From Zobellia amurskyensis (GTDB lineage: Bacteria; Bacteroidota; Bacteroidia; Flavobacteriales; Flavobacteriaceae), in assembly GCF_009725985.1 (NCBI RefSeq), contig NZ_RCNR01000009.1, forward strand, positions 99,468 to 163,467: a stretch of 64,000 bases of DNA. The letters are read 5' to 3'. Under the pieces are notes generated by a model. It did no database searches and had not been told where the DNA came from. It worked only from the letters and a program-made list of their open reading frames with translations. The position numbers and the translations under genes were made by a program. This document shows positions 1 to 64,000 of this stretch, piece by piece. Numbering within the stretch: the stretch's first letter is position 1; each line of letters starts with the position of its first letter.

Positions 1-38
1 CCACCTTTTACTATTCATATTTACAAGTTGAAGCATTC

Positions 39-1601
39 TTAATTTACAATCATTTCTATTTGCTTCCATCCTTCCATACCATCATTCTCTTGGTTCTTTC
101 CAGAGGTACTGCGCCCGTCCAATATTATTTTTTTAAGGGCTTTTTTTAGTTCTTTGGCTTTTTTAGGATTGGCCGCAATTAGATTCTTGGTTTCCCCTAT
201 ATCATCCTTTAAATTGTATAACTGCATATCCGGCAAATCAAGCTTCTCTTTTTCTACATCTTGTGGTCGCGGATAACTCCACCCACCAGAACCCGAACAA
301 ACATTCAGTTTCCAATTACCTTGCCTTATGGCAAATGAACCATCAATAGAGTGGTGCACCGTGTATTCCCGAATAGCTTCATCATTATCTCCTTTAATCA
401 AAGAAAGCATGCTATAGCTATCTTCCGCTTCTGTATCCATAATCTGGTAACCCGTTAATTCTGCACATGTGGCAAAGAAATCGGTCGTACAAATAACCTT
501 ATCCGAACTTGAATTTCTCAACCCTTTACTTGGCCATTCTACTATAAAAGGTACGCGATGGCCACCTTCAAATATATCTGCCTTTGTTCCTCTATAAACA
601 TAACTTGGATCATGATCTACTTTTTCAAGTTCCTTAAAATCGGCTTTGGGAGAACAACCATTATCACTTGTAAAAACCAGAAGAGTATTTTCTGAAATTC
701 CTTGGCTCTTAAGTGTTTCCCGTATTTGACGAATTACATCATCTACTTGCATTACAAAATCTCCGTACATGTTAGTGTTGCTCTTGCCCAAAAATTCTGT
801 GGTTGGTAAAATTGGGGTATGCGGAGCAGGCAATGGGAAATATAAAAAGAAAGGCGAGGTTTCTTTAGCGTTCTTCTCAATATAACCTACAGCTTTATCC
901 GTTAGGTCTTGTAATACATTGGCATGCACAAAATCGTCTGACGTAGGTCCTTTCCTCCAGATACCCTTTTCATCTACTGAAATCGTAGTTTTAGTCGGCA
1001 CCATGGTTGGCATATCGTTTTCTATATACACATAAGGAGCCATGTCTAGGGAGCCACAAAATCCAAAGGAATAATCAAACCCGTGGGTAGACGGACCATT
1101 TTTGACCGGGACAGCAAAATCTACCTTTGGGTTAGCATTTAGTTTATTATGCTCTAAATTGGCATCTTTATCCTCAATTGCCCAATCCCAACCAAGATGC
1201 CATTTTCCGACATAAGCCGTGGCATACCCTTGTGTTTTCAGCATCTCGGCAACAGTTGTGCGTTCTTGCTTTATCAGAGATTTGGAATACCCACTTAACA
1301 CGAAACTCTTTAAAGAACTACGCCAATTGTAGCGACCGGTTAAGATTCCATATCGGGTTGGGGAACAGACTGCAGATGAAGTATGAGCGTCAGTAAATTT
1401 AATGCCATTAGCTGCCATGGCATCCATATTCGGCGTCGGGATTTTCCCATCAGGATTAAATGCCTTTACATCACCATAGCCTAAATCATCCGCAAGGATA
1501 TATATGATATTCGGACTTTTGTCTTGACTTACAATAGGGCCAAAAGCCACAAATACATTAAATAAAATGAGTAGAAAATTGGTTGATTTTTTCTTGTTCA
1601 T
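39..1601 (-). CDS. Secreted S1-family sulfatase
   Basis: This is a formylglycine-dependent sulfatase of the alkaline-phosphatase superfamily that hydrolyses sulfate esters, most likely on an algal or other sulfated polysaccharide, in the periplasm or at the surface. The start of the protein is a signal peptide (hydrophobic stretch about residues 9-24). ADDLGYGD (37-44) supplies metal ligands, and CSPTR (79-83) is the C-x-P-x-R motif whose Cys79 is converted to formylglycine. GKWHLG (132-137), PAPH (to His261) and SDNG (312-315) are further active-site blocks. The 520 residues are a normal full length. It follows the mutarotase gene on the same strand after about 100 bases, so the two are probably co-transcribed. 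Activity class is secure; the exact substrate cannot be read from the sequence. Confidence 0.93.
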   Translation of the reverse strand: MNKKKSTNFLLILFNVFVAFGPIVSQDKSPNIIYILADDLGYGDVKAFNPDGKIPTPNMDAMAANGIKFTDAHTSSAVCSPTRYGILTGRYNWRSSLKSFVLSGYSKSLIKQERTTVAEMLKTQGYATAYVGKWHLGWDWAIEDKDANLEHNKLNANPKVDFAVPVKNGPSTHGFDYSFGFCGSLDMAPYVYIENDMPTMVPTKTTISVDEKGIWRKGPTSDDFVHANVLQDLTDKAVGYIEKNAKETSPFFLYFPLPAPHTPILPTTEFLGKSNTNMYGDFVMQVDDVIRQIRETLKSQGISENTLLVFTSDNGCSPKADFKELEKVDHDPSYVYRGTKADIFEGGHRVPFIVEWPSKGLRNSSSDKVICTTDFFATCAELTGYQIMDTEAEDSYSMLSLIKGDNDEAIREYTVHHSIDGSFAIRQGNWKLNVCSGSGGWSYPRPQDVEKEKLDLPDMQLYNLKDDIGETKNLIAANPKKAKELKKALKKIILDGRSTSGKNQENDGMEGWKQIEMIVN

Positions 1602-1705
1602 ATGTGTTGGTTTAGAAAAGTAGTGAGTGATTTTTTACACACTCCAGTAATATTATTTTTAGAAATTATGGCTCTTGCTGAAGTCTTAAAGACATATTGC
1701 ACAAT

Positions 1706-2020
1706 CTAGGACATATGAAAAACATGTTTTAAATCTATAGAAACGGGACTATCATCTGCATTTGTTTCCATAAGACCGGCCATATGTTTCCACCATTTTT
1801 TACAAATTTCCGTATCACCTATTGCACTCCATTTTTCCTCTGATTCCACCTCGGCATAGCCAAATAAAAAATGCGTCTCAGAATCCAGAAAAATATTATA
1901 ATTATGAACTCCATGTTCTTTAAGAAGCTGTTCTAGTTCTGGCCAAATAGGATTGTGCCTTCTTGTATACTCCTCTATATTATCAGGATACAGCTTCATT
2001 TTAAATGCTTTTCGAATCAT
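1706..2020 (-). CDS. rhaM: L-rhamnose mutarotase
   Basis: This is a small cytoplasmic enzyme of the RhaM (DUF718) family that interconverts the alpha and beta anomers of L-rhamnose; some relatives act on L-fucose. At 104 residues it matches the family length. The N-terminal MIRKAFKMKL strand, Tyr18 and His22 in RRHNPIWPEL (the position of the catalytic His of the E. coli enzyme), the KKWWKHMAGLM segment and the C-terminal VFHM end are all family features, which also supports the first Met as the start. It lies directly upstream of the sulfatase on the same strand, pointing to use of a sulfated rhamnose- or fucose-containing glycan such as ulvan. That substrate link is inference. Confidence 0.9.
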   Translation of the reverse strand: MIRKAFKMKLYPDNIEEYTRRHNPIWPELEQLLKEHGVHNYNIFLDSETHFLFGYAEVESEEKWSAIGDTEICKKWWKHMAGLMETNADDSPVSIDLKHVFHMS

Positions 2021-2499
2021 TTTCTGTTGGATTACATTTAATTTTTCGGGAGCTTCAGCTTATGATTTAAAAACCTACTTCATGATGCACTCAAAAAGTG
2101 ATTTTTGAATATTAAAACTGCTCTGAGTAGATAATCAATAAAAAGACAAAAACAACCTCCTCAAAAATAACCCCTGAAAAGTGGTTATGTATCCTGTACA
2201 ATGCTGTTATAAACAAATAATTAAAATTGACAACTTCTCCCGGATAAAGACCACATAACACTGGATGTTTGTATAATTCAAGATTATCACAAATGGAATT
2301 CCGAATCTAAAAGAGTACAATTCGGCCAATGAAAACAAGGTGCAGTTCTAAATCACACATAACACAACAAACTCGATATCAAACACATAATACAAGACAA
2401 CCTTAATCTTCCCTACCGCTCATCCACAATAGTGTTCCCTAATCGACTTTATGGTAATTGCCGTTACATATGCTAGATCTTTGCCGTAAATCTTTTAAT
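2021..2499. other. Intergenic region, no gene seen
   Basis: About 480 AT-rich bases lie between the rhaM start and a small plus-strand ORF. No convincing ORF, RNA gene or strong terminator was seen. It should hold the minus-strand promoter of the rhaM-sulfatase unit, but no clear TAnnTTTG box was identified. Confidence 0.4.
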
Positions 2500-2631
2500 A
2501 TGAAAACTCTTTACAGTAAACTGAAGACGCGAATAGAAAAGGAAGATACGTTAGCCGGAATTGTTTGTTTAATTATTTCTCTAACCGTATTCTTTGTCTT
2601 GAAAGTTCTAAACAGGGAAATACCCTTGTAA
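2500..2631 (+). CDS. Small single-pass membrane protein, 43 aa
   Basis: An ATG-started ORF of 43 codons has a charged N-terminus (KLKTRIEKED, residues 7-16) followed by a hydrophobic segment of about 20 residues (LAGIVCLIISLTVFFVLKVL, 18-37) and a short tail. That fits a one-helix inner-membrane protein. I recognise no family. A sequence one base off the -7 consensus (2477-2484) sits just upstream but would leave almost no leader. It is isolated between two longer gaps. It could be spurious, but the organised charge and hydrophobic pattern favours a real gene. Confidence 0.4.
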   Translation: MKTLYSKLKTRIEKEDTLAGIVCLIISLTVFFVLKVLNREIPL

Positions 2632-2684
2632 CACGCTCCTTGTGTTCCATTTATTACTGCTCCAGTATAGTCTCTATTTTTATA

Positions 2685-2716
2685 TTGACACTACAATTAT
2701 TAAAGAAGTATCTTTG
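2685..2716 (+). promoter_or_regulatory. Bacteroidota-type promoter (-33/-7)
   Basis: TTG at 2685-2687, a 21-base spacer and TATCTTTG at 2709-2716 match the TTG / TAnnTTTG pattern of primary-sigma promoters in Bacteroidota. The next gene starts at 2922, so a leader of about 200 bases would be predicted. Confidence 0.5.
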
Positions 2717-2921
2717 CCCCAGTATTGTTTATCTGTAGATATTAATTACCCTTTCGCATTACTTCAGCGAATTGCCAAGGTTATTTAAGCTCTTATTTTT
2801 GATTGATGAAACTCTAGTGGCCAACTTAATGCCTGATTGCTAGTAAGTAACTATTCTATAGTGGTTCTAATCTTACGCTTTGCTCAGGTCATTACTCTGC
2901 AACTCGTTTCTATAAAAAAAT

Positions 2922-4043
2922 ATGACTGTTTCAAAAAATACAGTAAACCATACTTCAAAAAACGGAGATAATTTTCAAGAACCTATTCAGGCGAACAAGC
3001 CAGAACCATTTGTCTCAGAATCAGGCAAACCCGTACTCGTTTTTGATGGCACCCTAGACCTGAAGCGCACTATTAAGATTTTAGAGGCAGGTAAGCCTGT
3101 GTTGATTAAAGCTTTTTATAGTGATGGATTGTTACTGCTTAGAGAGTTGCAAATGCATCTTAAAAGGAAATTAGACACCACATCTTTTCAGGATCAAAGG
3201 AGTTTTCGTTCGGCCTATCAAAAACTTTCTAATCTCATTTTAATAGGAATTGTAGACCATAAACTTGCGGTAAAGAAAGCGCCTTCTATTGGTTGGCTAG
3301 AAAAATTGTATCCAGAAAATAGTGATTTTCTTTTGCCCTTTCCACAAATACAAGGTCTGAACAGTGCTTGGCAATGGTACCAAAACGGAATAACCATTCC
3401 TGTTTTACGAAACAAAGTACATCCTTACTACGGAACTTATTTCCCCACACGATTTGATCATTTAATTCTTTTTGATAACTGGTTAAAACGTTATGAAGGA
3501 CCTAAAAAATCTGCGATAGATGTTGGGGTTGGGAGTGGCATACTTTCTTTACAAATGATTAAGCATGGTTTTCAAAAGGTTTTTGCGACAGACAACAACC
3601 CAAACTCGATTATTGGATTAACAGAGTCTATGGCCGATACGAAACTGTCCAGAAAAATTGAATTGGATTACGGTTCTCTATTTGGAAAATGGGAAAAACA
3701 GACAGAATTGATTGTCTTTAACCCGCCTTGGTTACCGGAAACCCATAGTCCCGATAAAAATGATGAGGCTATTTATTATGGTCAAAATCTGTTTTCCGAT
3801 TTCTTTTCAGGAGCTAAGCAACGCTTGTTGCCCGAAGGAAAACTGGTCATTATATTCTCAAATTTAGCTCGGATAACAAAATCCACAAAAGAGCACCCTG
3901 TAGAGAAAGAACTTGCCTCTGGTGGCAGGTTTCAATTAGAAAAATGTTTAAAAAAAACAGTAAAATTTGCTTCGGACAAAACGAAAAGAGATCCAGAATG
4001 GCGTACAACCGAAGAAGTAGAGCTTTGGGTACTTACCCATTAA
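2922..4043 (+). CDS. Class I SAM-dependent methyltransferase
   Basis: The C-terminal half has a class I methyltransferase fold: DVGVGSG (200-206) is the SAM-binding glycine loop, ATDNNP (222-227) the acidic strand-2 turn, and NPPW (267-270) the catalytic N-P-P-[YFW] motif of enzymes that methylate planar nitrogens (rRNA or DNA adenine or guanine, protein glutamine). The PTRFDH segment (176-181) is typical just before such domains. The first ~190 residues are a separate domain that may select the substrate. The target cannot be told from the sequence. The gene stands alone, with a candidate promoter 200 bases upstream and a terminator downstream. Confidence 0.75.
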   Translation: MTVSKNTVNHTSKNGDNFQEPIQANKPEPFVSESGKPVLVFDGTLDLKRTIKILEAGKPVLIKAFYSDGLLLLRELQMHLKRKLDTTSFQDQRSFRSAYQKLSNLILIGIVDHKLAVKKAPSIGWLEKLYPENSDFLLPFPQIQGLNSAWQWYQNGITIPVLRNKVHPYYGTYFPTRFDHLILFDNWLKRYEGPKKSAIDVGVGSGILSLQMIKHGFQKVFATDNNPNSIIGLTESMADTKLSRKIELDYGSLFGKWEKQTELIVFNPPWLPETHSPDKNDEAIYYGQNLFSDFFSGAKQRLLPEGKLVIIFSNLARITKSTKEHPVEKELASGGRFQLEKCLKKTVKFASDKTKRDPEWRTTEEVELWVLTH

Positions 4044-4128
4044 TTATTTTTATAACGGGGTATACTTTCTTTTTGATTTAGCCCCGCCCCCACAAATTTG
4101 AAATACCAATAGAATCACACATACCATT

Positions 4129-4163
4129 ACCCCATCAATTAAATTTGATGGGGTTCTTATTTT
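4129..4163 (+). terminator. Intrinsic terminator after the methyltransferase gene
   Basis: A perfect 10-bp stem (ACCCCATCAA at 4129-4138 with TTGATGGGGT at 4145-4154) closes a 6-base loop and is followed by a T-rich stretch. It lies 86 bases beyond the methyltransferase stop codon. Confidence 0.75.
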
Positions 4164-4257
4164 GTAAACATAGCCAACAATAATGCTATCCCATTAAAAC
4201 ATAAAGCATATAGGTCAACGATTTGAAATCCGTAGCGGTAATTTTATTCAGAATTAC

Positions 4258-5193
4258 ATGCATAGAAAACACCTTAGTTCTTTAACTATGACAGCAAACG
4301 AGACCGATAAAAAATTCAAAATAAAACACCTTCCCAAATTAATTGTAGACACGTACAAAGCTTGGGAAGCAGATGACCCTTTTAGGCTAAGTGCCATTGT
4401 GGCCTACTATGCGGTCCTATCCTTACCAGGGCTTTTAGTTATCATAATCAATCTAGTAGGTTCTGTGTGGGGAACCGAAATCGTTCAAGGAGAATTGACC
4501 CAGGAAATATCTAGTGCACTAGGCCGTGATGCTGCAGAGGCCATACAAACCATGATGATTGAAACCCAAAATAAAGACCGGAGTACGGTTGCAAGTATAT
4601 TGGGTATCGGGACCTTAATTTTTGGTGCAACAGGAGTTTTCTACCACTTACAATTATCTCTAAATCAGATTTGGGGTGTTGAACCTAAACCTGATTCAAA
4701 TTTTCTGAAAATGCTTATTGATAGAGCTAGAAGCTTCGCTTTTATTCTAGCTATTGGCTTCCTATTGCTAATCAGTTTTCTGATTACTACCGCCATATCG
4801 GCTTTGAACGGATACATACGCAGTATCCTTCCGGATGTTATCATCTACATCGCCTATGTTTTGGATTTTGTAGTTTCCGTAGGAATTATCACCGTACTCT
4901 TCGCCCTAATTTTTCGTTATCTCCCCGATACCAAAATCCGATGGAAAACGGTGTGGATCGGAGCCCTTATTACGGGCATATTGTTTGTACTGGGCAAGTC
5001 GTTATTGGGTTATTATTTTGGTGAGGCGGACCCAGGCTCTACCTATGGCGCAGCGGGCACCATTGTCCTAATCCTTTTATGGGTTTCATATTCTTGTCTG
5101 ATTCTCTTCTTTGGGGCCGAATTCACTTGGGTCTATTCCAAAAGATATGGACATGGCGTTGATTTAAAGTCTTCGGAAGAACTCATTAAGTAA
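4258..5193 (+). CDS. YihY/virulence factor BrkB family membrane protein
   Basis: This is a polytopic inner-membrane protein of the YihY/BrkB family, whose function is unsettled (older names such as RNase BN are wrong). The family features are the AxxAYYxxLSLPGLL-like first membrane segment (about 48-62), the central ATGVFYHLQLSLNQIWGV block (about 124-141), and the RYLPDTKIRWKTVWIGAL segment (about 224-241) before the last two helices. Six membrane segments are likely. The 311 residues are a usual length. A second Met at codon 11 (4288) could be the true start, because the first ten residues are not family-like. No operon partner is evident. Confidence 0.88.
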   Translation: MHRKHLSSLTMTANETDKKFKIKHLPKLIVDTYKAWEADDPFRLSAIVAYYAVLSLPGLLVIIINLVGSVWGTEIVQGELTQEISSALGRDAAEAIQTMMIETQNKDRSTVASILGIGTLIFGATGVFYHLQLSLNQIWGVEPKPDSNFLKMLIDRARSFAFILAIGFLLLISFLITTAISALNGYIRSILPDVIIYIAYVLDFVVSVGIITVLFALIFRYLPDTKIRWKTVWIGALITGILFVLGKSLLGYYFGEADPGSTYGAAGTIVLILLWVSYSCLILFFGAEFTWVYSKRYGHGVDLKSSEELIK

Positions 5194-5344
5194 CCATTCC
5201 TAAAGAGGATAGTTTCTATATCTTATTGTTTTCACCACGTTTCGTTACGGTTATAGTCAATATTTATTTTGATGTGATTAAGCTATCGCACTAGTTATCC
5301 AAATCTTTGCAATAGTTAAACATACAATTCACTAAAACAGAAAA

Positions 5345-6088
5345 ATGAATATAAAAGACAAAGTAATCATCATAACAGGAGCATCAAGTGGAATAGGCGA
5401 AGCTACAGCCCTAAAACTATCTAAAGAAGGTGCCAAAGTTGTACTTACCGCTCGCCGCGAGGAAAAGCTTGAAGAACTAAAGAAAAAAATTGAGAGCAAT
5501 GGTGGCGAAGCTTTAATCGTTACCGGAGACGTAACTAAGAAATCCGATTATGAAGAGGTGGTCAATAAAACCTTGAAAAAATTCAAGACTATAGATGCCC
5601 TTATAAATAATGCTGGCCTTATGCCCTTATCCTACGTTGAAAAATTAAAAACTGACGAATGGGAAAAGATGGTGGACGTAAATATTAAGGGGGTTCTTAA
5701 CGGAGTAGCAGCAGTGCTTCCCACCATGATTGAGAACAAAAGCGGAAATATCATCAATATATCTTCAAGTGCTGCACACAACTACTTCCCGGGAGGAGCA
5801 GTGTATTGCGCCACAAAATCTGCCGTTAAAATGTTTTCCGAAGGTCTTAGACAGGAACTAGCACCTAAATATGGTATAAATATAACCTCTATTGAACCTG
5901 GTGCCGTTTCCACAGAACTTACGAATACGATAACGGATGAGGACATAAAGGAAACGTTTAAAGAGATGCAGAAGATGACCTTCTTGGAAGCCGAAGACAT
6001 TGCCGAAGCTATTTACTATACGTTGGTTCAACCGGCCCGAGCGAACATTAATGATGTTTTCATTATGCCTACGCAGCAGCAGAGGTAA
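5345..6088 (+). CDS. SDR family oxidoreductase (YdfG-like)
   Basis: A classical short-chain dehydrogenase/reductase, an NAD(P)-dependent Rossmann enzyme. TGASSGIG (11-18) binds the cofactor, NNAG (88-91) stabilises the sheet, and Ser141-Tyr154-Lys158 form the catalytic triad. Arg37-Arg38 after strand 2 suggest preference for NADPH. The closest named groups are the YdfG/serine 3-dehydrogenase-like clorobiocin-type SDRs; the substrate is unknown. The 247 residues are complete. A near-consensus -7 box (AATCTTTG, 5302-5309) lies 36 bases upstream. It precedes the DUF7218 gene by 53 bases and may be co-transcribed with it. Confidence 0.88.
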   Translation: MNIKDKVIIITGASSGIGEATALKLSKEGAKVVLTARREEKLEELKKKIESNGGEALIVTGDVTKKSDYEEVVNKTLKKFKTIDALINNAGLMPLSYVEKLKTDEWEKMVDVNIKGVLNGVAAVLPTMIENKSGNIINISSSAAHNYFPGGAVYCATKSAVKMFSEGLRQELAPKYGINITSIEPGAVSTELTNTITDEDIKETFKEMQKMTFLEAEDIAEAIYYTLVQPARANINDVFIMPTQQQR

Positions 6089-6141
6089 GTTGTTGCTAAA
6101 AGCTATTTTCAGGAAGAAATGTTGACTATAAAATTAAGAAT

Positions 6142-6381
6142 ATGGACATACCTAGTGTAAAAAACGAAGATCAGTATGAAGCTTTGCGCGATAAGGGGTA
6201 CAGCAAAGAGAAGTCTGCCCGAATAGCGAATTCTCCCAATTCTGGAAAGAAGGGCGGTAAAGCAAAGCCTTATGAAGAATGGACGAAGGACGAACTATAC
6301 GAACAGGCCAAAAATGTGGATATTGAAGGACGCTCCAAAATGGACAAGTCCGAACTTATTCACGCCTTACGAAATAATTGA
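6142..6381 (+). CDS. DUF7218 family protein with SAP/Rho-N-like C-terminus
   Basis: A 79-residue basic protein. Residues about 10-40 carry the YEALRDKGYSKEKSARIAN and NSGKKGG elements of the family now called DUF7218, often found in stress-related gene sets. Residues about 44-78 (EEWTKDELYEQAKNV and KSELIHALR) resemble the SAP / Rho N-terminal helix-extended-loop-helix fold that binds nucleic acid. A role in nucleic-acid binding is inferred from the fold only. It follows an SDR gene and precedes an AI-2E-family permease on the same strand. Confidence 0.75.
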   Translation: MDIPSVKNEDQYEALRDKGYSKEKSARIANSPNSGKKGGKAKPYEEWTKDELYEQAKNVDIEGRSKMDKSELIHALRNN

Positions 6382-6434
6382 TTTACATACTATTAATAGG
6401 CCTACCTTGTGATTACTAACTTTAATTATGTCCC

Positions 6435-7457
6435 ATGAATTCTATACACCCAAAAGTCATACGCCAACTCTTTGTTCTGTTACTTATAGTACTTATAGGA
6501 GGACTTATTTTTAGAGAAATGGCGCCCTATTTTTCCGGTGTACTTGGTGCCATAACGCTCTATGTATTATTAAAGAAACCAATGTCCAAGCTAATTAATA
6601 GAGGCTGGAAACCCAATCTAGCCGTGAGCCTATTAATGTTCGCGTCTGTAATTATTATTTTAATACCGGTTTCTGGCGCGGTACTCATGTTGGGCAACAA
6701 GATTAGTGAAGCCGTAAAGAATTCGGAAAAAGTTACGAAAGCCGTAAAAGAACAGCTGCAGAGTGTAGAAAGCTACGTAGGTTATGACTTGTCTTCCGAG
6801 ATTGATGTTTCTGCAGTTTCAGGCTGGTTATCAAATAGTTTACAAGGTTTTGCCGGTAGCACTTTTACTTCGGTAATCGCTATAGGCATTATGTACTTTT
6901 TTCTTTATTTCATGCTCACCAATCGGAAAGAATTGCGCGAATCGCTTTTTGAATACATTCCGATTGGCACCGATAATTTAAAAACTATTGGTAGCAAAAT
7001 AAGGCAAATGGTGCGTGCCAATGCCCTTGGCATCCCTTTGGTTGCCATTGCCCAAGGTGTTGTCGCCTTAATAGGCTTTCTCATATTCGGAATTCAAAAT
7101 CCATTTTTTTGGGCCGCTATTGTGGCCATAGGATCTATGATTCCGTTCGTTGGCAATATGTTAGGTACACTGCCTGTCTTTGTATTGACCCTCTCTGCGG
7201 GAGACACATTTCAAGCTTGGGGTATTTTAATTTACGGGATAGTGGTAGTGGGCTCTACAGACAACATTATCAGATTGTACATCCTTAGAAAATTAGACGA
7301 CGTCCACCCATTGATTACCCTTATAGGTGTTTTAATAGGTATACCTCTTTTTGGTTTCATAGGGTTAATTTTTGGTCCGCTTTTCGTTAGCCTCTTTCTT
7401 ATTATCGTACAGATTTATAAGCAAGAATATGGCAAGCAGGATAATCACAATCTATGA
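6435..7457 (+). CDS. AI-2E family transporter (first of two)
   Basis: A multi-pass membrane protein of the AI-2E exporter family (PF01594; TqsA/YdiK/PerM-like). Two helices at the N-terminus (about 9-40) and a third at about 60-85 precede a soluble amphipathic segment (about 88-130). The C-terminal half holds the family-typical PLVAIAQGVVALIGFLIFG, MIPFVGNMLGTLP and GFIGLIFGPLFVS segments. The family moves small molecules or ions by an unclear mechanism, and AI-2 itself need not be the substrate. A paralogue lies at 12309-13409. Confidence 0.88.
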   Translation: MNSIHPKVIRQLFVLLLIVLIGGLIFREMAPYFSGVLGAITLYVLLKKPMSKLINRGWKPNLAVSLLMFASVIIILIPVSGAVLMLGNKISEAVKNSEKVTKAVKEQLQSVESYVGYDLSSEIDVSAVSGWLSNSLQGFAGSTFTSVIAIGIMYFFLYFMLTNRKELRESLFEYIPIGTDNLKTIGSKIRQMVRANALGIPLVAIAQGVVALIGFLIFGIQNPFFWAAIVAIGSMIPFVGNMLGTLPVFVLTLSAGDTFQAWGILIYGIVVVGSTDNIIRLYILRKLDDVHPLITLIGVLIGIPLFGFIGLIFGPLFVSLFLIIVQIYKQEYGKQDNHNL

Positions 7458-7496
7458 TTTTCAAATAGTGCTTCATAGCAAATTGTCCAAACATGA

Positions 7497-7530
7497 TAAG
7501 GAACGGTAAACTGACTTACTCGTTTCCTTA
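7497..7530. other. Imperfect hairpin after AI-2E gene
   Basis: TAAGGAA and GGTAA on the left arm pair with TTAC and TTTCCTTA on the right, with a small bulge. There is no T-tract, so it may be a weak terminator or 3' end stabiliser. Low confidence. Confidence 0.3.
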
Positions 7531-7624
7531 CCTCCTACCCTAAAACCAATCTCAACCAAAGTGTAATGTTTTAGCATTAACAATAACAGCTATTGGGGCA
7601 AGTGCTTTTTGCAAGTATGATTAA

Positions 7625-7636
7625 ACTAGTACTAGT
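7625..7636. promoter_or_regulatory. Palindrome upstream of nitroreductase gene
   Basis: ACTAGTACTAGT is a perfect 12-base palindrome ending 16 bases before the nitroreductase ATG. It could be an operator for a dimeric repressor. No regulator gene is adjacent, and this is inference from symmetry alone. Confidence 0.25.
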
Positions 7637-7652
7637 CTAAAATTGCTATAAA

Positions 7653-8258
7653 ATGAAAAGAGGAGAACAAATACGACTAGAAAATATAGCGGATACCGAA
7701 TACGAAATATTCGCACTATTAAAGCAAAGATATAGTCCTAGAATATTTAAGGAGGATATGCTTAGCGAGACCCATATACACCAGCTTTTTGAAGCCGCAA
7801 GATGGGCTGCAAGCTCTAACAACTTACAGCCATGGCGGTTTATTTACGGTGAACGAGGCTCAGATGCCCATAAGAAAATCTGTGATTGCTTAAGCGATTT
7901 TAATAAAGATTGGGCAGACACTGCACCCTTATTGATCTTAACCGTTTACAAAAAGCATCTTGAGGACGGTTCGGAAAATTTTCATGCATTGTATGACCTT
8001 GGGCTAAGCTTGGGCAATATGACGGTTCAAGGACAGTATTTAGGTATTGGGCTCCATCATATGGCAGGTCTTGATTGGCAAGAAGCCCAAAACATATTTC
8101 ATGTCCCAAATGAATTTCACATAGCTTCTGCCATAGCTATAGGATATTACGGTGGCGATTCGAGCCAACTACCGGAAGACTTAAAAGAACAAGAGACGGC
8201 TCAAAGAGAGCGGATGCCCTTATCTAGTTTCACATTTAATGGAAAATGGAGGGCATAA
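7653..8258 (+). CDS. Nitroreductase family protein
   Basis: A 201-residue flavoprotein of the nitroreductase family, expected to bind FMN as a dimer and reduce nitro compounds, quinones or related acceptors with NAD(P)H. The FMN-binding KQRYSPRIF block (25-33) and the AARWAASSNNLQPWRF block (48-63) are diagnostic. Residues about 115-160 (LGNMTVQGQYLGIGLHHMAG and AIAIGYYGG) form the second conserved region. The physiological substrate is unknown. It is followed 59 bases later by an F420-reductase-like gene, a plausible redox pair. Confidence 0.88.
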   Translation: MKRGEQIRLENIADTEYEIFALLKQRYSPRIFKEDMLSETHIHQLFEAARWAASSNNLQPWRFIYGERGSDAHKKICDCLSDFNKDWADTAPLLILTVYKKHLEDGSENFHALYDLGLSLGNMTVQGQYLGIGLHHMAGLDWQEAQNIFHVPNEFHIASAIAIGYYGGDSSQLPEDLKEQETAQRERMPLSSFTFNGKWRA

Positions 8259-8317
8259 GCACCAAAAGTAAAAAACTAATTTTTCTGCCAAAGCGGATAT
8301 AATATAAAAACAACATT

Positions 8318-8959
8318 ATGAAAATAGGAATTATAGGAAGTGGAAACATAGGAGGAAACCTGGGGAAACATTGGGCAAAGGCAGGTCATGAAGTACTGTT
8401 TAGCTCCCGACATCCCGAGGAACTAAAAAATTTGGCCAGTGAAGCTGGAAACAATGCCAAAGCAATGGGCATTAAAGAGGCTTTTGAAGCAAATGCCGAT
8501 GTTTACTTGTTGGCAATGCCCTTTAAAGCTATAGATGACATAGCCAAAACGTACACGGCCCAATACAGCAATAAACTAATTATTGATGCCACCAACCCTT
8601 ATCCTGAAAGAGATGGCGAAATGGCACAAAAGGTAAGAGATGCCAACTATAGCTCTTCTGAGTATACCGCCATGAAATTCAGCACCGCAAAAACTGCAAA
8701 GGCGTTTAATTCCATAAAGGCGGAACACCTTCGTGATAGAGCGTTCAGAACTACCGACAAATTGACGATTCCTTACGCCGCCCAAGATATAGAGAGCAGA
8801 TATGTAACCAAAAAACTTATTGAAGACATGGGATTCGATACACTTTTTGTTGGCAACCTTAGCGATACACAAATAATGGATCCCGATCAAGCTATATACG
8901 GGCAATCACTTACACATGATGAGCTTAAAGAACGGGTTGATTCAACAAGGGCATATTAA
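8318..8959 (+). CDS. NADPH-dependent F420-reductase-like protein
   Basis: A Rossmann-fold protein of the F420_oxidored (PF03807) group. The N-terminus IIGSGNIGGNLGKHW contains the GxGxxG dinucleotide loop (Gly7, Gly9, Gly12), and SSRHPE (29-34) with Arg31 after strand 2 suggests NADPH. Bacteroidota generally lack coenzyme F420, so this is more probably a general NADPH oxidoreductase of the same fold. The 213 residues are full length. It lies between the nitroreductase and hibernation-factor genes on the same strand. Confidence 0.78.
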   Translation: MKIGIIGSGNIGGNLGKHWAKAGHEVLFSSRHPEELKNLASEAGNNAKAMGIKEAFEANADVYLLAMPFKAIDDIAKTYTAQYSNKLIIDATNPYPERDGEMAQKVRDANYSSSEYTAMKFSTAKTAKAFNSIKAEHLRDRAFRTTDKLTIPYAAQDIESRYVTKKLIEDMGFDTLFVGNLSDTQIMDPDQAIYGQSLTHDELKERVDSTRAY

Positions 8960-9000
8960 AAAAACCTATTTAGAAATACTGAATTTAAAAAGATAAGAAC

Positions 9001-9300
9001 ATGCAAATAATTTATGAATATCACGATGTAAGTGCGAGCGAACGTTTAGAGACTTTAGCTAAAGAAAAACTTGAAAAACTTAGTAAAAAATACGATTTCG
9101 TGCATAGAGCCGATGTGTTTTTTAAAACTGAAAACAGAAGTGACGAAGAGAATATGTTCTGCGACATCCGTTTGAGCATGCCTGGACCGCGCATTTTTGC
9201 ATCATCTAACTCTGACTCCTTTGAAGCAGCGTTAAGTGAGACCGTTCGCGACTTGGAACATCAACTTAGAAAAGTAAAAGAAAAGTTGTCGGCTCACTAG
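9001..9300 (+). CDS. hpf: Short ribosome hibernation-promoting factor (HPF/YfiA/RaiA)
   Basis: This 99-residue protein binds the 30S subunit decoding region and stabilises inactive ribosomes in stationary phase. The beta-alpha-beta-beta-beta-alpha fold is visible: an opening strand IIYEYHDV, a first helix SERLETLAKEKLEKLSKKY (12-30), three strands (ADVFFK, FCDIRLSM, RIFASS), and a final amphipathic helix (73-96). It lacks the C-terminal dimerisation domain of long HPFs, so it is the short type. A hairpin terminator overlaps the stop codon. A stress/stationary-phase role agrees with the neighbourhood (Dps, YciF and topoisomerase IB nearby). Confidence 0.9.
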   Translation: MQIIYEYHDVSASERLETLAKEKLEKLSKKYDFVHRADVFFKTENRSDEENMFCDIRLSMPGPRIFASSNSDSFEAALSETVRDLEHQLRKVKEKLSAH

Positions 9301-9313
9301 CCGTCAACTTTTT
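9281..9313 (+). terminator. Terminator hairpin overlapping the hpf stop codon
   Basis: AAAAGTTG-T-CGGCT on the left and AGCCG-T-CAACTTTT on the right pair with one T-T mismatch around a CACT loop and run into T5. The TAG stop (9298-9300) is inside the hairpin. A small ORF starts 25 bases later, so readthrough or a second promoter must serve it. Confidence 0.65.
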
Positions 9314-9337
9314 AATGTATCAACTTAAAAAACTTGT

Positions 9338-9499
9338 ATGAAACCGACATCAATTATTGGCATTGCTTCAGCTTTGGCCAACAGCAGAAAACTAAAACTT
9401 GCCCTTGTGGGTATGCAGTTTGCCTATCTGGGGTATAAACTCTTGCAGAACAACGAATCCAAAAAAGGCAAGAAGAAAAGAAAAAAACTAAAGCGATAA
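9338..9499 (+). CDS. Small basic protein, 53 aa
   Basis: An ATG-started 53-codon ORF. Residues 4-35 are mildly hydrophobic with IIGIASALANS and LALVGMQFAYLGYKLL segments, and the last 18 residues are almost all Lys/Arg (KKGKKKRKKLKR at the end). That pattern suits a membrane-associated or nucleic-acid-contacting small protein, and similar short ORFs next to hibernation and stress genes are often called hypothetical in flavobacteria. I recognise no family. It sits between hpf and the SLC13 gene on the same strand. Confidence 0.5.
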   Translation: MKPTSIIGIASALANSRKLKLALVGMQFAYLGYKLLQNNESKKGKKKRKKLKR

Positions 9500-9544
9500 C
9501 GAATAAGGCTATGTGCATCCTTGTACTGTGCCAGCGAAATAAAA

Positions 9545-11374
9545 ATGACTTGGGAAATAATTTTAATGTTTTGTGTATTACTGGTAACGGTGGTACTTTT
9601 TGTATTCGAAGTTTTCCCTGTTGACAAAATTGCTTTTTTGATTATCGTTTCACTCACCCTATTGGGGTTAGTGAAGCCAGAGGAGGCCATTAGTGGTTTT
9701 TCAAACAACGCCACTATTGCCGTTCTTGCTTTAATGATATTGGCTATTGCGTTAGAAGAAAATGGCGTTATCAATTGGTTGGCCTCGGGTATGGGGCGGA
9801 TCAAAGGATTGCCATTGTATGTAATGGCGCCCATTTTCATGTTCGTTACGGCAGGAATTTCAGCATTTATAAGTACTACGGCCGTAGTTATCGTGTTTAT
9901 AAAAATTGTAAATCAGCTTTCGGAGAAATACAACATTTCTCAAAGCAAACTACTATTGCCTATTTCCTTTGCCGGTATATTAGGAGGTTCCTGCACATTA
10001 ATGGGTACTTCAACCAATCTTATCGTTAATTCCGTAGCAACGGATCTGGGTGCGGAAAAATTAGGCTTCTTTGAATTTTCATTATTGGGGTTAGTCTTTT
10101 TGGGCATCTCAATTATTTATCTAACGGTTACCTTACGTTGGCTACCTTGGGGCAAAGGCAAGAATCTTGATGAAGATTACAATCTGAATAATTACGTAAC
10201 CAACGTTCATATTAATTCCGACTCCCAATTGGTGGGAAAAACGGTCCAAGAGAGTTTCCTTTTTGAAAACCCGGATGTATCACTTTTAAAGCTCACGCGA
10301 AACAATAGAATTCATAATTCACCCGGTAAGTATGTAACCTTTAAAGCTAATGACGAGCTTCTATTAATGTGCGACTTGGAAAACCTGACCCGCATTAACG
10401 AGTCCGAAAATTTGAGTCTAAACCAAGAAAATTACTTTGCTCCAAGACAGGATTCAGAGAACAATAAAGCAAGCGATACAAAGGAGGAAAGTGACCTTGA
10501 CACTCGCATTTTTGTAGAATTCCTTATGCTTCCCGGAGCACAATTTTTAGGAAAAACTTTAGGTAATCTCAGAAGCTTAATGATGCAGGACATTGTCCCC
10601 ATCGCCATTAAAAAAAGAAAAACGCTTACTAAATTAAACGATAGATTGGTACGCAGTAGTATGAACAAGCTTGTGCTTAAAGTGGGAGACCGTTTGCTCT
10701 TGGAAACCTCTAAAGAAAACCTTGAAACACTGAGTAAGATGGAGAATGTATTATTGCTTCAAGAATACGATAAAGTAAGCTCCAATTCTAGATACAAACG
10801 TTACTTCTCGCTGAGCGTTCTTTTGTTGGTCATAGGTTTAGCCGCTTCGGGCTTATTATCCATTATGGTTAGTGCCCTTACCGGAGTTTGCATTCTGTTA
10901 CTCACAAAAAACTTGGACCTTACCACGGTCTATAAAAAAGTAAACTGGCAAATTTTCTTTTTACTAGCAGGTATGATCCCCTTGGGAATTGCTATGCACA
11001 ATACTGGCGCCGATGTTTTTATTTCAGAAAAACTACTGGGTTTTCTTTTTGACCAACCGGGATACGTTGTCATTGGCACCCTGTTTTTCACCACCATGAT
11101 TTTGAGCGCGGTCATAAGCAATAATGCCACGGCAATTATTATGACGCCCATTGCTATTTCGGTAGCTCAAGGTATGCAGCTAGATTTCAAACCTTTTATT
11201 CTAGCCGTAATGTTCGCGGCCAATTTTAGCTTTTTCACTCCTGTAGGTTATCAAACCAACACTTTAATCTACAGTCTTGGCAACTATAAATTCAGTCACT
11301 TTTTAGGAATTGGAGGCCTATTGAGCCTCATTCTAGCCGTAGTAGCCACCTTTTTATTAACCAATATGTTATAA
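9545..11374 (+). CDS. SLC13/DASS-type permease with two RCK_C domains
   Basis: An inner-membrane anion symporter-like protein. Residues about 1-205 and 410-609 hold the paired membrane halves, with STTAVVIVFIKIV and GSCTLMGTSTNLIVNS in the first and AVISNNATAIIMTP in the second; the SNT-like motifs form the substrate site in the family. Between them are two TrkA-C/RCK_C domains (about 217-295 and 326-398), which bind ligands in the cytosol. Substrate could be dicarboxylate, sulfate or another anion. I chose the ATG at 9545 over a TTG eight codons upstream because the hydrophobic N-terminus then begins normally. An MscS gene follows after 11 bases. Confidence 0.85.
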   Translation: MTWEIILMFCVLLVTVVLFVFEVFPVDKIAFLIIVSLTLLGLVKPEEAISGFSNNATIAVLALMILAIALEENGVINWLASGMGRIKGLPLYVMAPIFMFVTAGISAFISTTAVVIVFIKIVNQLSEKYNISQSKLLLPISFAGILGGSCTLMGTSTNLIVNSVATDLGAEKLGFFEFSLLGLVFLGISIIYLTVTLRWLPWGKGKNLDEDYNLNNYVTNVHINSDSQLVGKTVQESFLFENPDVSLLKLTRNNRIHNSPGKYVTFKANDELLLMCDLENLTRINESENLSLNQENYFAPRQDSENNKASDTKEESDLDTRIFVEFLMLPGAQFLGKTLGNLRSLMMQDIVPIAIKKRKTLTKLNDRLVRSSMNKLVLKVGDRLLLETSKENLETLSKMENVLLLQEYDKVSSNSRYKRYFSLSVLLLVIGLAASGLLSIMVSALTGVCILLLTKNLDLTTVYKKVNWQIFFLLAGMIPLGIAMHNTGADVFISEKLLGFLFDQPGYVVIGTLFFTTMILSAVISNNATAIIMTPIAISVAQGMQLDFKPFILAVMFAANFSFFTPVGYQTNTLIYSLGNYKFSHFLGIGGLLSLILAVVATFLLTNML

Positions 11375-11385
11375 CACTATCAATT

Positions 11386-12279
11386 ATGGAAAGTAAATTC
11401 TCAATAGAAGACGCATTAAGTAAATTATGGGATAAGTTAGATGGATGGCTAGATGCCATTATATTAAAACTCCCAAATATTGTCATGGCCATTTTTGTCA
11501 TGGTCTTATTTTATTTCATTGCCCGTGGTATTCGGAAATTACTACAGAAATTCCTTCTTAACCGTATTAGTCAGCAATCCATTCAAGATATCATTGCGCG
11601 TTTTGCATTTTTGACCGTCATCCTGATCGGATTTTTTGTTGCGTTAGGTGTTCTTGAGTTAGACAAAGTGCTTACTAGTATTCTTGCTGGCGCAGGTGTT
11701 GTTGGTCTGGCCATTGGTCTGGCTTTACAAGGTACTTTGAGCAATACATTTGGCGGACTAATTCTTTCATTTATGCCCAAAATAAATATCAATGACTTTA
11801 TTGAAAGTGATGGTATAAAAGGGTTTGTTTCAGAAATTAGCTTGCGTAATGTTGTGGTTCGCCAACCCGATAATAATTATGTGGTCATTCCCAACTCTAA
11901 GTTCATAGATGGCTCCTTTAAGAATTACTCGCTTAGCGAAAGAAGCCGTATCGTAGTTGATTGTGGTGTAGGTTATGAAAGTGATCTGCAACAGGTGGAA
12001 GACTTGGTTATAAAGATAATAGGAGAAAATTTCCCTCAGAACAATAATGAGGCGGTAGAGTTTTTCTTTACTGAATTTGGAGATAGCTCTATTAATTTCA
12101 TGGTTCGTTTTTGGATTGACATGAAAGGTGCTAAACAAGAGCATGCCGCTAGACATGAAGCCGTGAAATTGATCAAGTCGCATTTTGACGCAAAAGACAT
12201 CAACATTCCTTTCCCTATCCGCACATTGGATTTTGGCAAGAATACCCTAAACATGAATACAATTAAGGGGAAATCATAA
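11386..12279 (+). CDS. MscS-family mechanosensitive ion channel
   Basis: A small-conductance mechanosensitive channel protein that opens under membrane tension during hypo-osmotic shock. Three N-terminal membrane segments (about 27-50, 66-86, 89-115) end in the glycine/alanine-rich pore helix LAGAGVVGLAIGLALQGTLS (about 99-118). The beta domain follows (residues about 125-180, with FIESDGIKGFV and NNYVVIPNSKF) and then a C-terminal alpha/beta domain to 297. The length is typical of the basic family member. It is tightly placed after the SLC13 gene and 29 bases before an AI-2E gene, so a three-gene transport operon is likely. Confidence 0.92.
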   Translation: MESKFSIEDALSKLWDKLDGWLDAIILKLPNIVMAIFVMVLFYFIARGIRKLLQKFLLNRISQQSIQDIIARFAFLTVILIGFFVALGVLELDKVLTSILAGAGVVGLAIGLALQGTLSNTFGGLILSFMPKININDFIESDGIKGFVSEISLRNVVVRQPDNNYVVIPNSKFIDGSFKNYSLSERSRIVVDCGVGYESDLQQVEDLVIKIIGENFPQNNNEAVEFFFTEFGDSSINFMVRFWIDMKGAKQEHAARHEAVKLIKSHFDAKDINIPFPIRTLDFGKNTLNMNTIKGKS

Positions 12280-12308
12280 TCCTAGATTACCGACCTAAAA
12301 CCAACCCT

Positions 12309-13409
12309 ATGAAATCGACCGAAATAGCCAATGGAATTCTAAAAGCGATTGCCGCGGTATGCGGCTTCCTTTTACTATTGTACATTATTTACGAACTGCA
12401 GTCCATAGTGGCGTACTTAATTATCTCCGCAATAGTGGCGCTAATAGGTCGGCCCGTTGTAATACTTTTAAGGAAGACCTTAAGAGTACCCAACATATTG
12501 GCCGTTGCTTTGACCATGTTGGTCATTGCTGCCCTATTTGCGGGTATCATCATGCTAATTGTGCCTTTACTGACCGAGCAGGGAAAAAACCTATACTTGT
12601 TCGATTTTGGTATAATTCAAAATGAGTTTGATAAATTATATGTCATGCTTTCGGAATATTTTGGCACAACAAAAAAGGTTGTGGAAGATTTGGTAGAAGA
12701 TGCCACATTGAACAAAACAGATGTGAACGGTCTTGGCAAAGATTTAGTTCCTTCGTTCATAAAATCTATTTTACAAGTGTTGGATAATATTGGGATTGGA
12801 CTGTTCTCCGTATTATTTATTTCATTCTTCTTTTTAAAGGATAGTGGCATCATCCAACGATCCATTTTAACCTCTGTACCGGATGTCCATAGAATGAAAA
12901 CCATGCGTTCCTTAGCTAAAATTAAAAACCTGTTGTCTCGTTACTTCGTTGGCTTGCTGTTTCAGCTATTCATCCTTTTTTCCTTCTATGCCATTACTTT
13001 AATTTTGGTGGGAGTAGAGAACGCAGTACTTATAGCGTTTATGTGCGCCCTATTCAATATTATACCTTACCTAGGACCAATGATTGGTGCTGTAATTATG
13101 GTCATGTTTACTATCACAAGTAATCCTGGTGTTGATTTTAGCACTATAATTCTCCCCAAAGTGGGCTATGTAATGCTTGGTGTCACCATTGGTCAACTTA
13201 TTGACAATTTTTTCTCGCAGCCCATTATATTCAGTAACAGCGTAAAATCTCATCCGCTGGAGATTTTCTTGGTCATACTTGGTGCCGGTCTGTTGTTCGG
13301 GATTGTTGGAATGATGCTGGCCGTACCGGGCTATACCGTACTAAAGGTGATCTTAAAACAATTTGTCTCCAAAAACAAAATAGTTACAGCCCTAACGAGA
13401 GGGCTGTAA
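12309..13409 (+). CDS. AI-2E family transporter (second of two)
   Basis: A 366-residue paralogue of the product of 6435-7457. It has the same plan: N-terminal helices (about 12-45 and 60-85), an extracytoplasmic segment (about 90-140), then the FNIIPYLGPMIGAV block (about 244-257) and a C-terminal LLFGIVGMMLAVPGYTVLKV helix (about 329-348), all typical of PF01594. The substrate is unknown. It ends the run of transport genes beginning with SLC13. Its stop codon lies inside a strong terminator hairpin. Confidence 0.88.
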   Translation: MKSTEIANGILKAIAAVCGFLLLLYIIYELQSIVAYLIISAIVALIGRPVVILLRKTLRVPNILAVALTMLVIAALFAGIIMLIVPLLTEQGKNLYLFDFGIIQNEFDKLYVMLSEYFGTTKKVVEDLVEDATLNKTDVNGLGKDLVPSFIKSILQVLDNIGIGLFSVLFISFFFLKDSGIIQRSILTSVPDVHRMKTMRSLAKIKNLLSRYFVGLLFQLFILFSFYAITLILVGVENAVLIAFMCALFNIIPYLGPMIGAVIMVMFTITSNPGVDFSTIILPKVGYVMLGVTIGQLIDNFFSQPIIFSNSVKSHPLEIFLVILGAGLLFGIVGMMLAVPGYTVLKVILKQFVSKNKIVTALTRGL

Positions 13410-13419
13410 CTATTCTTTT
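13381..13419 (+). terminator. Terminator hairpin overlapping the AI-2E stop codon
   Basis: A perfect 13-bp stem (TAGTTACAGCCCT at 13381-13393 with AGGGCTGTAACTA at 13400-13412) closes a 6-base loop and is followed by TTCTTTTG. The TAA stop (13407-13409) lies in the right arm, so the last codons are also terminator sequence. Confidence 0.8.
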
Positions 13420-13453
13420 GGAAAATTTAAATGTGTTGTAAAGTGGTCTAACT

Positions 13454-13639
13454 TTAGAAAACAACACCAGATGCAACGAGCGCCACTACTAAAACAACCA
13501 AAAAGGCTATGATGATAAAAAACCCTTTTTTTGTAATACCGCTCTTTTGAAAGATATACTCTTGTTTAGGGTCATGGGATTCCTTGACAAACTCGGTCTC
13601 TTCGTTTTTTATTTTCTCGTCTTGTACAGTATTTTTCAT
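13454..13639 (-). CDS. Small C-terminally anchored membrane protein, 61 aa
   Basis: A 61-residue protein with a highly charged N-terminal two-thirds (KNTVQDEKIKNEETEFVKES) and one hydrophobic helix at the C-terminus (GFFIIIAFLVVLVVALVASG, about 39-58). It is probably a tail-anchored inner-membrane protein with its charged part in the cytosol. I recognise no family. It is convergent with the AI-2E gene and divergent from topoisomerase IB, so it has its own promoter in the 230-base gap at 13640-13868. Confidence 0.6.
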   Translation of the reverse strand: MKNTVQDEKIKNEETEFVKESHDPKQEYIFQKSGITKKGFFIIIAFLVVLVVALVASGVVF

Positions 13640-13868
13640 AATTGTTTGTTTATCTGTTTAATCAAATGATTTCATAATAACAACTCGTAGCACCTTTGAA
13701 AACGGAGGTTTACAAGTCGCTTTATTTCAATATACATCCATTTTTCACTTATTCCAGTGAATTTTCCAAAGCGGTTAATCTAATTATCGATTGAGCTCAA
13801 ACCAAACGCTTTATAGGGAATATCTTTAACCTCAGCAGTATTCCAAATCAATAAATCACTCTTAATAG

Positions 13869-14939
13869 ATGGCACAAAAGAACCTTTTAAGTCAGTTATT
13901 GAAAGCTCCAGAATTGGCGATTGAAAATCTCAATTTGGTATATATTGATAATGGTAAAATGCCCATATCCCGACGCCGAAAAGGAAAGGGTTTTGTTTAC
14001 ACCTACAAACAGAAACCTATAAAGGACAAGAATGAAATAGAACGCATTACAAGCTTGGTCTTACCACCCGCTTGGGAAGATGTGAAAATTACCCATTTAC
14101 AAAACGGACACCTGCAAGCCGTAGGTAAAGACCTTAAAAACAGAAAACAATATAGGTACCATCCTACGTGGGTAAAAATTAGAAATCAGACCAAATTTTA
14201 TAAAATGAGTCTCTTTGGCAAGAAGCTGCCTACCATTAGAGAGCAAGTGGAAAAAGACCTGTCTCAAAAACAATGGACAAAAAGTAAGGTTGTGGCACTC
14301 ATTGTAAAACTTATGGACGAGACCCATATACGAATTGGAAATGAGCAATACGCCAAACGCAACAAATCTTACGGACTTTCTACCATGCGTAAAAAGCATG
14401 TTGAGATATTTAAGAACAACATAAAATTTGAATTTGTTGGCAAGAAAGGTAAACAGCATTCGGTTACGGTACGTAATAAAAAACTGATTCGACTTATTAG
14501 TCGATGTGAGGATATACCAGGCTGGGAACTCTTTCAGTATTATGACGAAGACGGTGACAAACAATCTGTAGATAGTTCTATGGTAAACGAATACTTACAT
14601 GATATAAGCGGTGAATTCTTTACGGCCAAGGATTTTAGGACATGGGCGGCATCCGTAGTGTTTTTTGATACGCTTTTAGATTTAAGCCCCACCGAAACCC
14701 AAAAAGAAAATAAGAAAAACCTACTCATAGGTTTTGATGCTGCAGCTGCAGCTCTAGGCAATACACGCAATGTTTGTCGCAAATACTATGTTCACCCTGT
14801 ATTGGTTTCCAAGTATGAAGATGGTTCCATAGAAAAATGGTTTGACAAGGCAGAGAAAGAGGACTCCAGATCTGAGCATTTTACAACTTCGGAAATGGTC
14901 ATTCTTGAGCTTTTTGAACAATATACACCTAAGTTTTAA
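13869..14939 (+). CDS. DNA topoisomerase IB (poxvirus/eukaryote-type)
   Basis: A type IB topoisomerase that relaxes supercoils by making a 3'-phosphotyrosyl nick without ATP. The N-terminal domain (about 20-110) includes PPAWEDVKI and the RYHPTW motif, followed by the catalytic domain. There RIGNEQY (155-161) carries the first catalytic Arg, YGLSTMRKKHV (168-178) the DNA-contacting lysine region, FRTWAA (256-261) the second Arg, and CRKYYVHP (303-310) the nucleophile, most likely Tyr307. The 356 residues are normal for bacterial members. Bacterial TopIB is usually an accessory or stress-linked enzyme, in keeping with its surroundings. It is monocistronic as far as can be seen. Confidence 0.93.
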   Translation: MAQKNLLSQLLKAPELAIENLNLVYIDNGKMPISRRRKGKGFVYTYKQKPIKDKNEIERITSLVLPPAWEDVKITHLQNGHLQAVGKDLKNRKQYRYHPTWVKIRNQTKFYKMSLFGKKLPTIREQVEKDLSQKQWTKSKVVALIVKLMDETHIRIGNEQYAKRNKSYGLSTMRKKHVEIFKNNIKFEFVGKKGKQHSVTVRNKKLIRLISRCEDIPGWELFQYYDEDGDKQSVDSSMVNEYLHDISGEFFTAKDFRTWAASVVFFDTLLDLSPTETQKENKKNLLIGFDAAAAALGNTRNVCRKYYVHPVLVSKYEDGSIEKWFDKAEKEDSRSEHFTTSEMVILELFEQYTPKF

Positions 14940-15137
14940 CATTGCTTTTTGTTTTCTTTCATATTGAAAAACAAATAGATACCATTTAAAATAGACTATT
15001 AGGGATTGCATCAATAATTCATTTTTTCAGATAAAGACAAACGCGTCTATCTCTCTAACTTTACAAACAGAAAGTAAGATGTCATGCGGCATGCATCCCA
15101 TTTTTAAAAATTGCCGTTCATTAAAATTTGAATTAAG

Positions 15138-15587
15138 ATGAGCACATATAGCGAAGAAATACAGACAAAATTAAACAACATATTAGAGAAGACTTATGAT
15201 GCGGAGAAGGGTTTTAAAAAAGCTGCCGAACACGCCCAGAGTACAGACCTAAAGACCTTCTTTAAACGTAAGGCAGACGAACGTTACGCTTTTGGACATG
15301 ACCTAAAATCTGAAATTGTTCGTTACGGACAGGATTTTGATAAAGGCGGAAGTGCTACAGGTGCCATGCACCGTGGTTGGATGGATGTAAAAGCATGGTT
15401 TAACGGAGACAATGACGAAGCTATGTTAGAAGAATCCATTACTGGGGAAAAAGCTGCCATAGATGAGTACAAAGCAGTACTCAACGAAACTGCTCTACCT
15501 ACTACTACCGCTACTCTACTTACTAAGCAAATGAATAAAATTAGTACCGATCTAAGTAACATCAAAAGATTGGAAGACGTACTATAG
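15138..15587 (+). CDS. PA2169-like four-helix-bundle protein (DUF2383)
   Basis: A 149-residue ferritin-like helical protein of the PA2169/DUF2383 family. Four helices are visible: 3-30, 32-62, 77-115 and 120-148. KAAEHAQSTDLKTFF (27-41), RGWMDVKAWFNGDN (79-92) and LEESITGEKAAIDEYKAVL (97-115) are typical. The biochemical role is unproven; members are induced by stress and often sit near YciF and Dps genes, as here. It has a terminator of its own. The product of 37843-38319 resembles it in size and helical plan and may be a distant relative. Confidence 0.82.
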   Translation: MSTYSEEIQTKLNNILEKTYDAEKGFKKAAEHAQSTDLKTFFKRKADERYAFGHDLKSEIVRYGQDFDKGGSATGAMHRGWMDVKAWFNGDNDEAMLEESITGEKAAIDEYKAVLNETALPTTTATLLTKQMNKISTDLSNIKRLEDVL

Positions 15588-15605
15588 GAGTAGTAAAGAC
15601 AAAAA

Positions 15606-15636
15606 TAAAAGGGGATGCAATTGTATCCCTTTTTTA
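15606..15636 (+). terminator. Intrinsic terminator after PA2169-like gene
   Basis: AAAAGGGGAT pairs with ATCCCTTTTT allowing one bulged G, with a short loop and T6. It starts 19 bases past the stop codon. Confidence 0.65.
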
Positions 15637-15664
15637 CATTTTACTAACTATTTATACAATATCT

Positions 15665-16408
15665 ATGTTCAACAAATTATCCATTCGGGCAGAAAGAGAG
15701 CAGATTGAAGAAATGTATAGCGCCCTTTTTAAATTTCCCGACATATATAGACCACGACAAATCATAAACGGACTTGAAGAAAGTACCGTTCCTATTATAA
15801 CTTCAACAAAACAAGAAGAAATCACCACTTCTATTTGGGGTCTTCTTCCCAAGAAATTTGACGGGGATTGGGCCGTTTTTCAAAAACATGTGAATACATT
15901 AACAGTACCAACCGCTTCGTTAAATTCAAAACCATGGTACGCCCATACCAACGAAACAGAAAGATGTCTACTTATCGTAACCGGCTTCTTTACCACTTTT
16001 GTTTCAGAGGGGGAACTCCTATTTTTTCATATGACCAAAGAATCAGGAGAACCTTTTGCCGTTGCCGCTATTTGCAATGAGCTAGAAGATGGTTTTATGA
16101 CTAGCGCGCTTATTACGGAACCGGCCAACAGAACATTTACACAAGTTCACAACGCTAGTGACCAAATGCCCATTTTGATACCTAGTCATCAGCAAAAGGC
16201 TTATTTAGACTATGATATCTCCACAAATGAAATAGACACCGAAGCTGCTATACACACCTTGAATGCCGAGGCCGTTTCAGAAGACTTCTTCTATGATAAC
16301 AACTCAGATGTTCATGATGAACTATCGGTTTTAGGTGATGAGGATTTTCTACCTACCACCTTACATGATTTACTGTATCATAACAGTATAGACATTAGTA
16401 AATCATAA
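15665..16408 (+). CDS. Degenerate SRAP (YedK/HMCES-like) protein
   Basis: By eye the protein aligns along residues 1-182 with SOS-response-associated peptidase domains, which crosslink to abasic sites in single-stranded DNA. The retained marks are IWGLLPK (57-63, usual WGLIP), NTL (77-79), KPW (89-91), RCLLIVTGFF (100-109, usual RCL-P-GFYEW) and VHNASDQMPIL (161-171, usual IHN---RMPV-L). The catalytic residues are mostly gone: position 2 is Phe instead of the Cys nucleophile, Thr80 replaces the Asn of NAR-E, and Thr110 replaces the Glu of GFYEW; only His162 remains. Residues 183-247 are an acidic, unrelated tail. It is probably an inactive homologue with another role, perhaps DNA binding. The family assignment is my motif reading, not a search result. 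Confidence 0.68.
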   Translation: MFNKLSIRAEREQIEEMYSALFKFPDIYRPRQIINGLEESTVPIITSTKQEEITTSIWGLLPKKFDGDWAVFQKHVNTLTVPTASLNSKPWYAHTNETERCLLIVTGFFTTFVSEGELLFFHMTKESGEPFAVAAICNELEDGFMTSALITEPANRTFTQVHNASDQMPILIPSHQQKAYLDYDISTNEIDTEAAIHTLNAEAVSEDFFYDNNSDVHDELSVLGDEDFLPTTLHDLLYHNSIDISKS

Positions 16409-16475
16409 CACCACGAGGTGTATTCCGCCATTATTACTGCTACTATTAATATTGTTTAAAGGCAAAATCAAAATG

Positions 16476-16514
16476 TTTTGTGTTAATCGAAACGCAACAC
16501 ATTTTTCATCTTTG
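16476..16514 (+). promoter_or_regulatory. Candidate promoter upstream of DUF1328 gene
   Basis: TTTTG at 16476-16480 and CATCTTTG at 16507-16514 flank a 26-base spacer. The right box is one base off TAnnTTTG and matches the box ahead of the second 38.7-kb repeat over ten bases (CATCTTTGTA). The spacer is longer than usual, so this is tentative. Confidence 0.35.
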
Positions 16515-16571
16515 TAGTGTAGAAGTCGGATAAGTACGACACTAGAAATTACTAATCTAAAACCACATATT

Positions 16572-16733
16572 ATGTTACGCTGGACAGTCACTTTTGTTAT
16601 ATTGGCAATTATTGCCGCAGTATTTGGATTTGGTGGAATAGCAGCTGGAGCTGCAAGTATCGCCAAAGTACTATTCTTTATTTTTCTTATTCTTTTCGTA
16701 ATATCATTATTCACCGGAAAGAAAAGTATATAA
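16572..16733 (+). CDS. DUF1328 family small membrane protein
   Basis: A 53-residue protein of the DUF1328 (YtjA) family. It begins MLRWTVTF and has two hydrophobic helices joined by the family-typical glycine/alanine turn ([19 protein letters not shown], about 18-36), ending in a short basic tail. Members are small inner-membrane proteins of unknown mechanism, often switched on in stationary phase or stress. It is followed by an acidic lipoprotein gene 29 bases later, and the two probably share a transcript that ends at the hairpin near 17.0 kb. Confidence 0.85.
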
Positions 16734-16762
16734 CACGTATTAATCTATAAAACCTAAACAAT

Positions 16763-16954
16763 ATGAAACGTACACTATATTTAATGCTATTTGTCTTAAT
16801 GACTGCATCTTTTACTACACTAACAAGCTGTAGAGACCAAAATAAAGATACAGGAGACAAAATAGAAGACGCAATTGACGACACGGGAGACGCCATAGAA
16901 GAAGGCGCTGAAGATGTAGAAGATGGAATTGAAGATGCCGTAGACGACAATTAA
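16763..16954 (+). CDS. Small acidic lipoprotein, 63 aa
   Basis: The N-terminal signal has a lipobox ending LTSC (about 20-23), so Cys23 should be lipidated after cleavage by signal peptidase II. The mature 41 residues are very acidic and fall into short repeats of the kind GDxIEDAIDDTGDAIEEG, ending AVDDN. It likely forms an amphipathic, negatively charged surface helix anchored in a membrane leaflet. I know no defined function; comparable short acidic lipoproteins are common in flavobacteria next to stress genes. Confidence 0.72.
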   Translation: MKRTLYLMLFVLMTASFTTLTSCRDQNKDTGDKIEDAIDDTGDAIEEGAEDVEDGIEDAVDDN

Positions 16955-16976
16955 GATAATAGTTTGGTTGGTTGTT

Positions 16977-17013
16977 AAAGTGGGAGTTTCCTTTTGGAAA
17001 CTTCCGCTTTTTT
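16977..17013 (+). terminator. Terminator after the DUF1328-lipoprotein unit
   Basis: AAAGTGGGAGTTTCC pairs with GGAAACTTCCGCTTT through two G-T wobbles around a TTTT loop, then continues in T6. It lies 23 bases beyond the lipoprotein stop. Confidence 0.75.
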
Positions 17014-17064
17014 ATGTCATAAGTTAAATATTGAACAACGTCTTTTTAATACGCCCCACTGCTA

Positions 17065-17607
17065 TTATTCGTCCTTTTCATCATTATCTTCTTCCTCGTA
17101 GATCAATGGATGATCCGTAACGCCCAATCCTACTATTTTAATAATACTTACAACCGTATTATATAACATTAGCACCACTACAATTAGTGCAGAACTTAAA
17201 ATGCTGGACACCGCTAGCGAGGCATAATACAATATATTGTACCAGTTCTCCGGTACATTATCCGATTCGGTTATTGGTAAATTAAAAAGTAAAAAGGTAA
17301 TCACAGAGGCTATAAAAACAAAGGTATCTAGTTTAGCAATCTGTAGCACATGTCTATAATGCTCTTCTTTTAATTTTGATTTTGCATTAGAAGTTAAACT
17401 CAGTAAAGTTAAAAGCAGTGCAAGAATCGTAGCAGACGCCAATGCAATGGTATTACAAAGTGTATTTAAACCTCCAACGGAATTTTTAATCAACTCTTTG
17501 GCCTCATAACCGCTAAGTCTACCCAACAAAATAGTACCCATTATTATTACGAGCACAGAAAGGATACCGCCAATCATGGCTCTTTTAGTATATTTATTCA
17601 ATTTCAT
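17065..17607 (-). CDS. Four-helix membrane protein of unknown function
   Basis: A 180-residue protein with hydrophobic segments at about 9-29, 46-69, 92-110 and 126-158. A basic loop follows the second segment (SNAKSKLKEEHYRH, about 73-86), and the end is a strongly acidic tail (YEEEDNDEKDE). Positive charges at the N-terminus and in the loop suggest both lie in the cytosol. I do not recognise the family. It is convergent with the lipoprotein gene and divergent from the AraC gene at 17775. Confidence 0.65.
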   Translation of the reverse strand: MKLNKYTKRAMIGGILSVLVIIMGTILLGRLSGYEAKELIKNSVGGLNTLCNTIALASATILALLLTLLSLTSNAKSKLKEEHYRHVLQIAKLDTFVFIASVITFLLFNLPITESDNVPENWYNILYYASLAVSSILSSALIVVVLMLYNTVVSIIKIVGLGVTDHPLIYEEEDNDEKDE

Positions 17608-17774
17608 TTTTAAATATTTTATTTTTTTGATTCCACAAAACCCTCAAAACGAATAGAATTTAGATTAAATTTTGGTTTAGGGTTACTTTTTCCAAGGTAT
17701 AAATAAGTATTCCGTTTTTTTTAAAAATAAAGTACATATCTTTCATCTTAGGAAAATACACCCGTCAGTAGCAT

Positions 17775-18338
17775 ATGATACTCTTTGTAAAATACGATTT
17801 TAATAAGGCATGCGAGACGCTCTTAAAGGAGCATCTTGATGCTTATGATGTTTCGTACACATTGGGTAGCCTGGGCGAAGTACGTATTAAAGGGAGTTTA
17901 TCCGAGGAGCAAAGAAAATCGCTTGCCGGTTCTTTAAAGCGGTATGGAATTGAAATTTTGGACGACCAAAAAATCACCCTTGTAGAGCGTATTAAAAATG
18001 CCATAGACGACTTGTTGAAAAACAAAGAATTAAAGTCCGTTAAGGTCTCCTCCTATTTAGCTGACACATTAAATTATTCGTATCCCCATCTTTCTTCGGT
18101 TTTCTCAGAGAGCACCTATACCTCTATTGAAAACTACATTATTCTGCGAAAAGTTGATTTTGCAAAGGAACTCATCTGTAATACAGACCTAACACTTACA
18201 GAAATTGCTTTCCAACTAAACTATAGTAGTGTTGCCCATCTTTCCGGGCAATTTAAAAAAACTACCGGCCTTACCCCAAGTAGTTTTCAAAGAATAATGA
18301 AAAAGAAAATGAACTATACTGTTAACCCCAACACGTAA
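17775..18338 (+). CDS. Small AraC-family transcriptional regulator
   Basis: A 187-residue regulator. Residues 1-70 form a small alpha/beta domain (MILFVKYDFNKACETLLKEH and the EVRIKGSLSEEQRKSL stretch) that may sense a ligand or dimerise. Residues about 90-180 form the AraC-type double helix-turn-helix, with DLTLTEIAFQLNYSSVAHLS and FKKTTGLTPSSFQRIMK as the second HTH and its typical end. The pattern is common in flavobacteria upstream of two-component genes. The response-regulator gene follows after 9 bases and the kinase 5 bases after that, so the three form one operon. Confidence 0.87.
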   Translation: MILFVKYDFNKACETLLKEHLDAYDVSYTLGSLGEVRIKGSLSEEQRKSLAGSLKRYGIEILDDQKITLVERIKNAIDDLLKNKELKSVKVSSYLADTLNYSYPHLSSVFSESTYTSIENYIILRKVDFAKELICNTDLTLTEIAFQLNYSSVAHLSGQFKKTTGLTPSSFQRIMKKKMNYTVNPNT

Positions 18339-18347
18339 AATTTACTT

Positions 18348-18794
18348 ATGAGCACCAAACTATTAAATATAGCCTTGGCAGATGATGATGAAGATGACAG
18401 AATGCTCTTCAGTGAAGCCATAGAAGATATCTCCATACGAACCAAGTTATCTCTTTTTAACCACGGTCAAGAGTTAATGGATTATCTTAATTTACCCAAC
18501 GTAATATTGCCCAATCTTATTTTCTTAGATTTAAATATGCCCATTAAAAATGGTATGCAATGTCTTAAGGAAATACGTCAAAATCCGGACTTAAAAGACC
18601 TTTGCATAGCCATATATTCTACCTCTTCTTCCGAACGTGATATAGAGGAGACTTTCTTGAATGGAGCAAACATTTATCTTAATAAGCCCAATAACTTTGG
18701 TAAATTGCAAGATTCTGTAGAAAGAATATTGCAATTGAACTGGCAATACCATACGTCTAATCTTAACAAAGACACCTTTCTATTTCGCATATAG
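18348..18794 (+). CDS. Single-domain response regulator (Rcp1-like)
   Basis: A stand-alone CheY-like receiver of 148 residues with no output domain. ADDDEDD (11-17) supplies the acidic pocket, Asp61 in FLDLNMP (59-65) is the phosphorylation site, the Ser/Thr switch is in YSTSSS (90-95), and Lys113 in LNKPNNF is the conserved lysine. The extended loop around FNHGQELMDYLN is usual in Rcp1-type regulators that partner hybrid or phytochrome-like kinases. It is probably the direct phosphoacceptor of the kinase encoded 5 bases downstream. Confidence 0.9.
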   Translation: MSTKLLNIALADDDEDDRMLFSEAIEDISIRTKLSLFNHGQELMDYLNLPNVILPNLIFLDLNMPIKNGMQCLKEIRQNPDLKDLCIAIYSTSSSERDIEETFLNGANIYLNKPNNFGKLQDSVERILQLNWQYHTSNLNKDTFLFRI

Positions 18795-18799
18795 AGCTT

Positions 18800-21793
18800 A
18801 TGGATTTTAAACGAATATATACCTCTTCCAAGACCTACATAGTTTTATTGTTCGTTGCATTTGCAATCATCCTGTTTACCGCTAGCATGGCGTATTACCA
18901 GATTATGCGCATGCAGGACCTTGCCGAAAAAGTAGCGCATACGTTACAGGTAAACAATGCCATTAGCGAGCTTTCTGCCCATTCTACACAAGCAGAATCC
19001 GAAGAGTTCAGAAACCAACTCCAAAAAACAGAAGGAAAAAATACCATTTTTGACGACTATGTAAAAGAGGGCGAAACTATATTAAAAACGCTTAAGGACC
19101 TAACCCAGGAAAACACTTCTCAGCAGACCCGTTTAGCTCCTATGCAGTCTTTGTTAGACTCCTTGCATGAAGAACTTAAAGTTCTAGCGGACCACCCTGA
19201 TAAGCCTTTAAACAATCTTAGTGAATCTGAAAAAGATAAGAAAACGAATGTAAATTTTACGCTCTATCGCATTCGGAATATAAGAAACCAAATGCTGGCA
19301 GAGGAGCGCCTATCCATAAAAAAGACAAGAGATGAATACGAGTCCAACAAATATCTAGCACCGCTCACGTCCTTATTACTTGCGTTCTTTGCCCTCTTAA
19401 TTTTCATACTGGCCTTCTTAAAAATTTACAGAAATAAGTTACGGATCAGACGTTCGGAAAATTTCCTTAGAAGCGTATTGGCCACTACGGATAATATTGT
19501 CAATTATTACGAGCCCATTTACGATAAACAAAAGACCATAACAGATTTTAAAATAGTCTTTGCCAATGAGTGCAACCGCGATTATTTAGGATTAGACCCT
19601 GACCAGATTATTGGCGAGCCTGTATCCAAAATATTTCCTTTTCTAATGCTGAATGGTGAGTTTGACAAATTGGTGAACTGTTTCTATAAAAAAGAAAAAA
19701 TAACCTTAGACAGACAGATTTCCGCTAAGGGCGAAAAATTATGGTTTAAATCGCTCATCACTCCTTTAGCCGAAGGAATTATGGTGACGGCCCGCAATTC
19801 TACAGCCGAAGAAACGGCCAAAAGAGAGCAATTATTATTAAACCAACGATTAGAAGAACAGAATCTAAAGTTACTGGACAACCGTGCTTTTCTAAATAAT
19901 ATTTTCAAGAGCATCTCTCACGTGGTCATGAATTTTGAGAGCATACGGGACAAAGACGATAAAGTCATAGACTTTAAGATTCTATTCATTAATGATAAGA
20001 TTACCCCAATTACGGGAGACCTGCCAGAAGAAATCATAAATAAAAGGGTTTCCGAAGTTTTCCCTACAATTTTTGAATCGGAAATTTTTGGCTATTTAAC
20101 AGGTGTTGTCCAAACTGGTAATCCTACTTCTTATGAGGTACCTTATGAAGTTGAAGGAGCTATAAAATGGTTCAGTGCTAGAGCCATTAAATTAGGAGAT
20201 GGCATAACCTTGACTACCAGGGAAATCACCGAAGAAAAAGAAAAAACAAATCAACTTTTGCAACTGAACACTCAGTTGGAAACCCAGAACTCCATTTTTA
20301 TAGATGCCGAAAACGTAGCTAATATAGGAAGCTACATTTGGTATTTGGATAATGGCGAAGCCTCTATGTCCGATAACTTTTACCGTATTTTAGGATACCC
20401 CCCAAATTCGTTCAAGGTAACTTATGATAGTTATCGGGAATTTGTTCACCCAGATGATATACATCTGTATGATCTTCTGGGCAAAGAAACTATTGAACAA
20501 GGGGCCTCACAAATAAACGGGTACCGTATTATTACCAAACAGGGAGATGTAAAACATATAGAGCTTAATGGACGGGCCCTTATCAGAAATGGTAGAAAGG
20601 CTTCAGTTGGTGTTATAGTAGATGTTACAGAAGAAAAGAAGAATGAAAATCGTGTGGAGGCACTAATCCAGGAACTATCCATACAGAACTCAATTCTTAC
20701 GGATGCCGAGCGGATAGCCAAAATTGGAAGTTTTATTTGGTACGCAGGTTCTGATAAAATTGAACTATCGGATAACTTCTATAGAATGCTTGGATACGAA
20801 CCTAAAGGATTTGAAGCTTCATTGAATGATTTTGATAAATTCGTGCACCCTGAGGATTTACAAATATTTCATGGTAGTATTGAAAAATCTATGCAGGAGC
20901 TGACCGTTACCGAACATCGCTACCGCATTATTACCAAACAGGGAGAAGTCAAACACCTAAAAGTAAATGGCCAATTCATTGAAAAGGACAATGAGAGAAT
21001 CATGTCCGGTGTGGCCCAAGATATCTCTTCTACCATTGCCGCGGAAGAAAAACTTAGAACAAGTAACCTTGAGCTGCAACATAGTAATGCCGAACTGGAA
21101 TCCTTTAATAGAGTAGCCAGTCATGATTTACAAGAGCCGCTTAGAAAAACCCAAATGTTCATTTCTCGTTTGGAGAGTACGGAAGCCGATAACTTATCGG
21201 AAAAAGGACGCGTGTACTTTAGAAAAGTAGTAAATGCCGCCTCCCGTATGCAATCCTTGGTAATGAACTTATTGACCTACTCTAGAATAGATTCAAAACA
21301 CGAAGATTTTGGAATTATAGACCTTAATGAGGTATTAGCTAAAGTACAGGAAGACTTATCTACAAATATAGAGAACAGTAACGCTAGTATTACCAGTGAA
21401 GAGCTTCCTTCTATAAAAGGGGTGTCTTACCAGCTTGAGCAGCTATTTAATAATCTTATTTCCAATGCGATTAAGTATAGGGTTGCAGATGCCACACCGT
21501 CTATTACCATTCAATCAGAAAAGGTGCATTCTAAACAAATTCCCGATGATTTCTTTAAATCGGCGAATACCTATTATAAGATTACCATTATAGACAATGG
21601 TATAGGCTTTTCTACTGAACACGCGGAAAAAATATTCGAAGTGTTTCAACGTCTTCATCAAAAATCAGAATACTCGGGTACGGGCATTGGCCTAGCTATC
21701 TGTAAAAAGATAGTAGAAAATCATCGTGGCTTTATATATGCTACAAGTGAATTAGGTAAAGGCTCTGCCTTTGTTTTTTATCTACCTGCGTAA
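18800..21793 (+). CDS. Membrane-bound multi-PAS sensor histidine kinase
   Basis: A 997-residue kinase. Two N-terminal membrane helices (about 11-30 and 190-211) enclose a helical periplasmic sensor region of the CHASE3 type. Four PAS domains follow, at about 222-335, 360-475, 497-610 and 630-745; the third and fourth are clear duplicates, sharing the DNFYR-LGY, FVHP-D and YRIITKQG-VKH blocks. The kinase core has SHDLQEP with phospho-acceptor His775, an N-box NNLISNAIKY, and ATP-lid motifs DNGIGF and GTGIGLAICKKI. The C-terminus FVFYLPA is normal. It should phosphorylate the receiver upstream in the same operon. The signal is unknown. Confidence 0.92.
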   Translation: MDFKRIYTSSKTYIVLLFVAFAIILFTASMAYYQIMRMQDLAEKVAHTLQVNNAISELSAHSTQAESEEFRNQLQKTEGKNTIFDDYVKEGETILKTLKDLTQENTSQQTRLAPMQSLLDSLHEELKVLADHPDKPLNNLSESEKDKKTNVNFTLYRIRNIRNQMLAEERLSIKKTRDEYESNKYLAPLTSLLLAFFALLIFILAFLKIYRNKLRIRRSENFLRSVLATTDNIVNYYEPIYDKQKTITDFKIVFANECNRDYLGLDPDQIIGEPVSKIFPFLMLNGEFDKLVNCFYKKEKITLDRQISAKGEKLWFKSLITPLAEGIMVTARNSTAEETAKREQLLLNQRLEEQNLKLLDNRAFLNNIFKSISHVVMNFESIRDKDDKVIDFKILFINDKITPITGDLPEEIINKRVSEVFPTIFESEIFGYLTGVVQTGNPTSYEVPYEVEGAIKWFSARAIKLGDGITLTTREITEEKEKTNQLLQLNTQLETQNSIFIDAENVANIGSYIWYLDNGEASMSDNFYRILGYPPNSFKVTYDSYREFVHPDDIHLYDLLGKETIEQGASQINGYRIITKQGDVKHIELNGRALIRNGRKASVGVIVDVTEEKKNENRVEALIQELSIQNSILTDAERIAKIGSFIWYAGSDKIELSDNFYRMLGYEPKGFEASLNDFDKFVHPEDLQIFHGSIEKSMQELTVTEHRYRIITKQGEVKHLKVNGQFIEKDNERIMSGVAQDISSTIAAEEKLRTSNLELQHSNAELESFNRVASHDLQEPLRKTQMFISRLESTEADNLSEKGRVYFRKVVNAASRMQSLVMNLLTYSRIDSKHEDFGIIDLNEVLAKVQEDLSTNIENSNASITSEELPSIKGVSYQLEQLFNNLISNAIKYRVADATPSITIQSEKVHSKQIPDDFFKSANTYYKITIIDNGIGFSTEHAEKIFEVFQRLHQKSEYSGTGIGLAICKKIVENHRGFIYATSELGKGSAFVFYLPA

Positions 21794-21999
21794 TCTAAGG
21801 GATACTCAAGCCTTTTATCCTCATCACAACAACTAAATGCACAACTGCTCAATTCCTGCTATACAACACCTTTTTAGTACATTTTAACGGCTTTTTTGAC
21901 TAAAACCGACAATTCTATAACACAATGCAAAAATTGTGTAACAGAAAAGGTAGGCTCTTCCCTGATCTTTGTACCAGAACAATAACACATCTGGTATCT

Positions 22000-22146
22000 A
22001 TGAAAAATTTAATAGAAAAAGTATCTGAACAATTGGCGAGAGTCGGTCGTGTAAGACCTATTAATGAGAATTCTTCTCATAGTCTTAACCCAGAAAATCT
22101 TAGTGTAGGAATGACCCACAACGGTCATCAACAGACAAACGGATAA
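22000..22146 (+). CDS. Small ORF upstream of AraC regulator, 48 aa
   Basis: A 48-codon ORF starting at an ATG with a helical N-terminus (MKNLIEKVSEQLARVGRVRP) and a polar, Asn/His-rich C-terminal half. An upstream in-frame ATG at 21925 would add 25 residues that look unrelated, so the shorter form is chosen. It ends 50 bases before the AraC gene. It could be a small regulator or a co-transcribed leader peptide. I recognise no family. Confidence 0.45.
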   Translation: MKNLIEKVSEQLARVGRVRPINENSSHSLNPENLSVGMTHNGHQQTNG

Positions 22147-22196
22147 TTCTACTATCCTCTACACTAAAAGAAATTAACAACCTTAAAAAGAACACT

Positions 22197-23225
22197 ATGA
22201 CAACTATTAACTTATCATCTGCAGCTATTAAAAATATGTTCGAACAACTTCACCATAACTTTGGTGGGTCATTAGCGGTTAACGCTAAAGAACACATCCT
22301 AACCTTGGATAACGAATTAGGCCGAGGTCATATTAGAGGAATCACTTTCAAAGGTGGTATATCTTATTTGGAATTTGATATGGAGTTTGCTCAAGATTTC
22401 ACACTAAGAACTGGTTCTGAGGAAAACGCACCCATATGTTTTGCTTATTGCTCCGCAGGTAGAATTGCGCATAGCTTTAACAACGAAACTAAAAAGAACG
22501 TACTAGAAAACTTTCAGACGGGTATTTTAACCAATGCCAGCAATTCGGATAACGTACTTTACTTTCAAAAAGACGTACGTGTTAAAACATCACTTATTGT
22601 TGTTAGAACGGTTGCCCAGACGGATACAGCTAAGAAAAATGGTCTAAATTACAGATTACAGGAACTTATGCTGAACGGAAAGCCAGCAGAGAACACTATA
22701 TATATCGGGTCTTACAACTTAAAAATTGCCGATCAAATAACGCAGCTTAAAGCAATTAAGCAACAAGGTATTGTAAGAAGCTTATTGATAGAAGGCTTAG
22801 TTCATATGATTTTGGCCTTGGAGGTTCAGCAGCATACGGATGACCTTAAGAACAGAGAAAACCAAACCGGTAGTTTGAACACAAGAGAAATGGAATCTGT
22901 AAAAGATATTTCAGATTTTGTAAACAACTACCCAGAAAGACAATTATCTATCTCTGAGCTTTGCCGTAAGTCAGGACTTTCACCTTGTAAGTTGCAAGAA
23001 GGTTTTAAGTTAATGCATGGTACTACCGTTACGGATTACATTCGCGAGGTACGTATAGAAAAAGCTGAAGAATTGATTAAAAACACAGATTTGAATATAT
23101 CTGAAGTAGTATACAGTATTGGTTTTACTAGCCGTAGCTACTTTTCAAAAATATTTAGAAACAAATACAACTGCAGCCCTAAGCAGTATAAAGACAAGCA
23201 AAATATGATGGCTGCATCTGCTTAA
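22197..23225 (+). CDS. AraC-family transcriptional regulator
   Basis: A 342-residue regulator. Residues 1-230 are a sensor region without a recognised fold name, mostly beta (for example FKGGISYLEFDMEF, about 55-68). Residues about 243-335 are the AraC/XylS DNA-binding domain: LSISELCRKSGLSPCKLQEG is the first HTH, NISEVVYSIGFTSRSYFSKI the second, ending in NKYNCSPKQYK. This plan resembles the larger flavobacterial regulators of sugar or iron-uptake genes. No obvious target sits next to it, and a strong terminator ends the unit. Confidence 0.9.
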   Translation: MTTINLSSAAIKNMFEQLHHNFGGSLAVNAKEHILTLDNELGRGHIRGITFKGGISYLEFDMEFAQDFTLRTGSEENAPICFAYCSAGRIAHSFNNETKKNVLENFQTGILTNASNSDNVLYFQKDVRVKTSLIVVRTVAQTDTAKKNGLNYRLQELMLNGKPAENTIYIGSYNLKIADQITQLKAIKQQGIVRSLLIEGLVHMILALEVQQHTDDLKNRENQTGSLNTREMESVKDISDFVNNYPERQLSISELCRKSGLSPCKLQEGFKLMHGTTVTDYIREVRIEKAEELIKNTDLNISEVVYSIGFTSRSYFSKIFRNKYNCSPKQYKDKQNMMAASA

Positions 23226-23254
23226 AAGATTATTAGAATAGTTTGGTTGTTGAA

Positions 23255-23285
23255 AAGAAACCGGTACTTAACGTACCGGTTTCTT
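23255..23285 (+). terminator. Terminator after AraC gene
   Basis: A perfect 13-bp stem (AAGAAACCGGTAC with GTACCGGTTTCTT) closes a 5-base loop. It lies 30 bases past the AraC stop and between converging genes; the T-tract is short. Confidence 0.75.
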
Positions 23286-23406
23286 CATGTTTACACTTAT
23301 AATATGTTTTACCCACTTATATACCCATAGATTTAATAAAGGAAGAAAACTACTTACAATACCTAAGTAGATACATAATTACAATACCTTCCAGAGAAGG
23401 CAAAGG

Positions 23407-24513
23407 TTATTGCAGTATAGCTTTTGAAAGCTGAAGCTTTTCGGTAAGTACAGGGTCATTATTCATATAATTCTCCATCTCTTTGAACACATAACTTTTG
23501 AGCGTCTCCTCGGGAATCATTTCAAAAAATAGTCGCCCACCATTTGGTGAGGTGTAATTATTAAAGTTTGGAATCTGTTTTCGCAGTATAAAAAGCTGAA
23601 CCAAATAATCAACAGCAATCAATGAGGTGCCTGGGTCGTTAATAGCTGGCGAACTTGCTTTTATAGCTACTTCAACCAAATGTTTAAAGCCAATTTCCAC
23701 CACGTCCATTGGCTCTGAACGGTCTACGCTTAAACATCGCTTTACTTTATTGCGTAAATCATCGTTCAATTTAGAAGAAGCGGACAGAACTTTTTCATTA
23801 ATCTGAAGAAATGAACCCATCTGCTTTTCAAGCTTAAAATCGATTTTATGTTTCTCAGAAAGTGCAATCAATTTATTGATTCGAACATAATTTAGATACC
23901 CACAAGTTTCAAAGGCGATGGAATCTACCCATTCCTTTTTATCCTCTTTAGAAGAATTGAGGCCATCCTTCAACTTTAATAAAGTTTCTATACTTTGTTT
24001 TGTATTCTTATACGAGCGGTGAACTACATAATTTACATGTATGCTCTGCGATACACTGTGTATAAAATAAATGAACAAAAAAACACAGATTACAACCATG
24101 AGAATGGCCAAGGGAGCTGCAAATGAAGATAATTTTTCTGAATTGTCACTGGCCACCTGAACCGACATAATTAAACTATAGACTATTGTACCACTGCTTG
24201 CCCCTAATATAACTTGGTGATGCCTTTCGTGTAAAATAAGCGGTATTAACCTGGGCGAATAATTACTGATGCTCCTATTTAGAACATTCATAACCATGGT
24301 GTAACTAAACACGGTAAGTGTGAAGATGCCTCCTATGGTAAAAGAAAGAATAAACTTTATACTATCTGGATCCGTAATGGCTATACGAGGAAAATCGTCT
24401 AGAAAATGAATGGGAAAAAGGACTAAAAGAATTGCGACTAACCCATACCCTAGAGCTATTAGAACGGTTATAAATGAAATACTGGTGTATATTCTCTTTA
24501 TAAGTGCAAGCAT
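23407..24513 (-). CDS. DUF2254 family membrane protein
   Basis: A 368-residue membrane protein of the DUF2254 family. Four hydrophobic segments occupy about residues 12-35, 48-75, 96-120 and 130-153, ending with the family-typical FIHSVSQSIHVNYVVHRSY region. The long soluble C-terminal half contains SPAINDPGTSLIAVDYL (about 294-310), a hallmark of the family. Function is unknown; a transport or envelope role is a guess. It is slightly shorter than the usual ~420-440 residues but reads through cleanly. It lies downstream of the YciE/YciF gene but is separated from it by a terminator. Confidence 0.82.
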   Translation of the reverse strand: MLALIKRIYTSISFITVLIALGYGLVAILLVLFPIHFLDDFPRIAITDPDSIKFILSFTIGGIFTLTVFSYTMVMNVLNRSISNYSPRLIPLILHERHHQVILGASSGTIVYSLIMSVQVASDNSEKLSSFAAPLAILMVVICVFLFIYFIHSVSQSIHVNYVVHRSYKNTKQSIETLLKLKDGLNSSKEDKKEWVDSIAFETCGYLNYVRINKLIALSEKHKIDFKLEKQMGSFLQINEKVLSASSKLNDDLRNKVKRCLSVDRSEPMDVVEIGFKHLVEVAIKASSPAINDPGTSLIAVDYLVQLFILRKQIPNFNNYTSPNGGRLFFEMIPEETLKSYVFKEMENYMNNDPVLTEKLQLSKAILQ

Positions 24514-24534
24514 ACTTTTCTAATTAATATCTAC

Positions 24535-24585
24535 AAAAAAACCCGAAGCAAATACATAGAACATGTCACTCTATTCGCTTCGGGT
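24535..24585 (-). terminator. Minus-strand terminator after the YciE/YciF gene
   Basis: On the minus strand ACCCGAAGC pairs with GCTTCGGGT and a further AATA/TATT pairs beyond one mismatch, with a long loop; six T follow. It separates the ferritin-like gene from DUF2254. Confidence 0.7.
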
Positions 24586-24610
24586 CTAATAATTAAATTT
24601 TTGGTCTTAG

Positions 24611-25102
24611 TTAGGCATTGTTTATAGCCTTTTTATTTAGCCGGGTTTCGGCCAGTTTCTCTAGAACATTATCGGCATCATACTCTTCGTTCAATGTTTC
24701 TTGCAATGTTTTTGCAATTTGCCGGTATCCCAATTCTTTTGCAAAACGAACAGCAGTTCCGTAACCTGAAATCTCATAGTGCTGTACCCGTTGGATTTCG
24801 GCAATTAAGCCCACATCCATTAACTCATCACCTTCAGCCTCTTCTATAAAATGTTTAGCTTCCTTTATAAGTCCTTTCATGGCTTGGCACGTTTCTCCAC
24901 TTGGTGTTATATTCAGTTCTCGGCAAATATTTTCAATCCTGTTTTTTTGCTCCCTTGTTTCCTTCAGGTGATTTTCAAATGCCCTCTTTAATTGTACATC
25001 ACTTGCGTGTTCCACTATCTCTGGAAACGCCGCGAGCTGCTGTATTTCCGCACTGTACAAATCTTTAAGCTGGTGCTCGAATAAGTCGTTCAATGTCTTC
25101 AT
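24611..25102 (-). CDS. YciE/YciF ferroxidase family protein (DUF892)
   Basis: A 163-residue four-helix ferritin-like protein of the YciE/YciF family. The opening LNDLFEHQLKDLYSAEIQQL (about 3-22) is diagnostic. Glu and His ligands for a di-iron site are visible across the helices (Glu18, the FENHLKETREQ helix, Glu119-Ile-Gln-Arg-Val-Gln-His, Glu149-Glu-Tyr-Asp). Members respond to osmotic, stationary and oxidative stress. Its neighbours DUF2254 and Dps are consistent with that. It is a single gene on the minus strand, divergent from dps. Confidence 0.88.
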   Translation of the reverse strand: MKTLNDLFEHQLKDLYSAEIQQLAAFPEIVEHASDVQLKRAFENHLKETREQKNRIENICRELNITPSGETCQAMKGLIKEAKHFIEEAEGDELMDVGLIAEIQRVQHYEISGYGTAVRFAKELGYRQIAKTLQETLNEEYDADNVLEKLAETRLNKKAINNA

Positions 25103-25319
25103 AGCTCCTTCTCTTTACGTATTAATACTCCTTATTTGCAACCCTAAAAATAGGCATGTAAGCATCAGTCAATTGACTTAATTGAAGAAAAAAATGCTCT
25201 AATACCTATTCTTCCATGATGTTTTTTATGGATTCTTTTTGGAGCAAACAATAAACTTTTCAGGTCAACCCACGCCGGCAATTCGGCTTAATTTGCAGTG
25301 AATCTAAAAATATAATACC

Positions 25320-25823
25320 ATGGAAGTTAAAGAAGCACAAAAAGCCGAGATAGGCATAAAAAAATCAAATAGAGAAGCTGTAGTAAAAATGTTGCGCCAC
25401 TTATTGGCCGATGAGTTTTTATTATATACTAAAACCCGTAACGCCCATTGGAACGTTGAGGGAATTGATTTCCATACGAAGCATGTGTTCTTTGAAGAGG
25501 AGTATGGAAAATTGGAAAAGTTTATAGACGAAGTAGCTGAACGTATCCGCATGTTAGGATTCTATTCTCCAGGTACACTTAAAGAATTTTTAGAGTTATC
25601 ACATTTAGAAGAAAACAATCCTGATCAAACTGATAGTGCGAGCTTTATGACCGTTTTATTGAAAGATCATGATAAAGTAATTAAATTTATACGTGAGAGT
25701 ATCGGCGAAAATGCAGAAGCTCATAATGATGAAGGTACTGCAGACTTTATTACAGGAATACTACAGGCCCACGAACAAATGGCTTGGATGTTAAGAGCAT
25801 CTCTTAAGCAGTTTGATTCATAG
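25320..25823 (+). CDS. dps: Dps family DNA-protecting ferritin
   Basis: A 167-residue mini-ferritin that forms a 12-subunit shell, oxidises Fe(II) with peroxide and shields DNA in starvation. The first helix holds LLADEFLLYTKTRNAHWNVEG with ligand His43; FHTKHVFFEEEYGKLEKFIDEVAERI contains His55, Asp70 and Glu74, the inter-subunit ferroxidase ligands. Lys-rich residues 4-17 may bind DNA. It is divergent from the YciE/YciF gene, with about 217 bases between that must hold both promoters. It ends at a bidirectional terminator. Confidence 0.93.
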   Translation: MEVKEAQKAEIGIKKSNREAVVKMLRHLLADEFLLYTKTRNAHWNVEGIDFHTKHVFFEEEYGKLEKFIDEVAERIRMLGFYSPGTLKEFLELSHLEENNPDQTDSASFMTVLLKDHDKVIKFIRESIGENAEAHNDEGTADFITGILQAHEQMAWMLRASLKQFDS

Positions 25824-25844
25824 TATATAGAAATATTTTACCAT

Positions 25845-25877
25845 AAAAAAAGCGGCGATAGTATCGCCGCTTTTTTA
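25845..25877. terminator. Bidirectional terminator between dps and BLUF gene
   Basis: AGCGGCGAT and ATCGCCGCT form a 9-bp stem around a 3-base loop, flanked by A6 on the left and T6 on the right. It is therefore a T-tracted terminator in both directions and serves the convergent dps and BLUF genes. Confidence 0.88.
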
Positions 25878-25902
25878 TTTTATAACGTATCGCAACCAAA
25901 AT

Positions 25903-26340
25903 CTAACGTATGTCCGGAGGCGTCGTAACCAACAATTTCATACGTTTCCAAAAAAGGATTGCCGTCTTATTGGAGTGTACCGTAAGGTCTGCCAATAAAA
26001 GCAAATTTCTTCTAAACTGTTCGTACTCATTTTTATTAAGGTCGGTTTCATCAATTGGATAATAGACCATACCCCAATTTGGAAAATTCCGTTCTCCTTC
26101 TTCATTTTCAGATAACAAGTATACATTGGTATGTCGTGAATCTTGTTTAATTCGTTCATAAAGCGCCTGAACTACTTCCTTTTCACCCTCTAAAATTTGA
26201 ATAAACCTTCTTTTGTAAAAAATTAGGCAGCCGGTTATATCAGAAGCTCCGTTAAAACTACGAGCTGTCTCCAAAATCGCCTCAATATCTGCGTTTGTGA
26301 GCTCTTTTACCGCTTTTGATTCGTAAGTAAGTGTATACAT
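25903..26340 (-). CDS. BLUF-domain blue-light photoreceptor
   Basis: A BLUF (sensor of blue light using FAD) protein of 145 residues from the ATG at 26340; an upstream in-frame Met (26382) would add 14 residues before the family start MYTLTYES. The flavin-pocket residues keep the spacing known from AppA: Tyr6, Asn30, Gln48, Trp89 and Met91. ITGCLIFYKRRFIQILEGE (35-53) is the typical core. About 45 residues after the domain form a helical tail, and no output domain is attached, so signalling must go through a partner. It is convergent with dps. Confidence 0.92.
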   Translation of the reverse strand: MYTLTYESKAVKELTNADIEAILETARSFNGASDITGCLIFYKRRFIQILEGEKEVVQALYERIKQDSRHTNVYLLSENEEGERNFPNWGMVYYPIDETDLNKNEYEQFRRNLLLLADLTVHSNKTAILFWKRMKLLVTTPPDIR

Positions 26341-26551
26341 CAATAAAATGGGGATAATTGTTTTGCCCGTGAAGCCTTCCACAGTGCTATGTAAATTCTA
26401 AATAATTTGTTTTATTCCCAAGGTGCTAACCCAAATGAACAATCCACTAAAGATTACATAAGATAGCAAAAGTAACTACAAATAATCATTAAATGCATGT
26501 ATACCCCTTTAAAACACATCTGTATGACTTTCAGAAAAATAAAGGTCCAAA

Positions 26552-28873
26552 TCAAAAAGGATAGCCTATGGCAAAATTGAAGATAAGATTCCCGCTTCCA
26601 CCATCTATAAAAGGTGTTCGCAACCGTTCGCCTTCCGGTAAATAGGGCACTTGTAATGGAGAGGCAAAATCAAAGCGTATAACAAAACTTTGAATATCTA
26701 CACGCAGCCCAAAACCAACACCTACACCCAACTCTTTCATCCAATCAGAACCAAACTTGCCTTCTGTAGTTAGCTGCTCGTTAAAGGCGATACTTTCTTC
26801 TGATTCATCCTCTCCTACATCTGCTTCGTTCGTTAACCAAACATTACCGGCATCTACAAAGAGAGCACCCTTTAAATAAGACCATATAGGAAATCTATAT
26901 TCAAGATTCGCTTCTAACCTAAGGTTACCTGATTGATCAAAGTAAGAACTGGTACTATCCTCATCACTACTAAATGTACCAGGACCTAAAGAACGTATTT
27001 GAAACGCCCGAACGCTATACGGACCACCGGAGTAAAACTGTTTTACAAACGGTAAGGTCGATGAATTACCGTACGGAATTCCCCAACCCGCGTATAAGCG
27101 ACTTACCACGGCACTTTCTTTGCCCCATTTTAGATAATACCTAAAATCTATATCCGCTTTGGCATATTGCGCATATTCCAGTCCAAATGCGGTACTCTTT
27201 CCTCCGTTCAACAAACTCAGGGTATTTCCTGCTACATCTAGACTTGTAGACACATAAATAGGGCGATCCTTATTCTCATCTACCAGTTCATTATAGGTAA
27301 AGGTATAATTGAGTCCTGCAATAAACTGCTGTTCAAAACTACTGCTCAGATATGAATTATTCGCTAGGATTTCCTCGAATTCTTCTGTGGTATCCGTCAG
27401 GTTTACATACGTAACACTTATGGGGTTCAATTCATGATATACAAACTTATTGGCGTTCCATGTATACCCAAATGAGCCATTAAAAGAGGTTAACGTATAG
27501 AGTTTACTGCGTTTTAGAATGTCGCCTCCCAAACTTATTTTGGTCTTTGGAACGGCGTAGTTAAATCTACTGGGTGAAAAAGGCACTAACCTAGGCAAAA
27601 GCAAATTTGCTTTTAATCCACCCGCAATACTCGTTAATCCTGCATTATCCCCACCAGACAATTGAGTCTCATAGGCAAAGTTACCGGTTAGGCTAAAGGT
27701 TTCCCCTCCGTTAAAAACATTACGGTTGTTATAAGTCACCGCTATTCCCGGTCCTGCAAAGCCATTGGATTTGGTTACCGCTTGAAGTTCTGTTCTAATG
27801 GACCTTTTGGTTAAGGGCGATAAAAAGATATCCGCGTTCAATAAACCTTTGTTATCCACCATGGAAGTGTCCATCTCATTAAACCGAATGTTCACGAATT
27901 TATAACTGCCCAAGGCCGCTAAACGGTTACTGGTAAGGCGTGCCGTTTCTGAATTGTATTTCTGTCCTTTCTCAAAAAGTATATAAGGTTCCAAACGCTT
28001 CGGTTTAAAGAATTCTTCATCTTGAATAAATTGAATACCGTTTTCTTCCGTAATTTCCGAAGCTTGTGGTAAGCTATCATTTTCAATGGAATAATTAGGA
28101 TAGACCGCAATGGAATCAATGGTATACGGAATAATGGACTTTTCCGGTGTGCCCTTTTTTAAGCGTAAGAACAAATCAAATTTTCTATTATCATAGCGAT
28201 TGGTATCGGCCTCAAAAATCAAAAAATCAGGATTAAAGTTATAATAACCTCGGTTCTTAAGATGCCCATCTATACGTTCGCGCTCATACTTTAAGAGTTC
28301 CAAATCAAAACGTTCACCTGCTTTCAGCTTGGTGTCCGTCATGGCTAGTTCTATTTCGTCATAAATAGGCAAACTATCTTTGTCAATTTTCCATTGCTCC
28401 AAAGTATAGGGCTTGGGTAATTCTGCTTTGTAATTCACCGAAGCATACTTTTTGGTACTATCTATTTCTGTAGAGACCTTACTGTAGAAGAAGCCACGGT
28501 TATCAAGACGGTTGAGCATAAGCTCCTCAATACGGTCCGTATTCACATCACTAAGGTATACGGGCTCCTCGCCTATTTTTTTATTCAACCATTTATTTAG
28601 AAAACCGGGTTTTTCCCGCTGCGCTTTGTAATGGTAGTACAGTCCAAGACGCATTCCCAAAACTGTAGAATTAGCGGTTGGCCTCACCAAGGTATTCAAC
28701 TCTTGTTCCACTGGTGTAAGCGCTCGTTTTTCCTCTTCCGAATCTACCGTAATTTCTGCTCCCGTAAACAAAGTTTCGTCCTCGGGTATGTATTTGCTCA
28801 CGCTACAACCGTAGGGTACCGCTAAAAAAAGCAGTAAGCAAACTCGCAAAAAAACTGTTGTCTTCAACTTCAT
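26552..28873 (-). CDS. tamL: TamL, BamA-related outer-membrane lipoprotein
   Basis: An outer-membrane beta-barrel of the Omp85 superfamily. The first 23 residues are a lipoprotein signal ending VPYGC, so Cys23 should be lipidated; that distinguishes the Bacteroidota TamL from proteobacterial TamA. Residues about 45-380 contain POTRA-like periplasmic domains, and about 390-773 the 16-strand barrel with the FYSGGPYSVRAFQIRSLGPG lid-like motif and a terminal FNFAIGYPF strand ending in Phe. It probably acts with TamB to insert or transport lipids and proteins at the outer membrane. The gene starts one base after the tamB stop, so they are one operon. Confidence 0.9.
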   Translation of the reverse strand: MKLKTTVFLRVCLLLFLAVPYGCSVSKYIPEDETLFTGAEITVDSEEEKRALTPVEQELNTLVRPTANSTVLGMRLGLYYHYKAQREKPGFLNKWLNKKIGEEPVYLSDVNTDRIEELMLNRLDNRGFFYSKVSTEIDSTKKYASVNYKAELPKPYTLEQWKIDKDSLPIYDEIELAMTDTKLKAGERFDLELLKYERERIDGHLKNRGYYNFNPDFLIFEADTNRYDNRKFDLFLRLKKGTPEKSIIPYTIDSIAVYPNYSIENDSLPQASEITEENGIQFIQDEEFFKPKRLEPYILFEKGQKYNSETARLTSNRLAALGSYKFVNIRFNEMDTSMVDNKGLLNADIFLSPLTKRSIRTELQAVTKSNGFAGPGIAVTYNNRNVFNGGETFSLTGNFAYETQLSGGDNAGLTSIAGGLKANLLLPRLVPFSPSRFNYAVPKTKISLGGDILKRSKLYTLTSFNGSFGYTWNANKFVYHELNPISVTYVNLTDTTEEFEEILANNSYLSSSFEQQFIAGLNYTFTYNELVDENKDRPIYVSTSLDVAGNTLSLLNGGKSTAFGLEYAQYAKADIDFRYYLKWGKESAVVSRLYAGWGIPYGNSSTLPFVKQFYSGGPYSVRAFQIRSLGPGTFSSDEDSTSSYFDQSGNLRLEANLEYRFPIWSYLKGALFVDAGNVWLTNEADVGEDESEESIAFNEQLTTEGKFGSDWMKELGVGVGFGLRVDIQSFVIRFDFASPLQVPYLPEGERLRTPFIDGGSGNLIFNFAIGYPF

Positions 28874-28874
28874 A

Positions 28875-31800
28875 TTAGTTATCCGCCTTTTGTTCTTCTT
28901 CTTTATCAGATTTGGTTTTCTTTTCTTTTTCTTCGGTGTTATCCTTTAAGGGATTGAACAACTGACTGAACTTATTGAATTCCCTATTGAAAATAACGGC
29001 CATTCCGGTGACGATCAGCTGACCGTCAATAATATTCTCATACTCACTTTTACGAAAACCGCGCAAACGGTATCTTCCGTCTTTGGTGAGTAGATATTCC
29101 AAACTTACATTACCAATTATGGGTGTCTGTTCTTGTCCGGACTGTGCACTACCCTCTACATCTACAGCGCTACCGGCAGTTACGACCAAACGGTCATCAA
29201 ATAATTTTTTCTTTGCATTTATGTTGAGTTGGGTTCGGTCTTGTGGACTATCACCTTGGTAATCCGTAAAACTATCCAGGTCAAAATCTACCTCAACGCC
29301 CGTATTGCCAAACACCTTATCCGAAAATGCATTTAGCTCGCCCGATAAGACTTTATTTACATTATCCCTGGCAATGGCAGCCGTTCCCCCAGAACTTCCA
29401 TCACTACCCGAATCAGGATAAAACCGATTTAGTGCCAGCAATGAAAACACTTGTTTGTTCAGTTCCGCTTCTTGGCCGTTCAGTTGCTGTACACGCCCGT
29501 ATACCGCACCGCTCAAGGCACCTTGTTCATCTTCGGGCATATCTAGACCAAAAGATAAATCGGGCTGCAGCAGTTCCCCATCTACGTTCAAATAGACCAA
29601 GAAAGGTAATACCTCTTGGTATTTTGAACTCACACTAATATCTTCACTTGAGACTACGGAAGACATTAAAGGCTCCGCCGAAGTTTCTACACTGTACACC
29701 GCGGTAACATCCAGCTTTGCATCGGTGGGGTCTCCTTGCCAAGTGATAGTACTTCCGGGATTGATCTCAAACCTTCGTTTTACTAGATTATATAGATTGG
29801 TCTCATAATGTCCGGATTTTAGCTCGTACCTACCCGAAAGGTTGATTCTCCCGTTGGGCTCAATATTCAAGTTTAGGGCGGCATCTCCGGAAACCTCAAG
29901 ATTATCTCCCGTTCGCTCGTCTATAATAACATGAAAATCGGCATCCTCGGCAATTTCCAAAACGGTTCGGACATCCATTCCCTGAAAAAAGGAAGGCGTT
30001 TCTTCTTGATCATTACGGGTTAAGATAGCATCGGGATTTTCACGGTTCACAAAAAGAACCACCCCGTCCCGTTCCTCCACATCTAATTGCGATTCGGGTA
30101 CCACATAGGTGATATCCGTAATTTTACGAATACGCAGTTTGCCACTTACTTTGGGCAGCTCCAGGTCGCCCTCCACCTTTATGTCTGCATCCAAACTAGC
30201 GACTCCGTAATAGAGTTCATTATCTTCTTTTGTGGAGTTCAGCACTCTAAAGTTTTCCGCATCCAGTTGTAAATCAAAAGAAGGGTTTAAAAGCTCTTCC
30301 GTAAGCACGGCACCATGTATCGTGAAGTCGCTTCCATCTGCATCCGCTATCTGAAACGCATCAAAATAAACGCCTTCCGTGTCCAATTTTAACTGTTCAT
30401 CAGCAATCTTAAAAACTGAATTTAAAGCCGCTACATTAAAATCTACACCCGTAAAATTCAAGGTTCCATCATATTCTGGAGCAGCAGTGGTTCCTGATAC
30501 ATTTATTTTCCCTGAAAAGGCTCCATGGGAATCTTTAATGGCTCCCTGCGTAAACGCTTCTAACGTTTTTAGCTCCACTCTGTTTAAATCTAAATCGAGG
30601 TTCAATTGCGCTCCTTTTTCCGAAGCCGCATAGTCTCCGGTTAAATCAAGGTCTGCACCACCTTCTTTTAAAGCGAGGTTGAAGTCGTAAGCTGCATTTC
30701 CAGTGGAATTGGCTTTTAGACTCAAATTGCCCAAAGGATTCTGAAGTGCTTCCAAAGAGTTAATTTTAAAATCAGCCACCAGTCCCGTTGCCCCAAAAGG
30801 ATTCTCAATAATCAAATCACCTTTTACCAGACCGGACGCTAAAGTTTCATCCGGATTCAAGAGGCTTAGAAACGTTTGCAACCTAAAATTATCGAACACA
30901 ATACCTATGTGTTCTTTTTCCTGATTTGGTAACTGATCACTGAGCGTTAAGGACTGGTCATTCCGGGTGAAATTTACATTTTGGAATTGCAACAACTTAT
31001 CCCCTATAACAATCTGATTATCCTCTGGAACCGACCATTTTTTCTTGTTCAGAACCAAATTGGAAGGGTCTATATGAATACGTGTAGTGTCTTTTGAAAA
31101 TGTGAGTTGAGAGGAAATATGTGCAGTGGCCTCGTTATCATCCATGGCTATAAAATCCATGAACAGCTTTTTGCTTTTCAGATTACCTTCAACAAAGGTC
31201 CGTTTTATAAGAACCGGGTCCGATACGAGACCGGCAAAACCAGCGGTAAAATCCAAATTGGTCGCGTTGCCCGTTACCCTAGCGTTCAAACTATCTATGG
31301 AACTACCTTGATAGGCTACGGAGGGCACGTGTACATTCGCATTCAATTTTCGTGTAGCGGCATCAAAATCAGCATCTATCAAAACCGAATCCAAGCGGTC
31401 TACGTCCCGTAAAAACACCTCGGTCAGGAATGGCGTTGGGGCCAGCTTCAAATTCATTTTCAACCGAACCGAATCTCTTACGGTCACACTATCCTGTTCG
31501 TCTTTAAAATAGTTTTCAAATTGCCGTGTTAGCGCATCGCTCAAACCTTTTGGAGAAGCGTTGGATTTTAAACTGGCCACCAAAAAATCACTATCCACCG
31601 AGACGTTGGTATTGGTGTCATCTATATACGATTGTAGGCTGACAGGCCCCACTTGATACTGCTCATTGTCATAGACCGCCACCCCATTTTCTATCTGGGC
31701 ATCTATGTTGTAGGCCTCGGCATTGCCTGAAAATTTTCCGTTAAGTTGAAGCCCCGCTTTTATGCTCTCTTTGGTAAGACCTAACGCGTACAGGTCTGCA

Positions 31801-33878
31801 CCAATGACGTTTAGGTCCAAATCTAACTTTGAATTTACCGAGTCCAGAACCACTTGGGTCTTTGCCAAGAGATTCAGGTTTTCATCCTTAAAAGCAAGGT
31901 CTACCGCCCCTTTTCCGTTTTCAATCTCACCTTCCAGCTTCAGCGCCGAAAAATCATAATTGCTGAATGTCAATTGGGTAAAATCCGTTTTAAGTTTTGC
32001 ATCTAGATGGTTCATTGTTCCTCCCCCGGAAACATCCATAGTAAATGAAACAGCGCCCAATTGCGGGTTGTTCAACAAAGTATTCAGTTGTAGGCTATCC
32101 ACTTTTACGTTTCCGTCAAAACGCATCTCTTGGCCATCTTGATACGCCCCCTTAGCGGCAATGGTTCCTTCGGGAATTTTTAATCTTGCTTGGGCGGTGA
32201 GGTCATTTACTTTTCCACTGGCCTGGGCATCTAGGGCAATGGTTTTGGGCAGCGAAATGCCCAATTCTTTTTCTGAAACGAATTGTGCCACATCCTCTTT
32301 TATCGTGTTGAGCGAAATAGTTTCAAAATTGAAGTAAAGCGAATCCGGTTGAGTTACATTCTGTACATTTCCCTGTGCAGCAAATTGAGTGGTTTGCCCC
32401 CAATTGAGCTGCATATTCTTTATATCGATTCTTTGCAAAGTTCCCTGTGCCGAAATTTCACCTTGTACGGGATGTTCCGCAGCGGAAACCATATAAACAT
32501 TCTCCGCTAATTCTGGTTGTAGCGCGAATGCATCCTGCACATCCAAATAAATATCTTGAAGCCTGATATCCACCTCGGCCCGCTCTGGAGTATCCATTAA
32601 TGCGTCTATGGACGGATACTTCAATGTCATTTGACCTGCTAAAGAACTCCTATCAATATTGAGTTTCAAGCCTTTCAGCGAAGCAGATGTGTCATCTACC
32701 TTGGCATCAAAAATTAGATTTTGCAATGCCAGCCCGCTCTGTTCGGAAAAGGAAAGTGCGTTTAGGTTTATGGCTACTTCTTGCGGCCGGTATTGTATCT
32801 CCTCCGCTTGAAGTTTAAAATTAGAAAGTGAGATGGCGTTCGGGTTGAACTTACCTTTTTCCGGTTGCGCCGCCCCCATGGCATAGGCAATAGAATTATT
32901 CTGAAAATCTATTTCATCTACACGCACCTCAAATTTTGGCCATTCAAAGCTTGCAGAACCTCCAGTTGTTTCGGTGGAATCCGCAATTTCAGTAGCTGTC
33001 GGAAGTTGTAAGGAAATGGTGGAACCTTGTAGTGCGATCCTATCCACCTCTATATCGTTCGTTGTTAAGTCGGCTTTGGGCAGTTCTAACTCAAAATCCT
33101 GAACATCTAATTTCGCGCTAATGGAATCCGGAACGGAACTATAGTCCGCTTTTACATTTTGTAGTTGCAAAAAGTCTACTGCAAAGTACGGCAGAGTCGT
33201 TTCCGTAGTATCTTCGGAAATAAAAGGCTTGGTCTGTTTATAGAAGATATCAGTGTTGGATAATTTCAGTTCATCTAGTTCAAACCGTAACTGTTCCAAA
33301 TCCGTTTCATCTGCATCCAGTACCAATTCGCCTAATTGAATGCGACTATCTATTCCCAAAAATCGGTCATCATAGACCAAATTAAAATCTTTGAAATCCA
33401 GCTCCCCAATAGTTATCTGCATGGGTTCACTTTCTGTTGTAACAGCAGTAGTATCTGCCGTAACAAAAGCATCGATTAGAAAATTGAAATTAAAATCTTC
33501 GGAATCGGCATCTCTGGTAACACTAGCGCGCAAACCTTCCCAGGTGGCGGACTTCAAATTAAGTTCATTACTAAAAACTAGAGGTGAAATGGGCAAGTTC
33601 AATTCCAGATTTTTAGAATAGACCAAGGTGTCACCCTTAGTATCTTCCAAATACAATCCTTCTAAAAAAATATTTCCTGAAAAGGTTAAGTATAACCGGT
33701 CTATCTCAACTTTAGTGTTCGTCTTTTGAGACACGTAGTTGGTGAGTTTACCCACTATAATATCCTGCCCCCACTGGCTTCGGATAAAAAGCACCAAACC
33801 AAAAAACAACACCGCCAACACTAAGAACACCCGTCCTAAGCGCCGCAGCCACCTATTTTTTCTTTTCTCCTTTTGCAT
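28875..33878 (-). CDS. tamB: TamB, translocation and assembly module / AsmA-like bridge protein
   Basis: A 1667-residue periplasm-spanning protein. One N-terminal membrane helix (about 14-34, LGRVFLVLAVLFFGLVLF) anchors it to the inner membrane. Most of the rest is a long beta-rich taco-like groove of repeated TamB/AsmA segments thought to carry lipids to the outer membrane. The C-terminal ~350 residues are the conserved DUF490/TamB domain (INLSGRYELKSGHYET, ITWQGDPTDAKLDVTAVYSV), followed by a charged tail. The ATG at 33878 is preferred to a TTG three codons earlier. TamL is encoded directly after. Confidence 0.9.
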   Translation of the reverse strand: MQKEKRKNRWLRRLGRVFLVLAVLFFGLVLFIRSQWGQDIIVGKLTNYVSQKTNTKVEIDRLYLTFSGNIFLEGLYLEDTKGDTLVYSKNLELNLPISPLVFSNELNLKSATWEGLRASVTRDADSEDFNFNFLIDAFVTADTTAVTTESEPMQITIGELDFKDFNLVYDDRFLGIDSRIQLGELVLDADETDLEQLRFELDELKLSNTDIFYKQTKPFISEDTTETTLPYFAVDFLQLQNVKADYSSVPDSISAKLDVQDFELELPKADLTTNDIEVDRIALQGSTISLQLPTATEIADSTETTGGSASFEWPKFEVRVDEIDFQNNSIAYAMGAAQPEKGKFNPNAISLSNFKLQAEEIQYRPQEVAINLNALSFSEQSGLALQNLIFDAKVDDTSASLKGLKLNIDRSSLAGQMTLKYPSIDALMDTPERAEVDIRLQDIYLDVQDAFALQPELAENVYMVSAAEHPVQGEISAQGTLQRIDIKNMQLNWGQTTQFAAQGNVQNVTQPDSLYFNFETISLNTIKEDVAQFVSEKELGISLPKTIALDAQASGKVNDLTAQARLKIPEGTIAAKGAYQDGQEMRFDGNVKVDSLQLNTLLNNPQLGAVSFTMDVSGGGTMNHLDAKLKTDFTQLTFSNYDFSALKLEGEIENGKGAVDLAFKDENLNLLAKTQVVLDSVNSKLDLDLNVIGADLYALGLTKESIKAGLQLNGKFSGNAEAYNIDAQIENGVAVYDNEQYQVGPVSLQSYIDDTNTNVSVDSDFLVASLKSNASPKGLSDALTRQFENYFKDEQDSVTVRDSVRLKMNLKLAPTPFLTEVFLRDVDRLDSVLIDADFDAATRKLNANVHVPSVAYQGSSIDSLNARVTGNATNLDFTAGFAGLVSDPVLIKRTFVEGNLKSKKLFMDFIAMDDNEATAHISSQLTFSKDTTRIHIDPSNLVLNKKKWSVPEDNQIVIGDKLLQFQNVNFTRNDQSLTLSDQLPNQEKEHIGIVFDNFRLQTFLSLLNPDETLASGLVKGDLIIENPFGATGLVADFKINSLEALQNPLGNLSLKANSTGNAAYDFNLALKEGGADLDLTGDYAASEKGAQLNLDLDLNRVELKTLEAFTQGAIKDSHGAFSGKINVSGTTAAPEYDGTLNFTGVDFNVAALNSVFKIADEQLKLDTEGVYFDAFQIADADGSDFTIHGAVLTEELLNPSFDLQLDAENFRVLNSTKEDNELYYGVASLDADIKVEGDLELPKVSGKLRIRKITDITYVVPESQLDVEERDGVVLFVNRENPDAILTRNDQEETPSFFQGMDVRTVLEIAEDADFHVIIDERTGDNLEVSGDAALNLNIEPNGRINLSGRYELKSGHYETNLYNLVKRRFEINPGSTITWQGDPTDAKLDVTAVYSVETSAEPLMSSVVSSEDISVSSKYQEVLPFLVYLNVDGELLQPDLSFGLDMPEDEQGALSGAVYGRVQQLNGQEAELNKQVFSLLALNRFYPDSGSDGSSGGTAAIARDNVNKVLSGELNAFSDKVFGNTGVEVDFDLDSFTDYQGDSPQDRTQLNINAKKKLFDDRLVVTAGSAVDVEGSAQSGQEQTPIIGNVSLEYLLTKDGRYRLRGFRKSEYENIIDGQLIVTGMAVIFNREFNKFSQLFNPLKDNTEEKEKKTKSDKEEEQKADN

Positions 33879-34013
33879 AAAGAGCAAAGATCAGTAATAA
33901 GCACATGACTTGTACGCTTTTAACAATCATATATTAACTTATTTGCTTTTGATGTTGACGATATCTGTTTCAGCCCCACAGAGATAGTTTCTTGCCAGCG
34001 TTTTAAGAAGTAC

Positions 34014-34769
34014 TTATTTATTAAGTTTTTTAATGATTCTAGCCAGCTTTCTTGGCATTTCCATTGGAATTAAATGTCCCACCCTACTTAAAGCTACCGT
34101 AGATGGATTGCTCAGATTGGGTAGCACCTCATCATAAATGGCATCCGTAGAAATCACGGGATCATCATTGGAAAAAATAACATCCGTGGGGATGTTAAGT
34201 CCTTTTATACGGTCCGCAATATTGTTTTTCATACCTACGTTCAACCACCATTTCCAGGTAGTCTCCTCTATCCGCAATTGGGAATTGACCGCATATAACA
34301 ACCTTTTGTTTCCCATTTTCTTTTTGGTAGCACCATGCACGGTATTTGCTGCTTCCGCCCTATCTGGATGGTTAAGCATGCGCTTGCGTTCATCATCGGT
34401 CATATTCTCTACAGTTGGCGGAGAAGGGGCAATGAGCATCAGTTTACGGGGTAAGTTCGTGTTTTTAATTTGAGCGGCATACAGCACCAGTTTGGCACCC
34501 ATTGAATGCCCACAAAGTATATAATCCTTTAATTTCAACTCATCAATAATCACATTTATATACTGTGCCATACCGTAAATTGAAGGTTCGGCAAGTGGTC
34601 TTGTACCACCAAAACCGGGTAAATTAAGCATGATACAGGTATATCTTTTTCGCAATCTTTTGGCCAACCATTTCCAACTTCCGGCATCGCCTCCAAAATA
34701 ATGTATAAAGACAATGGTTTTCTTCCCATTGCCTATTTTCTCATACCTCAGTCCTGTATATTCGTTCAT
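34014..34769 (-). CDS. Alpha/beta hydrolase
   Basis: A 251-residue alpha/beta-hydrolase-fold enzyme with a clear triad: Ser89 in GHSMG (87-91), Asp202 or Asp203 in FSNDDPV (199-205) and His232 in VGHLIP (230-235). FIHYFGGDAGSW (21-32) forms the oxyanion-hole loop. The substrate cannot be inferred; esterase, lipase or haloperoxidase-like activities all fit. The ATG directly follows the TAA of the upstream gene (TAAATG), so the two are translationally coupled. Confidence 0.85.
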   Translation of the reverse strand: MNEYTGLRYEKIGNGKKTIVFIHYFGGDAGSWKWLAKRLRKRYTCIMLNLPGFGGTRPLAEPSIYGMAQYINVIIDELKLKDYILCGHSMGAKLVLYAAQIKNTNLPRKLMLIAPSPPTVENMTDDERKRMLNHPDRAEAANTVHGATKKKMGNKRLLYAVNSQLRIEETTWKWWLNVGMKNNIADRIKGLNIPTDVIFSNDDPVISTDAIYDEVLPNLSNPSTVALSRVGHLIPMEMPRKLARIIKKLNK

Positions 34770-35213
34770 TTATAATTCCTTTAGTGCTTCTTTAGTGAGT
34801 CTAATTTTTCGCAATCTTTCACTATGGTTTTCGAATAAGGTTTGCAATTTGGCAGGTAAAAGCGGATCGGAAATCATATAATTCGCCTCCTGTATCACCT
34901 TGTCATCTTCTGTAATCAGCTTTGTATTTAATGAATCTAGAGTGTCACAGGACAAAAGTGAATCATCGCCATACCATGTACTCAACGCTAAACAGCGCGA
35001 CGAAGGCACATAAGGCACCTTCAGGGCAGGATTCATGAAATAATTCACCAATTGCGCTTGTATCAACTGCATTTCTTCTATTCGCGATACGACTAAAGGA
35101 CTTCCAAAAGTTATCTCGGACCTTTCTTTGAGCGCTCCTAGATTGGGTAAAGCACCACAAACTTTATTAAAATAGATTTTTACTTTCCGATAAACTTTAT
35201 AATGCAGCTCCAT
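34770..35213 (-). CDS. Hypothetical protein coupled to a hydrolase
   Basis: A 147-residue soluble protein with no signal peptide or membrane segment that I do not recognise. Predicted structure is mostly helical with basic termini (KVYRKVKIYFNKV near the start and RLRKIRLTKEALKEL at the end). Two short patterns stand out: SSRCLALSTWYGDDSLLSC in the middle and ISDPLLPAKLQTLFENH after it. Its stop codon abuts the start of the hydrolase gene without a spacer base, which suggests the two products work together in equal amounts. Confidence 0.6.
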   Translation of the reverse strand: MELHYKVYRKVKIYFNKVCGALPNLGALKERSEITFGSPLVVSRIEEMQLIQAQLVNYFMNPALKVPYVPSSRCLALSTWYGDDSLLSCDTLDSLNTKLITEDDKVIQEANYMISDPLLPAKLQTLFENHSERLRKIRLTKEALKEL

Positions 35214-35381
35214 ATCCTATTCATTTAGTTCGTATTTCGTCTTTTAAAGGGGAAGATACCCCTCTCTTAAATTTACGAAATACTTTCCAAGTCTGCGAAC
35301 AGGATATGCTTTTAGGCTAACCTATAATTGTTTTGAGATCATTTATTTGGACAACATAGGTATACGAGCTGCGTGTACGTA

Positions 35382-35891
35382 TTACTCACCTCCTCTTGCC
35401 GGATAATCATTCTTTTCAATATAGTCAATAGCGTTCAATATGTCTTTCCAATCGGGGCGGGCAAAAGGCATGGATTGAACCGCGCTGGCGTACAATGTTT
35501 TATCAGGTCTTACAAGAAAAACTCCTGGTTCAGAAAAAGTATCCGGCTCAGAGTCTTTTACCCCCTTAGAAACAAACAGCCCCCATTTCCGTGCCTCTTC
35601 AATAGACAAATTATAGGCAATAGGTAGTTCGGGAACATCCCATTCCTTACCCGCTTTTTTGGCACGCTCTTCACTATCACTACTAATGGCTACTACATGA
35701 GCGCCTCTGTCCGTGAAATCCTTTAACTTCTTGGCTAATTCTTCCAAATAGTTTTTACAGACCGGACAATGCAATCCCCTATAAAAAACAAGGACTGTAA
35801 ATGAATCGCTTTTCTGAGAAGCCAGATTCCATTGGGTATCGTTTATAAGAGGTAATTCTATTTGAGGTACTTCCGTTTTAGGTTTTATCAT
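35382..35891 (-). CDS. Peroxiredoxin-like AhpC/TSA protein
   Basis: A 169-residue thioredoxin-fold protein of the peroxiredoxin-like AhpC/TSA group, expected to reduce peroxides with thiols. FYRGLHCPVCKNYL (36-49) carries Cys42, in the place of the peroxidatic Cys, and Cys45 three residues later, giving a CxxC pair. FTDRGAHVVAISSDSEERA follows. The start at 35891 (MIKPKTEV) is chosen; an upstream Met at 35933 would add 14 residues unlike the family. It is alone on the minus strand, divergent from the SDR at 36123. Confidence 0.82.
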   Translation of the reverse strand: MIKPKTEVPQIELPLINDTQWNLASQKSDSFTVLVFYRGLHCPVCKNYLEELAKKLKDFTDRGAHVVAISSDSEERAKKAGKEWDVPELPIAYNLSIEEARKWGLFVSKGVKDSEPDTFSEPGVFLVRPDKTLYASAVQSMPFARPDWKDILNAIDYIEKNDYPARGGE

Positions 35892-36122
35892 CTTTCTATG
35901 TTTTATTTTTTTGACAATCGTGATTACCACCATCGCTCCACAAAATAACGGGAACCCTATTTCCCAAATAGCCTTGATAGCAAAAATTTATGCCGTAAAA
36001 CATAATCTAAGTCCCTCATTACAATCGCTCCACATCCCAATTGCATTGAGCTATCAATTTTATGTATCGGACAATTCTAACATTGGTAAGCCATGTAATT
36101 TTATGACCTAATTACATGAGCT

Positions 36123-36941
36123 ATGCAAAAACCTAACAAAAGACTCGAAAATCAAACCTGTATTATAACGGGTTCCAGTGGTGGCATTGGTAAAGCCGTT
36201 GCGCAGGCTATGGGTGCCGAGGGCGCCAATATTGTCGTGAATTATAGAAGCTCTAAAGAAGCCGCAGAAGAAGTTGCGGATGAAATCAACAAGAACAAGC
36301 TTTGCGGCGAAGCCATTGTGATTAAATGTGATGTTAGTAAAGAGGAAGATGTAAAATCGATGTTCAAAAAGACCATTAACCACTTTGGGACGGTAGATGT
36401 CTGCGTAGCCAATGCGGGTTTGCAAATAGACCACCCTTTACATGAAATGCCCTTGGAAGCTTGGAAAAAAGTGATAGATGTAAATCTTACCGGGCAGTTC
36501 TTATGCGCCAAGGAAGCCATTAACGAATTTTTACGCCGCGGTATGCGTAAAGATGTTTCCAATTCTTTGGGAAAAATCATTCACATGAGTTCCGTGCACG
36601 AAGAAATCCCTTGGGCGGGCCATGCCAACTATGCCGCTTCAAAAGGCGGACTCTTAATGTTGATGGAAAGCATTTGCCAAGCCTACGCACCCCATAAAAT
36701 AAGGTGTAACAGTATTGCCCCGGGCGCTATTAAAACGGATATCAATAAAGATGTCTGGAGCACCAAAGAAGGCAGGGAGAATATGCTGAAACTCATACCC
36801 TATAAACAAATTGGCGTTCCGGAAGATATTGGTAGCGTGGCCAGTTGGCTGGCTTCGGATGAATCTGAATACATTAACGGAACTACCATTTTTGTAGATG
36901 GTGGAATGACGTGTTACCCTGGGTTTACCACCAACGGATAG
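36123..36941 (+). CDS. SDR family oxidoreductase (glucose 1-dehydrogenase-like)
   Basis: A 272-residue short-chain dehydrogenase. TGSSGGIG (16-23) is the cofactor loop, ANAG (96-99) the sheet motif, and Ser157, Tyr170 and Lys174 the catalytic set. VVNYRSSKEAAEE (38-50) with Arg42 suggests NADP as cofactor. The IAPGAIKTDIN and C-terminal YINGTTIFVDGGM segments match the glucose 1-dehydrogenase group, whose members often act on other sugars or alcohols. A second SDR gene follows after 37 bases. Confidence 0.86.
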   Translation: MQKPNKRLENQTCIITGSSGGIGKAVAQAMGAEGANIVVNYRSSKEAAEEVADEINKNKLCGEAIVIKCDVSKEEDVKSMFKKTINHFGTVDVCVANAGLQIDHPLHEMPLEAWKKVIDVNLTGQFLCAKEAINEFLRRGMRKDVSNSLGKIIHMSSVHEEIPWAGHANYAASKGGLLMLMESICQAYAPHKIRCNSIAPGAIKTDINKDVWSTKEGRENMLKLIPYKQIGVPEDIGSVASWLASDESEYINGTTIFVDGGMTCYPGFTTNG

Positions 36942-36978
36942 CATCGAAATAGAATTAAATATTACTTAAAAAAATACT

Positions 36979-37797
36979 ATGGATTTAAACATAAAAGGAA
37001 AAACGGCCTTGATAACAGGCGGCGACTCAGGATTAGGAATAGAAACTGCTAAGTTTTTAGTCAGAGAAGGGGTTAATGTAATCCTATCGGATAAGGATAA
37101 CGGAAAAAAATTGGCGGATGCGGTTAAACAAGTAGAAAAAGATGCCCAAGATGGCGCTAAGGTTATGGGCCTTGCCGCGGATATTTCCAAAAATCAGGAA
37201 GTGTTGGATTTAGCCGAAAAGATTGAAACCGAATTTGGTGGAGCACACATCATTTTTCATTCAGCGGGAGCACGAGGTGCTGCTGGTGATTTTTTGGAAC
37301 TGACGGATGAAGATTGGATGAAGACCATTCAAGTGGACTTGATGGGCGCCGTTCGTGTTGCTAGGGCGTTCGTGCCGCAAATGCAAAAACTTAAATGGGG
37401 TCGCATGGTTATGGTGGCCAGTGAAAATGCATTCCAACCTTATGTAGATGAAAGTCCTTACAATGCATGCAAAGCAGCTATTGTAAATTTATCCAAATGT
37501 CTATCTCGTTCGTATTCCAAAGAAAACATTCTTTTCAACTGTATTTCCCCAGCCTATATTGAAACCCCAATGACGGATGCCATGATGGAAGAACTAGCCA
37601 AAGAGAAAGACATCTCGGTGAAGGAAGCCGTAGAGTGGTTCGTAAAAAATAAGAGACCGCACATTGCTATGGAACGAAGGGGAAAACCAGAAGAAGTGGC
37701 TGCCGTAGTAGCGTTTTTATGCTCTGAGCATGCCAGTTATGTAAACGGAACCAACGTACGGATTGATGGCGGTGCCGTAGAATCAGCTTTCGGTTGA
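36979..37797 (+). CDS. SDR family oxidoreductase (3-oxoacyl-ACP reductase-like)
   Basis: A second 272-residue short-chain dehydrogenase, not closely similar to its neighbour. TGGDSGLG (13-20) binds the cofactor, HSAG (94-97) replaces NNAG, and Ser148, Tyr161 and Lys165 form the catalytic set. Asp38 after strand 2 (SDKDNGKK) suggests NAD rather than NADP. YVNGTNVRIDGGAVESAFG closes the protein in the usual way. The substrate is unknown. The pair of SDR genes may form a short oxidoreduction pathway. Confidence 0.86.
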   Translation: MDLNIKGKTALITGGDSGLGIETAKFLVREGVNVILSDKDNGKKLADAVKQVEKDAQDGAKVMGLAADISKNQEVLDLAEKIETEFGGAHIIFHSAGARGAAGDFLELTDEDWMKTIQVDLMGAVRVARAFVPQMQKLKWGRMVMVASENAFQPYVDESPYNACKAAIVNLSKCLSRSYSKENILFNCISPAYIETPMTDAMMEELAKEKDISVKEAVEWFVKNKRPHIAMERRGKPEEVAAVVAFLCSEHASYVNGTNVRIDGGAVESAFG

Positions 37798-37842
37798 TTT
37801 ATAAATGAAATGAATTGAAGTATAACTCTAAAAAATTAAATC

Positions 37843-38319
37843 ATGGAACGAGAACGCACCGCATGGGAAAATGCACTTAATGAATTGGTAGCCGAAACAC
37901 ACGCTTGCGAGCGAACTTATGGCACCTTAATACAGTCCGATCGCTATCCTACATGGCTTGCTTATTTTAAGAAACGTCATTTTGAGGAAGTCGATTTTGA
38001 GAAAATATTGACCAACGAATATCATGCGGTTACCGAGAGGAAAGTCGCCCGTCCTGCGGAGGTAGACAAACCAATTTTTGAGTCCCTTGAAACACAGTTA
38101 CTGGAAAAGAACCTATCGGATAAGGAGGTTAATGTATTGATTACCGCCAAGGAACAGGCTTTGGTTCTACAATACCAAAATTTATTGGCTTTTGGCAGTT
38201 TGCCTAAAACTACAAGCGCTCTACTCCAATCGCAAGCCGAAGATTTAAACAGTACCTTGCAAAGTCTTCGTATGGATTACAACACAAAATATAAAACGGG
38301 ACCTATAAAATCCCAATAA
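37843..38319 (+). CDS. Helical protein, possibly PA2169/DUF2383-related
   Basis: A 158-residue protein that reads as four long helices: about 2-27, 33-66, 75-117 and 122-149. Its opening (ERERTAWENALNELVAETHACERTY) and the late LPKTTSALLQSQAEDLNSTLQSL helix recall the PA2169-like protein at 15138-15587, where LPTTTATLLTKQMNKISTDL occupies the same place. The match is weak elsewhere, so the relation is inferred. No membrane segment or signal. A 43-residue membrane protein gene follows 9 bases later. Confidence 0.6.
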   Translation: MERERTAWENALNELVAETHACERTYGTLIQSDRYPTWLAYFKKRHFEEVDFEKILTNEYHAVTERKVARPAEVDKPIFESLETQLLEKNLSDKEVNVLITAKEQALVLQYQNLLAFGSLPKTTSALLQSQAEDLNSTLQSLRMDYNTKYKTGPIKSQ

Positions 38320-38328
38320 GAAGAAAAC

Positions 38329-38460
38329 ATGAAAAACATTCTAAAAGCCATTTTGGCCGGTTGGGGAGCCAAAAAAATTGGAGGCGGCAAATGCGGGTGC
38401 ATTGGTAGCGTCGTAGTATTTATAATTCTATACTGGATATTGGGATACGTAATCAACTAG
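38329..38460 (+). CDS. Small membrane protein with CGC motif, 43 aa
   Basis: A 43-codon ORF beginning 9 bases after the helical-protein gene. Residues 13-24 are glycine- and lysine-rich with a Cys-Gly-Cys motif (KKIGGGKCGCIG), and 25-41 form a hydrophobic helix (SVVVFIILYWILGYVIN). It would be a tail-anchored protein. The paired cysteines next to the membrane are unusual and could bind metal or form a disulfide. I recognise no family. Confidence 0.5.
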   Translation: MKNILKAILAGWGAKKIGGGKCGCIGSVVVFIILYWILGYVIN

Positions 38461-38528
38461 CATTTAGCAATTGCGTCAATTTCGTTTTTTTTTGAATCGA
38501 TCTTGATGAAAGAACTATTGCATATTTG

Positions 38529-38617
38529 TAACTCATAAGTAGGTTGAATAACTATTTCAATACTGAAATAGGTATTATATAACTCGGAAAGGGAGCGTTG
38601 GGGAACGCTCCCTTTTT
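38529..38617 (+). ncRNA. Putative small RNA, copy 1
   Basis: A -7-like box CATATTTG (38521-38528) precedes a sequence that folds into an 8-bp hairpin, CTATTTCA/TGAAATAG with loop ATAC, then a short linker and a 9-bp GC-rich terminator hairpin with T5. There is no ORF within or after it. A TTTG lies 26 bases upstream of the box, a long spacer for a -33 element. The 5' end is uncertain by several bases. It starts 60 bases after the stop of the CGC membrane protein. It could be an sRNA or a regulated leader remnant; no known family is recognised. Confidence 0.55.
38588..38617 (+). terminator. Terminator of repeat copy 1
   Basis: GGGAGCGTT (38591-38599) pairs perfectly with AACGCTCCC (38604-38612) around GGGG, preceded by AAA and followed by T5. 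The opposite strand has only three T after the hairpin, so transcription is read left to right. Confidence 0.85.
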
Positions 38618-38730
38618 ATGTGGCGGCAACTCTAACTTTCAGTAAAAAAAGACCGTTCATGTAAAATATCGATTGTGTCAAAATTTCGATTTTTAGCATC
38701 AAACACCTAAAGGAAACCACTGCATCTTTG

Positions 38731-38820
38731 TAACTCATAAGTAGGTTGAATAACTATTTCAGTATTGAAATGGATATGACATAACTCGGAAAGGGAGCGT
38801 TGGGGAACGCTCCTTTTTTT
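38731..38820 (+). ncRNA. Putative small RNA, copy 2
   Basis: Preceded by CATCTTTG (38723-38730). The internal hairpin is kept although bases changed: CTATTTCA pairs with TGAAATGG through a G-U in place of A-U, and the loop is GTAT instead of ATAC. The terminator is also kept. No ORF follows before the exopolysaccharide promoter at 39161. No clear -33 element was found. Retained pairing with drifting loop is what a functional structured RNA would show, although two copies give little statistical weight. Confidence 0.55.
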
Positions 38821-38821
38821 T
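38790..38821 (+). terminator. Terminator of repeat copy 2
   Basis: GGAGCGTT with AACGCTCC, an 8-bp stem extended by a G-U pair, GGGG loop and T8. It is the same hairpin as copy 1 with a longer T-tract. Confidence 0.85.
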
Positions 38822-39160
38822 ATAACCCATACTTATACAGTAGTCCCCAAAATTTACTTCTATGCTACAGTTTTAGAAGAAATTATTTTAAGACCGTTTT
38901 TCTAAGGAATTATTAAAATATTAGATTAGAAATTCTAACATCCGTAATTATTGATTCCACAATTCATTGGACACGAATTTTAAGCCAAAATAAATCAATT
39001 CGGATGCCACAAAATCGGGGGTAAGCTATGGATTCGATTTTCAGGAAAAATCGGAAAGCACATAATACCCCGCAAGTACTACAAACACTACAACCTTCTG
39101 CGATTTAGGGATTTAAAAAACATATAAAAGCAATTTATAATGGTTAAATAACGACATTAA
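38822..39160. other. Intergenic region upstream of exopolysaccharide promoter
   Basis: About 340 AT-rich bases between repeat copy 2 and the -33 box. One 13-base palindrome (TTAGAAATTCTAA, 38926-38938) is present. No ORF or RNA gene was seen. Confidence 0.4.
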
Positions 39161-39192
39161 TTTTGGCTGTCCTACCCGAAATCCTATATTTG
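39161..39192 (+). promoter_or_regulatory. Promoter of the exopolysaccharide operon
   Basis: TTTTG at 39161-39165, a 19-base spacer and TATATTTG at 39185-39192 fit the TTTG/TAnnTTTG consensus of Bacteroidota exactly. Transcription should begin near 39199, well before the first gene at 39410. Confidence 0.7.
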
Positions 39193-39198
39193 CCCTTG

Positions 39199-39409
39199 CA
39201 ATTAAACCCACCCAAAAAGCTCAAGAACAGCCCTACTAAACGAGATGTAAAACATTATTAAACTTGTATAAATTTACTGTTGTTATGTTGTTATCATTTA
39301 GTCATTTTTTGCTAGAGCGCTGCTTTGGAAATGTTCGGCATTTTACACATATGACAGCTTTGAATGCTATCGCGTATTTGACCACCAACCATTACCAGAA
39401 TTAGAATAA
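39199..39409 (+). promoter_or_regulatory. Long 5' leader of the exopolysaccharide operon
   Basis: About 210 untranslated bases are predicted between the promoter and the WcaJ-like gene. No known riboswitch, ops element or attenuator was recognised. The length alone suggests post-initiation control. Confidence 0.4.
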
Positions 39410-40765
39410 ATGAAAAGCTTTAAAAATTCAGACTGGGTTATTCCAATTTCAATATTGGTACACTTGTGTATTATTAACGGTTTTCTCTATTTTCTAACAC
39501 CAGAGACTTACACCAACGGTTATTATATTTTCCACTACAACTTCTCGTGGTTGCTCATCACTTATGGCCTTAGTTATTATACTAGAAAACGTAAAGAACG
39601 TTTCTTTACCAATATTCATAAAGTTGTTCAACTTTACTTAATTTATGGTCTTGCCTATTTTGCACTGTTTGGAATAACCGGCAGAATTTACGATTCCATA
39701 GAACAACAACTGTTCATCTACCTTAGTATCTGTACCGCACTTACGGCCTACCGTGTGGTTTTCTTTTGGTTACGTAGAAAATACCGTATATGGGGTGGTA
39801 ACTCCGTAAAAGTTGTTGTACTCGGTAGGGACAAAAACTTAAAGAAAATTAGGAAGGTATTTGACGAACCCGAACTGGGGTATCGTTATATGGGTTATTT
39901 TGATGATAAAAAATCGAAAAGTCCCACATTTCTTGGTCCGGTGGTAGATTGTTTTCTTTATATTCTAGAGAATAACATAGATGAGATTTACTGTGTGGCC
40001 TCTAAGTTCAATAATAAAGAACTTCGAAATCTGATAGACTTTGCGGATAACAACCTTATTCGCATAAAGATCATACCGGACAACAAAGAAATTTACTCCA
40101 GAGGTATGTTCATAGAACTTTATGAAAACGTACCTGTGCTCAACCTAAGAAGGGTTCCTTTAGACACACTATTTGGACGTGTTATAAAACGTACGTTTGA
40201 CCTCATTTTTTCTTCTTTAGTCATCTTGACCATTTTGTCTTGGCTCGTTCCTATAATGTTCATATTAATTAAATTGGAGTCTCCTGGAAAACTTTATTTC
40301 AAACAAAAAAGACATGGCCTAAAACGGCAAACCTTTTGGTGCTACAAATTCAGGTCTATGCGCCCCTCTAAAGATGCCGATTCTAAAATGGCTACCAAAG
40401 GAGATATGCGTGTCACCCGCGTTGGTAGATTTATACGCAAAACCAGTATAGATGAGCTGCCGCAGTTCTTGAATGTATTTTTAGGCGAGATGAGCGTGGT
40501 AGGTCCAAGACCCCATATGGAATTACACACATGGGATTATGAGGTATCTGTGGATAAATATTTGGTGCGCCACTTTGTTAAACCAGGAATAACCGGACTA
40601 GCACAAATTAAAGGCTATAGAGGCGAAATTGGTGAAAAGAAAGACATTCTTAACCGAACCAAATTGGATATTTTCTATGTAGAAAAATGGTCCTTGTGGT
40701 TAGATATTAAAATTATAGCACAAACAGTTATTAATGCCGTACGCGGAGAGGAAAAAGCATATTAG
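39410..40765 (+). CDS. Undecaprenyl-phosphate sugar-1-phosphate transferase (WcaJ-like)
   Basis: This polyprenyl phosphosugar transferase starts the repeat unit by moving a sugar-1-phosphate onto undecaprenyl phosphate. Four N-terminal membrane helices (about 11-120) are followed by a CoA-binding-like Rossmann domain (about 130-240). A re-entrant membrane helix (about 262-287) then leads into the conserved catalytic domain: [14 protein letters not shown] (about 317-330), [20 protein letters not shown] (about 344-363), VVGPRPH (to about 370) and [15 protein letters not shown]. At 451 residues it matches WcaJ/WbaP-type enzymes. The sugar is probably glucose or a related hexose. It is the first gene after the operon promoter. 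Confidence 0.92.
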
Positions 40766-41205
40766 ACAAACCTTTTAAAGTTAGAGCAAATGTTAAATTT
40801 CATATTCTCATAAAATGGTGCTTTATTTATTTTTTATGCAGTTTTACGAGGCTCTAATTGGTATTAAAACAACAAGTTATGCAAGATTTCAATAGATTCT
40901 AAATATATAATTATGCGTGGTGTTTTAATAAATGCCCAAAATTTTTAGGTATACAAAAAATGCCGTTTCTTTGGTTGATTTGAGTTCTTCAATAAAGTTA
41001 TGAGCCAATTTAGATAGGAAAAAATTATGCACTTAATAAAATTAAAATGACCAATACCTTAGACCAAATTCACTAATCCAGGTTAAACGATAAATGTCAA
41101 AATTGCGCACTATTATACAATTAAAAAAAGTGAGACAGACGCAAAACCTCTCAAACTTAATTTATTTATACAACGTGAAACGTTGCATTAAACCGAATAT
41201 ATCAG
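40766..41205. other. Intergenic region with a short inverted repeat
   Basis: About 440 AT-rich bases separate the WcaJ-like and Wzc-like genes. No ORF is convincing. CAACGT-GAA-ACGTTG (41171-41185) is a perfect 6-bp inverted repeat 20 bases before the next ATG and could be an operator or hairpin. A second promoter probably lies here but no consensus box was found. Confidence 0.4.
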
Positions 41206-43485
41206 ATGGAACACATTAATATTAATAAATTACTACATAAATACTTAAAATATTGGCCTCTTTTTGTTTTCGGGGCCATCATCTGTTTATCAGCTGCATA
41301 TCTTCACATAAGATATAGAGCAGAGCCCCAGTATGCGGTAACGAGCACAATATTGGTAAAAACTAATGATGCTGGAAAAGGTTCCATACAAAATGAAAGC
41401 ATCAAAAGCCTTGGTCTTATAAAAAACTCAACTGATGTCGATGACGAAATTGGTATATTGAAATCGAATGGAATTATGGAAAAAGTAATCTCCAATCGCT
41501 CGCTTAATATCAATTACTTTGTTGAAGGTCGTATTCGTGATGTCGAAATTTACGGAGAAGATACCCCAATAGAAGTTTTAGTTGATGAAACGGATACTAA
41601 CTTAATACATGACCTTCCAATTAATATTAAGTTACTTGACAGCACGCAATTTGAACTTAAGACCTTTGTTAATGACGAAAATTATCAAACCGTACATAAG
41701 TTTGGGGATTTAGTATCATTACCATATGGTACATTTACTATTAATGCTAAAGAACTTACAGACTATAAAGATAATGGTAAACCTCTCTATTTTTTAATTA
41801 GAAATACAGAAAGAGTAATTGATACTTTTCTTCAAAATTTAAGTGTTAGTCAGGTTAATATTTCGGGAAACTTATTAAGTATAAGATTCACTTGTAGCAA
41901 CCCCAAGAAAGGAGAAGATGTAATTGCCGGCCTCATTGAGACCTACGTAGAGGAAATGATTAAGTATGAAAATGAGCTAGCAGAGAATACGATCAAGATG
42001 ATTGATAGTCGCCTGAAGCTGCTTTCTGGAGAAATTGAGGGTGTAGAAAAAACAGTAGAAGAGTTTAAAACAAAAAATGACCCATCAAGTGTTACTAGTA
42101 ATCCTGACCTCTATATCGCACAGGCCAATGATTATAAAAAATTAATAGCTGACTACCAAACCGAAATCAATATAATCGATGCTATTGAAACTTATTTAAA
42201 ACAAGGCAATACTGACACCCCTATACCCGCGGCTTTGAGCGCTAATGACCCATCTTTGACAAGTATGATTGACAAGTACAATGAAACCCTACTTGAAAAA
42301 GGCCATATGTCACAATCCGCTTCCAAAGCTAATCCTCTTATAGTTAATTTAGACCGTACCTTGAATGACTTGGGTAAAGCCATTGTAGAAAATGCACGGA
42401 GTGCTAAAAACCGGTATATGATTGCCCAACGTAATTTACAGTCTAACGCTAATAAATATCAAGCACAAATTGCTAAGGTTCCTTCTATGGAACGCCAATT
42501 GGTAGATATTAGCCGTGACAAGAGTACTAAAGAAGGTCTCTATTTGTATTTGCTCCAAAAAAGAGAAGAAGAAGTACTTTCCTTAGCTGCCCCAGTTTCA
42601 TCTACTCGAATTGTAAGTCTTCCCAAGGCAGGCAGGTTTCCAATAAGCCCAAACAAGACCGCTCTTTATTTAGGAGGGTTAATTCTAGGACTATTTCTGC
42701 CATTGAGCGTAGTATATATTAAGGAGTTATTTAATAACAAAATTTCTTCATTGGAGGAACTCACAAGTTTAACATCTGCCCCTTTCCTTGGTGAAATTGC
42801 AAAAAGTGTTGATGGTAATATCATTAGCACTACAAATGGCAAACGAACTCCTACAGCAGAGTTATTTAGACTACTATGTTTCAATCTTGAATATTTAAAA
42901 AAAACTGATAAGAACCAAACTATACTGGTCACTTCCACAGTAAAAGGAGAAGGTAAATCTTTTGTAGCATCAAACCTTGCCATAACTCTTGCTTCTAATG
43001 GTGAAAGTGTCATAGCATTATCGTTTGACTTAAGAATGCCCCAATTAATGAAGAATTTTGGTATGTCTGAAAGTCCTGGTATAACTGATTTTATTGTAAA
43101 AAAAGAAGTTCCGACTGAGCAAATCATTCAAAAGCACCCAAGTATAGAAAATTTACATCTTATAGGTGCTGGCATAGAAATAAATGAGGTTGGACGGTTA
43201 ATGCTTAGCGAAAGAATTGAAATCTTAATAAACGAACTAAAACAAGAGTACGATCGAATTATTATTGACACCCCTCCTATTGGTCTCATTTCAGATGCTT
43301 TCGCCCTCAATGCATTTATAGATAGCACCATTTACGTAACTAGAAAAGACATAACTAAAAGAGAAAATCTTAAAACTGTAGAATCCATCTATAAAAATGG
43401 AAAACTAAGAAATACTATGGTTGTGCTTAATGACACAAAAGCACCTGACGCCTATGGCTACACTGACAAAAAAAACAATCACTGA
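41206..43485 (+). CDS. Wzc-like chain-length regulator / bacterial tyrosine kinase
   Basis: An inner-membrane co-polymerase that controls export and length of the polysaccharide. Membrane helices lie at about 16-34 and 484-505, enclosing the Wzz periplasmic domain with coiled coil (about 255-425). The cytosolic kinase domain has Walker A VKGEGKS (579-585), Walker A' LSFDLR (605-610) and Walker B IIIDTPP (685-691). The Walker A' has Ser606 where D-x-D-x-R has its first Asp. The tail has only two tyrosines (750, 752) instead of a cluster, so autophosphorylation may be limited. The Wzx gene follows after a 108-base gap. Confidence 0.9.
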   Translation: MEHININKLLHKYLKYWPLFVFGAIICLSAAYLHIRYRAEPQYAVTSTILVKTNDAGKGSIQNESIKSLGLIKNSTDVDDEIGILKSNGIMEKVISNRSLNINYFVEGRIRDVEIYGEDTPIEVLVDETDTNLIHDLPINIKLLDSTQFELKTFVNDENYQTVHKFGDLVSLPYGTFTINAKELTDYKDNGKPLYFLIRNTERVIDTFLQNLSVSQVNISGNLLSIRFTCSNPKKGEDVIAGLIETYVEEMIKYENELAENTIKMIDSRLKLLSGEIEGVEKTVEEFKTKNDPSSVTSNPDLYIAQANDYKKLIADYQTEINIIDAIETYLKQGNTDTPIPAALSANDPSLTSMIDKYNETLLEKGHMSQSASKANPLIVNLDRTLNDLGKAIVENARSAKNRYMIAQRNLQSNANKYQAQIAKVPSMERQLVDISRDKSTKEGLYLYLLQKREEEVLSLAAPVSSTRIVSLPKAGRFPISPNKTALYLGGLILGLFLPLSVVYIKELFNNKISSLEELTSLTSAPFLGEIAKSVDGNIISTTNGKRTPTAELFRLLCFNLEYLKKTDKNQTILVTSTVKGEGKSFVASNLAITLASNGESVIALSFDLRMPQLMKNFGMSESPGITDFIVKKEVPTEQIIQKHPSIENLHLIGAGIEINEVGRLMLSERIEILINELKQEYDRIIIDTPPIGLISDAFALNAFIDSTIYVTRKDITKRENLKTVESIYKNGKLRNTMVVLNDTKAPDAYGYTDKKNNH

Positions 43486-43593
43486 TTAAAAAGTGTTTCT
43501 ACCTGGCAATTAAGTTACTGTCCATAAGTATTTTTTTTCGAAAATCTAAAGATTTTGGAAATACACAGTTAACAGCTTTTAATAACAAATAAT

Positions 43594-44961
43594 ATGTCTC
43601 TAAAAAAAAGGCTTTTTAATAATGGGCTTGCCTATATACTTCAAAAAGGGGTACGGGTACTAGAGCAATTATTTTTAGTTCCATTTTTTATATCAGCTTG
43701 GGGAGCCGCCTACTATGGGGAATGGTTAACACTTACTATTATACCTAGTGTAATCGCATTTTCAGATTTAGGTTTCGGCACCTCTGCAGCTAATAGTTTC
43801 GTTTTAAGTTATGCAGCCGGAGACAAGAAGAAAGCCGCGGACATCAATAAAACAGGAATGTATATCATAACAATCATGGTTTTGATTGCAATTTTCATTA
43901 GCGTTGTAACCATTTTCAGTCTCAATTACTTCAACGTTTTTGATAAATCACTAATAAATAGTGACGATGCTATAATAGCTGTATCCGTACTCATTACAGC
44001 TTATTTATTGAATTTTTATAATCAATTGATTGAATCGTACTTTAGAGCCGCACAAAAAGCAGCGTTAAGTATCAACCTCCTAACTATTAAAGCCTCTGCA
44101 AATTTAGGTGTAGGTTTGTTTGTCCTATTGTTAGACTACGGTGTTGTTGCATTTGCGTTTTCCCAACTGGCCGTAGCGGTGATTTTCAATGGTTGCTATT
44201 GGATACTTGGTAAACAGGCATTAGGTTTGTTCAAAACACATAGAGGCCAAAAAGATAAATATATACTAAGGGATATAACACGTAAAGGACTGGGCTACTT
44301 AATGTTTCCGGCTTGGCAAGCAATATACTTTCAGGGTACAACATTTGCAGTACGTATCATCTTAGGACCAGAAGCTGTAGCTGTATTTAATACAGTCAGA
44401 ACATTGAGTCGATCGGTTAACCAATTGTTAAATATTGTTAGCTCAAGTATTTTTCCCGAATTACAATATGAGATTGGAGAAGGAAATATAGAAAAAGCCC
44501 AGAAAATATATAGATTCTCAATAGTCTCTTCTTTTATCATCGCCTTTATCGGTGTTATTTTCTTAGCGATTTTTGGCTTGTGGTTTTATGAAATATGGAC
44601 ACACAATGAATTACACGTACCGCAATTAATGTGGTATATATTTGTTCTAGGTATACTTTTTCATGCTTTTTGGTGGTCCTCTGAACCTGTCTTCAGAGCA
44701 AAAAACGAACCCTATAAATTCGCTGTGGCCGGCATTTCTTCCGCTTCCTTATCAGTATTATTAACTTTTATATTCTCCAAGTATTTTGGGCTTACTGGTG
44801 CAGCAATGGGCGCTCTAGCTTTGGATGTAATGATGGCTATAATTATTATGCCTCTAAGCGCAACTATGCTAAATCTTAAACTTAAAGATATTTTATCTCA
44901 CGCTTTTAGTGACATGCAACAATTGTATGTCAATGTTAAATCAAAGTTCAAATTATCATGA
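43594..44961 (+). CDS. Wzx-type polysaccharide flippase
   Basis: A 455-residue polytopic membrane protein of the MOP/PST flippase superfamily that moves the lipid-linked repeat unit across the inner membrane. Twelve or so membrane helices run through the protein, beginning FNNGLAYILQKGVRVLEQLF (about 8-27). Basic loops such as LGKQALGLFKTHRGQKDKY face the cytosol. Substrate identity cannot be read. It overlaps the next gene by four bases (ATGA), marking a tight operon that runs to 50459. Confidence 0.88.
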   Translation: MSLKKRLFNNGLAYILQKGVRVLEQLFLVPFFISAWGAAYYGEWLTLTIIPSVIAFSDLGFGTSAANSFVLSYAAGDKKKAADINKTGMYIITIMVLIAIFISVVTIFSLNYFNVFDKSLINSDDAIIAVSVLITAYLLNFYNQLIESYFRAAQKAALSINLLTIKASANLGVGLFVLLLDYGVVAFAFSQLAVAVIFNGCYWILGKQALGLFKTHRGQKDKYILRDITRKGLGYLMFPAWQAIYFQGTTFAVRIILGPEAVAVFNTVRTLSRSVNQLLNIVSSSIFPELQYEIGEGNIEKAQKIYRFSIVSSFIIAFIGVIFLAIFGLWFYEIWTHNELHVPQLMWYIFVLGILFHAFWWSSEPVFRAKNEPYKFAVAGISSASLSVLLTFIFSKYFGLTGAAMGALALDVMMAIIIMPLSATMLNLKLKDILSHAFSDMQQLYVNVKSKFKLS

Positions 44962-46133
44962 AAGTAACTCAAATTACACCTGGTAGATTTCATCACTTCC
45001 ATTTAGCACGCCAAATGCAAAAGCATGGGTTATTGGATAAAATATTTACGGGCTACCCTAAATTTAAATTAAAAGACGAATCAGGAATACCACTGGAAAA
45101 AATAAAAACGTTTCCATGGGTTCAGACTCCTTATATGAAAAGGTCGCTTTTAGGCTTGGATAAATACGACAAAATCAATAAGGAATGGATTTGGTTATTA
45201 GTTCAAACTTTAGATAAATATGCTGCTAAAAGCATTAAAACTAGGGGAGTTTTAACGGCATTATCTTCCAATGGCCTTCATTCTGGAAGAAAGATGCAGT
45301 CTTTAGGTGGCATATACATATGTGATCGTGGTTCATCCCACATTTCTTTCCAAAATGAGATATTAGCTAATGAATACGAACGTTGGGGATTTAAATGGAT
45401 AGGAATAGATGAAAGAATCTTAGAAAAAGAACAAGAAGAATACCTACTAGCAGATTATATTACTATTCCTTCACAATTCGTAATGGATTCTTTTATCCAA
45501 AAGGGAATTGATAAGAATAAATTAAAAAAAATTCCTTATGGCGCTCGACTGGATAGGTTTAAAAAAATTGGTGATCCAGTAAAAAATAAGTTTAGAGTTT
45601 TATGGGTAGGCGGAGTTAGCCTTCGTAAAGGATTTATGTATGCTTTAAATGCCTTTAAAGAATTTAAACACCCCAATAAAGAGTTTATTGTAATAGGTCA
45701 TGTCTCTCGTGAAATAAAAAGCTTGATAGAACGTGAAAATCTTGAAAACGTAATATTCAAAGGTATTGTCGCAAATTCTCAACTTCTAGAATATTACAGT
45801 TGTTCAGACGTCTTTTTATTGACATCTCTAGAAGAAGGTCTCGCTATGGTACAAGGAGAAGCTTTAGCATGTGGCTGTCCTATAATTGCCACACCTAACA
45901 CTGGTTCACAAGATTTAATCACTAATGACAAAGAAGGGTTTATTGTACCTATCAGGAATAGTAATTCTATTATCGATTGCTTTCAAAAAATTGTTGACAG
46001 TCCTAATCTCAGGAATGAAATGAGCTATAATGCATTGGAGAAAGTACAGTCCTTAGGAGGATGGGATACATATGGTGAAAATTATAAATCCCTAATTGAG
46101 TTGGCTATTAAGGAATCTCATTTAAGCCTATGA
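44958..46133 (+). CDS. Glycosyltransferase family 4
   Basis: A retaining GT-B glycosyltransferase of 391 residues. The C-terminal GT4 domain carries VLWVGGVSLRKGFMYAL (about 213-229) and the donor-binding E-x7-E block TSLEEGLAMVQGEALACGCP (about 293-312). The N-terminal acceptor domain has no close parallel I can name. The donor is a nucleotide sugar; which sugar is unknown. It overlaps both neighbours by four bases. Its codon use is AT-rich like the genes after it. Confidence 0.88.
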   Translation: MKVTQITPGRFHHFHLARQMQKHGLLDKIFTGYPKFKLKDESGIPLEKIKTFPWVQTPYMKRSLLGLDKYDKINKEWIWLLVQTLDKYAAKSIKTRGVLTALSSNGLHSGRKMQSLGGIYICDRGSSHISFQNEILANEYERWGFKWIGIDERILEKEQEEYLLADYITIPSQFVMDSFIQKGIDKNKLKKIPYGARLDRFKKIGDPVKNKFRVLWVGGVSLRKGFMYALNAFKEFKHPNKEFIVIGHVSREIKSLIERENLENVIFKGIVANSQLLEYYSCSDVFLLTSLEEGLAMVQGEALACGCPIIATPNTGSQDLITNDKEGFIVPIRNSNSIIDCFQKIVDSPNLRNEMSYNALEKVQSLGGWDTYGENYKSLIELAIKESHLSL

Positions 46134-46939
46134 AATTATTAGTTAAACTTTTAGACAAAGTAATTTATAAGTTAAATTATTCAAAATTGAATATTTCGAA
46201 AACTGTATTATTCAATTTTAGAACTATGCCATTTAAAACCGCAGTAAAACTACCTGTCTTTTTATATGGAAAAGTGGATATTTATTTACTCAAAGGAGAA
46301 ATTGAATTCAGCGGCTGTAAAGTTAATAGAGGGATGATAAGAATGGGTATGAATAAGGATTATTTGGGAACAGTAAAAGGGGCTTCTCTAATTGTTTTGG
46401 CGCCTCACTCTAAAATAACATTTACGGGAAATAGTGAATTCAGCAGTAATTTTTTGATACGTACAGGTGAAAATGCTAAACTCAAAATCGGTAAAGGAAC
46501 TTTTTTCGGATCTTCAATAAAAATTGTTTGTATAAAAAAAATTTCTATAGGAAATTTCACTCAAATAGCTTTTGAATCTCAAGTAATCGACTCAGATTTT
46601 CATTTTACTTATGATCTAAAGAAACAGGAATTAAAACCAAGAGAAAAAGAAATCATAATTGGTAATTATAATTGGATTGGTAATAGATCTGTAATCTACA
46701 AAGGCACCAAAACAAATAATTATACAATAATAGCAAGCTCATCATTGGTAAATAAAAACTACCTAAAATCTGAAAACAAATATCTTGTATTGGCAGGACA
46801 ACCAGCAAAAATTGTGGCTGAAGACATACGGAGGATATACCCATTAAAATTAGAAGAGAAATTATTTCAACTTTCCTCTAACAATTTTGGTGGTTTACCA
46901 AATGAACTGTCTAATGAAATTATAGAATCTTTTAATTAA
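46130..46939 (+). CDS. Left-handed beta-helix acyltransferase
   Basis: A 269-residue protein with loosely conserved hexapeptide repeats (for example LKIGKGTFFGSSIKIVC, about 117-133, and EIIIGNYNWIGNRSVIYKG, about 174-192), the coil of acetyl- or acyl-CoA-dependent O- or N-acyltransferases such as WcaB/WcaF. The His in DSDFHFTY (about 153-160) may be the catalytic base. It probably adds an acyl group to a sugar of the repeat unit. The gene is very AT-rich (10 G/C in the 60 bases at 46141-46200). Confidence 0.75.
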   Translation: MKLLVKLLDKVIYKLNYSKLNISKTVLFNFRTMPFKTAVKLPVFLYGKVDIYLLKGEIEFSGCKVNRGMIRMGMNKDYLGTVKGASLIVLAPHSKITFTGNSEFSSNFLIRTGENAKLKIGKGTFFGSSIKIVCIKKISIGNFTQIAFESQVIDSDFHFTYDLKKQELKPREKEIIIGNYNWIGNRSVIYKGTKTNNYTIIASSSLVNKNYLKSENKYLVLAGQPAKIVAEDIRRIYPLKLEEKLFQLSSNNFGGLPNELSNEIIESFN

Positions 46940-46945
46940 ATAAAA

Positions 46946-47977
46946 ATGAAAGTACTATACATAGGACAAAGTAGTATTTCAAGTACATCTTTCCATAGAG
47001 CAAAGGCTTTAGAAAGAATAGGCGCCCAAGTTGAAATCTTAAACCCTTATGTGGTTACTGACAATCTATTTAGCATCAGTTTTAAAGTACATTACCGAAC
47101 AGGCTACCGATTTCTACAAAAAAGGATAAAGAATTGGCTTGCTCAAAACATCAAGAACCAAGAATATGATTTAGTTTGGGTTAATAGTGGTGAGTTATTG
47201 GGAGCCGAATGTATTTCTTTCTTAAGATCAAAAACAAATAAGCCCGTAATATTATATAATAATGATGACCCAACTGGGGGACGTGATGGTAGGCGATTTG
47301 ATTCACTTCTAAAAGCTATACCAATATATGATGCATGTATAGTTATGCGTGAATTTAACATCAAAGAATATTATAATTTGGGTGCAAAAAAAGTCATTAG
47401 AACATTTATGAGTTTTGATGAAGTTGAACACCAACCTCTTAAGTCTAAAATTCCAGACAAGTTTAAGTCAGAAGTTTGTTTTATTGGCACAAATATTCCA
47501 AATGAAAAAAGAGACCTTTTTATTTATGAATTAACTAAACGAGGTGTACCTATTTCTATATGGGGGAGTAGATGGGAGAGATCTACTTATTGGAAAGAAT
47601 TACGGCCTTTTTTCAAAGGTCCTTCATTAAAAGGAGATGACTATATAGCAGCTATTCAAGGAGCAAAAATATGCTTAGGCCTTCTTTCTAAAGGAAACAG
47701 AGACTTACATACTACCCGTACTTTTGAAATCCCTTACATAGGCAGCCTTCTTTGTGCTGAAAGAACACAAGAACATCTAGCACTTTTTAAAGAAAACGAA
47801 GAAGCTATATTTTGGGAGGATGTAGATGAATGTGCCGTTAAGTGCCTTAAGTTACTAAATGATAGTGATACAATAAAAACAATTGCAGAAAATGGCAGAA
47901 ACAGGATATTAAATGACGGTAGAGGAAATGAAGATGTTTTGAAGAAGATACTAAAGGAGACAAATAACGAGATATGA
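46946..47977 (+). CDS. CgeB-like GT-B glycosyltransferase
   Basis: A 343-residue protein of the CgeB / glycosyl transferases group 1-like (PF13524) type. The C-terminal region has CFIGTNIPNEKRDLFIYELT, the HTTRTFEIPYIGSLLCAERT donor-site block (about 252-271) and the EAIFWEDVDE segment that marks these enzymes. The N-terminal half has the GT-B acceptor fold with NNDDPTGGRD (about 110-119). The transferred sugar is unknown. It starts 6 bases after the acyltransferase stop and overlaps the next gene by four. Confidence 0.82.
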   Translation: MKVLYIGQSSISSTSFHRAKALERIGAQVEILNPYVVTDNLFSISFKVHYRTGYRFLQKRIKNWLAQNIKNQEYDLVWVNSGELLGAECISFLRSKTNKPVILYNNDDPTGGRDGRRFDSLLKAIPIYDACIVMREFNIKEYYNLGAKKVIRTFMSFDEVEHQPLKSKIPDKFKSEVCFIGTNIPNEKRDLFIYELTKRGVPISIWGSRWERSTYWKELRPFFKGPSLKGDDYIAAIQGAKICLGLLSKGNRDLHTTRTFEIPYIGSLLCAERTQEHLALFKENEEAIFWEDVDECAVKCLKLLNDSDTIKTIAENGRNRILNDGRGNEDVLKKILKETNNEI

Positions 47978-49341
47978 TTTTAATCAAAATATTATCACTT
48001 ATTTTGATAAGTCCATCCCTGTATGTTGGCAATAAATTAATGAAAAAGAAAGATGTAAATTTTTTTGACCTCTTAATCATTTTCAACACTCTTTATTTCG
48101 TAATAATACCATTAAAGTCTAATGAATCTGTATACAATAGTATAGGTAACATATCTCCGAACACCTCAATCTTTGTTTTCTTTTATTTATTGTTCTTTTT
48201 CTCCGCTTTGATTATAAGTAGTAAACTAGTTAAAAATCACACAGATTCACCAATAAATGTCACCTACTATCTAAAAAAATACCCAAATTTAGAAGCTAGT
48301 TTAGTCTTAAAATTAATTTTAATTATTCTTCCAATTTTCTCATTGACCTACTATGTACCACATATGTCCACTATCGCGGCATTTGAGGAAATTCGAGAGG
48401 CTGGCACAAAAGTCAGCTACGAGCAATCTTCAATGGTCAAGTTCTTCGGAACTATATTTAAATTAGGCTTAATAGTTCCTGTTGTAATATTTTTTCAAAA
48501 CTTGAGAGATAAAAAAGTTGATTTACTAATTATTTGCTCTCTAGTTTTTTTCTTAATCAATTTTCTAATTCTCCCACGAAGAGAGCTTTTGGAATTTTTC
48601 CTTTTTGGAGGAGTTGTTCTATATAGTATAAATAGAGAATTGATAAATAAAAAACTACTGCTCTACACTCTATGCCTTGCCAGCTTCATCTACTTAGTTT
48701 ATTTTCCTTTCTATAACGTTATTAGGCGCACTAGTGTGTCTTTTGACAAAAGTGCGCCTATTTCTTCTATTAAGAAGATTTATGACTATGGTCTAAACAC
48801 GTATTCAGAAGGAAACGAAAGAGCTTCTGAATTAACAGATAATCGAGCAATTGGACTTTATAGAGCTTTGTATTGGTTGGCTGAAAATGATACCGACAAC
48901 AAAATTTCATGGGGAGCAATAACCTTATCCGCTATTGACCACGCAACACCAAAGGTTATAAATCCTAGTAAGGGTCTAGGTTCGGAACATCTTTTAGAGA
49001 AAAGAATGCAAACATCCAAGGACTCAGCGGATTCAGTACTTCTTTTATCCTTAGCCGATTATTCTATGCTAGGATCCATTTTTACTGTTTTAATATATTT
49101 TTTAATATTTCAACTATGGTATTGGATTTCAAGAACTTCAGATTTACTATGGGGACAAACCATTACCTCTCTTTATGTTGTCTATTTTCTCTTTAGTGTT
49201 TCATTTTCTATAGAACAAAAACTCGACGGTATTTTAGCGAATACAGTGGCATATGTTTTGGTAGTTTCATTAATTGTTTTAATTCACAAATTCAATTTAC
49301 TTCAAATCTTAACTACCAAACAAAATAAAAAACAACTATGA
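47974..49341 (+). CDS. Wzy-like O-antigen polymerase
   Basis: A 455-residue membrane protein with about ten to twelve hydrophobic segments and a large extracytoplasmic loop (about 235-345, with NVIRRTSVSFDKSA, ERASELTDNRAIGLYRALYWL and LEKRMQT) near the end. This topology and its place between glycosyltransferases mark the polymerase that joins repeat units in the periplasm. Polymerases share little sequence, so the call rests on topology and context. The gene is strongly AT-rich and overlaps the next by four bases. Confidence 0.75.
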   Translation: MILIKILSLILISPSLYVGNKLMKKKDVNFFDLLIIFNTLYFVIIPLKSNESVYNSIGNISPNTSIFVFFYLLFFFSALIISSKLVKNHTDSPINVTYYLKKYPNLEASLVLKLILIILPIFSLTYYVPHMSTIAAFEEIREAGTKVSYEQSSMVKFFGTIFKLGLIVPVVIFFQNLRDKKVDLLIICSLVFFLINFLILPRRELLEFFLFGGVVLYSINRELINKKLLLYTLCLASFIYLVYFPFYNVIRRTSVSFDKSAPISSIKKIYDYGLNTYSEGNERASELTDNRAIGLYRALYWLAENDTDNKISWGAITLSAIDHATPKVINPSKGLGSEHLLEKRMQTSKDSADSVLLLSLADYSMLGSIFTVLIYFLIFQLWYWISRTSDLLWGQTITSLYVVYFLFSVSFSIEQKLDGILANTVAYVLVVSLIVLIHKFNLLQILTTKQNKKQL

Positions 49342-50459
49342 AAACAAGAGACTTCGGGAGGTTAAAGATTTTAGACAGCATACGTGGAATAGCAGCTTTA
49401 GTGGTGTTGTACCATCACATATTCAAACTGAACAAAGATGTTCTGAAAAATAATCTAAGTAATACAGTTTACGAAATAATGCACTTTATTTCAAGCTTAA
49501 ACTTTGAAGCAGTACTATTATTTTTTATCATTTCTGGATTTTCGATAGCATTAAGTACAGTAAAAAGACCGCTAAAAGATAGAAATACGGTAAACACCTA
49601 TATTTACAGAAGATTAAAACGTATTTTACCTATTTATTGGTTGGCTATACTACTAGCTTTTGCAACTGGCGCTGTGCTTGGCATATTACACTTAAATGAT
49701 TTCAGTTTCGTCAATCTGCTAGGAAATTTGTTATTTGTTCAGACTAGTGCCTCTATACCTGAATCATGGGCAGTCCCTTATGGCTTAAATGGGCCTTTGT
49801 GGTCATTGGCTTTTGAAATGTTTTTTTATTTATTATTCCCACTAGTTTATTTCCTTAACAAAAAATGGTTTAAAAAAATTAATTTACATACCAAGTATGC
49901 CTGTTTAGTAGCGATAGTATTACTCGGTATAATAGTAAATAAAAAATTAGTTTTCATTCCATACTTTTTATTTTTAGGTGGTTTTATAACATGGATACAA
50001 GGTTATATATCTGCAGAGTACTATATTTATTGGAAAAAAAGAAACTCCTTTTTTCTAGCTAACCTACTTATTGGTTTAGCGGTAACTATAGGTAGCTCTC
50101 AAATACCCTCAGAAACCGTAAAAGTTATTGGAAAAGGCATGCTATTAAACGGCCTATTTTACTTTATAATGATCATACTAGATCAGTATGATACGCATAA
50201 ATTTCAAAATTTCATAAACAAGTTATTTTTTAAAATTGGAGAAGGAAGTTACACTATTTACGCACTGCACTATCCAATTTTAATATACTTTCAAAAACAG
50301 GGTATAAGTCTTAAATATCAATTGTTATTTATCCCCCCTTTTATAATTTGTTGTTATTTATTAGAAAAGAGGTCATTACAATGGAAACTAAAATTTCTCG
50401 AACTAGACTATTTAAAGCCATTATATTTCTTTAAAAAAGAAAGTTTAGTAAAAAAATAA
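49338..50459 (+). CDS. Acyltransferase 3 family protein (OafA/YrhL-like)
   Basis: A membrane acyltransferase with about ten helices, expected to move an acetyl or other acyl group onto sugars from the cytosolic side. DSIRGIAALVVLYHHIF (about 13-29) contains the essential His pair of the family, RRLKRILPIYWLAIL (about 91-105) the Arg motif, and GPLWSLAFEMFFYLLFPL (about 151-168) the conserved Trp-Ser helix. The 373 residues are typical. With the LbH protein at 46130 it gives two possible O-acetylation steps. Confidence 0.9.
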   Translation: MKTRDFGRLKILDSIRGIAALVVLYHHIFKLNKDVLKNNLSNTVYEIMHFISSLNFEAVLLFFIISGFSIALSTVKRPLKDRNTVNTYIYRRLKRILPIYWLAILLAFATGAVLGILHLNDFSFVNLLGNLLFVQTSASIPESWAVPYGLNGPLWSLAFEMFFYLLFPLVYFLNKKWFKKINLHTKYACLVAIVLLGIIVNKKLVFIPYFLFLGGFITWIQGYISAEYYIYWKKRNSFFLANLLIGLAVTIGSSQIPSETVKVIGKGMLLNGLFYFIMIILDQYDTHKFQNFINKLFFKIGEGSYTIYALHYPILIYFQKQGISLKYQLLFIPPFIICCYLLEKRSLQWKLKFLELDYLKPLYFFKKESLVKK

Positions 50460-50540
50460 GTTGTTTCATTTAGTTCTTTTATAACAAAGCTTTAATTTCT
50501 TACCAGAGAAAAAAGGCAAATTAAAAAAAATTGTCCTGAG

Positions 50541-51722
50541 ATGAAGATTATCTTTCTCACCCATCAAGAAAATTTTTTAGGCTACAGTATGAAGCGCTAT
50601 ACACAGTTTTTAAGTGATGGTATGCAGCAAAGAGGACACAAGACTACCATATGGGGGCCAAAACTCTACCTTTCAAAAAACAGACCGGCTAGAGGCATAG
50701 GCAAGTGGTTGCGTTATATTGACCAATTTTTATTGTTTCCTATTTGGTTTAAGTACAAAAGTAAAGATGAACCCCAAACCACTTTATTTGTTTTAATTGA
50801 CCAAGCCCTGGGTATTTGGACACCATTAATAAATAAAAAAGCACATGTTCTGCACTGTCACGATTTTATTGCTTTAAACTCTGCTTTGGGCAAAATAAAA
50901 GAAAACCCAACAAGTTGGTCCGGAAAAATGTACCAACAACTTATTTATAAAGGCTTCTCCAAGGCAAACAATTTTATATCCGTGTCAAAAAACACCCAAA
51001 ATGAATTAACCAATTTATTATCAAAACCACCCCGTATTAATGAGCAGGTCTATAATGCGATAGACCCTTCTTTTAAGCCCGGATCCAAAACGAAAGCTCG
51101 TACCTTTATAAGCAATCGTTTAAGTATAGATGTTTCCCAAGGATATATACTTCATGTGGGAGGCAACACATTTTATAAGAACCGAGAAGGAGTGTTGGGA
51201 ATTTATGAGGCTTTGCGAAATCAATCCACTCAATCGCTACCTCTTTTATTGGTGGGTGGAGCGAACAAGCCATCGGAGAGCCTTCTCAAACACTACGAAT
51301 CTTCGGACTATAAAAACGATATTTACTTTTTACCGAATGTAGATGATTTTTTCCTCTTAAAAGCCTATCAAGGTGCCTGTTTATTGCTATACCCCTCCCT
51401 ATTCGAAGGGTATGGCTGGCCCGTTGGTGAAGCCTTGGCCTGTGGTTGTTTAGTAATTACCACAAACGAAGCACCAATGAATGAAATCGGAGCTACGGCA
51501 GCTCTTTATATTTCTCGGTGCCCTAATGAAGAAAGTTTAACATGGGCTAAAGCTTCTGCTAAGATTGTAGAGCACACATTACTACTTTCTACCAAGGATA
51601 AAGATAAAAGAATAAAAGAAGGCTTAGACAGTATGATTAGGTTCAATGAAGTGTCTATTTTAAATCAGATTGAATTTATTTATGAAAAAATTATTTATCA
51701 ACACGCACTTGCAGAGGTATGA
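50541..51722 (+). CDS. Glycosyltransferase family 4
   Basis: A 393-residue GT-B retaining glycosyltransferase. LHVGGNTFYKNREGVLGI (about 197-214) begins the donor domain and PSLFEGYGWPVGEALACGC (about 286-304) is the E-x7-E block. The spacing of the upstream gap (81 bases) may allow a new promoter. GC content returns to the level of the flanking chromosome from here. It overlaps the VanZ gene by four bases. Confidence 0.89.
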   Translation: MKIIFLTHQENFLGYSMKRYTQFLSDGMQQRGHKTTIWGPKLYLSKNRPARGIGKWLRYIDQFLLFPIWFKYKSKDEPQTTLFVLIDQALGIWTPLINKKAHVLHCHDFIALNSALGKIKENPTSWSGKMYQQLIYKGFSKANNFISVSKNTQNELTNLLSKPPRINEQVYNAIDPSFKPGSKTKARTFISNRLSIDVSQGYILHVGGNTFYKNREGVLGIYEALRNQSTQSLPLLLVGGANKPSESLLKHYESSDYKNDIYFLPNVDDFFLLKAYQGACLLLYPSLFEGYGWPVGEALACGCLVITTNEAPMNEIGATAALYISRCPNEESLTWAKASAKIVEHTLLLSTKDKDKRIKEGLDSMIRFNEVSILNQIEFIYEKIIYQHALAEV

Positions 51723-52159
51723 TGAGCATGAATTCATTTGTTGAAACAAAAAAGGTAAAAATAATTATCACAATTTTATTTATTGTAGGGGTAAGTGCCA
51801 TCCTATTCCTGAGTTGGAAAACAAATCCTAACCTGAAAGAACTGCCTTTTATTCCCGAGTGGCTTTCAGACTGGACCGACCAGGTACGCAATAACCGTAG
51901 GCGAACAGCAGTACCCTTTATAGGACTCGGCCTTTTAACAGGTTTTTATCTCATCAGTATAAAGCGGACTACATTATCATTTTGGATATATGTTTGGGCT
52001 ATATTGTTTATAATTGTTTGTCTTGCCGAAGCGGGGCAGTACTTTTTACCATCAAGGAGCCTTGATTTGAAGGATGTAATTTGGGGTGTAATTGGGTCAA
52101 CCGTTGGACTTGCAGTCACTTTTACCGGACTTTATGCAGTCCGCTTACTAAAAAAATGA
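51719..52159 (+). CDS. VanZ-like membrane protein
   Basis: A 146-residue protein of the VanZ-like family with about four membrane helices (about 13-31, 64-80, 85-106 and 118-141). The pattern AEAGQYFLPSRSLDLKDVIW (about 102-121) is diagnostic. VanZ proteins raise resistance to teicoplanin in some bacteria; in Bacteroidota they are often linked to envelope or polysaccharide genes, as here, with no settled function. It overlaps the upstream GT gene and is 3 bases from the WcaI-like gene. Confidence 0.82.
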   Translation: MMSMNSFVETKKVKIIITILFIVGVSAILFLSWKTNPNLKELPFIPEWLSDWTDQVRNNRRRTAVPFIGLGLLTGFYLISIKRTTLSFWIYVWAILFIIVCLAEAGQYFLPSRSLDLKDVIWGVIGSTVGLAVTFTGLYAVRLLKK

Positions 52160-52162
52160 GTT

Positions 52163-53425
52163 ATGAAAGAAAAACAGGTTAAGCGTATTCTCTTTATAGG
52201 TTATAATTTTTCTCCTGAATTAACTGGAATAGGAAAGTATTCGGGAGAAATGATGCATTGGTTAGCCCAACAAGGGCATCACTGCACTGTACTTACTGCT
52301 TATCCGTATTATCCTTATTGGAAAATACAGGAGCCCTACCGAAAAAATAGGTTCTGGTATAGAAGTGAGGTTGAACACTTTTCCTCAGGAGGAAAGCTTA
52401 CGGTGTTACGATGTCCAATGTACGTGCCTGAGCAACCAAGCGGTATTAAACGTATGCTATTAGATACGTCATTTTCTTTTACTTCATTATGTAGAATGTT
52501 ACCCTTGTTATTTCAAAAAAAACACGATTGGGTCATATCCATCGCTCCTTCTTTTCAGTTCGGAATACTGGGGGTATTATACAAAAAATTAAGAGGCGGC
52601 AAACATTTGCACCATATTCAAGATTTACAGATTGAGGCCGCCCAAGATTTAGGCCTTATTAAATCCAAAACTTTATTAAAGCTTTTATATGGCACCGAGC
52701 GGTTTATCTTTAAGCATACGGACGTTGTGAGCAGTATTTCTGATGGTATGATATCACGTATAGAGAAAAAAGCGCTAAAACCATTGCTATTCTTTCCAAA
52801 CTGGACCGAAACAAACAGTTTCTATCCTATTCTTGAAGACCATGGCGCATTGAAAGAAAAATTCGGGTATGCCCCTACCGATTGGGTCGTTCTTTATTCA
52901 GGAGCCATTGGAGAAAAACAAGGCCTAGAGTCAATTTTGCATACCGCAAAAACACTACACTCACACGAACATCTAAAATTTGCGATTTGTGGTACGGGGC
53001 CTTACAAAGAAACTCTAAAAGACATGGCTACTAATATGGAACTTAAAAATGTACGTTTTCTTCCATTGCAGCCCAAAGCAGATTTTAATGCTTTTTTAAA
53101 TATGGCCGATCTACATCTAGTCATTCAAAAAGAGAAAGCTAGTGACTTGGTTATGCCATCAAAATTGACAACCATTCTAGCGGTAGGGGGACTGGCCTTA
53201 ATTACGGCCAACGAACAGTCTAGTTTACATAAAGTAGTACGGAAATACGAGATGGGTCTTTTGGTGGCTGCTGAGAATCAACAAGCTTTAAACGACGGTA
53301 TTTTAAATGCTTTTCAAAGTAAGGAAAAGGTCTTGATAAAAAAGGCGGCACGAACTTATGCCGAAGAATATTTAGCAATTGACACCATCATGAATGCTTT
53401 TGAAAAAGAACTGAATATTGAATAA
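52163..53425 (+). CDS. WcaI-type glycosyltransferase
   Basis: A 420-residue GT4 enzyme of the WcaI (colanic acid) type. The N-terminus YNFSPELTGIGKYSGEM (about 14-30) and TAYPYYPYWKI (about 48-58) are distinctive. The donor domain has LYSGAIGEKQGLESI and LVIQKEKASDLVMPSKLTTI (about 316-335), where the VMPSKL block is typical of WcaI rather than classical GT4. It probably adds fucose or a similar sugar in the repeat unit. It ends the first half of the operon; a 185-base gap follows. Confidence 0.87.
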   Translation: MKEKQVKRILFIGYNFSPELTGIGKYSGEMMHWLAQQGHHCTVLTAYPYYPYWKIQEPYRKNRFWYRSEVEHFSSGGKLTVLRCPMYVPEQPSGIKRMLLDTSFSFTSLCRMLPLLFQKKHDWVISIAPSFQFGILGVLYKKLRGGKHLHHIQDLQIEAAQDLGLIKSKTLLKLLYGTERFIFKHTDVVSSISDGMISRIEKKALKPLLFFPNWTETNSFYPILEDHGALKEKFGYAPTDWVVLYSGAIGEKQGLESILHTAKTLHSHEHLKFAICGTGPYKETLKDMATNMELKNVRFLPLQPKADFNAFLNMADLHLVIQKEKASDLVMPSKLTTILAVGGLALITANEQSSLHKVVRKYEMGLLVAAENQQALNDGILNAFQSKEKVLIKKAARTYAEEYLAIDTIMNAFEKELNIE

Positions 53426-53610
53426 AGTCACCATGCATCTTATCGATTAATACTGCTATTTATAAGCTATTGAATACAAATAGCTAAAACATTCGTAAAT
53501 TTAATTTTATTCAATCTCCCCCTTATAGGATTGAGTAGCCTAAACCAAGTTATTCACACCAAATAATTACCCGATATCCCTATTTTGGCTATCATAAATA
53601 CAAATCCATT

Positions 53611-54939
53611 ATGAAGAATAGCTTTTCAAAAGCGGTTTTTTCATTTAAAACCAAGTTCGTAGATCCAAAACTTGAAGAGTTAAACCGTAGAACAGCTGCA
53701 AATTTGCAGACTGAGGATTTGTCGGACTTGAACCTTAAAAAGCGGAAAGCTCTCGTAAACCATGCCTTTACCCATTCTGAATTTTATAAAAGAAAATATC
53801 AAAAATTCGATTTTTCAGAAGCGGGGGTATCTAATGATGATTTCTTAAAATTACCACCGTTGACCCGTGAGGAACTTCGGGAAAATTTTTCAGATATAAA
53901 AACCAAAAATGTTTCTGAATCTGATCACCGTAAAGCTAGTACATCGGGCAGTACCGGTTTTCCAATCTCAGTCCTTCACGACCGTAGACATCCCGAAACT
54001 CCCATACGTTGGCGAATTCTTGATTGGTGGGGCATAGAGCCCTGGGAGAACCAAGCTTTCGTTTATCGTTACAAGAGACCTTTTTTGAAACGTTTGCGCA
54101 ATAGCTTACTTTGGTGGCCGACCAAGCGCATATTTTTAGCGGCCGCTGACCTTAACGAGGAAAAATTAAACAAATTTGTCAGGGCCTTTAACAGAATAAA
54201 GCCTACACTGCTTCAGGGCTATGTTGATGTAATCTTTGAGTTTGCACTTTATCTTCTTGATAACAATATTAAGATTCACCCTCCCAAAATGGTTTGGGTT
54301 ACCTCCGCCCCTTTATTTGAGGAGCAAAGAAAATTAATGGAGAAAGCGTTTGGAGCTCCGGTCTGCGACCAGTATGGCAACACCGAAATATTACTGATTG
54401 CTGCCGAATGTCCTGAGCAAAATGGCCTTCATATTATGCAGGACACCGTACATATTGAATTTGTTGACGAAAACAATCAACTTGTACCCGCCAATACGAA
54501 CGGTAAAATACTTCTGACCGACCTTACTAATTATGCCTTTCCATTAATTCGCTATGAAATTGGAGATGAAGGGAAATATTTGGACCATAGCTGTACCTGT
54601 GGAATCCCATTGCCGTTAATGGATAATGTAAGAGGGCGTCAATCCATGAATATTCAGACCCCATCGGGTCTGCGTATTAGAGGAGAACATCTTATGGCCA
54701 TGTTCAATGAGTACATGACCGCTTTTAAGGAAATTCAGTTAAGACAAGAAACCGATTACTCGGTTTGTATTAATTATGTGCCACGAATTGCCCATAAAGA
54801 AGCTAAAGACGCGGCTCAAAAAATGGTACAAATGCTCAAGAAACGTTCTCGTTCAGAGATTGAAATAAAATGTAATAAAATTGAACATATAGAGCGAAAA
54901 ACTACTAAAACACCCCTTATAGTGAGCTATTTAGGTTAA
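53611..54939 (+). CDS. CapK-like adenylate-forming enzyme (phenylacetate-CoA ligase family)
   Basis: A 442-residue protein of the phenylacetate-CoA ligase/CapK group of the ANL superfamily. ASTSGSTGFPISVLHD (about 109-124) is the phosphate-binding loop, VCDQYGNTEILLIAAECPE (about 251-269) the A5-type motif, and CTCGIPLPLMDNVRGR (about 330-345) the A7-A8 region; the C-terminal lid domain is present. CapK-type enzymes are common in capsule loci but their acid substrate is not known. It may activate an acyl or amino acid for decoration of the glycan. The ATP-grasp gene follows after 11 bases. Confidence 0.87.
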   Translation: MKNSFSKAVFSFKTKFVDPKLEELNRRTAANLQTEDLSDLNLKKRKALVNHAFTHSEFYKRKYQKFDFSEAGVSNDDFLKLPPLTREELRENFSDIKTKNVSESDHRKASTSGSTGFPISVLHDRRHPETPIRWRILDWWGIEPWENQAFVYRYKRPFLKRLRNSLLWWPTKRIFLAAADLNEEKLNKFVRAFNRIKPTLLQGYVDVIFEFALYLLDNNIKIHPPKMVWVTSAPLFEEQRKLMEKAFGAPVCDQYGNTEILLIAAECPEQNGLHIMQDTVHIEFVDENNQLVPANTNGKILLTDLTNYAFPLIRYEIGDEGKYLDHSCTCGIPLPLMDNVRGRQSMNIQTPSGLRIRGEHLMAMFNEYMTAFKEIQLRQETDYSVCINYVPRIAHKEAKDAAQKMVQMLKKRSRSEIEIKCNKIEHIERKTTKTPLIVSYLG

Positions 54940-54950
54940 ATTCATCTCCT

Positions 54951-56012
54951 ATGTTAAATCCAGAAAAGTTCAAGTCATACCTGAAGCAATCGTCGAATAG
55001 CTTACTAGATCGTAGATACCATTACCTACAAAACAACCTTGCCAACAAAGCATTAAAAGAAATAGAAAAGGACAGAGGAATTCTTGACACCAAATTGAAA
55101 AAAACTGCCAACGCATATGCTATTGAAACTTTGGGTTGGAAAGGTTATTCTCCATGGTTATATGTATACTCAGCTATAAAAGGGAGTTTTAAAGAAGGCT
55201 GGATACCAGATAATTACTACGGCAAAGTAGTTATTCCAACAATTCAGGGCGACTATGGTAAAATCTCCTTTCTTAAACCTTTGTGCAACCGGATTCTTAA
55301 GGAAGAAGTAAGTCCTGAAATTGCGTCTTTTATTAACGGATTTTGGTTCGACAAAAACTTAAAACCAATTGCTCGTCAACTTTTGAAAAAATTAATATTT
55401 TCGAATAACGAGAAAATAGTTTGCAAGTTAGATCAATCCTATCAGGGACGAGGTGTATTTCTCCTGAAACAAAATACTTTTGACTTAGACTTGTTGGAAA
55501 AAAAAGGCAACTGTGTCTTGCAGAAATATATTGAACAACATCCTTTTTTTAATGAGTTTATGTCCCATTCTGTAGCAACTATTCGATTAACTACTGTAGT
55601 GGATAATGAAAATAGAATATCACTACGTGCGGGGTATGTTCGGTTTGGCAGAGCAAATGAAACCCATGTACAATCTAGCAACCATATTCGTGTTCCCTTA
55701 GGCCTTAGGAATGGTACATTCTATGCAGAAGGGTACCTACCTGATTGGAAAACGAGTACCGTGCATCCTGATTCGGGAGTTAGCTTCTCACACAAAACTA
55801 TTCCTCAATACAATGAGTGCGTTCAATTGGCCATAAAACTTCACGGTCAATTACCCATGGTACGAAGTATTGGCTGGGATTTTACCATAGACAAAGAAAA
55901 CAGGCCCGTTTTGATGGAATGGAACGGTTATAGCAACGACATAAAATTTTCAGAGGCTACACAGGGCCCTTGTTTTAAAGATTTAAATTGGCATCTTTTG
56001 AATAAGAGTTAG
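54951..56012 (+). CDS. Sugar-transfer-associated ATP-grasp enzyme
   Basis: A 353-residue ATP-grasp protein of the type seen in polysaccharide loci (ATPgrasp_ST). ATP-binding strands CKLDQSYQGRGVFLL (about 162-176) and the KYIEQHP hinge precede HSVATIRLTTVVDNE (about 206-220), and the Mg-binding end is WDFTIDKENRPVLMEWNGYS (about 308-327). These enzymes ligate a carboxylate to an amine or thiol at the expense of ATP, so a sugar-amino acid amide is a likely product, although its exact partners are unknown. With the CapK-like gene it makes a two-step acid-activation and ligation pair. Confidence 0.85.
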   Translation: MLNPEKFKSYLKQSSNSLLDRRYHYLQNNLANKALKEIEKDRGILDTKLKKTANAYAIETLGWKGYSPWLYVYSAIKGSFKEGWIPDNYYGKVVIPTIQGDYGKISFLKPLCNRILKEEVSPEIASFINGFWFDKNLKPIARQLLKKLIFSNNEKIVCKLDQSYQGRGVFLLKQNTFDLDLLEKKGNCVLQKYIEQHPFFNEFMSHSVATIRLTTVVDNENRISLRAGYVRFGRANETHVQSSNHIRVPLGLRNGTFYAEGYLPDWKTSTVHPDSGVSFSHKTIPQYNECVQLAIKLHGQLPMVRSIGWDFTIDKENRPVLMEWNGYSNDIKFSEATQGPCFKDLNWHLLNKS

Positions 56013-56028
56013 AGATTCTATTTTTTGG

Positions 56029-56934
56029 TTATAATCTAATTTGATAATTCTCTCCAATAAATTGCTTCATCTTCTCAGTGTTTTCCCCGCAAGCTTTTTT
56101 AACTTCGTAAACTTTGGCGTCTACTAGAGTCCGATACCACCAACCTTGTAGAAAATGCCATAAAAACCCTTCCTTCCCTTGAGTGAATCCAAGTTTAAAA
56201 AAATAACGATAAACAAAATAGATAAACGAACGCCAAAACAGGGGCATATTGGCATATTTTTCTTTTTTATCGCGTTTGGATTGGGCATCTGCCGACATCA
56301 TATGGGAAATACTCTGCTCCGCTTCTCGGGTAATTAGTGGGTACTGAATGTTTAACAATTCTATTGCCTCACGGGTTGCATAATTATTGTGCTTGTCAAT
56401 CCACCAACCTAGCGGATTTAAATTATAATCTACAAAATATCCATCAAACATAATACTTTCACCTTCCGTAAGTACAATATGTTCATCCATCCAACGATTT
56501 TCACATATGGCTTGTTTGTAACGGAACAACCGGAGAATATTCATCTTAATCATGCCCTTGGTCATGAGCTTATCTAAAAAATACATCTTTCGTTCAAATA
56601 CAATTCCTGAGATATGAGACCCAAGTGATGGCAACTTCTCGTTTATTTCATCTACCAATGCATCCGTCAAGTATTCATCAGCATCTAAGCGGAATACCCA
56701 CTGGGTTTGAATTGGTAAATTAAGGAGTCCCCAATTAAACTGTTTAGCATGATTATTTTCCCATTTATTCTGATATACTTGAGCCCCTAATGATATGGCA
56801 ATCTCTACCGTTCTATCAGAAGAAAAAGAATCAACAATAAATACAGCCTCAGAAAAACGTTGTGCATTTTTGATACAGCGTTCAATATGTTTTTCTTCGT
56901 TATAAGTAAGAATAATGGTAGATATAGAATGCAT
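56029..56934 (-). CDS. Glycosyltransferase family 2 (WaaE/KdtX-like)
   Basis: A 301-residue inverting GT-A enzyme. STIILTYNEEKHIERCI (5-21), VDSFSSDRT (35-43) and RLDADEY (about 82-88, the D-x-D metal site) are clear, and the CENRWMDEHIVL segment (about 139-150) is usual in WaaE-like transferases of the lipid or core-sugar type. The C-terminal helices anchor it to the membrane. It is the last gene of the minus-strand operon and overlaps the previous gene by one base (TAATG). It is convergent with the ATP-grasp gene. Confidence 0.88.
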   Translation of the reverse strand: MHSISTIILTYNEEKHIERCIKNAQRFSEAVFIVDSFSSDRTVEIAISLGAQVYQNKWENNHAKQFNWGLLNLPIQTQWVFRLDADEYLTDALVDEINEKLPSLGSHISGIVFERKMYFLDKLMTKGMIKMNILRLFRYKQAICENRWMDEHIVLTEGESIMFDGYFVDYNLNPLGWWIDKHNNYATREAIELLNIQYPLITREAEQSISHMMSADAQSKRDKKEKYANMPLFWRSFIYFVYRYFFKLGFTQGKEGFLWHFLQGWWYRTLVDAKVYEVKKACGENTEKMKQFIGENYQIRL

Positions 56935-57479
56935 TAGTCCTTTGTTTCTCGCTTTTTTATAAATTTAGCAGGATTACCCCCTACTACCGTCCAAGATTCC
57001 ACATCTTTAAAAACTGCTGCCCTAGCTCCTACTACAGCACCTTCCCCTACAATAACTCCAGGTCCAACAAATGCTTCTGCAGCTATCCAAGCAAATTTGG
57101 ATATTCTAATAGGTTTTGTATATAACGGGTGCCCTTTTAAAGTAAAATCATGAGTACCTGTACAGATATAAGAACGCTGGGATACAATTGAGCGATATTC
57201 AAGAATTATCTTTCCTTGGGAATATAAATCCACCCCATCAGCTACACCAACCTCATCGTGTACTTCCAAATTCCATGGAGCCCAAATTTTCACTTTAGGG
57301 TAAATATGTACCCCCTTACCAATTTTAGCCCCAAACAATCGCAAAAGCAATGAGCGCCAACTATGCATTGGCCTAGGTGAATATTTAAATAAAATCAAAT
57401 ATACTATATTCCAAACTAATCTTGTTGCTCTGTTTTTAACAGAAAAAGATGCACCAGTGTAAGTATCTTGATTATGCAT
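56934..57479 (-). CDS. WcaF-like acetyltransferase
   Basis: A 181-residue acetyltransferase with left-handed beta-helix repeats, of the colanic acid WcaF type. MHSWRSLLLRLFGAKIGKG (about 38-56) and ICTGTHDFT with the catalytic His (about 110-118) are characteristic. IAAEAFVGPGVIVGEGAVVG (about 132-151) shows the hexapeptides and VVGGNPAKFIKKR the usual ending. It O-acetylates a sugar of the repeat unit using acetyl-CoA. It overlaps the flanking genes, so it is within one operon. Confidence 0.9.
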   Translation of the reverse strand: MHNQDTYTGASFSVKNRATRLVWNIVYLILFKYSPRPMHSWRSLLLRLFGAKIGKGVHIYPKVKIWAPWNLEVHDEVGVADGVDLYSQGKIILEYRSIVSQRSYICTGTHDFTLKGHPLYTKPIRISKFAWIAAEAFVGPGVIVGEGAVVGARAAVFKDVESWTVVGGNPAKFIKKRETKD

Positions 57480-58641
57480 TTTGGACCTTATTTATAAATT
57501 GGCCAACTGCTTGTGAGATGGTAAAATAATCTTGATATACCCTTTCCGCTGCAGAGCTCATCTCACTTTTCTTTAAAGAATCAAAAGAAAGCCACTCCTT
57601 TAGCATATCATAGGTCTGCTTCTCCGTATCGTCTTTCACTATGCCTCCATTACCTTTTGCTATTTCACGCCATATATTTACCTTATTACTTATTAAAACT
57701 GGTGTATTACAAGCCAAAGCTTCCACTACCGCAATACCAAAATTTTCTTGGTGGCTAGGCAAAACAAAAGCCTCACTTTCGTAAAAAGCGCCCCATTTGG
57801 CATCACCGCTTAACATCCCTGAGAACAAAATATTGGGAGATGCTGCGGCCAAGGCCTGCATCTCTCTACCATAATCATGATTATTCGGACCGGCGATTAT
57901 CAATTGAGGTAGCATCTCCAATTCATTTTCTAATCTTAAATAAGCGTTGATTAGCAAATTCACTCCTTTTTTGGAATGAATTCTACTCAAAAACAAAAGA
58001 AAGGGTTTACCATTCCACTTAGGAACAGTATGAGCAAAAGCCTCCTTCATGGGAATTTTTCTTTGTGGTGGCTGTTGAATACCATACCCCACATTTATTT
58101 GTCTCTTAGGCTTATAATTAGGAAAAGTAGTGCGTGCCAATAATAATTCTTCTTCACAAGTAAATAAGACACCGTCAGCTTCATTTATAACTGTATTTTC
58201 AACCAACCTCCAATATATCTTGTTCCGTAACGCCTTTAACTTCCTTTCTTTGGCGTTTTGGAAATAAGGGTCCAACATACCATGTGGCATAATAAAGACC
58301 TTGGGGGGGGTCCCATTCTGTTTTCGAAACAAAAGTAAAGCTTTAATGGTCGCATAACTATGATATAACCAAAGAGCATGAACAACAATTATATCATATT
58401 GATTAAAATGGTCAATCAACCATGGAATGAGTTTCTCATTATATTTCCAAGGAGTCTTGCTGGCTCCTAATGCATGTATTTTAAACGAGTCTTGTCCTAA
58501 ATACTCAGAATTAGGTTCATCAAAACAAACCACCTCATTTTCTACACCATATTTATCTATTTCGGGAATAGCATTGCGTATACCTTGACATGGTCCTCCT
58601 TGCTTAGGGTCCATACTAGAAATTACTCTGAGTATTTTCAT
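57472..58641 (-). CDS. Glycosyltransferase family 4
   Basis: A 389-residue GT4 enzyme. LFLSRIHSKKGVNLLINAY (about 215-233) and LPSHQENFGIAVVEALACNTP (about 299-319) are the donor-domain motifs. The N-terminal DPKQGGPCQGIRNAIPEID (11-29) is the acceptor-side glycine loop of a WcaC- or WbaZ-like transferase. The sugar is unknown. It overlaps the acetyltransferase gene by eight bases and the preceding GT gene by four. Confidence 0.89.
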   Translation of the reverse strand: MKILRVISSMDPKQGGPCQGIRNAIPEIDKYGVENEVVCFDEPNSEYLGQDSFKIHALGASKTPWKYNEKLIPWLIDHFNQYDIIVVHALWLYHSYATIKALLLFRKQNGTPPKVFIMPHGMLDPYFQNAKERKLKALRNKIYWRLVENTVINEADGVLFTCEEELLLARTTFPNYKPKRQINVGYGIQQPPQRKIPMKEAFAHTVPKWNGKPFLLFLSRIHSKKGVNLLINAYLRLENELEMLPQLIIAGPNNHDYGREMQALAAASPNILFSGMLSGDAKWGAFYESEAFVLPSHQENFGIAVVEALACNTPVLISNKVNIWREIAKGNGGIVKDDTEKQTYDMLKEWLSFDSLKKSEMSSAAERVYQDYFTISQAVGQFINKVQNA

Positions 58642-59621
58642 TTTAAGGTTTTATAAAGTTCTAGATATTGTGACGCGATATTTTCCGCTGAAAATCTTTT
58701 GGCATTTTCTAGCCCCTTCTCTATAAGATCAACTCGGTACGCATCATTAGAGATGATGGTCTGGTATGCTTGTCTAATTGAACTTACTTCTTCAGGATTA
58801 ACCATAACAGCAGCACCTGAAGCCACCTCAATTAAAGGTTCTATATTTGAAGTTACAACGACCCTACCCGTTTTTTGTCCTTCTATGACCGGCATACCAA
58901 ATCCTTCGTACACCGATGGGAAGTTTACGATATCACAGTTTTTATATTCGTTTTTGATTCCTTCATCCGTAAGATTACATTGATTTGAGTAATCAATATC
59001 ATATTTTTTCATTAATACTACTTGCTCATCCTTTAGTTTTCCAATAACTCTTAGATGACAAGGTATTCCAGACAAGGCTTCAATAGTACGGTCCAAATTT
59101 TTATTCCATCCTGTTCCTATATGAAGTATAATTGGTTTCTCATGATTAAAAGCTTTCTCAACCGGCACGAAAATTGGATCTACCGCATTATGAATAACTT
59201 TTAATTTATTCGTTTGAATCTGAGTTAAAATGTTTTGCTTGGTCTGGTTTGAAATACACACCACCACATCGGCAATTTTAATCGGAAAATATAACCAAAA
59301 CAACCATTTGTACAATCTTTTAAAAGGGTTTTTAACATTATCTAAAAACACCAAATCATGTATCGTTAAAACTGTTTTAACCCCTATTAAAGCCAAGAGT
59401 ACATCATGAATATGCCCCGTAATATGGTGTATGGCTTTTTTATCTCTTTTATTATAGGTAAACCATACGTTCCTAATAACATTACCCGGCATAGAGCCTT
59501 CAGAAGGCACCTCGTATATGTTAATCTCAACTGACTTATTTAAGTTGGATATAAGAGTGCGAAAGACACGATGGATAGAATGGCCCACGTTAGGATGCCG
59601 AAAGAAATAATTGACTTTCAT
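58638..59621 (-). CDS. Glycosyltransferase family 4
   Basis: A 327-residue GT4 enzyme and first gene of the minus-strand operon. ILHIGTGWNKNLDRTIEAL (about 165-183) and SVYEGFGMPVIEGQKTGR (about 237-254) form the donor site, and HITGHIHDVLLAL (about 65-77) belongs to the acceptor domain. The acceptor is probably the growing lipid-linked unit. Its promoter should be in the 335-base gap upstream (59622-59956). Confidence 0.88.
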   Translation of the reverse strand: MKVNYFFRHPNVGHSIHRVFRTLISNLNKSVEINIYEVPSEGSMPGNVIRNVWFTYNKRDKKAIHHITGHIHDVLLALIGVKTVLTIHDLVFLDNVKNPFKRLYKWLFWLYFPIKIADVVVCISNQTKQNILTQIQTNKLKVIHNAVDPIFVPVEKAFNHEKPIILHIGTGWNKNLDRTIEALSGIPCHLRVIGKLKDEQVVLMKKYDIDYSNQCNLTDEGIKNEYKNCDIVNFPSVYEGFGMPVIEGQKTGRVVVTSNIEPLIEVASGAAVMVNPEEVSSIRQAYQTIISNDAYRVDLIEKGLENAKRFSAENIASQYLELYKTLK

Positions 59622-59956
59622 TCAAAAAATAGTTTTCAACTAATTTTTATTGGTTTATATTCTTTCCGTAAAAAAATATAGCCTAATATATGATACTCAT
59701 TTAACCCATGCCGTATAAGTAATAAAACAGTATTATAATTCAATAAAACAAAACGACCGATGCCCTTAAACGCTGTAAATATCAATCATTTGTATCTTAA
59801 TAAAAAACTATTACGCCATTAATAGAGAAGATCTGCTCAACTTTTACAACCTTACTATTAAATCCATAAACACCATTAGAATTTCTTACTTAATCGGTAG
59901 TATATCAAAGTATTTTTAATTATCAATCGTATTTTATCTTATTAAAATAGGCCCAA
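59622..59956. other. Intergenic region between GT operon and beta-helix gene
   Basis: About 335 very AT-rich bases. It should hold the minus-strand promoter of the four-gene glycosyltransferase operon, but no clear TAnnTTTG box was found. No ORF, RNA gene or strong terminator was seen. Confidence 0.4.
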
Positions 59957-62188
59957 TTAATTAACATTTGTCAATCGAATCAATTCCATTTCCACTTTAA
60001 CTTTACCCACACCCTGAAAATCTTCATTGGTCTCAAGATATATTGGTTGATTTGCTCCATTTGCATCAAGGTTAACAACTTTAGATATTGACCCCAAGGA
60101 ATTAGATACTGACGACAAAATGACACCATCTGTGCCCCATGGCTTTACACCCAATGAAGCTTCTATACTTGAACTAAGAGGCTCTAAAGTAGTCACCTCA
60201 AATTTATTTACGCCGAAATTTGGTGGCACCTCTATATCAAGAAATTGTAAATTTCCAGATTTAAGATTAACATCCTCTGTACGAGTCCATATTTCTTTCT
60301 TTTCCGTACCAATTTTCTCAACTACAAAATTATTATTCACATCGGTAATTTTAGCATAATTCGTATTAGGATTGGAAGAGTCTTGAAAAATTAGTTTCAT
60401 CGATTGCCCTAAGGAATTTGTATCAATTTCTCGCCAACCTCTTACAGTAATTTCAAATTTATTACCACTACCATTATTTCTCGTTTCCGAATCCAACCCT
60501 ATAACACTTATAAAGTCATTCTTAACAATATGATTTTTAATATCTAAACTAGAATTTATCACAGTATTATTTGAACCAAAAACAGAAAATGGACCATCTA
60601 TCTCAGCAGCTAAATTATTAACACGCACTTCAACATTATCCATAGTGATACCATCACCATGGACCCCACCTAATGGATAAAATTTAGTTGTATCAGCAAT
60701 ATCCTTAATAACAATATTTTTGAAAGAACAGTTATTAATTTCATCAACGAAACGTACTGCTATAAATCCAAACGAAGGATCAAATATAGACGAGTCATTT
60801 TCAGAGTAGATATTAGAGAATGAGCTGTTTTTTATATTACCCAAATCTGCCAAACCATCTCTACGGTACGATTTATAATTATCAACTACGACGTCAGACA
60901 CATTAGACACTAGTTTTAAAGAATTACAATACCCACTATGCATCTTACGGACATTTTCAGTACCCACATAATTACCGTAATCATAAGTATTGTATATTTT
61001 AATATTACTCAAAACATAATCACTAGAATCGTCAGTATTAAAATACATTAGATGTGGTGGTGGCATCCAATAAGCTGCCCCCCCTATATTCCTGCCATCT
61101 GCACTTTGCACATCAGAATATCTATAAGACTTTAAACCATCAGAAATAAAACCTTGGACAATACCCTGTATACCCATTATTACACCATCCAAAGTCACGT
61201 TTTTAAAAATAATATTCCTAGGGATGTCAGTGCGCCCAGAGGTCTTAGTTACTGTTTGATTACCGGTGTGCTGCTCCTTTAGCTTAATCGCCCATTGTAT
61301 AAACGTATCCGCAGTCTTCCCTCTTGCCTTAAAAGTAACGTCGTCAAATAATACATTTTTAGCAGCTTCTACTGAAAATAAAGCCCTAAAAGATGAAGGT
61401 CCTCTCCATACGGGATTGACAGAATTAAATACAATATTTTTTGTGCTTTTCAAGTAATCTTTTACTTGAACCACGTTCAATGTATTACTACTCGGAGAAT
61501 CACTAAAGGTAGCATCATACTTTTGGTCATAAAGAAAAGTAATATTTTTGATTGTTATATCCTTAGTTAGGACGATAAAAAAGGCCGGGGACATTAGGCT
61601 ATTAATAACAATATTAGCATCATTAGCCCCTTCAATCCATGTATTATCTTCCAAAAAGATAGATTTCTTACCGGTTTCTTCAAGATCTAAGAACATGTCC
61701 CTATCCACTAACACCTTAGCATGAATATTTTCAGCCTCAGTTAAGGTCTCAACAAAATCTTCCCGATCATCATTTTCACCGTCCATAGAAGCACCAAACC
61801 ATTGAGGCTTTAAGTATTCAGTTTTAAAACTCCCTTCTAAATCAAGAGCATCAAAAATCTGATTTTCCGTAGTAGTTTCTATAATGCTTTCATCCCCACG
61901 CACGGTTCCATTCCCCAGGATACCTCCATTAAACCGTATGGTTATATTCTCAGGTAAAATGATGGTCTGTCCGGCAAGATCAAAATCATAACGAATCTCC
62001 CAGACCGAGTCACTATAGTCTTCAGGTATATTTTGCCAGTCAAATGCCAAGGGGATAATATGTACAGGACCACTATCTGCCTCCGAATGTTGGGGTTCGG
62101 GTATAGCTTTTTCATCTATTGCATAGTGGTAGTTTTGGGCACTTACCGTAACTACACACATTAGAAAAAGAAATTTTAAACACTTCAT
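59957..62188 (-). CDS. Secreted right-handed beta-helix protein (pectate-lyase-3-like)
   Basis: A 743-residue exported protein with a signal peptide ending VSAQ (about 15-18). PQWFGASMDGENDDREDFVE (about 128-147) matches the FGA-GDG-TDD signature at the start of pectate_lyase_3 domains. Residues about 150-570 are short repeats with asparagine ladders (for example NIVFNSVNPV, NIIFKNVTLDGV, NCSFKNIVIKDI), the sign of a parallel beta-helix. The last ~150 residues are a separate beta domain. No T9SS tail is present. It could be a lyase, a hydrolase or a carbohydrate-binding surface protein. Next to the capsule locus, trimming or binding of that glycan is plausible. The gene overlaps the preceding one by four bases. 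Confidence 0.72.
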   Translation of the reverse strand: MKCLKFLFLMCVVTVSAQNYHYAIDEKAIPEPQHSEADSGPVHIIPLAFDWQNIPEDYSDSVWEIRYDFDLAGQTIILPENITIRFNGGILGNGTVRGDESIIETTTENQIFDALDLEGSFKTEYLKPQWFGASMDGENDDREDFVETLTEAENIHAKVLVDRDMFLDLEETGKKSIFLEDNTWIEGANDANIVINSLMSPAFFIVLTKDITIKNITFLYDQKYDATFSDSPSSNTLNVVQVKDYLKSTKNIVFNSVNPVWRGPSSFRALFSVEAAKNVLFDDVTFKARGKTADTFIQWAIKLKEQHTGNQTVTKTSGRTDIPRNIIFKNVTLDGVIMGIQGIVQGFISDGLKSYRYSDVQSADGRNIGGAAYWMPPPHLMYFNTDDSSDYVLSNIKIYNTYDYGNYVGTENVRKMHSGYCNSLKLVSNVSDVVVDNYKSYRRDGLADLGNIKNSSFSNIYSENDSSIFDPSFGFIAVRFVDEINNCSFKNIVIKDIADTTKFYPLGGVHGDGITMDNVEVRVNNLAAEIDGPFSVFGSNNTVINSSLDIKNHIVKNDFISVIGLDSETRNNGSGNKFEITVRGWREIDTNSLGQSMKLIFQDSSNPNTNYAKITDVNNNFVVEKIGTEKKEIWTRTEDVNLKSGNLQFLDIEVPPNFGVNKFEVTTLEPLSSSIEASLGVKPWGTDGVILSSVSNSLGSISKVVNLDANGANQPIYLETNEDFQGVGKVKVEMELIRLTNVN

Positions 62189-62925
62189 TGTCCTGATATT
62201 ATATAAGCGTTATCCCCTGACTTTCGCAATAGCCCAAATCGAACATTACCACTTGCGCTTTCAAAAATGGCCGTACCGCCATCATTATAGTTCAAAGATA
62301 CGCCACTGGCTGCTTTTACCGTAAGTAAAGCTCCATTATGGGCTTCCAAATTAATCGTCTCACCTATTTTCATAGATGAAAAGCTAGAAGTAATGGTAAA
62401 AGTGGCTGTTTTGGTACATTCCAGTGTATTGTTAACATCTCCAGAAGCTATGTTTCTAGAGGATTGTAAAGAAACAATTGCTGCACTTTTAACCGGCGTA
62501 CTTGTTGAACCACCAGTAACGTTTTCGGCATATTTAGCATACAAAGCATAGGGGACGCTCAGCAATTGGCTTACCCCTATAATAGAATAATTACTACCTC
62601 CATTGGGATCTACTTGAGTCTCTATGAAAAAAGGGCCGTTAGCCCATGGTATCTCGCTAAAATTACCAGAAACACGGTTACCCGAACCAATTTCTAAACT
62701 AACCAGACCATTGGCATTGGTGGTAGCCGCATGTGTCTCTTCATAGGCACTTGTTCCATTAACAGAACCTTGGCGCACTATAATTTTAAGATTTACTGGA
62801 GCATCTAACACCAAACTATTATCACTTGACCGGATAATAGCCTGATAACTCATTTTTTCAGGAGCCTGTGCCGACATTTCTATGATGGCAAGCAACATAA
62901 AAGCGCAAAGTACTTTTAATTTCAT
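62185..62925 (-). CDS. Secreted protein with the MSYQA repeat-type domain
   Basis: A 246-residue exported protein with an N-terminal signal peptide (about 1-20). Residues about 21-135 form a domain often seen in secreted flavobacterial proteins: EKMSYQAIIRSSDNSLV (about 23-39), ATTNANGLVSLEIGSG (about 67-82) and the SQLLSVPYALYAKYAENV end (about 119-136). The C-terminal ~110 residues are beta-rich and unfamiliar. Its function is unknown; I infer an extracellular structural or adhesive role. It is cotranscribed with the genes on either side. Confidence 0.65.
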   Translation of the reverse strand: MKLKVLCAFMLLAIIEMSAQAPEKMSYQAIIRSSDNSLVLDAPVNLKIIVRQGSVNGTSAYEETHAATTNANGLVSLEIGSGNRVSGNFSEIPWANGPFFIETQVDPNGGSNYSIIGVSQLLSVPYALYAKYAENVTGGSTSTPVKSAAIVSLQSSRNIASGDVNNTLECTKTATFTITSSFSSMKIGETINLEAHNGALLTVKAASGVSLNYNDGGTAIFESASGNVRFGLLRKSGDNAYIISGQ

Positions 62926-62929
62926 AGCA

Positions 62930-64000
62930 TTACTTTTTTAAAATTCTTAAGGTTTTGATGGGTTGGTTGGAAACAAAAACTCTAAGTAAATAAACCGCAG
63001 GCTTTAACTGTGGAACCATCACTTTGGTTGTTCTTCCCGTAATCTTGTCACTTTTTAATTGTCTGCCGTGATAATCAAAAAGTTGATACCAAGCATATTG
63101 ATCATTATAATCTTTAATATCAATAGAAAAAACATCTACCACGGGATTGGGGTAGGTGATGATTTCCAATTCACGTATGTCCTCAATTGCATTCTCCAAT
63201 CTATCTTCAATAAGGTCTCTCGTCTCAATTGTTATAGTTTGCGACACATCATCCTCCTCTGTTGGGTTTTCTTGTTCTATAGGTTGTTCAGGTACTGCTT
63301 GTGAAGGCCCACCCTTAACAATAACTTCCTCTTCAATCTCTTCAGATACAGGCTCTGACTCAGATTCCAAAACTTCTTCTTCTACAATAGGGTCTATTTC
63401 TTCAACAGGTATTTCTTCTTCGACAACTACTTCTTCTTCAACCTCTTCCGATACAGGCTCTGGCTCAGGTACCAAAACTTCTTCTACTACTATTGGATCT
63501 ACTTCTTCAGCTGGTATTTCTTCTTCGACAACTACTTCCTCTTCAATCTCTTCCGATACAGGCTCGGGCTCAGGCTCTGAAACTTCTTCTACTACTATAG
63601 GGTCTACTTCTTCAGCTGGTATTTCTTCTACGACAATTACTTCCTCTTCAACCTCCTCCGATACAGGCTCGGGCTCAGGCTCTGAAACTTCTTCTACTAC
63701 TATAGGGTCTATTTCTTCAGCAGGTATTTCTTCTACGACTACAACTTCCTCTTCTACTATTGGATCTACTTCTTCAGCTGGTATTTCTTCTTCGACAACA
63801 ACTTCCTCTTCAATCTCTTCCGATACAGGCTCTGGCTCAGGTACCAAAACTTCTTCTTCTACAATAGGGTCTACTTCTTCAAGAGGTATTTCTTCTACGA
63901 CTACAACTTCCTCTTCAACCTCTTCCGATACAGGCTCGGGCTCAGGCACCAAAACTTCTTCTTCTACAATAGGGTCTACTTCTTCAAGAGGTATTTCTTC
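62930..64000 (-). CDS. T9SS-secreted protein with acidic repeats (partial, N-terminus off window)
   Basis: The open frame runs without a stop to the right edge, so only the C-terminal 356 residues are visible; an apparent GTG start at 63952 lies within a repeat and is not credible. The last ~75 residues (from ITYPNPVVDVFSIDI to KTLRILKK) are a type IX secretion type A sorting domain, directing the protein to the surface. Upstream is a very acidic region of DPIV-EEV, PEPEPVSEE and EEIPAEE units, about 36 residues per full repeat and six or seven visible. A long extended negative rod, perhaps calcium-binding, is likely. It starts the operon with the small secreted and beta-helix genes. Confidence 0.82.
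   Translation of the reverse strand, partial: EEIPLEEVDPIVEEEVLVPEPEPVSEEVEEEVVVVEEIPLEEVDPIVEEEVLVPEPEPVSEEIEEEVVVEEEIPAEEVDPIVEEEVVVVEEIPAEEIDPIVVEEVSEPEPEPVSEEVEEEVIVVEEIPAEEVDPIVVEEVSEPEPEPVSEEIEEEVVVEEEIPAEEVDPIVVEEVLVPEPEPVSEEVEEEVVVEEEIPVEEIDPIVEEEVLESESEPVSEEIEEEVIVKGGPSQAVPEQPIEQENPTEEDDVSQTITIETRDLIEDRLENAIEDIRELEIITYPNPVVDVFSIDIKDYNDQYAWYQLFDYHGRQLKSDKITGRTTKVMVPQLKPAVYLLRVFVSNQPIKTLRILKK
63320..64000 (-). repeat. Tandem coding repeats of ~108 bp
   Basis: At least seven DPIV-containing units lie in the coding frame, most about 108 bases (36 codons); one is shortened to about 18 codons. Unit sequences are nearly identical, so unequal recombination can change copy number, and short-read assembly here may be wrong. 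The tract continues past the window. Confidence 0.88.

Follow-up and report, generated by a model that had tools for sequence, protein, structure and literature searches.

What is encoded by a short tandem repeat that lies beside an exopolysaccharide locus of Zobellia amurskyensis, by taxonomy a member of the Flavobacteriaceae? We analysed a 64,000-nucleotide stretch of this genome (hereafter the window), in which an original prediction, made from the letters alone, had recognized two similar units and proposed that they are copies of a gene for a short structured RNA. Comparison with other genomes leads us to consider it probable that the units are genes for small RNAs (sRNAs) of about 85 nt, which are predicted to repress translation through pairing of the sequence CAUAAGUAGGUU with start regions that carry AACCUACUUAUG.

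Layout and conservation of the tandem units

The direct repeat covers 105 nt (38513-38617 and 38715-38819) with 90% identity and a start-to-start distance of 202 nt, confirming the pair of units and the spacing claimed for it. Each unit presents, in order, a TTTG box, a stretch of 35 bases that is identical in the two copies (starting at 38525 in unit A and at 38727 in unit B), a hairpin, and a terminator with a 12-bp stem and a GGGG loop; the boxes, the common 35 bases, the 8-bp first hairpins and the terminators were all found where they had been predicted (Table 1). TAnnTTTG is the -7 promoter box of Bacteroidota. At the level of sequence, each unit has the features that are generally looked for in an sRNA gene, namely its own predicted promoter box, hairpins and an intrinsic terminator, and no ORF.

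The surroundings needed some correction. Sequences outside the units had been described as unlike each other, but a related element (CAATTGCGTCAATT for unit A and CGATTGTGTCAAAA for unit B) occurs equally far upstream of both cores. The statement that no ORF follows the units does not hold, as a sugar transferase gene lies downstream on the same strand at 39410. An ORF of 43 codons (38329-38460), whose product would be a small hydrophobic peptide, stops 7 bp short of the element that precedes unit A.

Table 1 Features of the two units, in coordinates of the window.
Feature	Position	Strand	Basis
Upstream element of unit A, CAATTGCGTCAATT	38468..38481	+	Unsupervised motif, -65 to -68 from core
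Predicted -7 box of unit A, CATATTTG	38521..38528	+	Sequence; TTTG invariant in 13/13 Zobellia units
Unit A, predicted sRNA of ~85 nt (5' end approximate)	38529..38618	+	Repeat, folding, conservation, covariation
Core of unit A, CATAAGTAGGTT, predicted seed	38534..38545	+	Invariant in 13/13 units; common to classes II and III; complement on start codons
First hairpin of unit A	38552..38571	+	Folding; 4/7 counted pairs changed on both sides within genus
Terminator hairpin of unit A, GGGG loop 38600-38603, T tract	38588..38618	+	2 pairs changed on both sides
Upstream element of unit B, CGATTGTGTCAAAA	38670..38683	+	Same unsupervised motif search
Predicted -7 box of unit B, CATCTTTG	38723..38730	+	Sequence
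Unit B, predicted second sRNA copy	38731..38820	+	Repeat, folding, conservation
Core of unit B, CATAAGTAGGTT	38736..38747	+	Invariant in alignment of units
First hairpin of unit B	38754..38773	+	Folding
Terminator hairpin of unit B, GGGG loop 38802-38805	38790..38820	+	Folding

Units A and B fold better than 200/200 shuffled sequences (z -6.17 and -4.76, respectively). Besides the two units, a search of the genome itself at E<=0.001 returned only a short, inverted fragment of unit B. The unit occupies the same locus in all nine Zobellia genomes searched, with two copies in four genomes and one copy in five, and is accordingly not peculiar to a single strain. The segment TTTGTAACTCATAAGTAGGTTG is identical across the 13 Zobellia units. 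The two hairpins are also conserved, because six of their base pairs are changed on both sides, against a mean of 2.0 in shuffled alignments (0/500 as high) and one or two when the structure is slid along the alignment. This covariation bears out the earlier remark that hairpin pairing is kept despite base change, and, together with the invariant core, it matches the combination of conserved structure and unpaired seed that is generally looked for in sRNAs. A weak 5′ helix that RNAalifold draws over the core proves nothing, since none of its positions vary across the units.

Searches of Rfam (release 15) found no family at the gathering threshold in the window or in nine loci, and the matches obtained at E<=1 for seven loci were all far below that threshold. 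This agrees with the original impression that the unit matches no known RNA family. Duplication and short size would also fit functionless relics of some small element, mobile or repetitive, but that reading, to which we give very little credence, does not sit well with retention of the locus in the nine Zobellia genomes compared, with the fixed upstream element or with the compensatory changes. Moreover, 50,697 phage and 72,556 plasmid records yielded weak partial matches only, so that the origin from a mobile element against which the prediction had cautioned finds little encouragement.

A family of three predicted RNA classes

When the unit was searched across Flavobacteriaceae genomes, homologues were recovered in other genera; they join folding and compensatory change in supporting the view that the window holds a short structured RNA gene in duplicate. 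A model of what we call class I (model R1) matched 28 of 397 genomes of the family, four of them Zobellia (one genus in our labelling, g127, we take to be Flavobacterium). Among the 24 loci in other genera, as read by us, 15 carry the core, two are doubtful (L047 and L050) and seven have the terminator only (L051-L057); a second model, R2, left out these last nine. The two doubtful loci are diverged, tandem RNA-like units from one other genus, with a similar terminator and without a clear core. Tandem copies of class I recur in other genera, with three in L038, three in L041 and two in L039.

The units of the window belong to a wider family, a point that the original prediction had missed. All its members have CAUAAGUAGGUU and a G-run in common, and two further classes were found by means of the word CATAAGTAGGTT. 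The G-run is GGGG in the terminator loop of class I and GAUUUGGG in class II. Class II is defined by the block CCATAGCATAAGTAGGTTAAGTT[CT]ATGGTAAGATTTGGG followed by a terminator, with a second element GATTTGGG; the block has one variable column among 28 sequences, which were chosen by part of the same block, and slight differences occur in other genera. Each Zobellia genome has four to six copies of class II in tandem, and in 5/5 loci compared the array sits between purF-like and superoxide dismutase genes. In the Z. amurskyensis genome itself, a contig (C49 of G000) terminates at a class II array (L094) with four copies counted, a number that may be too low because the contig ends there. Class III is present as one copy per Zobellia genome, and lies 60-65 bp downstream of one and the same gene, presumably for an M3-peptidase-like protein, both in Zobellia and in genome G087. 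Class II matches 41 of 296 Flavobacteriales genomes (40 within Flavobacteriaceae and one, weakly, outside), whereas classes I and III match five, all of which also have class II.

The classes differ in their promoter regions. Of 27 class I and III units, 26 have the motif CRATTGNGTYAAWW at a position of -65 to -68 relative to the core, as revealed by an unsupervised search; several of these score low. The log-likelihood of this motif is 110.6, against 41.9-48.2 in five shuffled sets (60 restarts were used for the real set and 20 for the null sets). Class II promoters have a different motif, RTGCATTTCAWCGA, with a second and often weaker copy 20 bp on in 28/32. Indeed, the self-identity of class II upstream regions peaks at 20 bp (mean 6.06 against a shuffle maximum of 5.34), although these regions are related by descent and the counts are not independent. 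Repeat spacing of this kind is typical of LytTR regulators, and suggests, as a guess, a regulator of that type for class II. We set aside three other candidates: a second class I element near -45, which gave a weaker signal (log-likelihood 55.5, compared with 29.3-34.1) and varies in position; a repeat spacing in class I, whose best value, 5.48 at 21 bp, barely exceeds the 5.44 reached by shuffles and is too weak; and use of the class II box by class I, since that box lies upstream of only 2/27 class I units.

Gene neighbourhoods were compared with regard to capsule or surface regulation, which had been guessed from the position of the units. All nine Zobellia loci have an exopolysaccharide sugar transferase downstream of class I and short-chain dehydrogenases upstream, with a gene for a 158-aa protein also upstream in 8/9. 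The exopolysaccharide neighbour was not found beside class I in the loci compared from other genera, where Pfam identified DUF892 (L206), BLUF (L213) and LytTR-regulator (L209) genes. Other neighbours there we take to be histidine kinase, UspA, MgtC and cardiolipin-synthase genes. Genes for DUF2383, AraC, response-regulator, PAS-kinase, AraC, DUF892, ferritin-like and BLUF proteins also lie at 15-26 kb of the window. As judged from these annotations, association of class I with genes of stress type recurs and association with capsule genes does not. Furthermore, the best class I duplex with the start of an apparent glycosyltransferase gene among 51 window genes (-11.2 kcal/mol, at 52163) is unremarkable. 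With a neighbour that is constant in Zobellia only and no notable pairing, we abandoned capsule regulation. Separately, a class I array in L209 is followed, at a distance of about 3 kb, by a LytTR response-regulator gene (9197-9952), and L210 and L211 have similar genes.

Start-codon sites complementary to the core

The clearest putative target encodes a protein of 516 aa, a candidate for secretion by its signal-like N-terminus, that gave no Pfam match. The word AACCTACTTATG lies exactly on its start codon in 9/9 Zobellia genomes. A homologue of the protein is present in 76/299 genomes of the family, and among the best 27 orthologues outside Zobellia, 15 (from 12 of 23 genera) have CCTACTTATG on the start codon with differing surrounding bases. 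The other 12 lack the start-codon site, two of them having a shifted AACCTACT. Complementary mRNA sites kept by selection, a further property expected of sRNAs, are represented by this gene (9/9 and 15/27). The RNA family was found in 11/15 genomes with the orthologue site and in 7/12 without it, a tally for which RNA detection is incomplete, and which reveals no clear co-occurrence of RNA and site. In a comparison with 657 start regions, to which this target does not belong, its start is the best partner of class II (-22.8 kcal/mol) and the second best of class I (-17.7 kcal/mol). Because the single best shuffled RNAs reach -23.5 kcal/mol (class II) and -17.5 kcal/mol (class I), duplex energy alone is no proof of a target.

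Although all classes have an identical core, class I differs in its second element and promoter box, as might be expected if it acted locally or on one private target, such as exopolysaccharide or stress-island genes, and if common descent alone explained its sharing of the core with the other two classes. A response-regulator gene in the window (18348-18794) could be such a target, as its start pairs with class I at -16.5 kcal/mol in this genome. However, the orthologous starts in eight other Zobellia genomes pair more weakly (-9.0 to -13.3 kcal/mol), for which reason this gene was rejected as a conserved class I target; one other start pairs more strongly than it does (-18.4 kcal/mol), and the best conserved complement of the core lies elsewhere in the genome, on the gene for the 516-aa protein. 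We regard a purely local or private role as unlikely, and favour action of class I on the target set of the whole family.

Complements of the seed are not enriched in general at the starts of 657 genes from G003 (which we take to be Z. galactanivorans) and the window, except for words holding ATG, which exceed permuted words there as any ATG-containing words would. For example, CCTACTT occurs in 0/657 start regions. General seed enrichment at Zobellia starts was rejected on this basis. Across 199 genomes of the family, AACCTACTTATGA has 98 sites and the reversed pattern 46. In a subset of 78 genomes, 43 sites of AACCTACTTATGA compare with 25 of its reverse, and a permuted word has 8 sites against 16 of that word's reverse. 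Given the ratios of 46 to 98 for the reversed pattern and 8 to 16 for the permuted word and its reverse, the excess in sheer site number is, by one control, no more than about two-fold.

We fetched 82 of the 98 sites; the other 16 are seven copies of the family RNA, four starts of the secreted-protein gene and five others, including one (G000:C6) that is not a start. A site was called start-like if it opens a reading frame of 60 codons or more that is preceded, within 30 codons, by an in-frame stop. By this rule, 33/82 AACCTACTTATGA sites are start-like, against 11/90 CTTATGA sites in G003 (Fisher p 4.2e-5) and 1/8 permuted-word sites, although many target sites come from related genes and the counts are not independent. 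Under a crude hydropathy rule, the products of 26 of the 33 start-like sites are export-like, compared with 265/657 genes (p 1.6e-5) and 39/136 ORFs from other genera. Pfam matches for ten site genes include CreD, TonB-C, M57 peptidase, T9SS-tail and DUF5686 proteins.

Upstream of the sites there are further signals. The most frequent 8-mer in the preceding 45 bases is CCCAAATC, the exact complement of the class II second element; it is found at 8/82 sites against 0.02 expected, and the commonest 8-mer in any of 100 shuffled upstream sets occurs six times. A TAnnTTTG box stands just before 11/82 sites, with 2.1 expected. The class II box, as learnt from class II promoters alone, scores >=13 upstream of 17/82 sites, but upstream of only 2/241 starts in loci of other genera (Fisher p 2.1e-9) and 5/583 in G003. 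With the box upstream of these sites, one regulator site seems to be common to the genes for the RNAs and those for the targets.

Both the proximity of TAnnTTTG boxes and the regulator box common to class II and targets would also arise if the repeated word were a DNA element, part of a promoter or regulator site, and not an RNA seed. We think this improbable: the RNA genes have CATAAGTAGGTT on the transcribed strand and the other genes have its complement on the start codon, neither of which a DNA element needs, nor would it need the covarying terminator in which class I units end. The core might instead serve mainly to land an RNA-binding protein of the RRM type, like RbpB of Bacteroides, so that the RNAs titrate or are carried by the protein and start-codon complementarity is secondary. 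The near-invariant class II block is longer than a seed needs (for sequences picked by part of that block), and a conserved stretch of the Bacteroides FopS RNAs is reported to be bound by RbpB (PMC11697453). A protein site alone, in contrast, predicts none of the features of the start-codon sites, which are exact complements with the AUG paired and have the second complement CCCAAATC upstream, and we judge the protein-landing account to be unlikely. The preferred reading remains that of a seed that pairs with start regions.

Several individual sites are of interest in their own right. At five loci (L274, L283, L315, L331 and L332), AACCTACTTATGA directly follows a TTTG box, and is placed by this near the mRNA 5′ end, before what seems to be one family of membrane proteins; a name first given to that family was dropped, as L315 has no Pfam match. 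Two LytTR response-regulator genes identified by Pfam start at AACCTACTTATGA (L280 and L296), and could close a feedback loop. In six genera (L257, L278, L287, L297, L301 and L311), a similar 22-codon ORF, for example MKNIKRIVILVSLVVMVSKIFF, starts at AACCTACTTATG and possibly encodes a small membrane peptide. Finally, loci in three genera (L265, L277 and L326) combine a TTTG box, AACCTACTTATGATG, a CCCC hairpin loop and a terminator loop with CCCAAATC. These are candidates for a sponge RNA with complements of both class II elements, although the sponge duplex energy (-28.8 kcal/mol) is no proof because one of 200 shuffles was lower (-30.1 kcal/mol).

Proposed mechanism and relation to known systems

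We propose that the units are transcribed as free-standing RNAs of about 85 nt, in which the core CATAAGTAGGTT would act as a seed and a second contact would be made by the G-run. Pairing over the AUG would block the ribosome and not activate translation, and the several near-identical copies would act additively. Less certainly, one regulator, perhaps of the LytTR type, might switch class II and part of the targets at the 20-bp repeats, while another acts on class I at its own fixed upstream element. Because its regulator would be separate from that of class II, class I might add a stress-type input to the shared target set. On the simplest account, the proteins repressed are for the most part exported or belong to the envelope, and class I supplies one more signal, which may be linked to stress. 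We infer from the identical 12-nt core of class I that it shares these mRNA targets; the second contact and the shared promoter box bear on class II, not on class I.

A broader model, which we put forward tentatively, is a network throughout Flavobacteriaceae in which three unlike sRNA classes, several in tandem arrays, would use one start-codon key (CAUAAGUAGGUU and the G-run) to read AACCUACUUAUG, with the AUG inside the seed, on many envelope-protein mRNAs. Arrays and targets would stand under the same repeat-binding regulator, the classes would bring different signals, and a dedicated sponge RNA, carrying the two complements AACCUACUUAUG and CCCAAAUC, would be present in some genera. To our knowledge, few sRNA families of Bacteroidota have been described outside Bacteroides. 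Sequence data from several genera are enough to recognize the seed, the target word, the second contact and the promoter box, and the whole network is therefore testable with one deletion and one reporter. Ribosomes of these bacteria hardly use Shine-Dalgarno pairing, and a seed spanning the start codon would be relevant to the control of such ribosomes. A literature search found no report in which a flavobacterial RNA is linked with a common target word, and the letters of the core occurred in none of the papers searched.

The family resembles, by description, the FopS/GibS RNAs of Bacteroides, which are reported as multicopy sibling RNAs that have a promoter of the sigma-ABfr type and pair, through a common 5′ stretch, in the vicinity of start codons, largely on mRNAs for outer-membrane proteins (PMC11697453). 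In that source, however, the members are about 65-70 nt long and are described from Bacteroidaceae, whereas class I RNAs here would be about 85 nt and the class I and II matches in our Flavobacteriales sample lie in Flavobacteriaceae, with one weak exception. The streptococcal csRNAs, five similar RNAs under the response regulator CiaR that act additively on a target mRNA (PMC4507080), resemble what is proposed here, where several near-identical RNAs would likewise obey one response regulator and act additively. We name them as an analogue only, since they come from another phylum, the family here appears to have many targets with a common start-codon word, and the class II promoter repeats, 20 bp apart, are other than the direct repeats of CiaR.

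The Rfp RNAs are likewise independent flavobacterial RNAs. Rfp18 of Flavobacterium psychrophilum is described as needed for normal levels of two metalloprotease mRNAs (PMC9723704). Compared by description, it differs in that its predicted pairing region, reported for proteases, is the third stem-loop. Class II members may be among the Rfp RNAs of F. psychrophilum, and published lists of flavobacterial RNAs may hold members that have gone unrecognized as a family.
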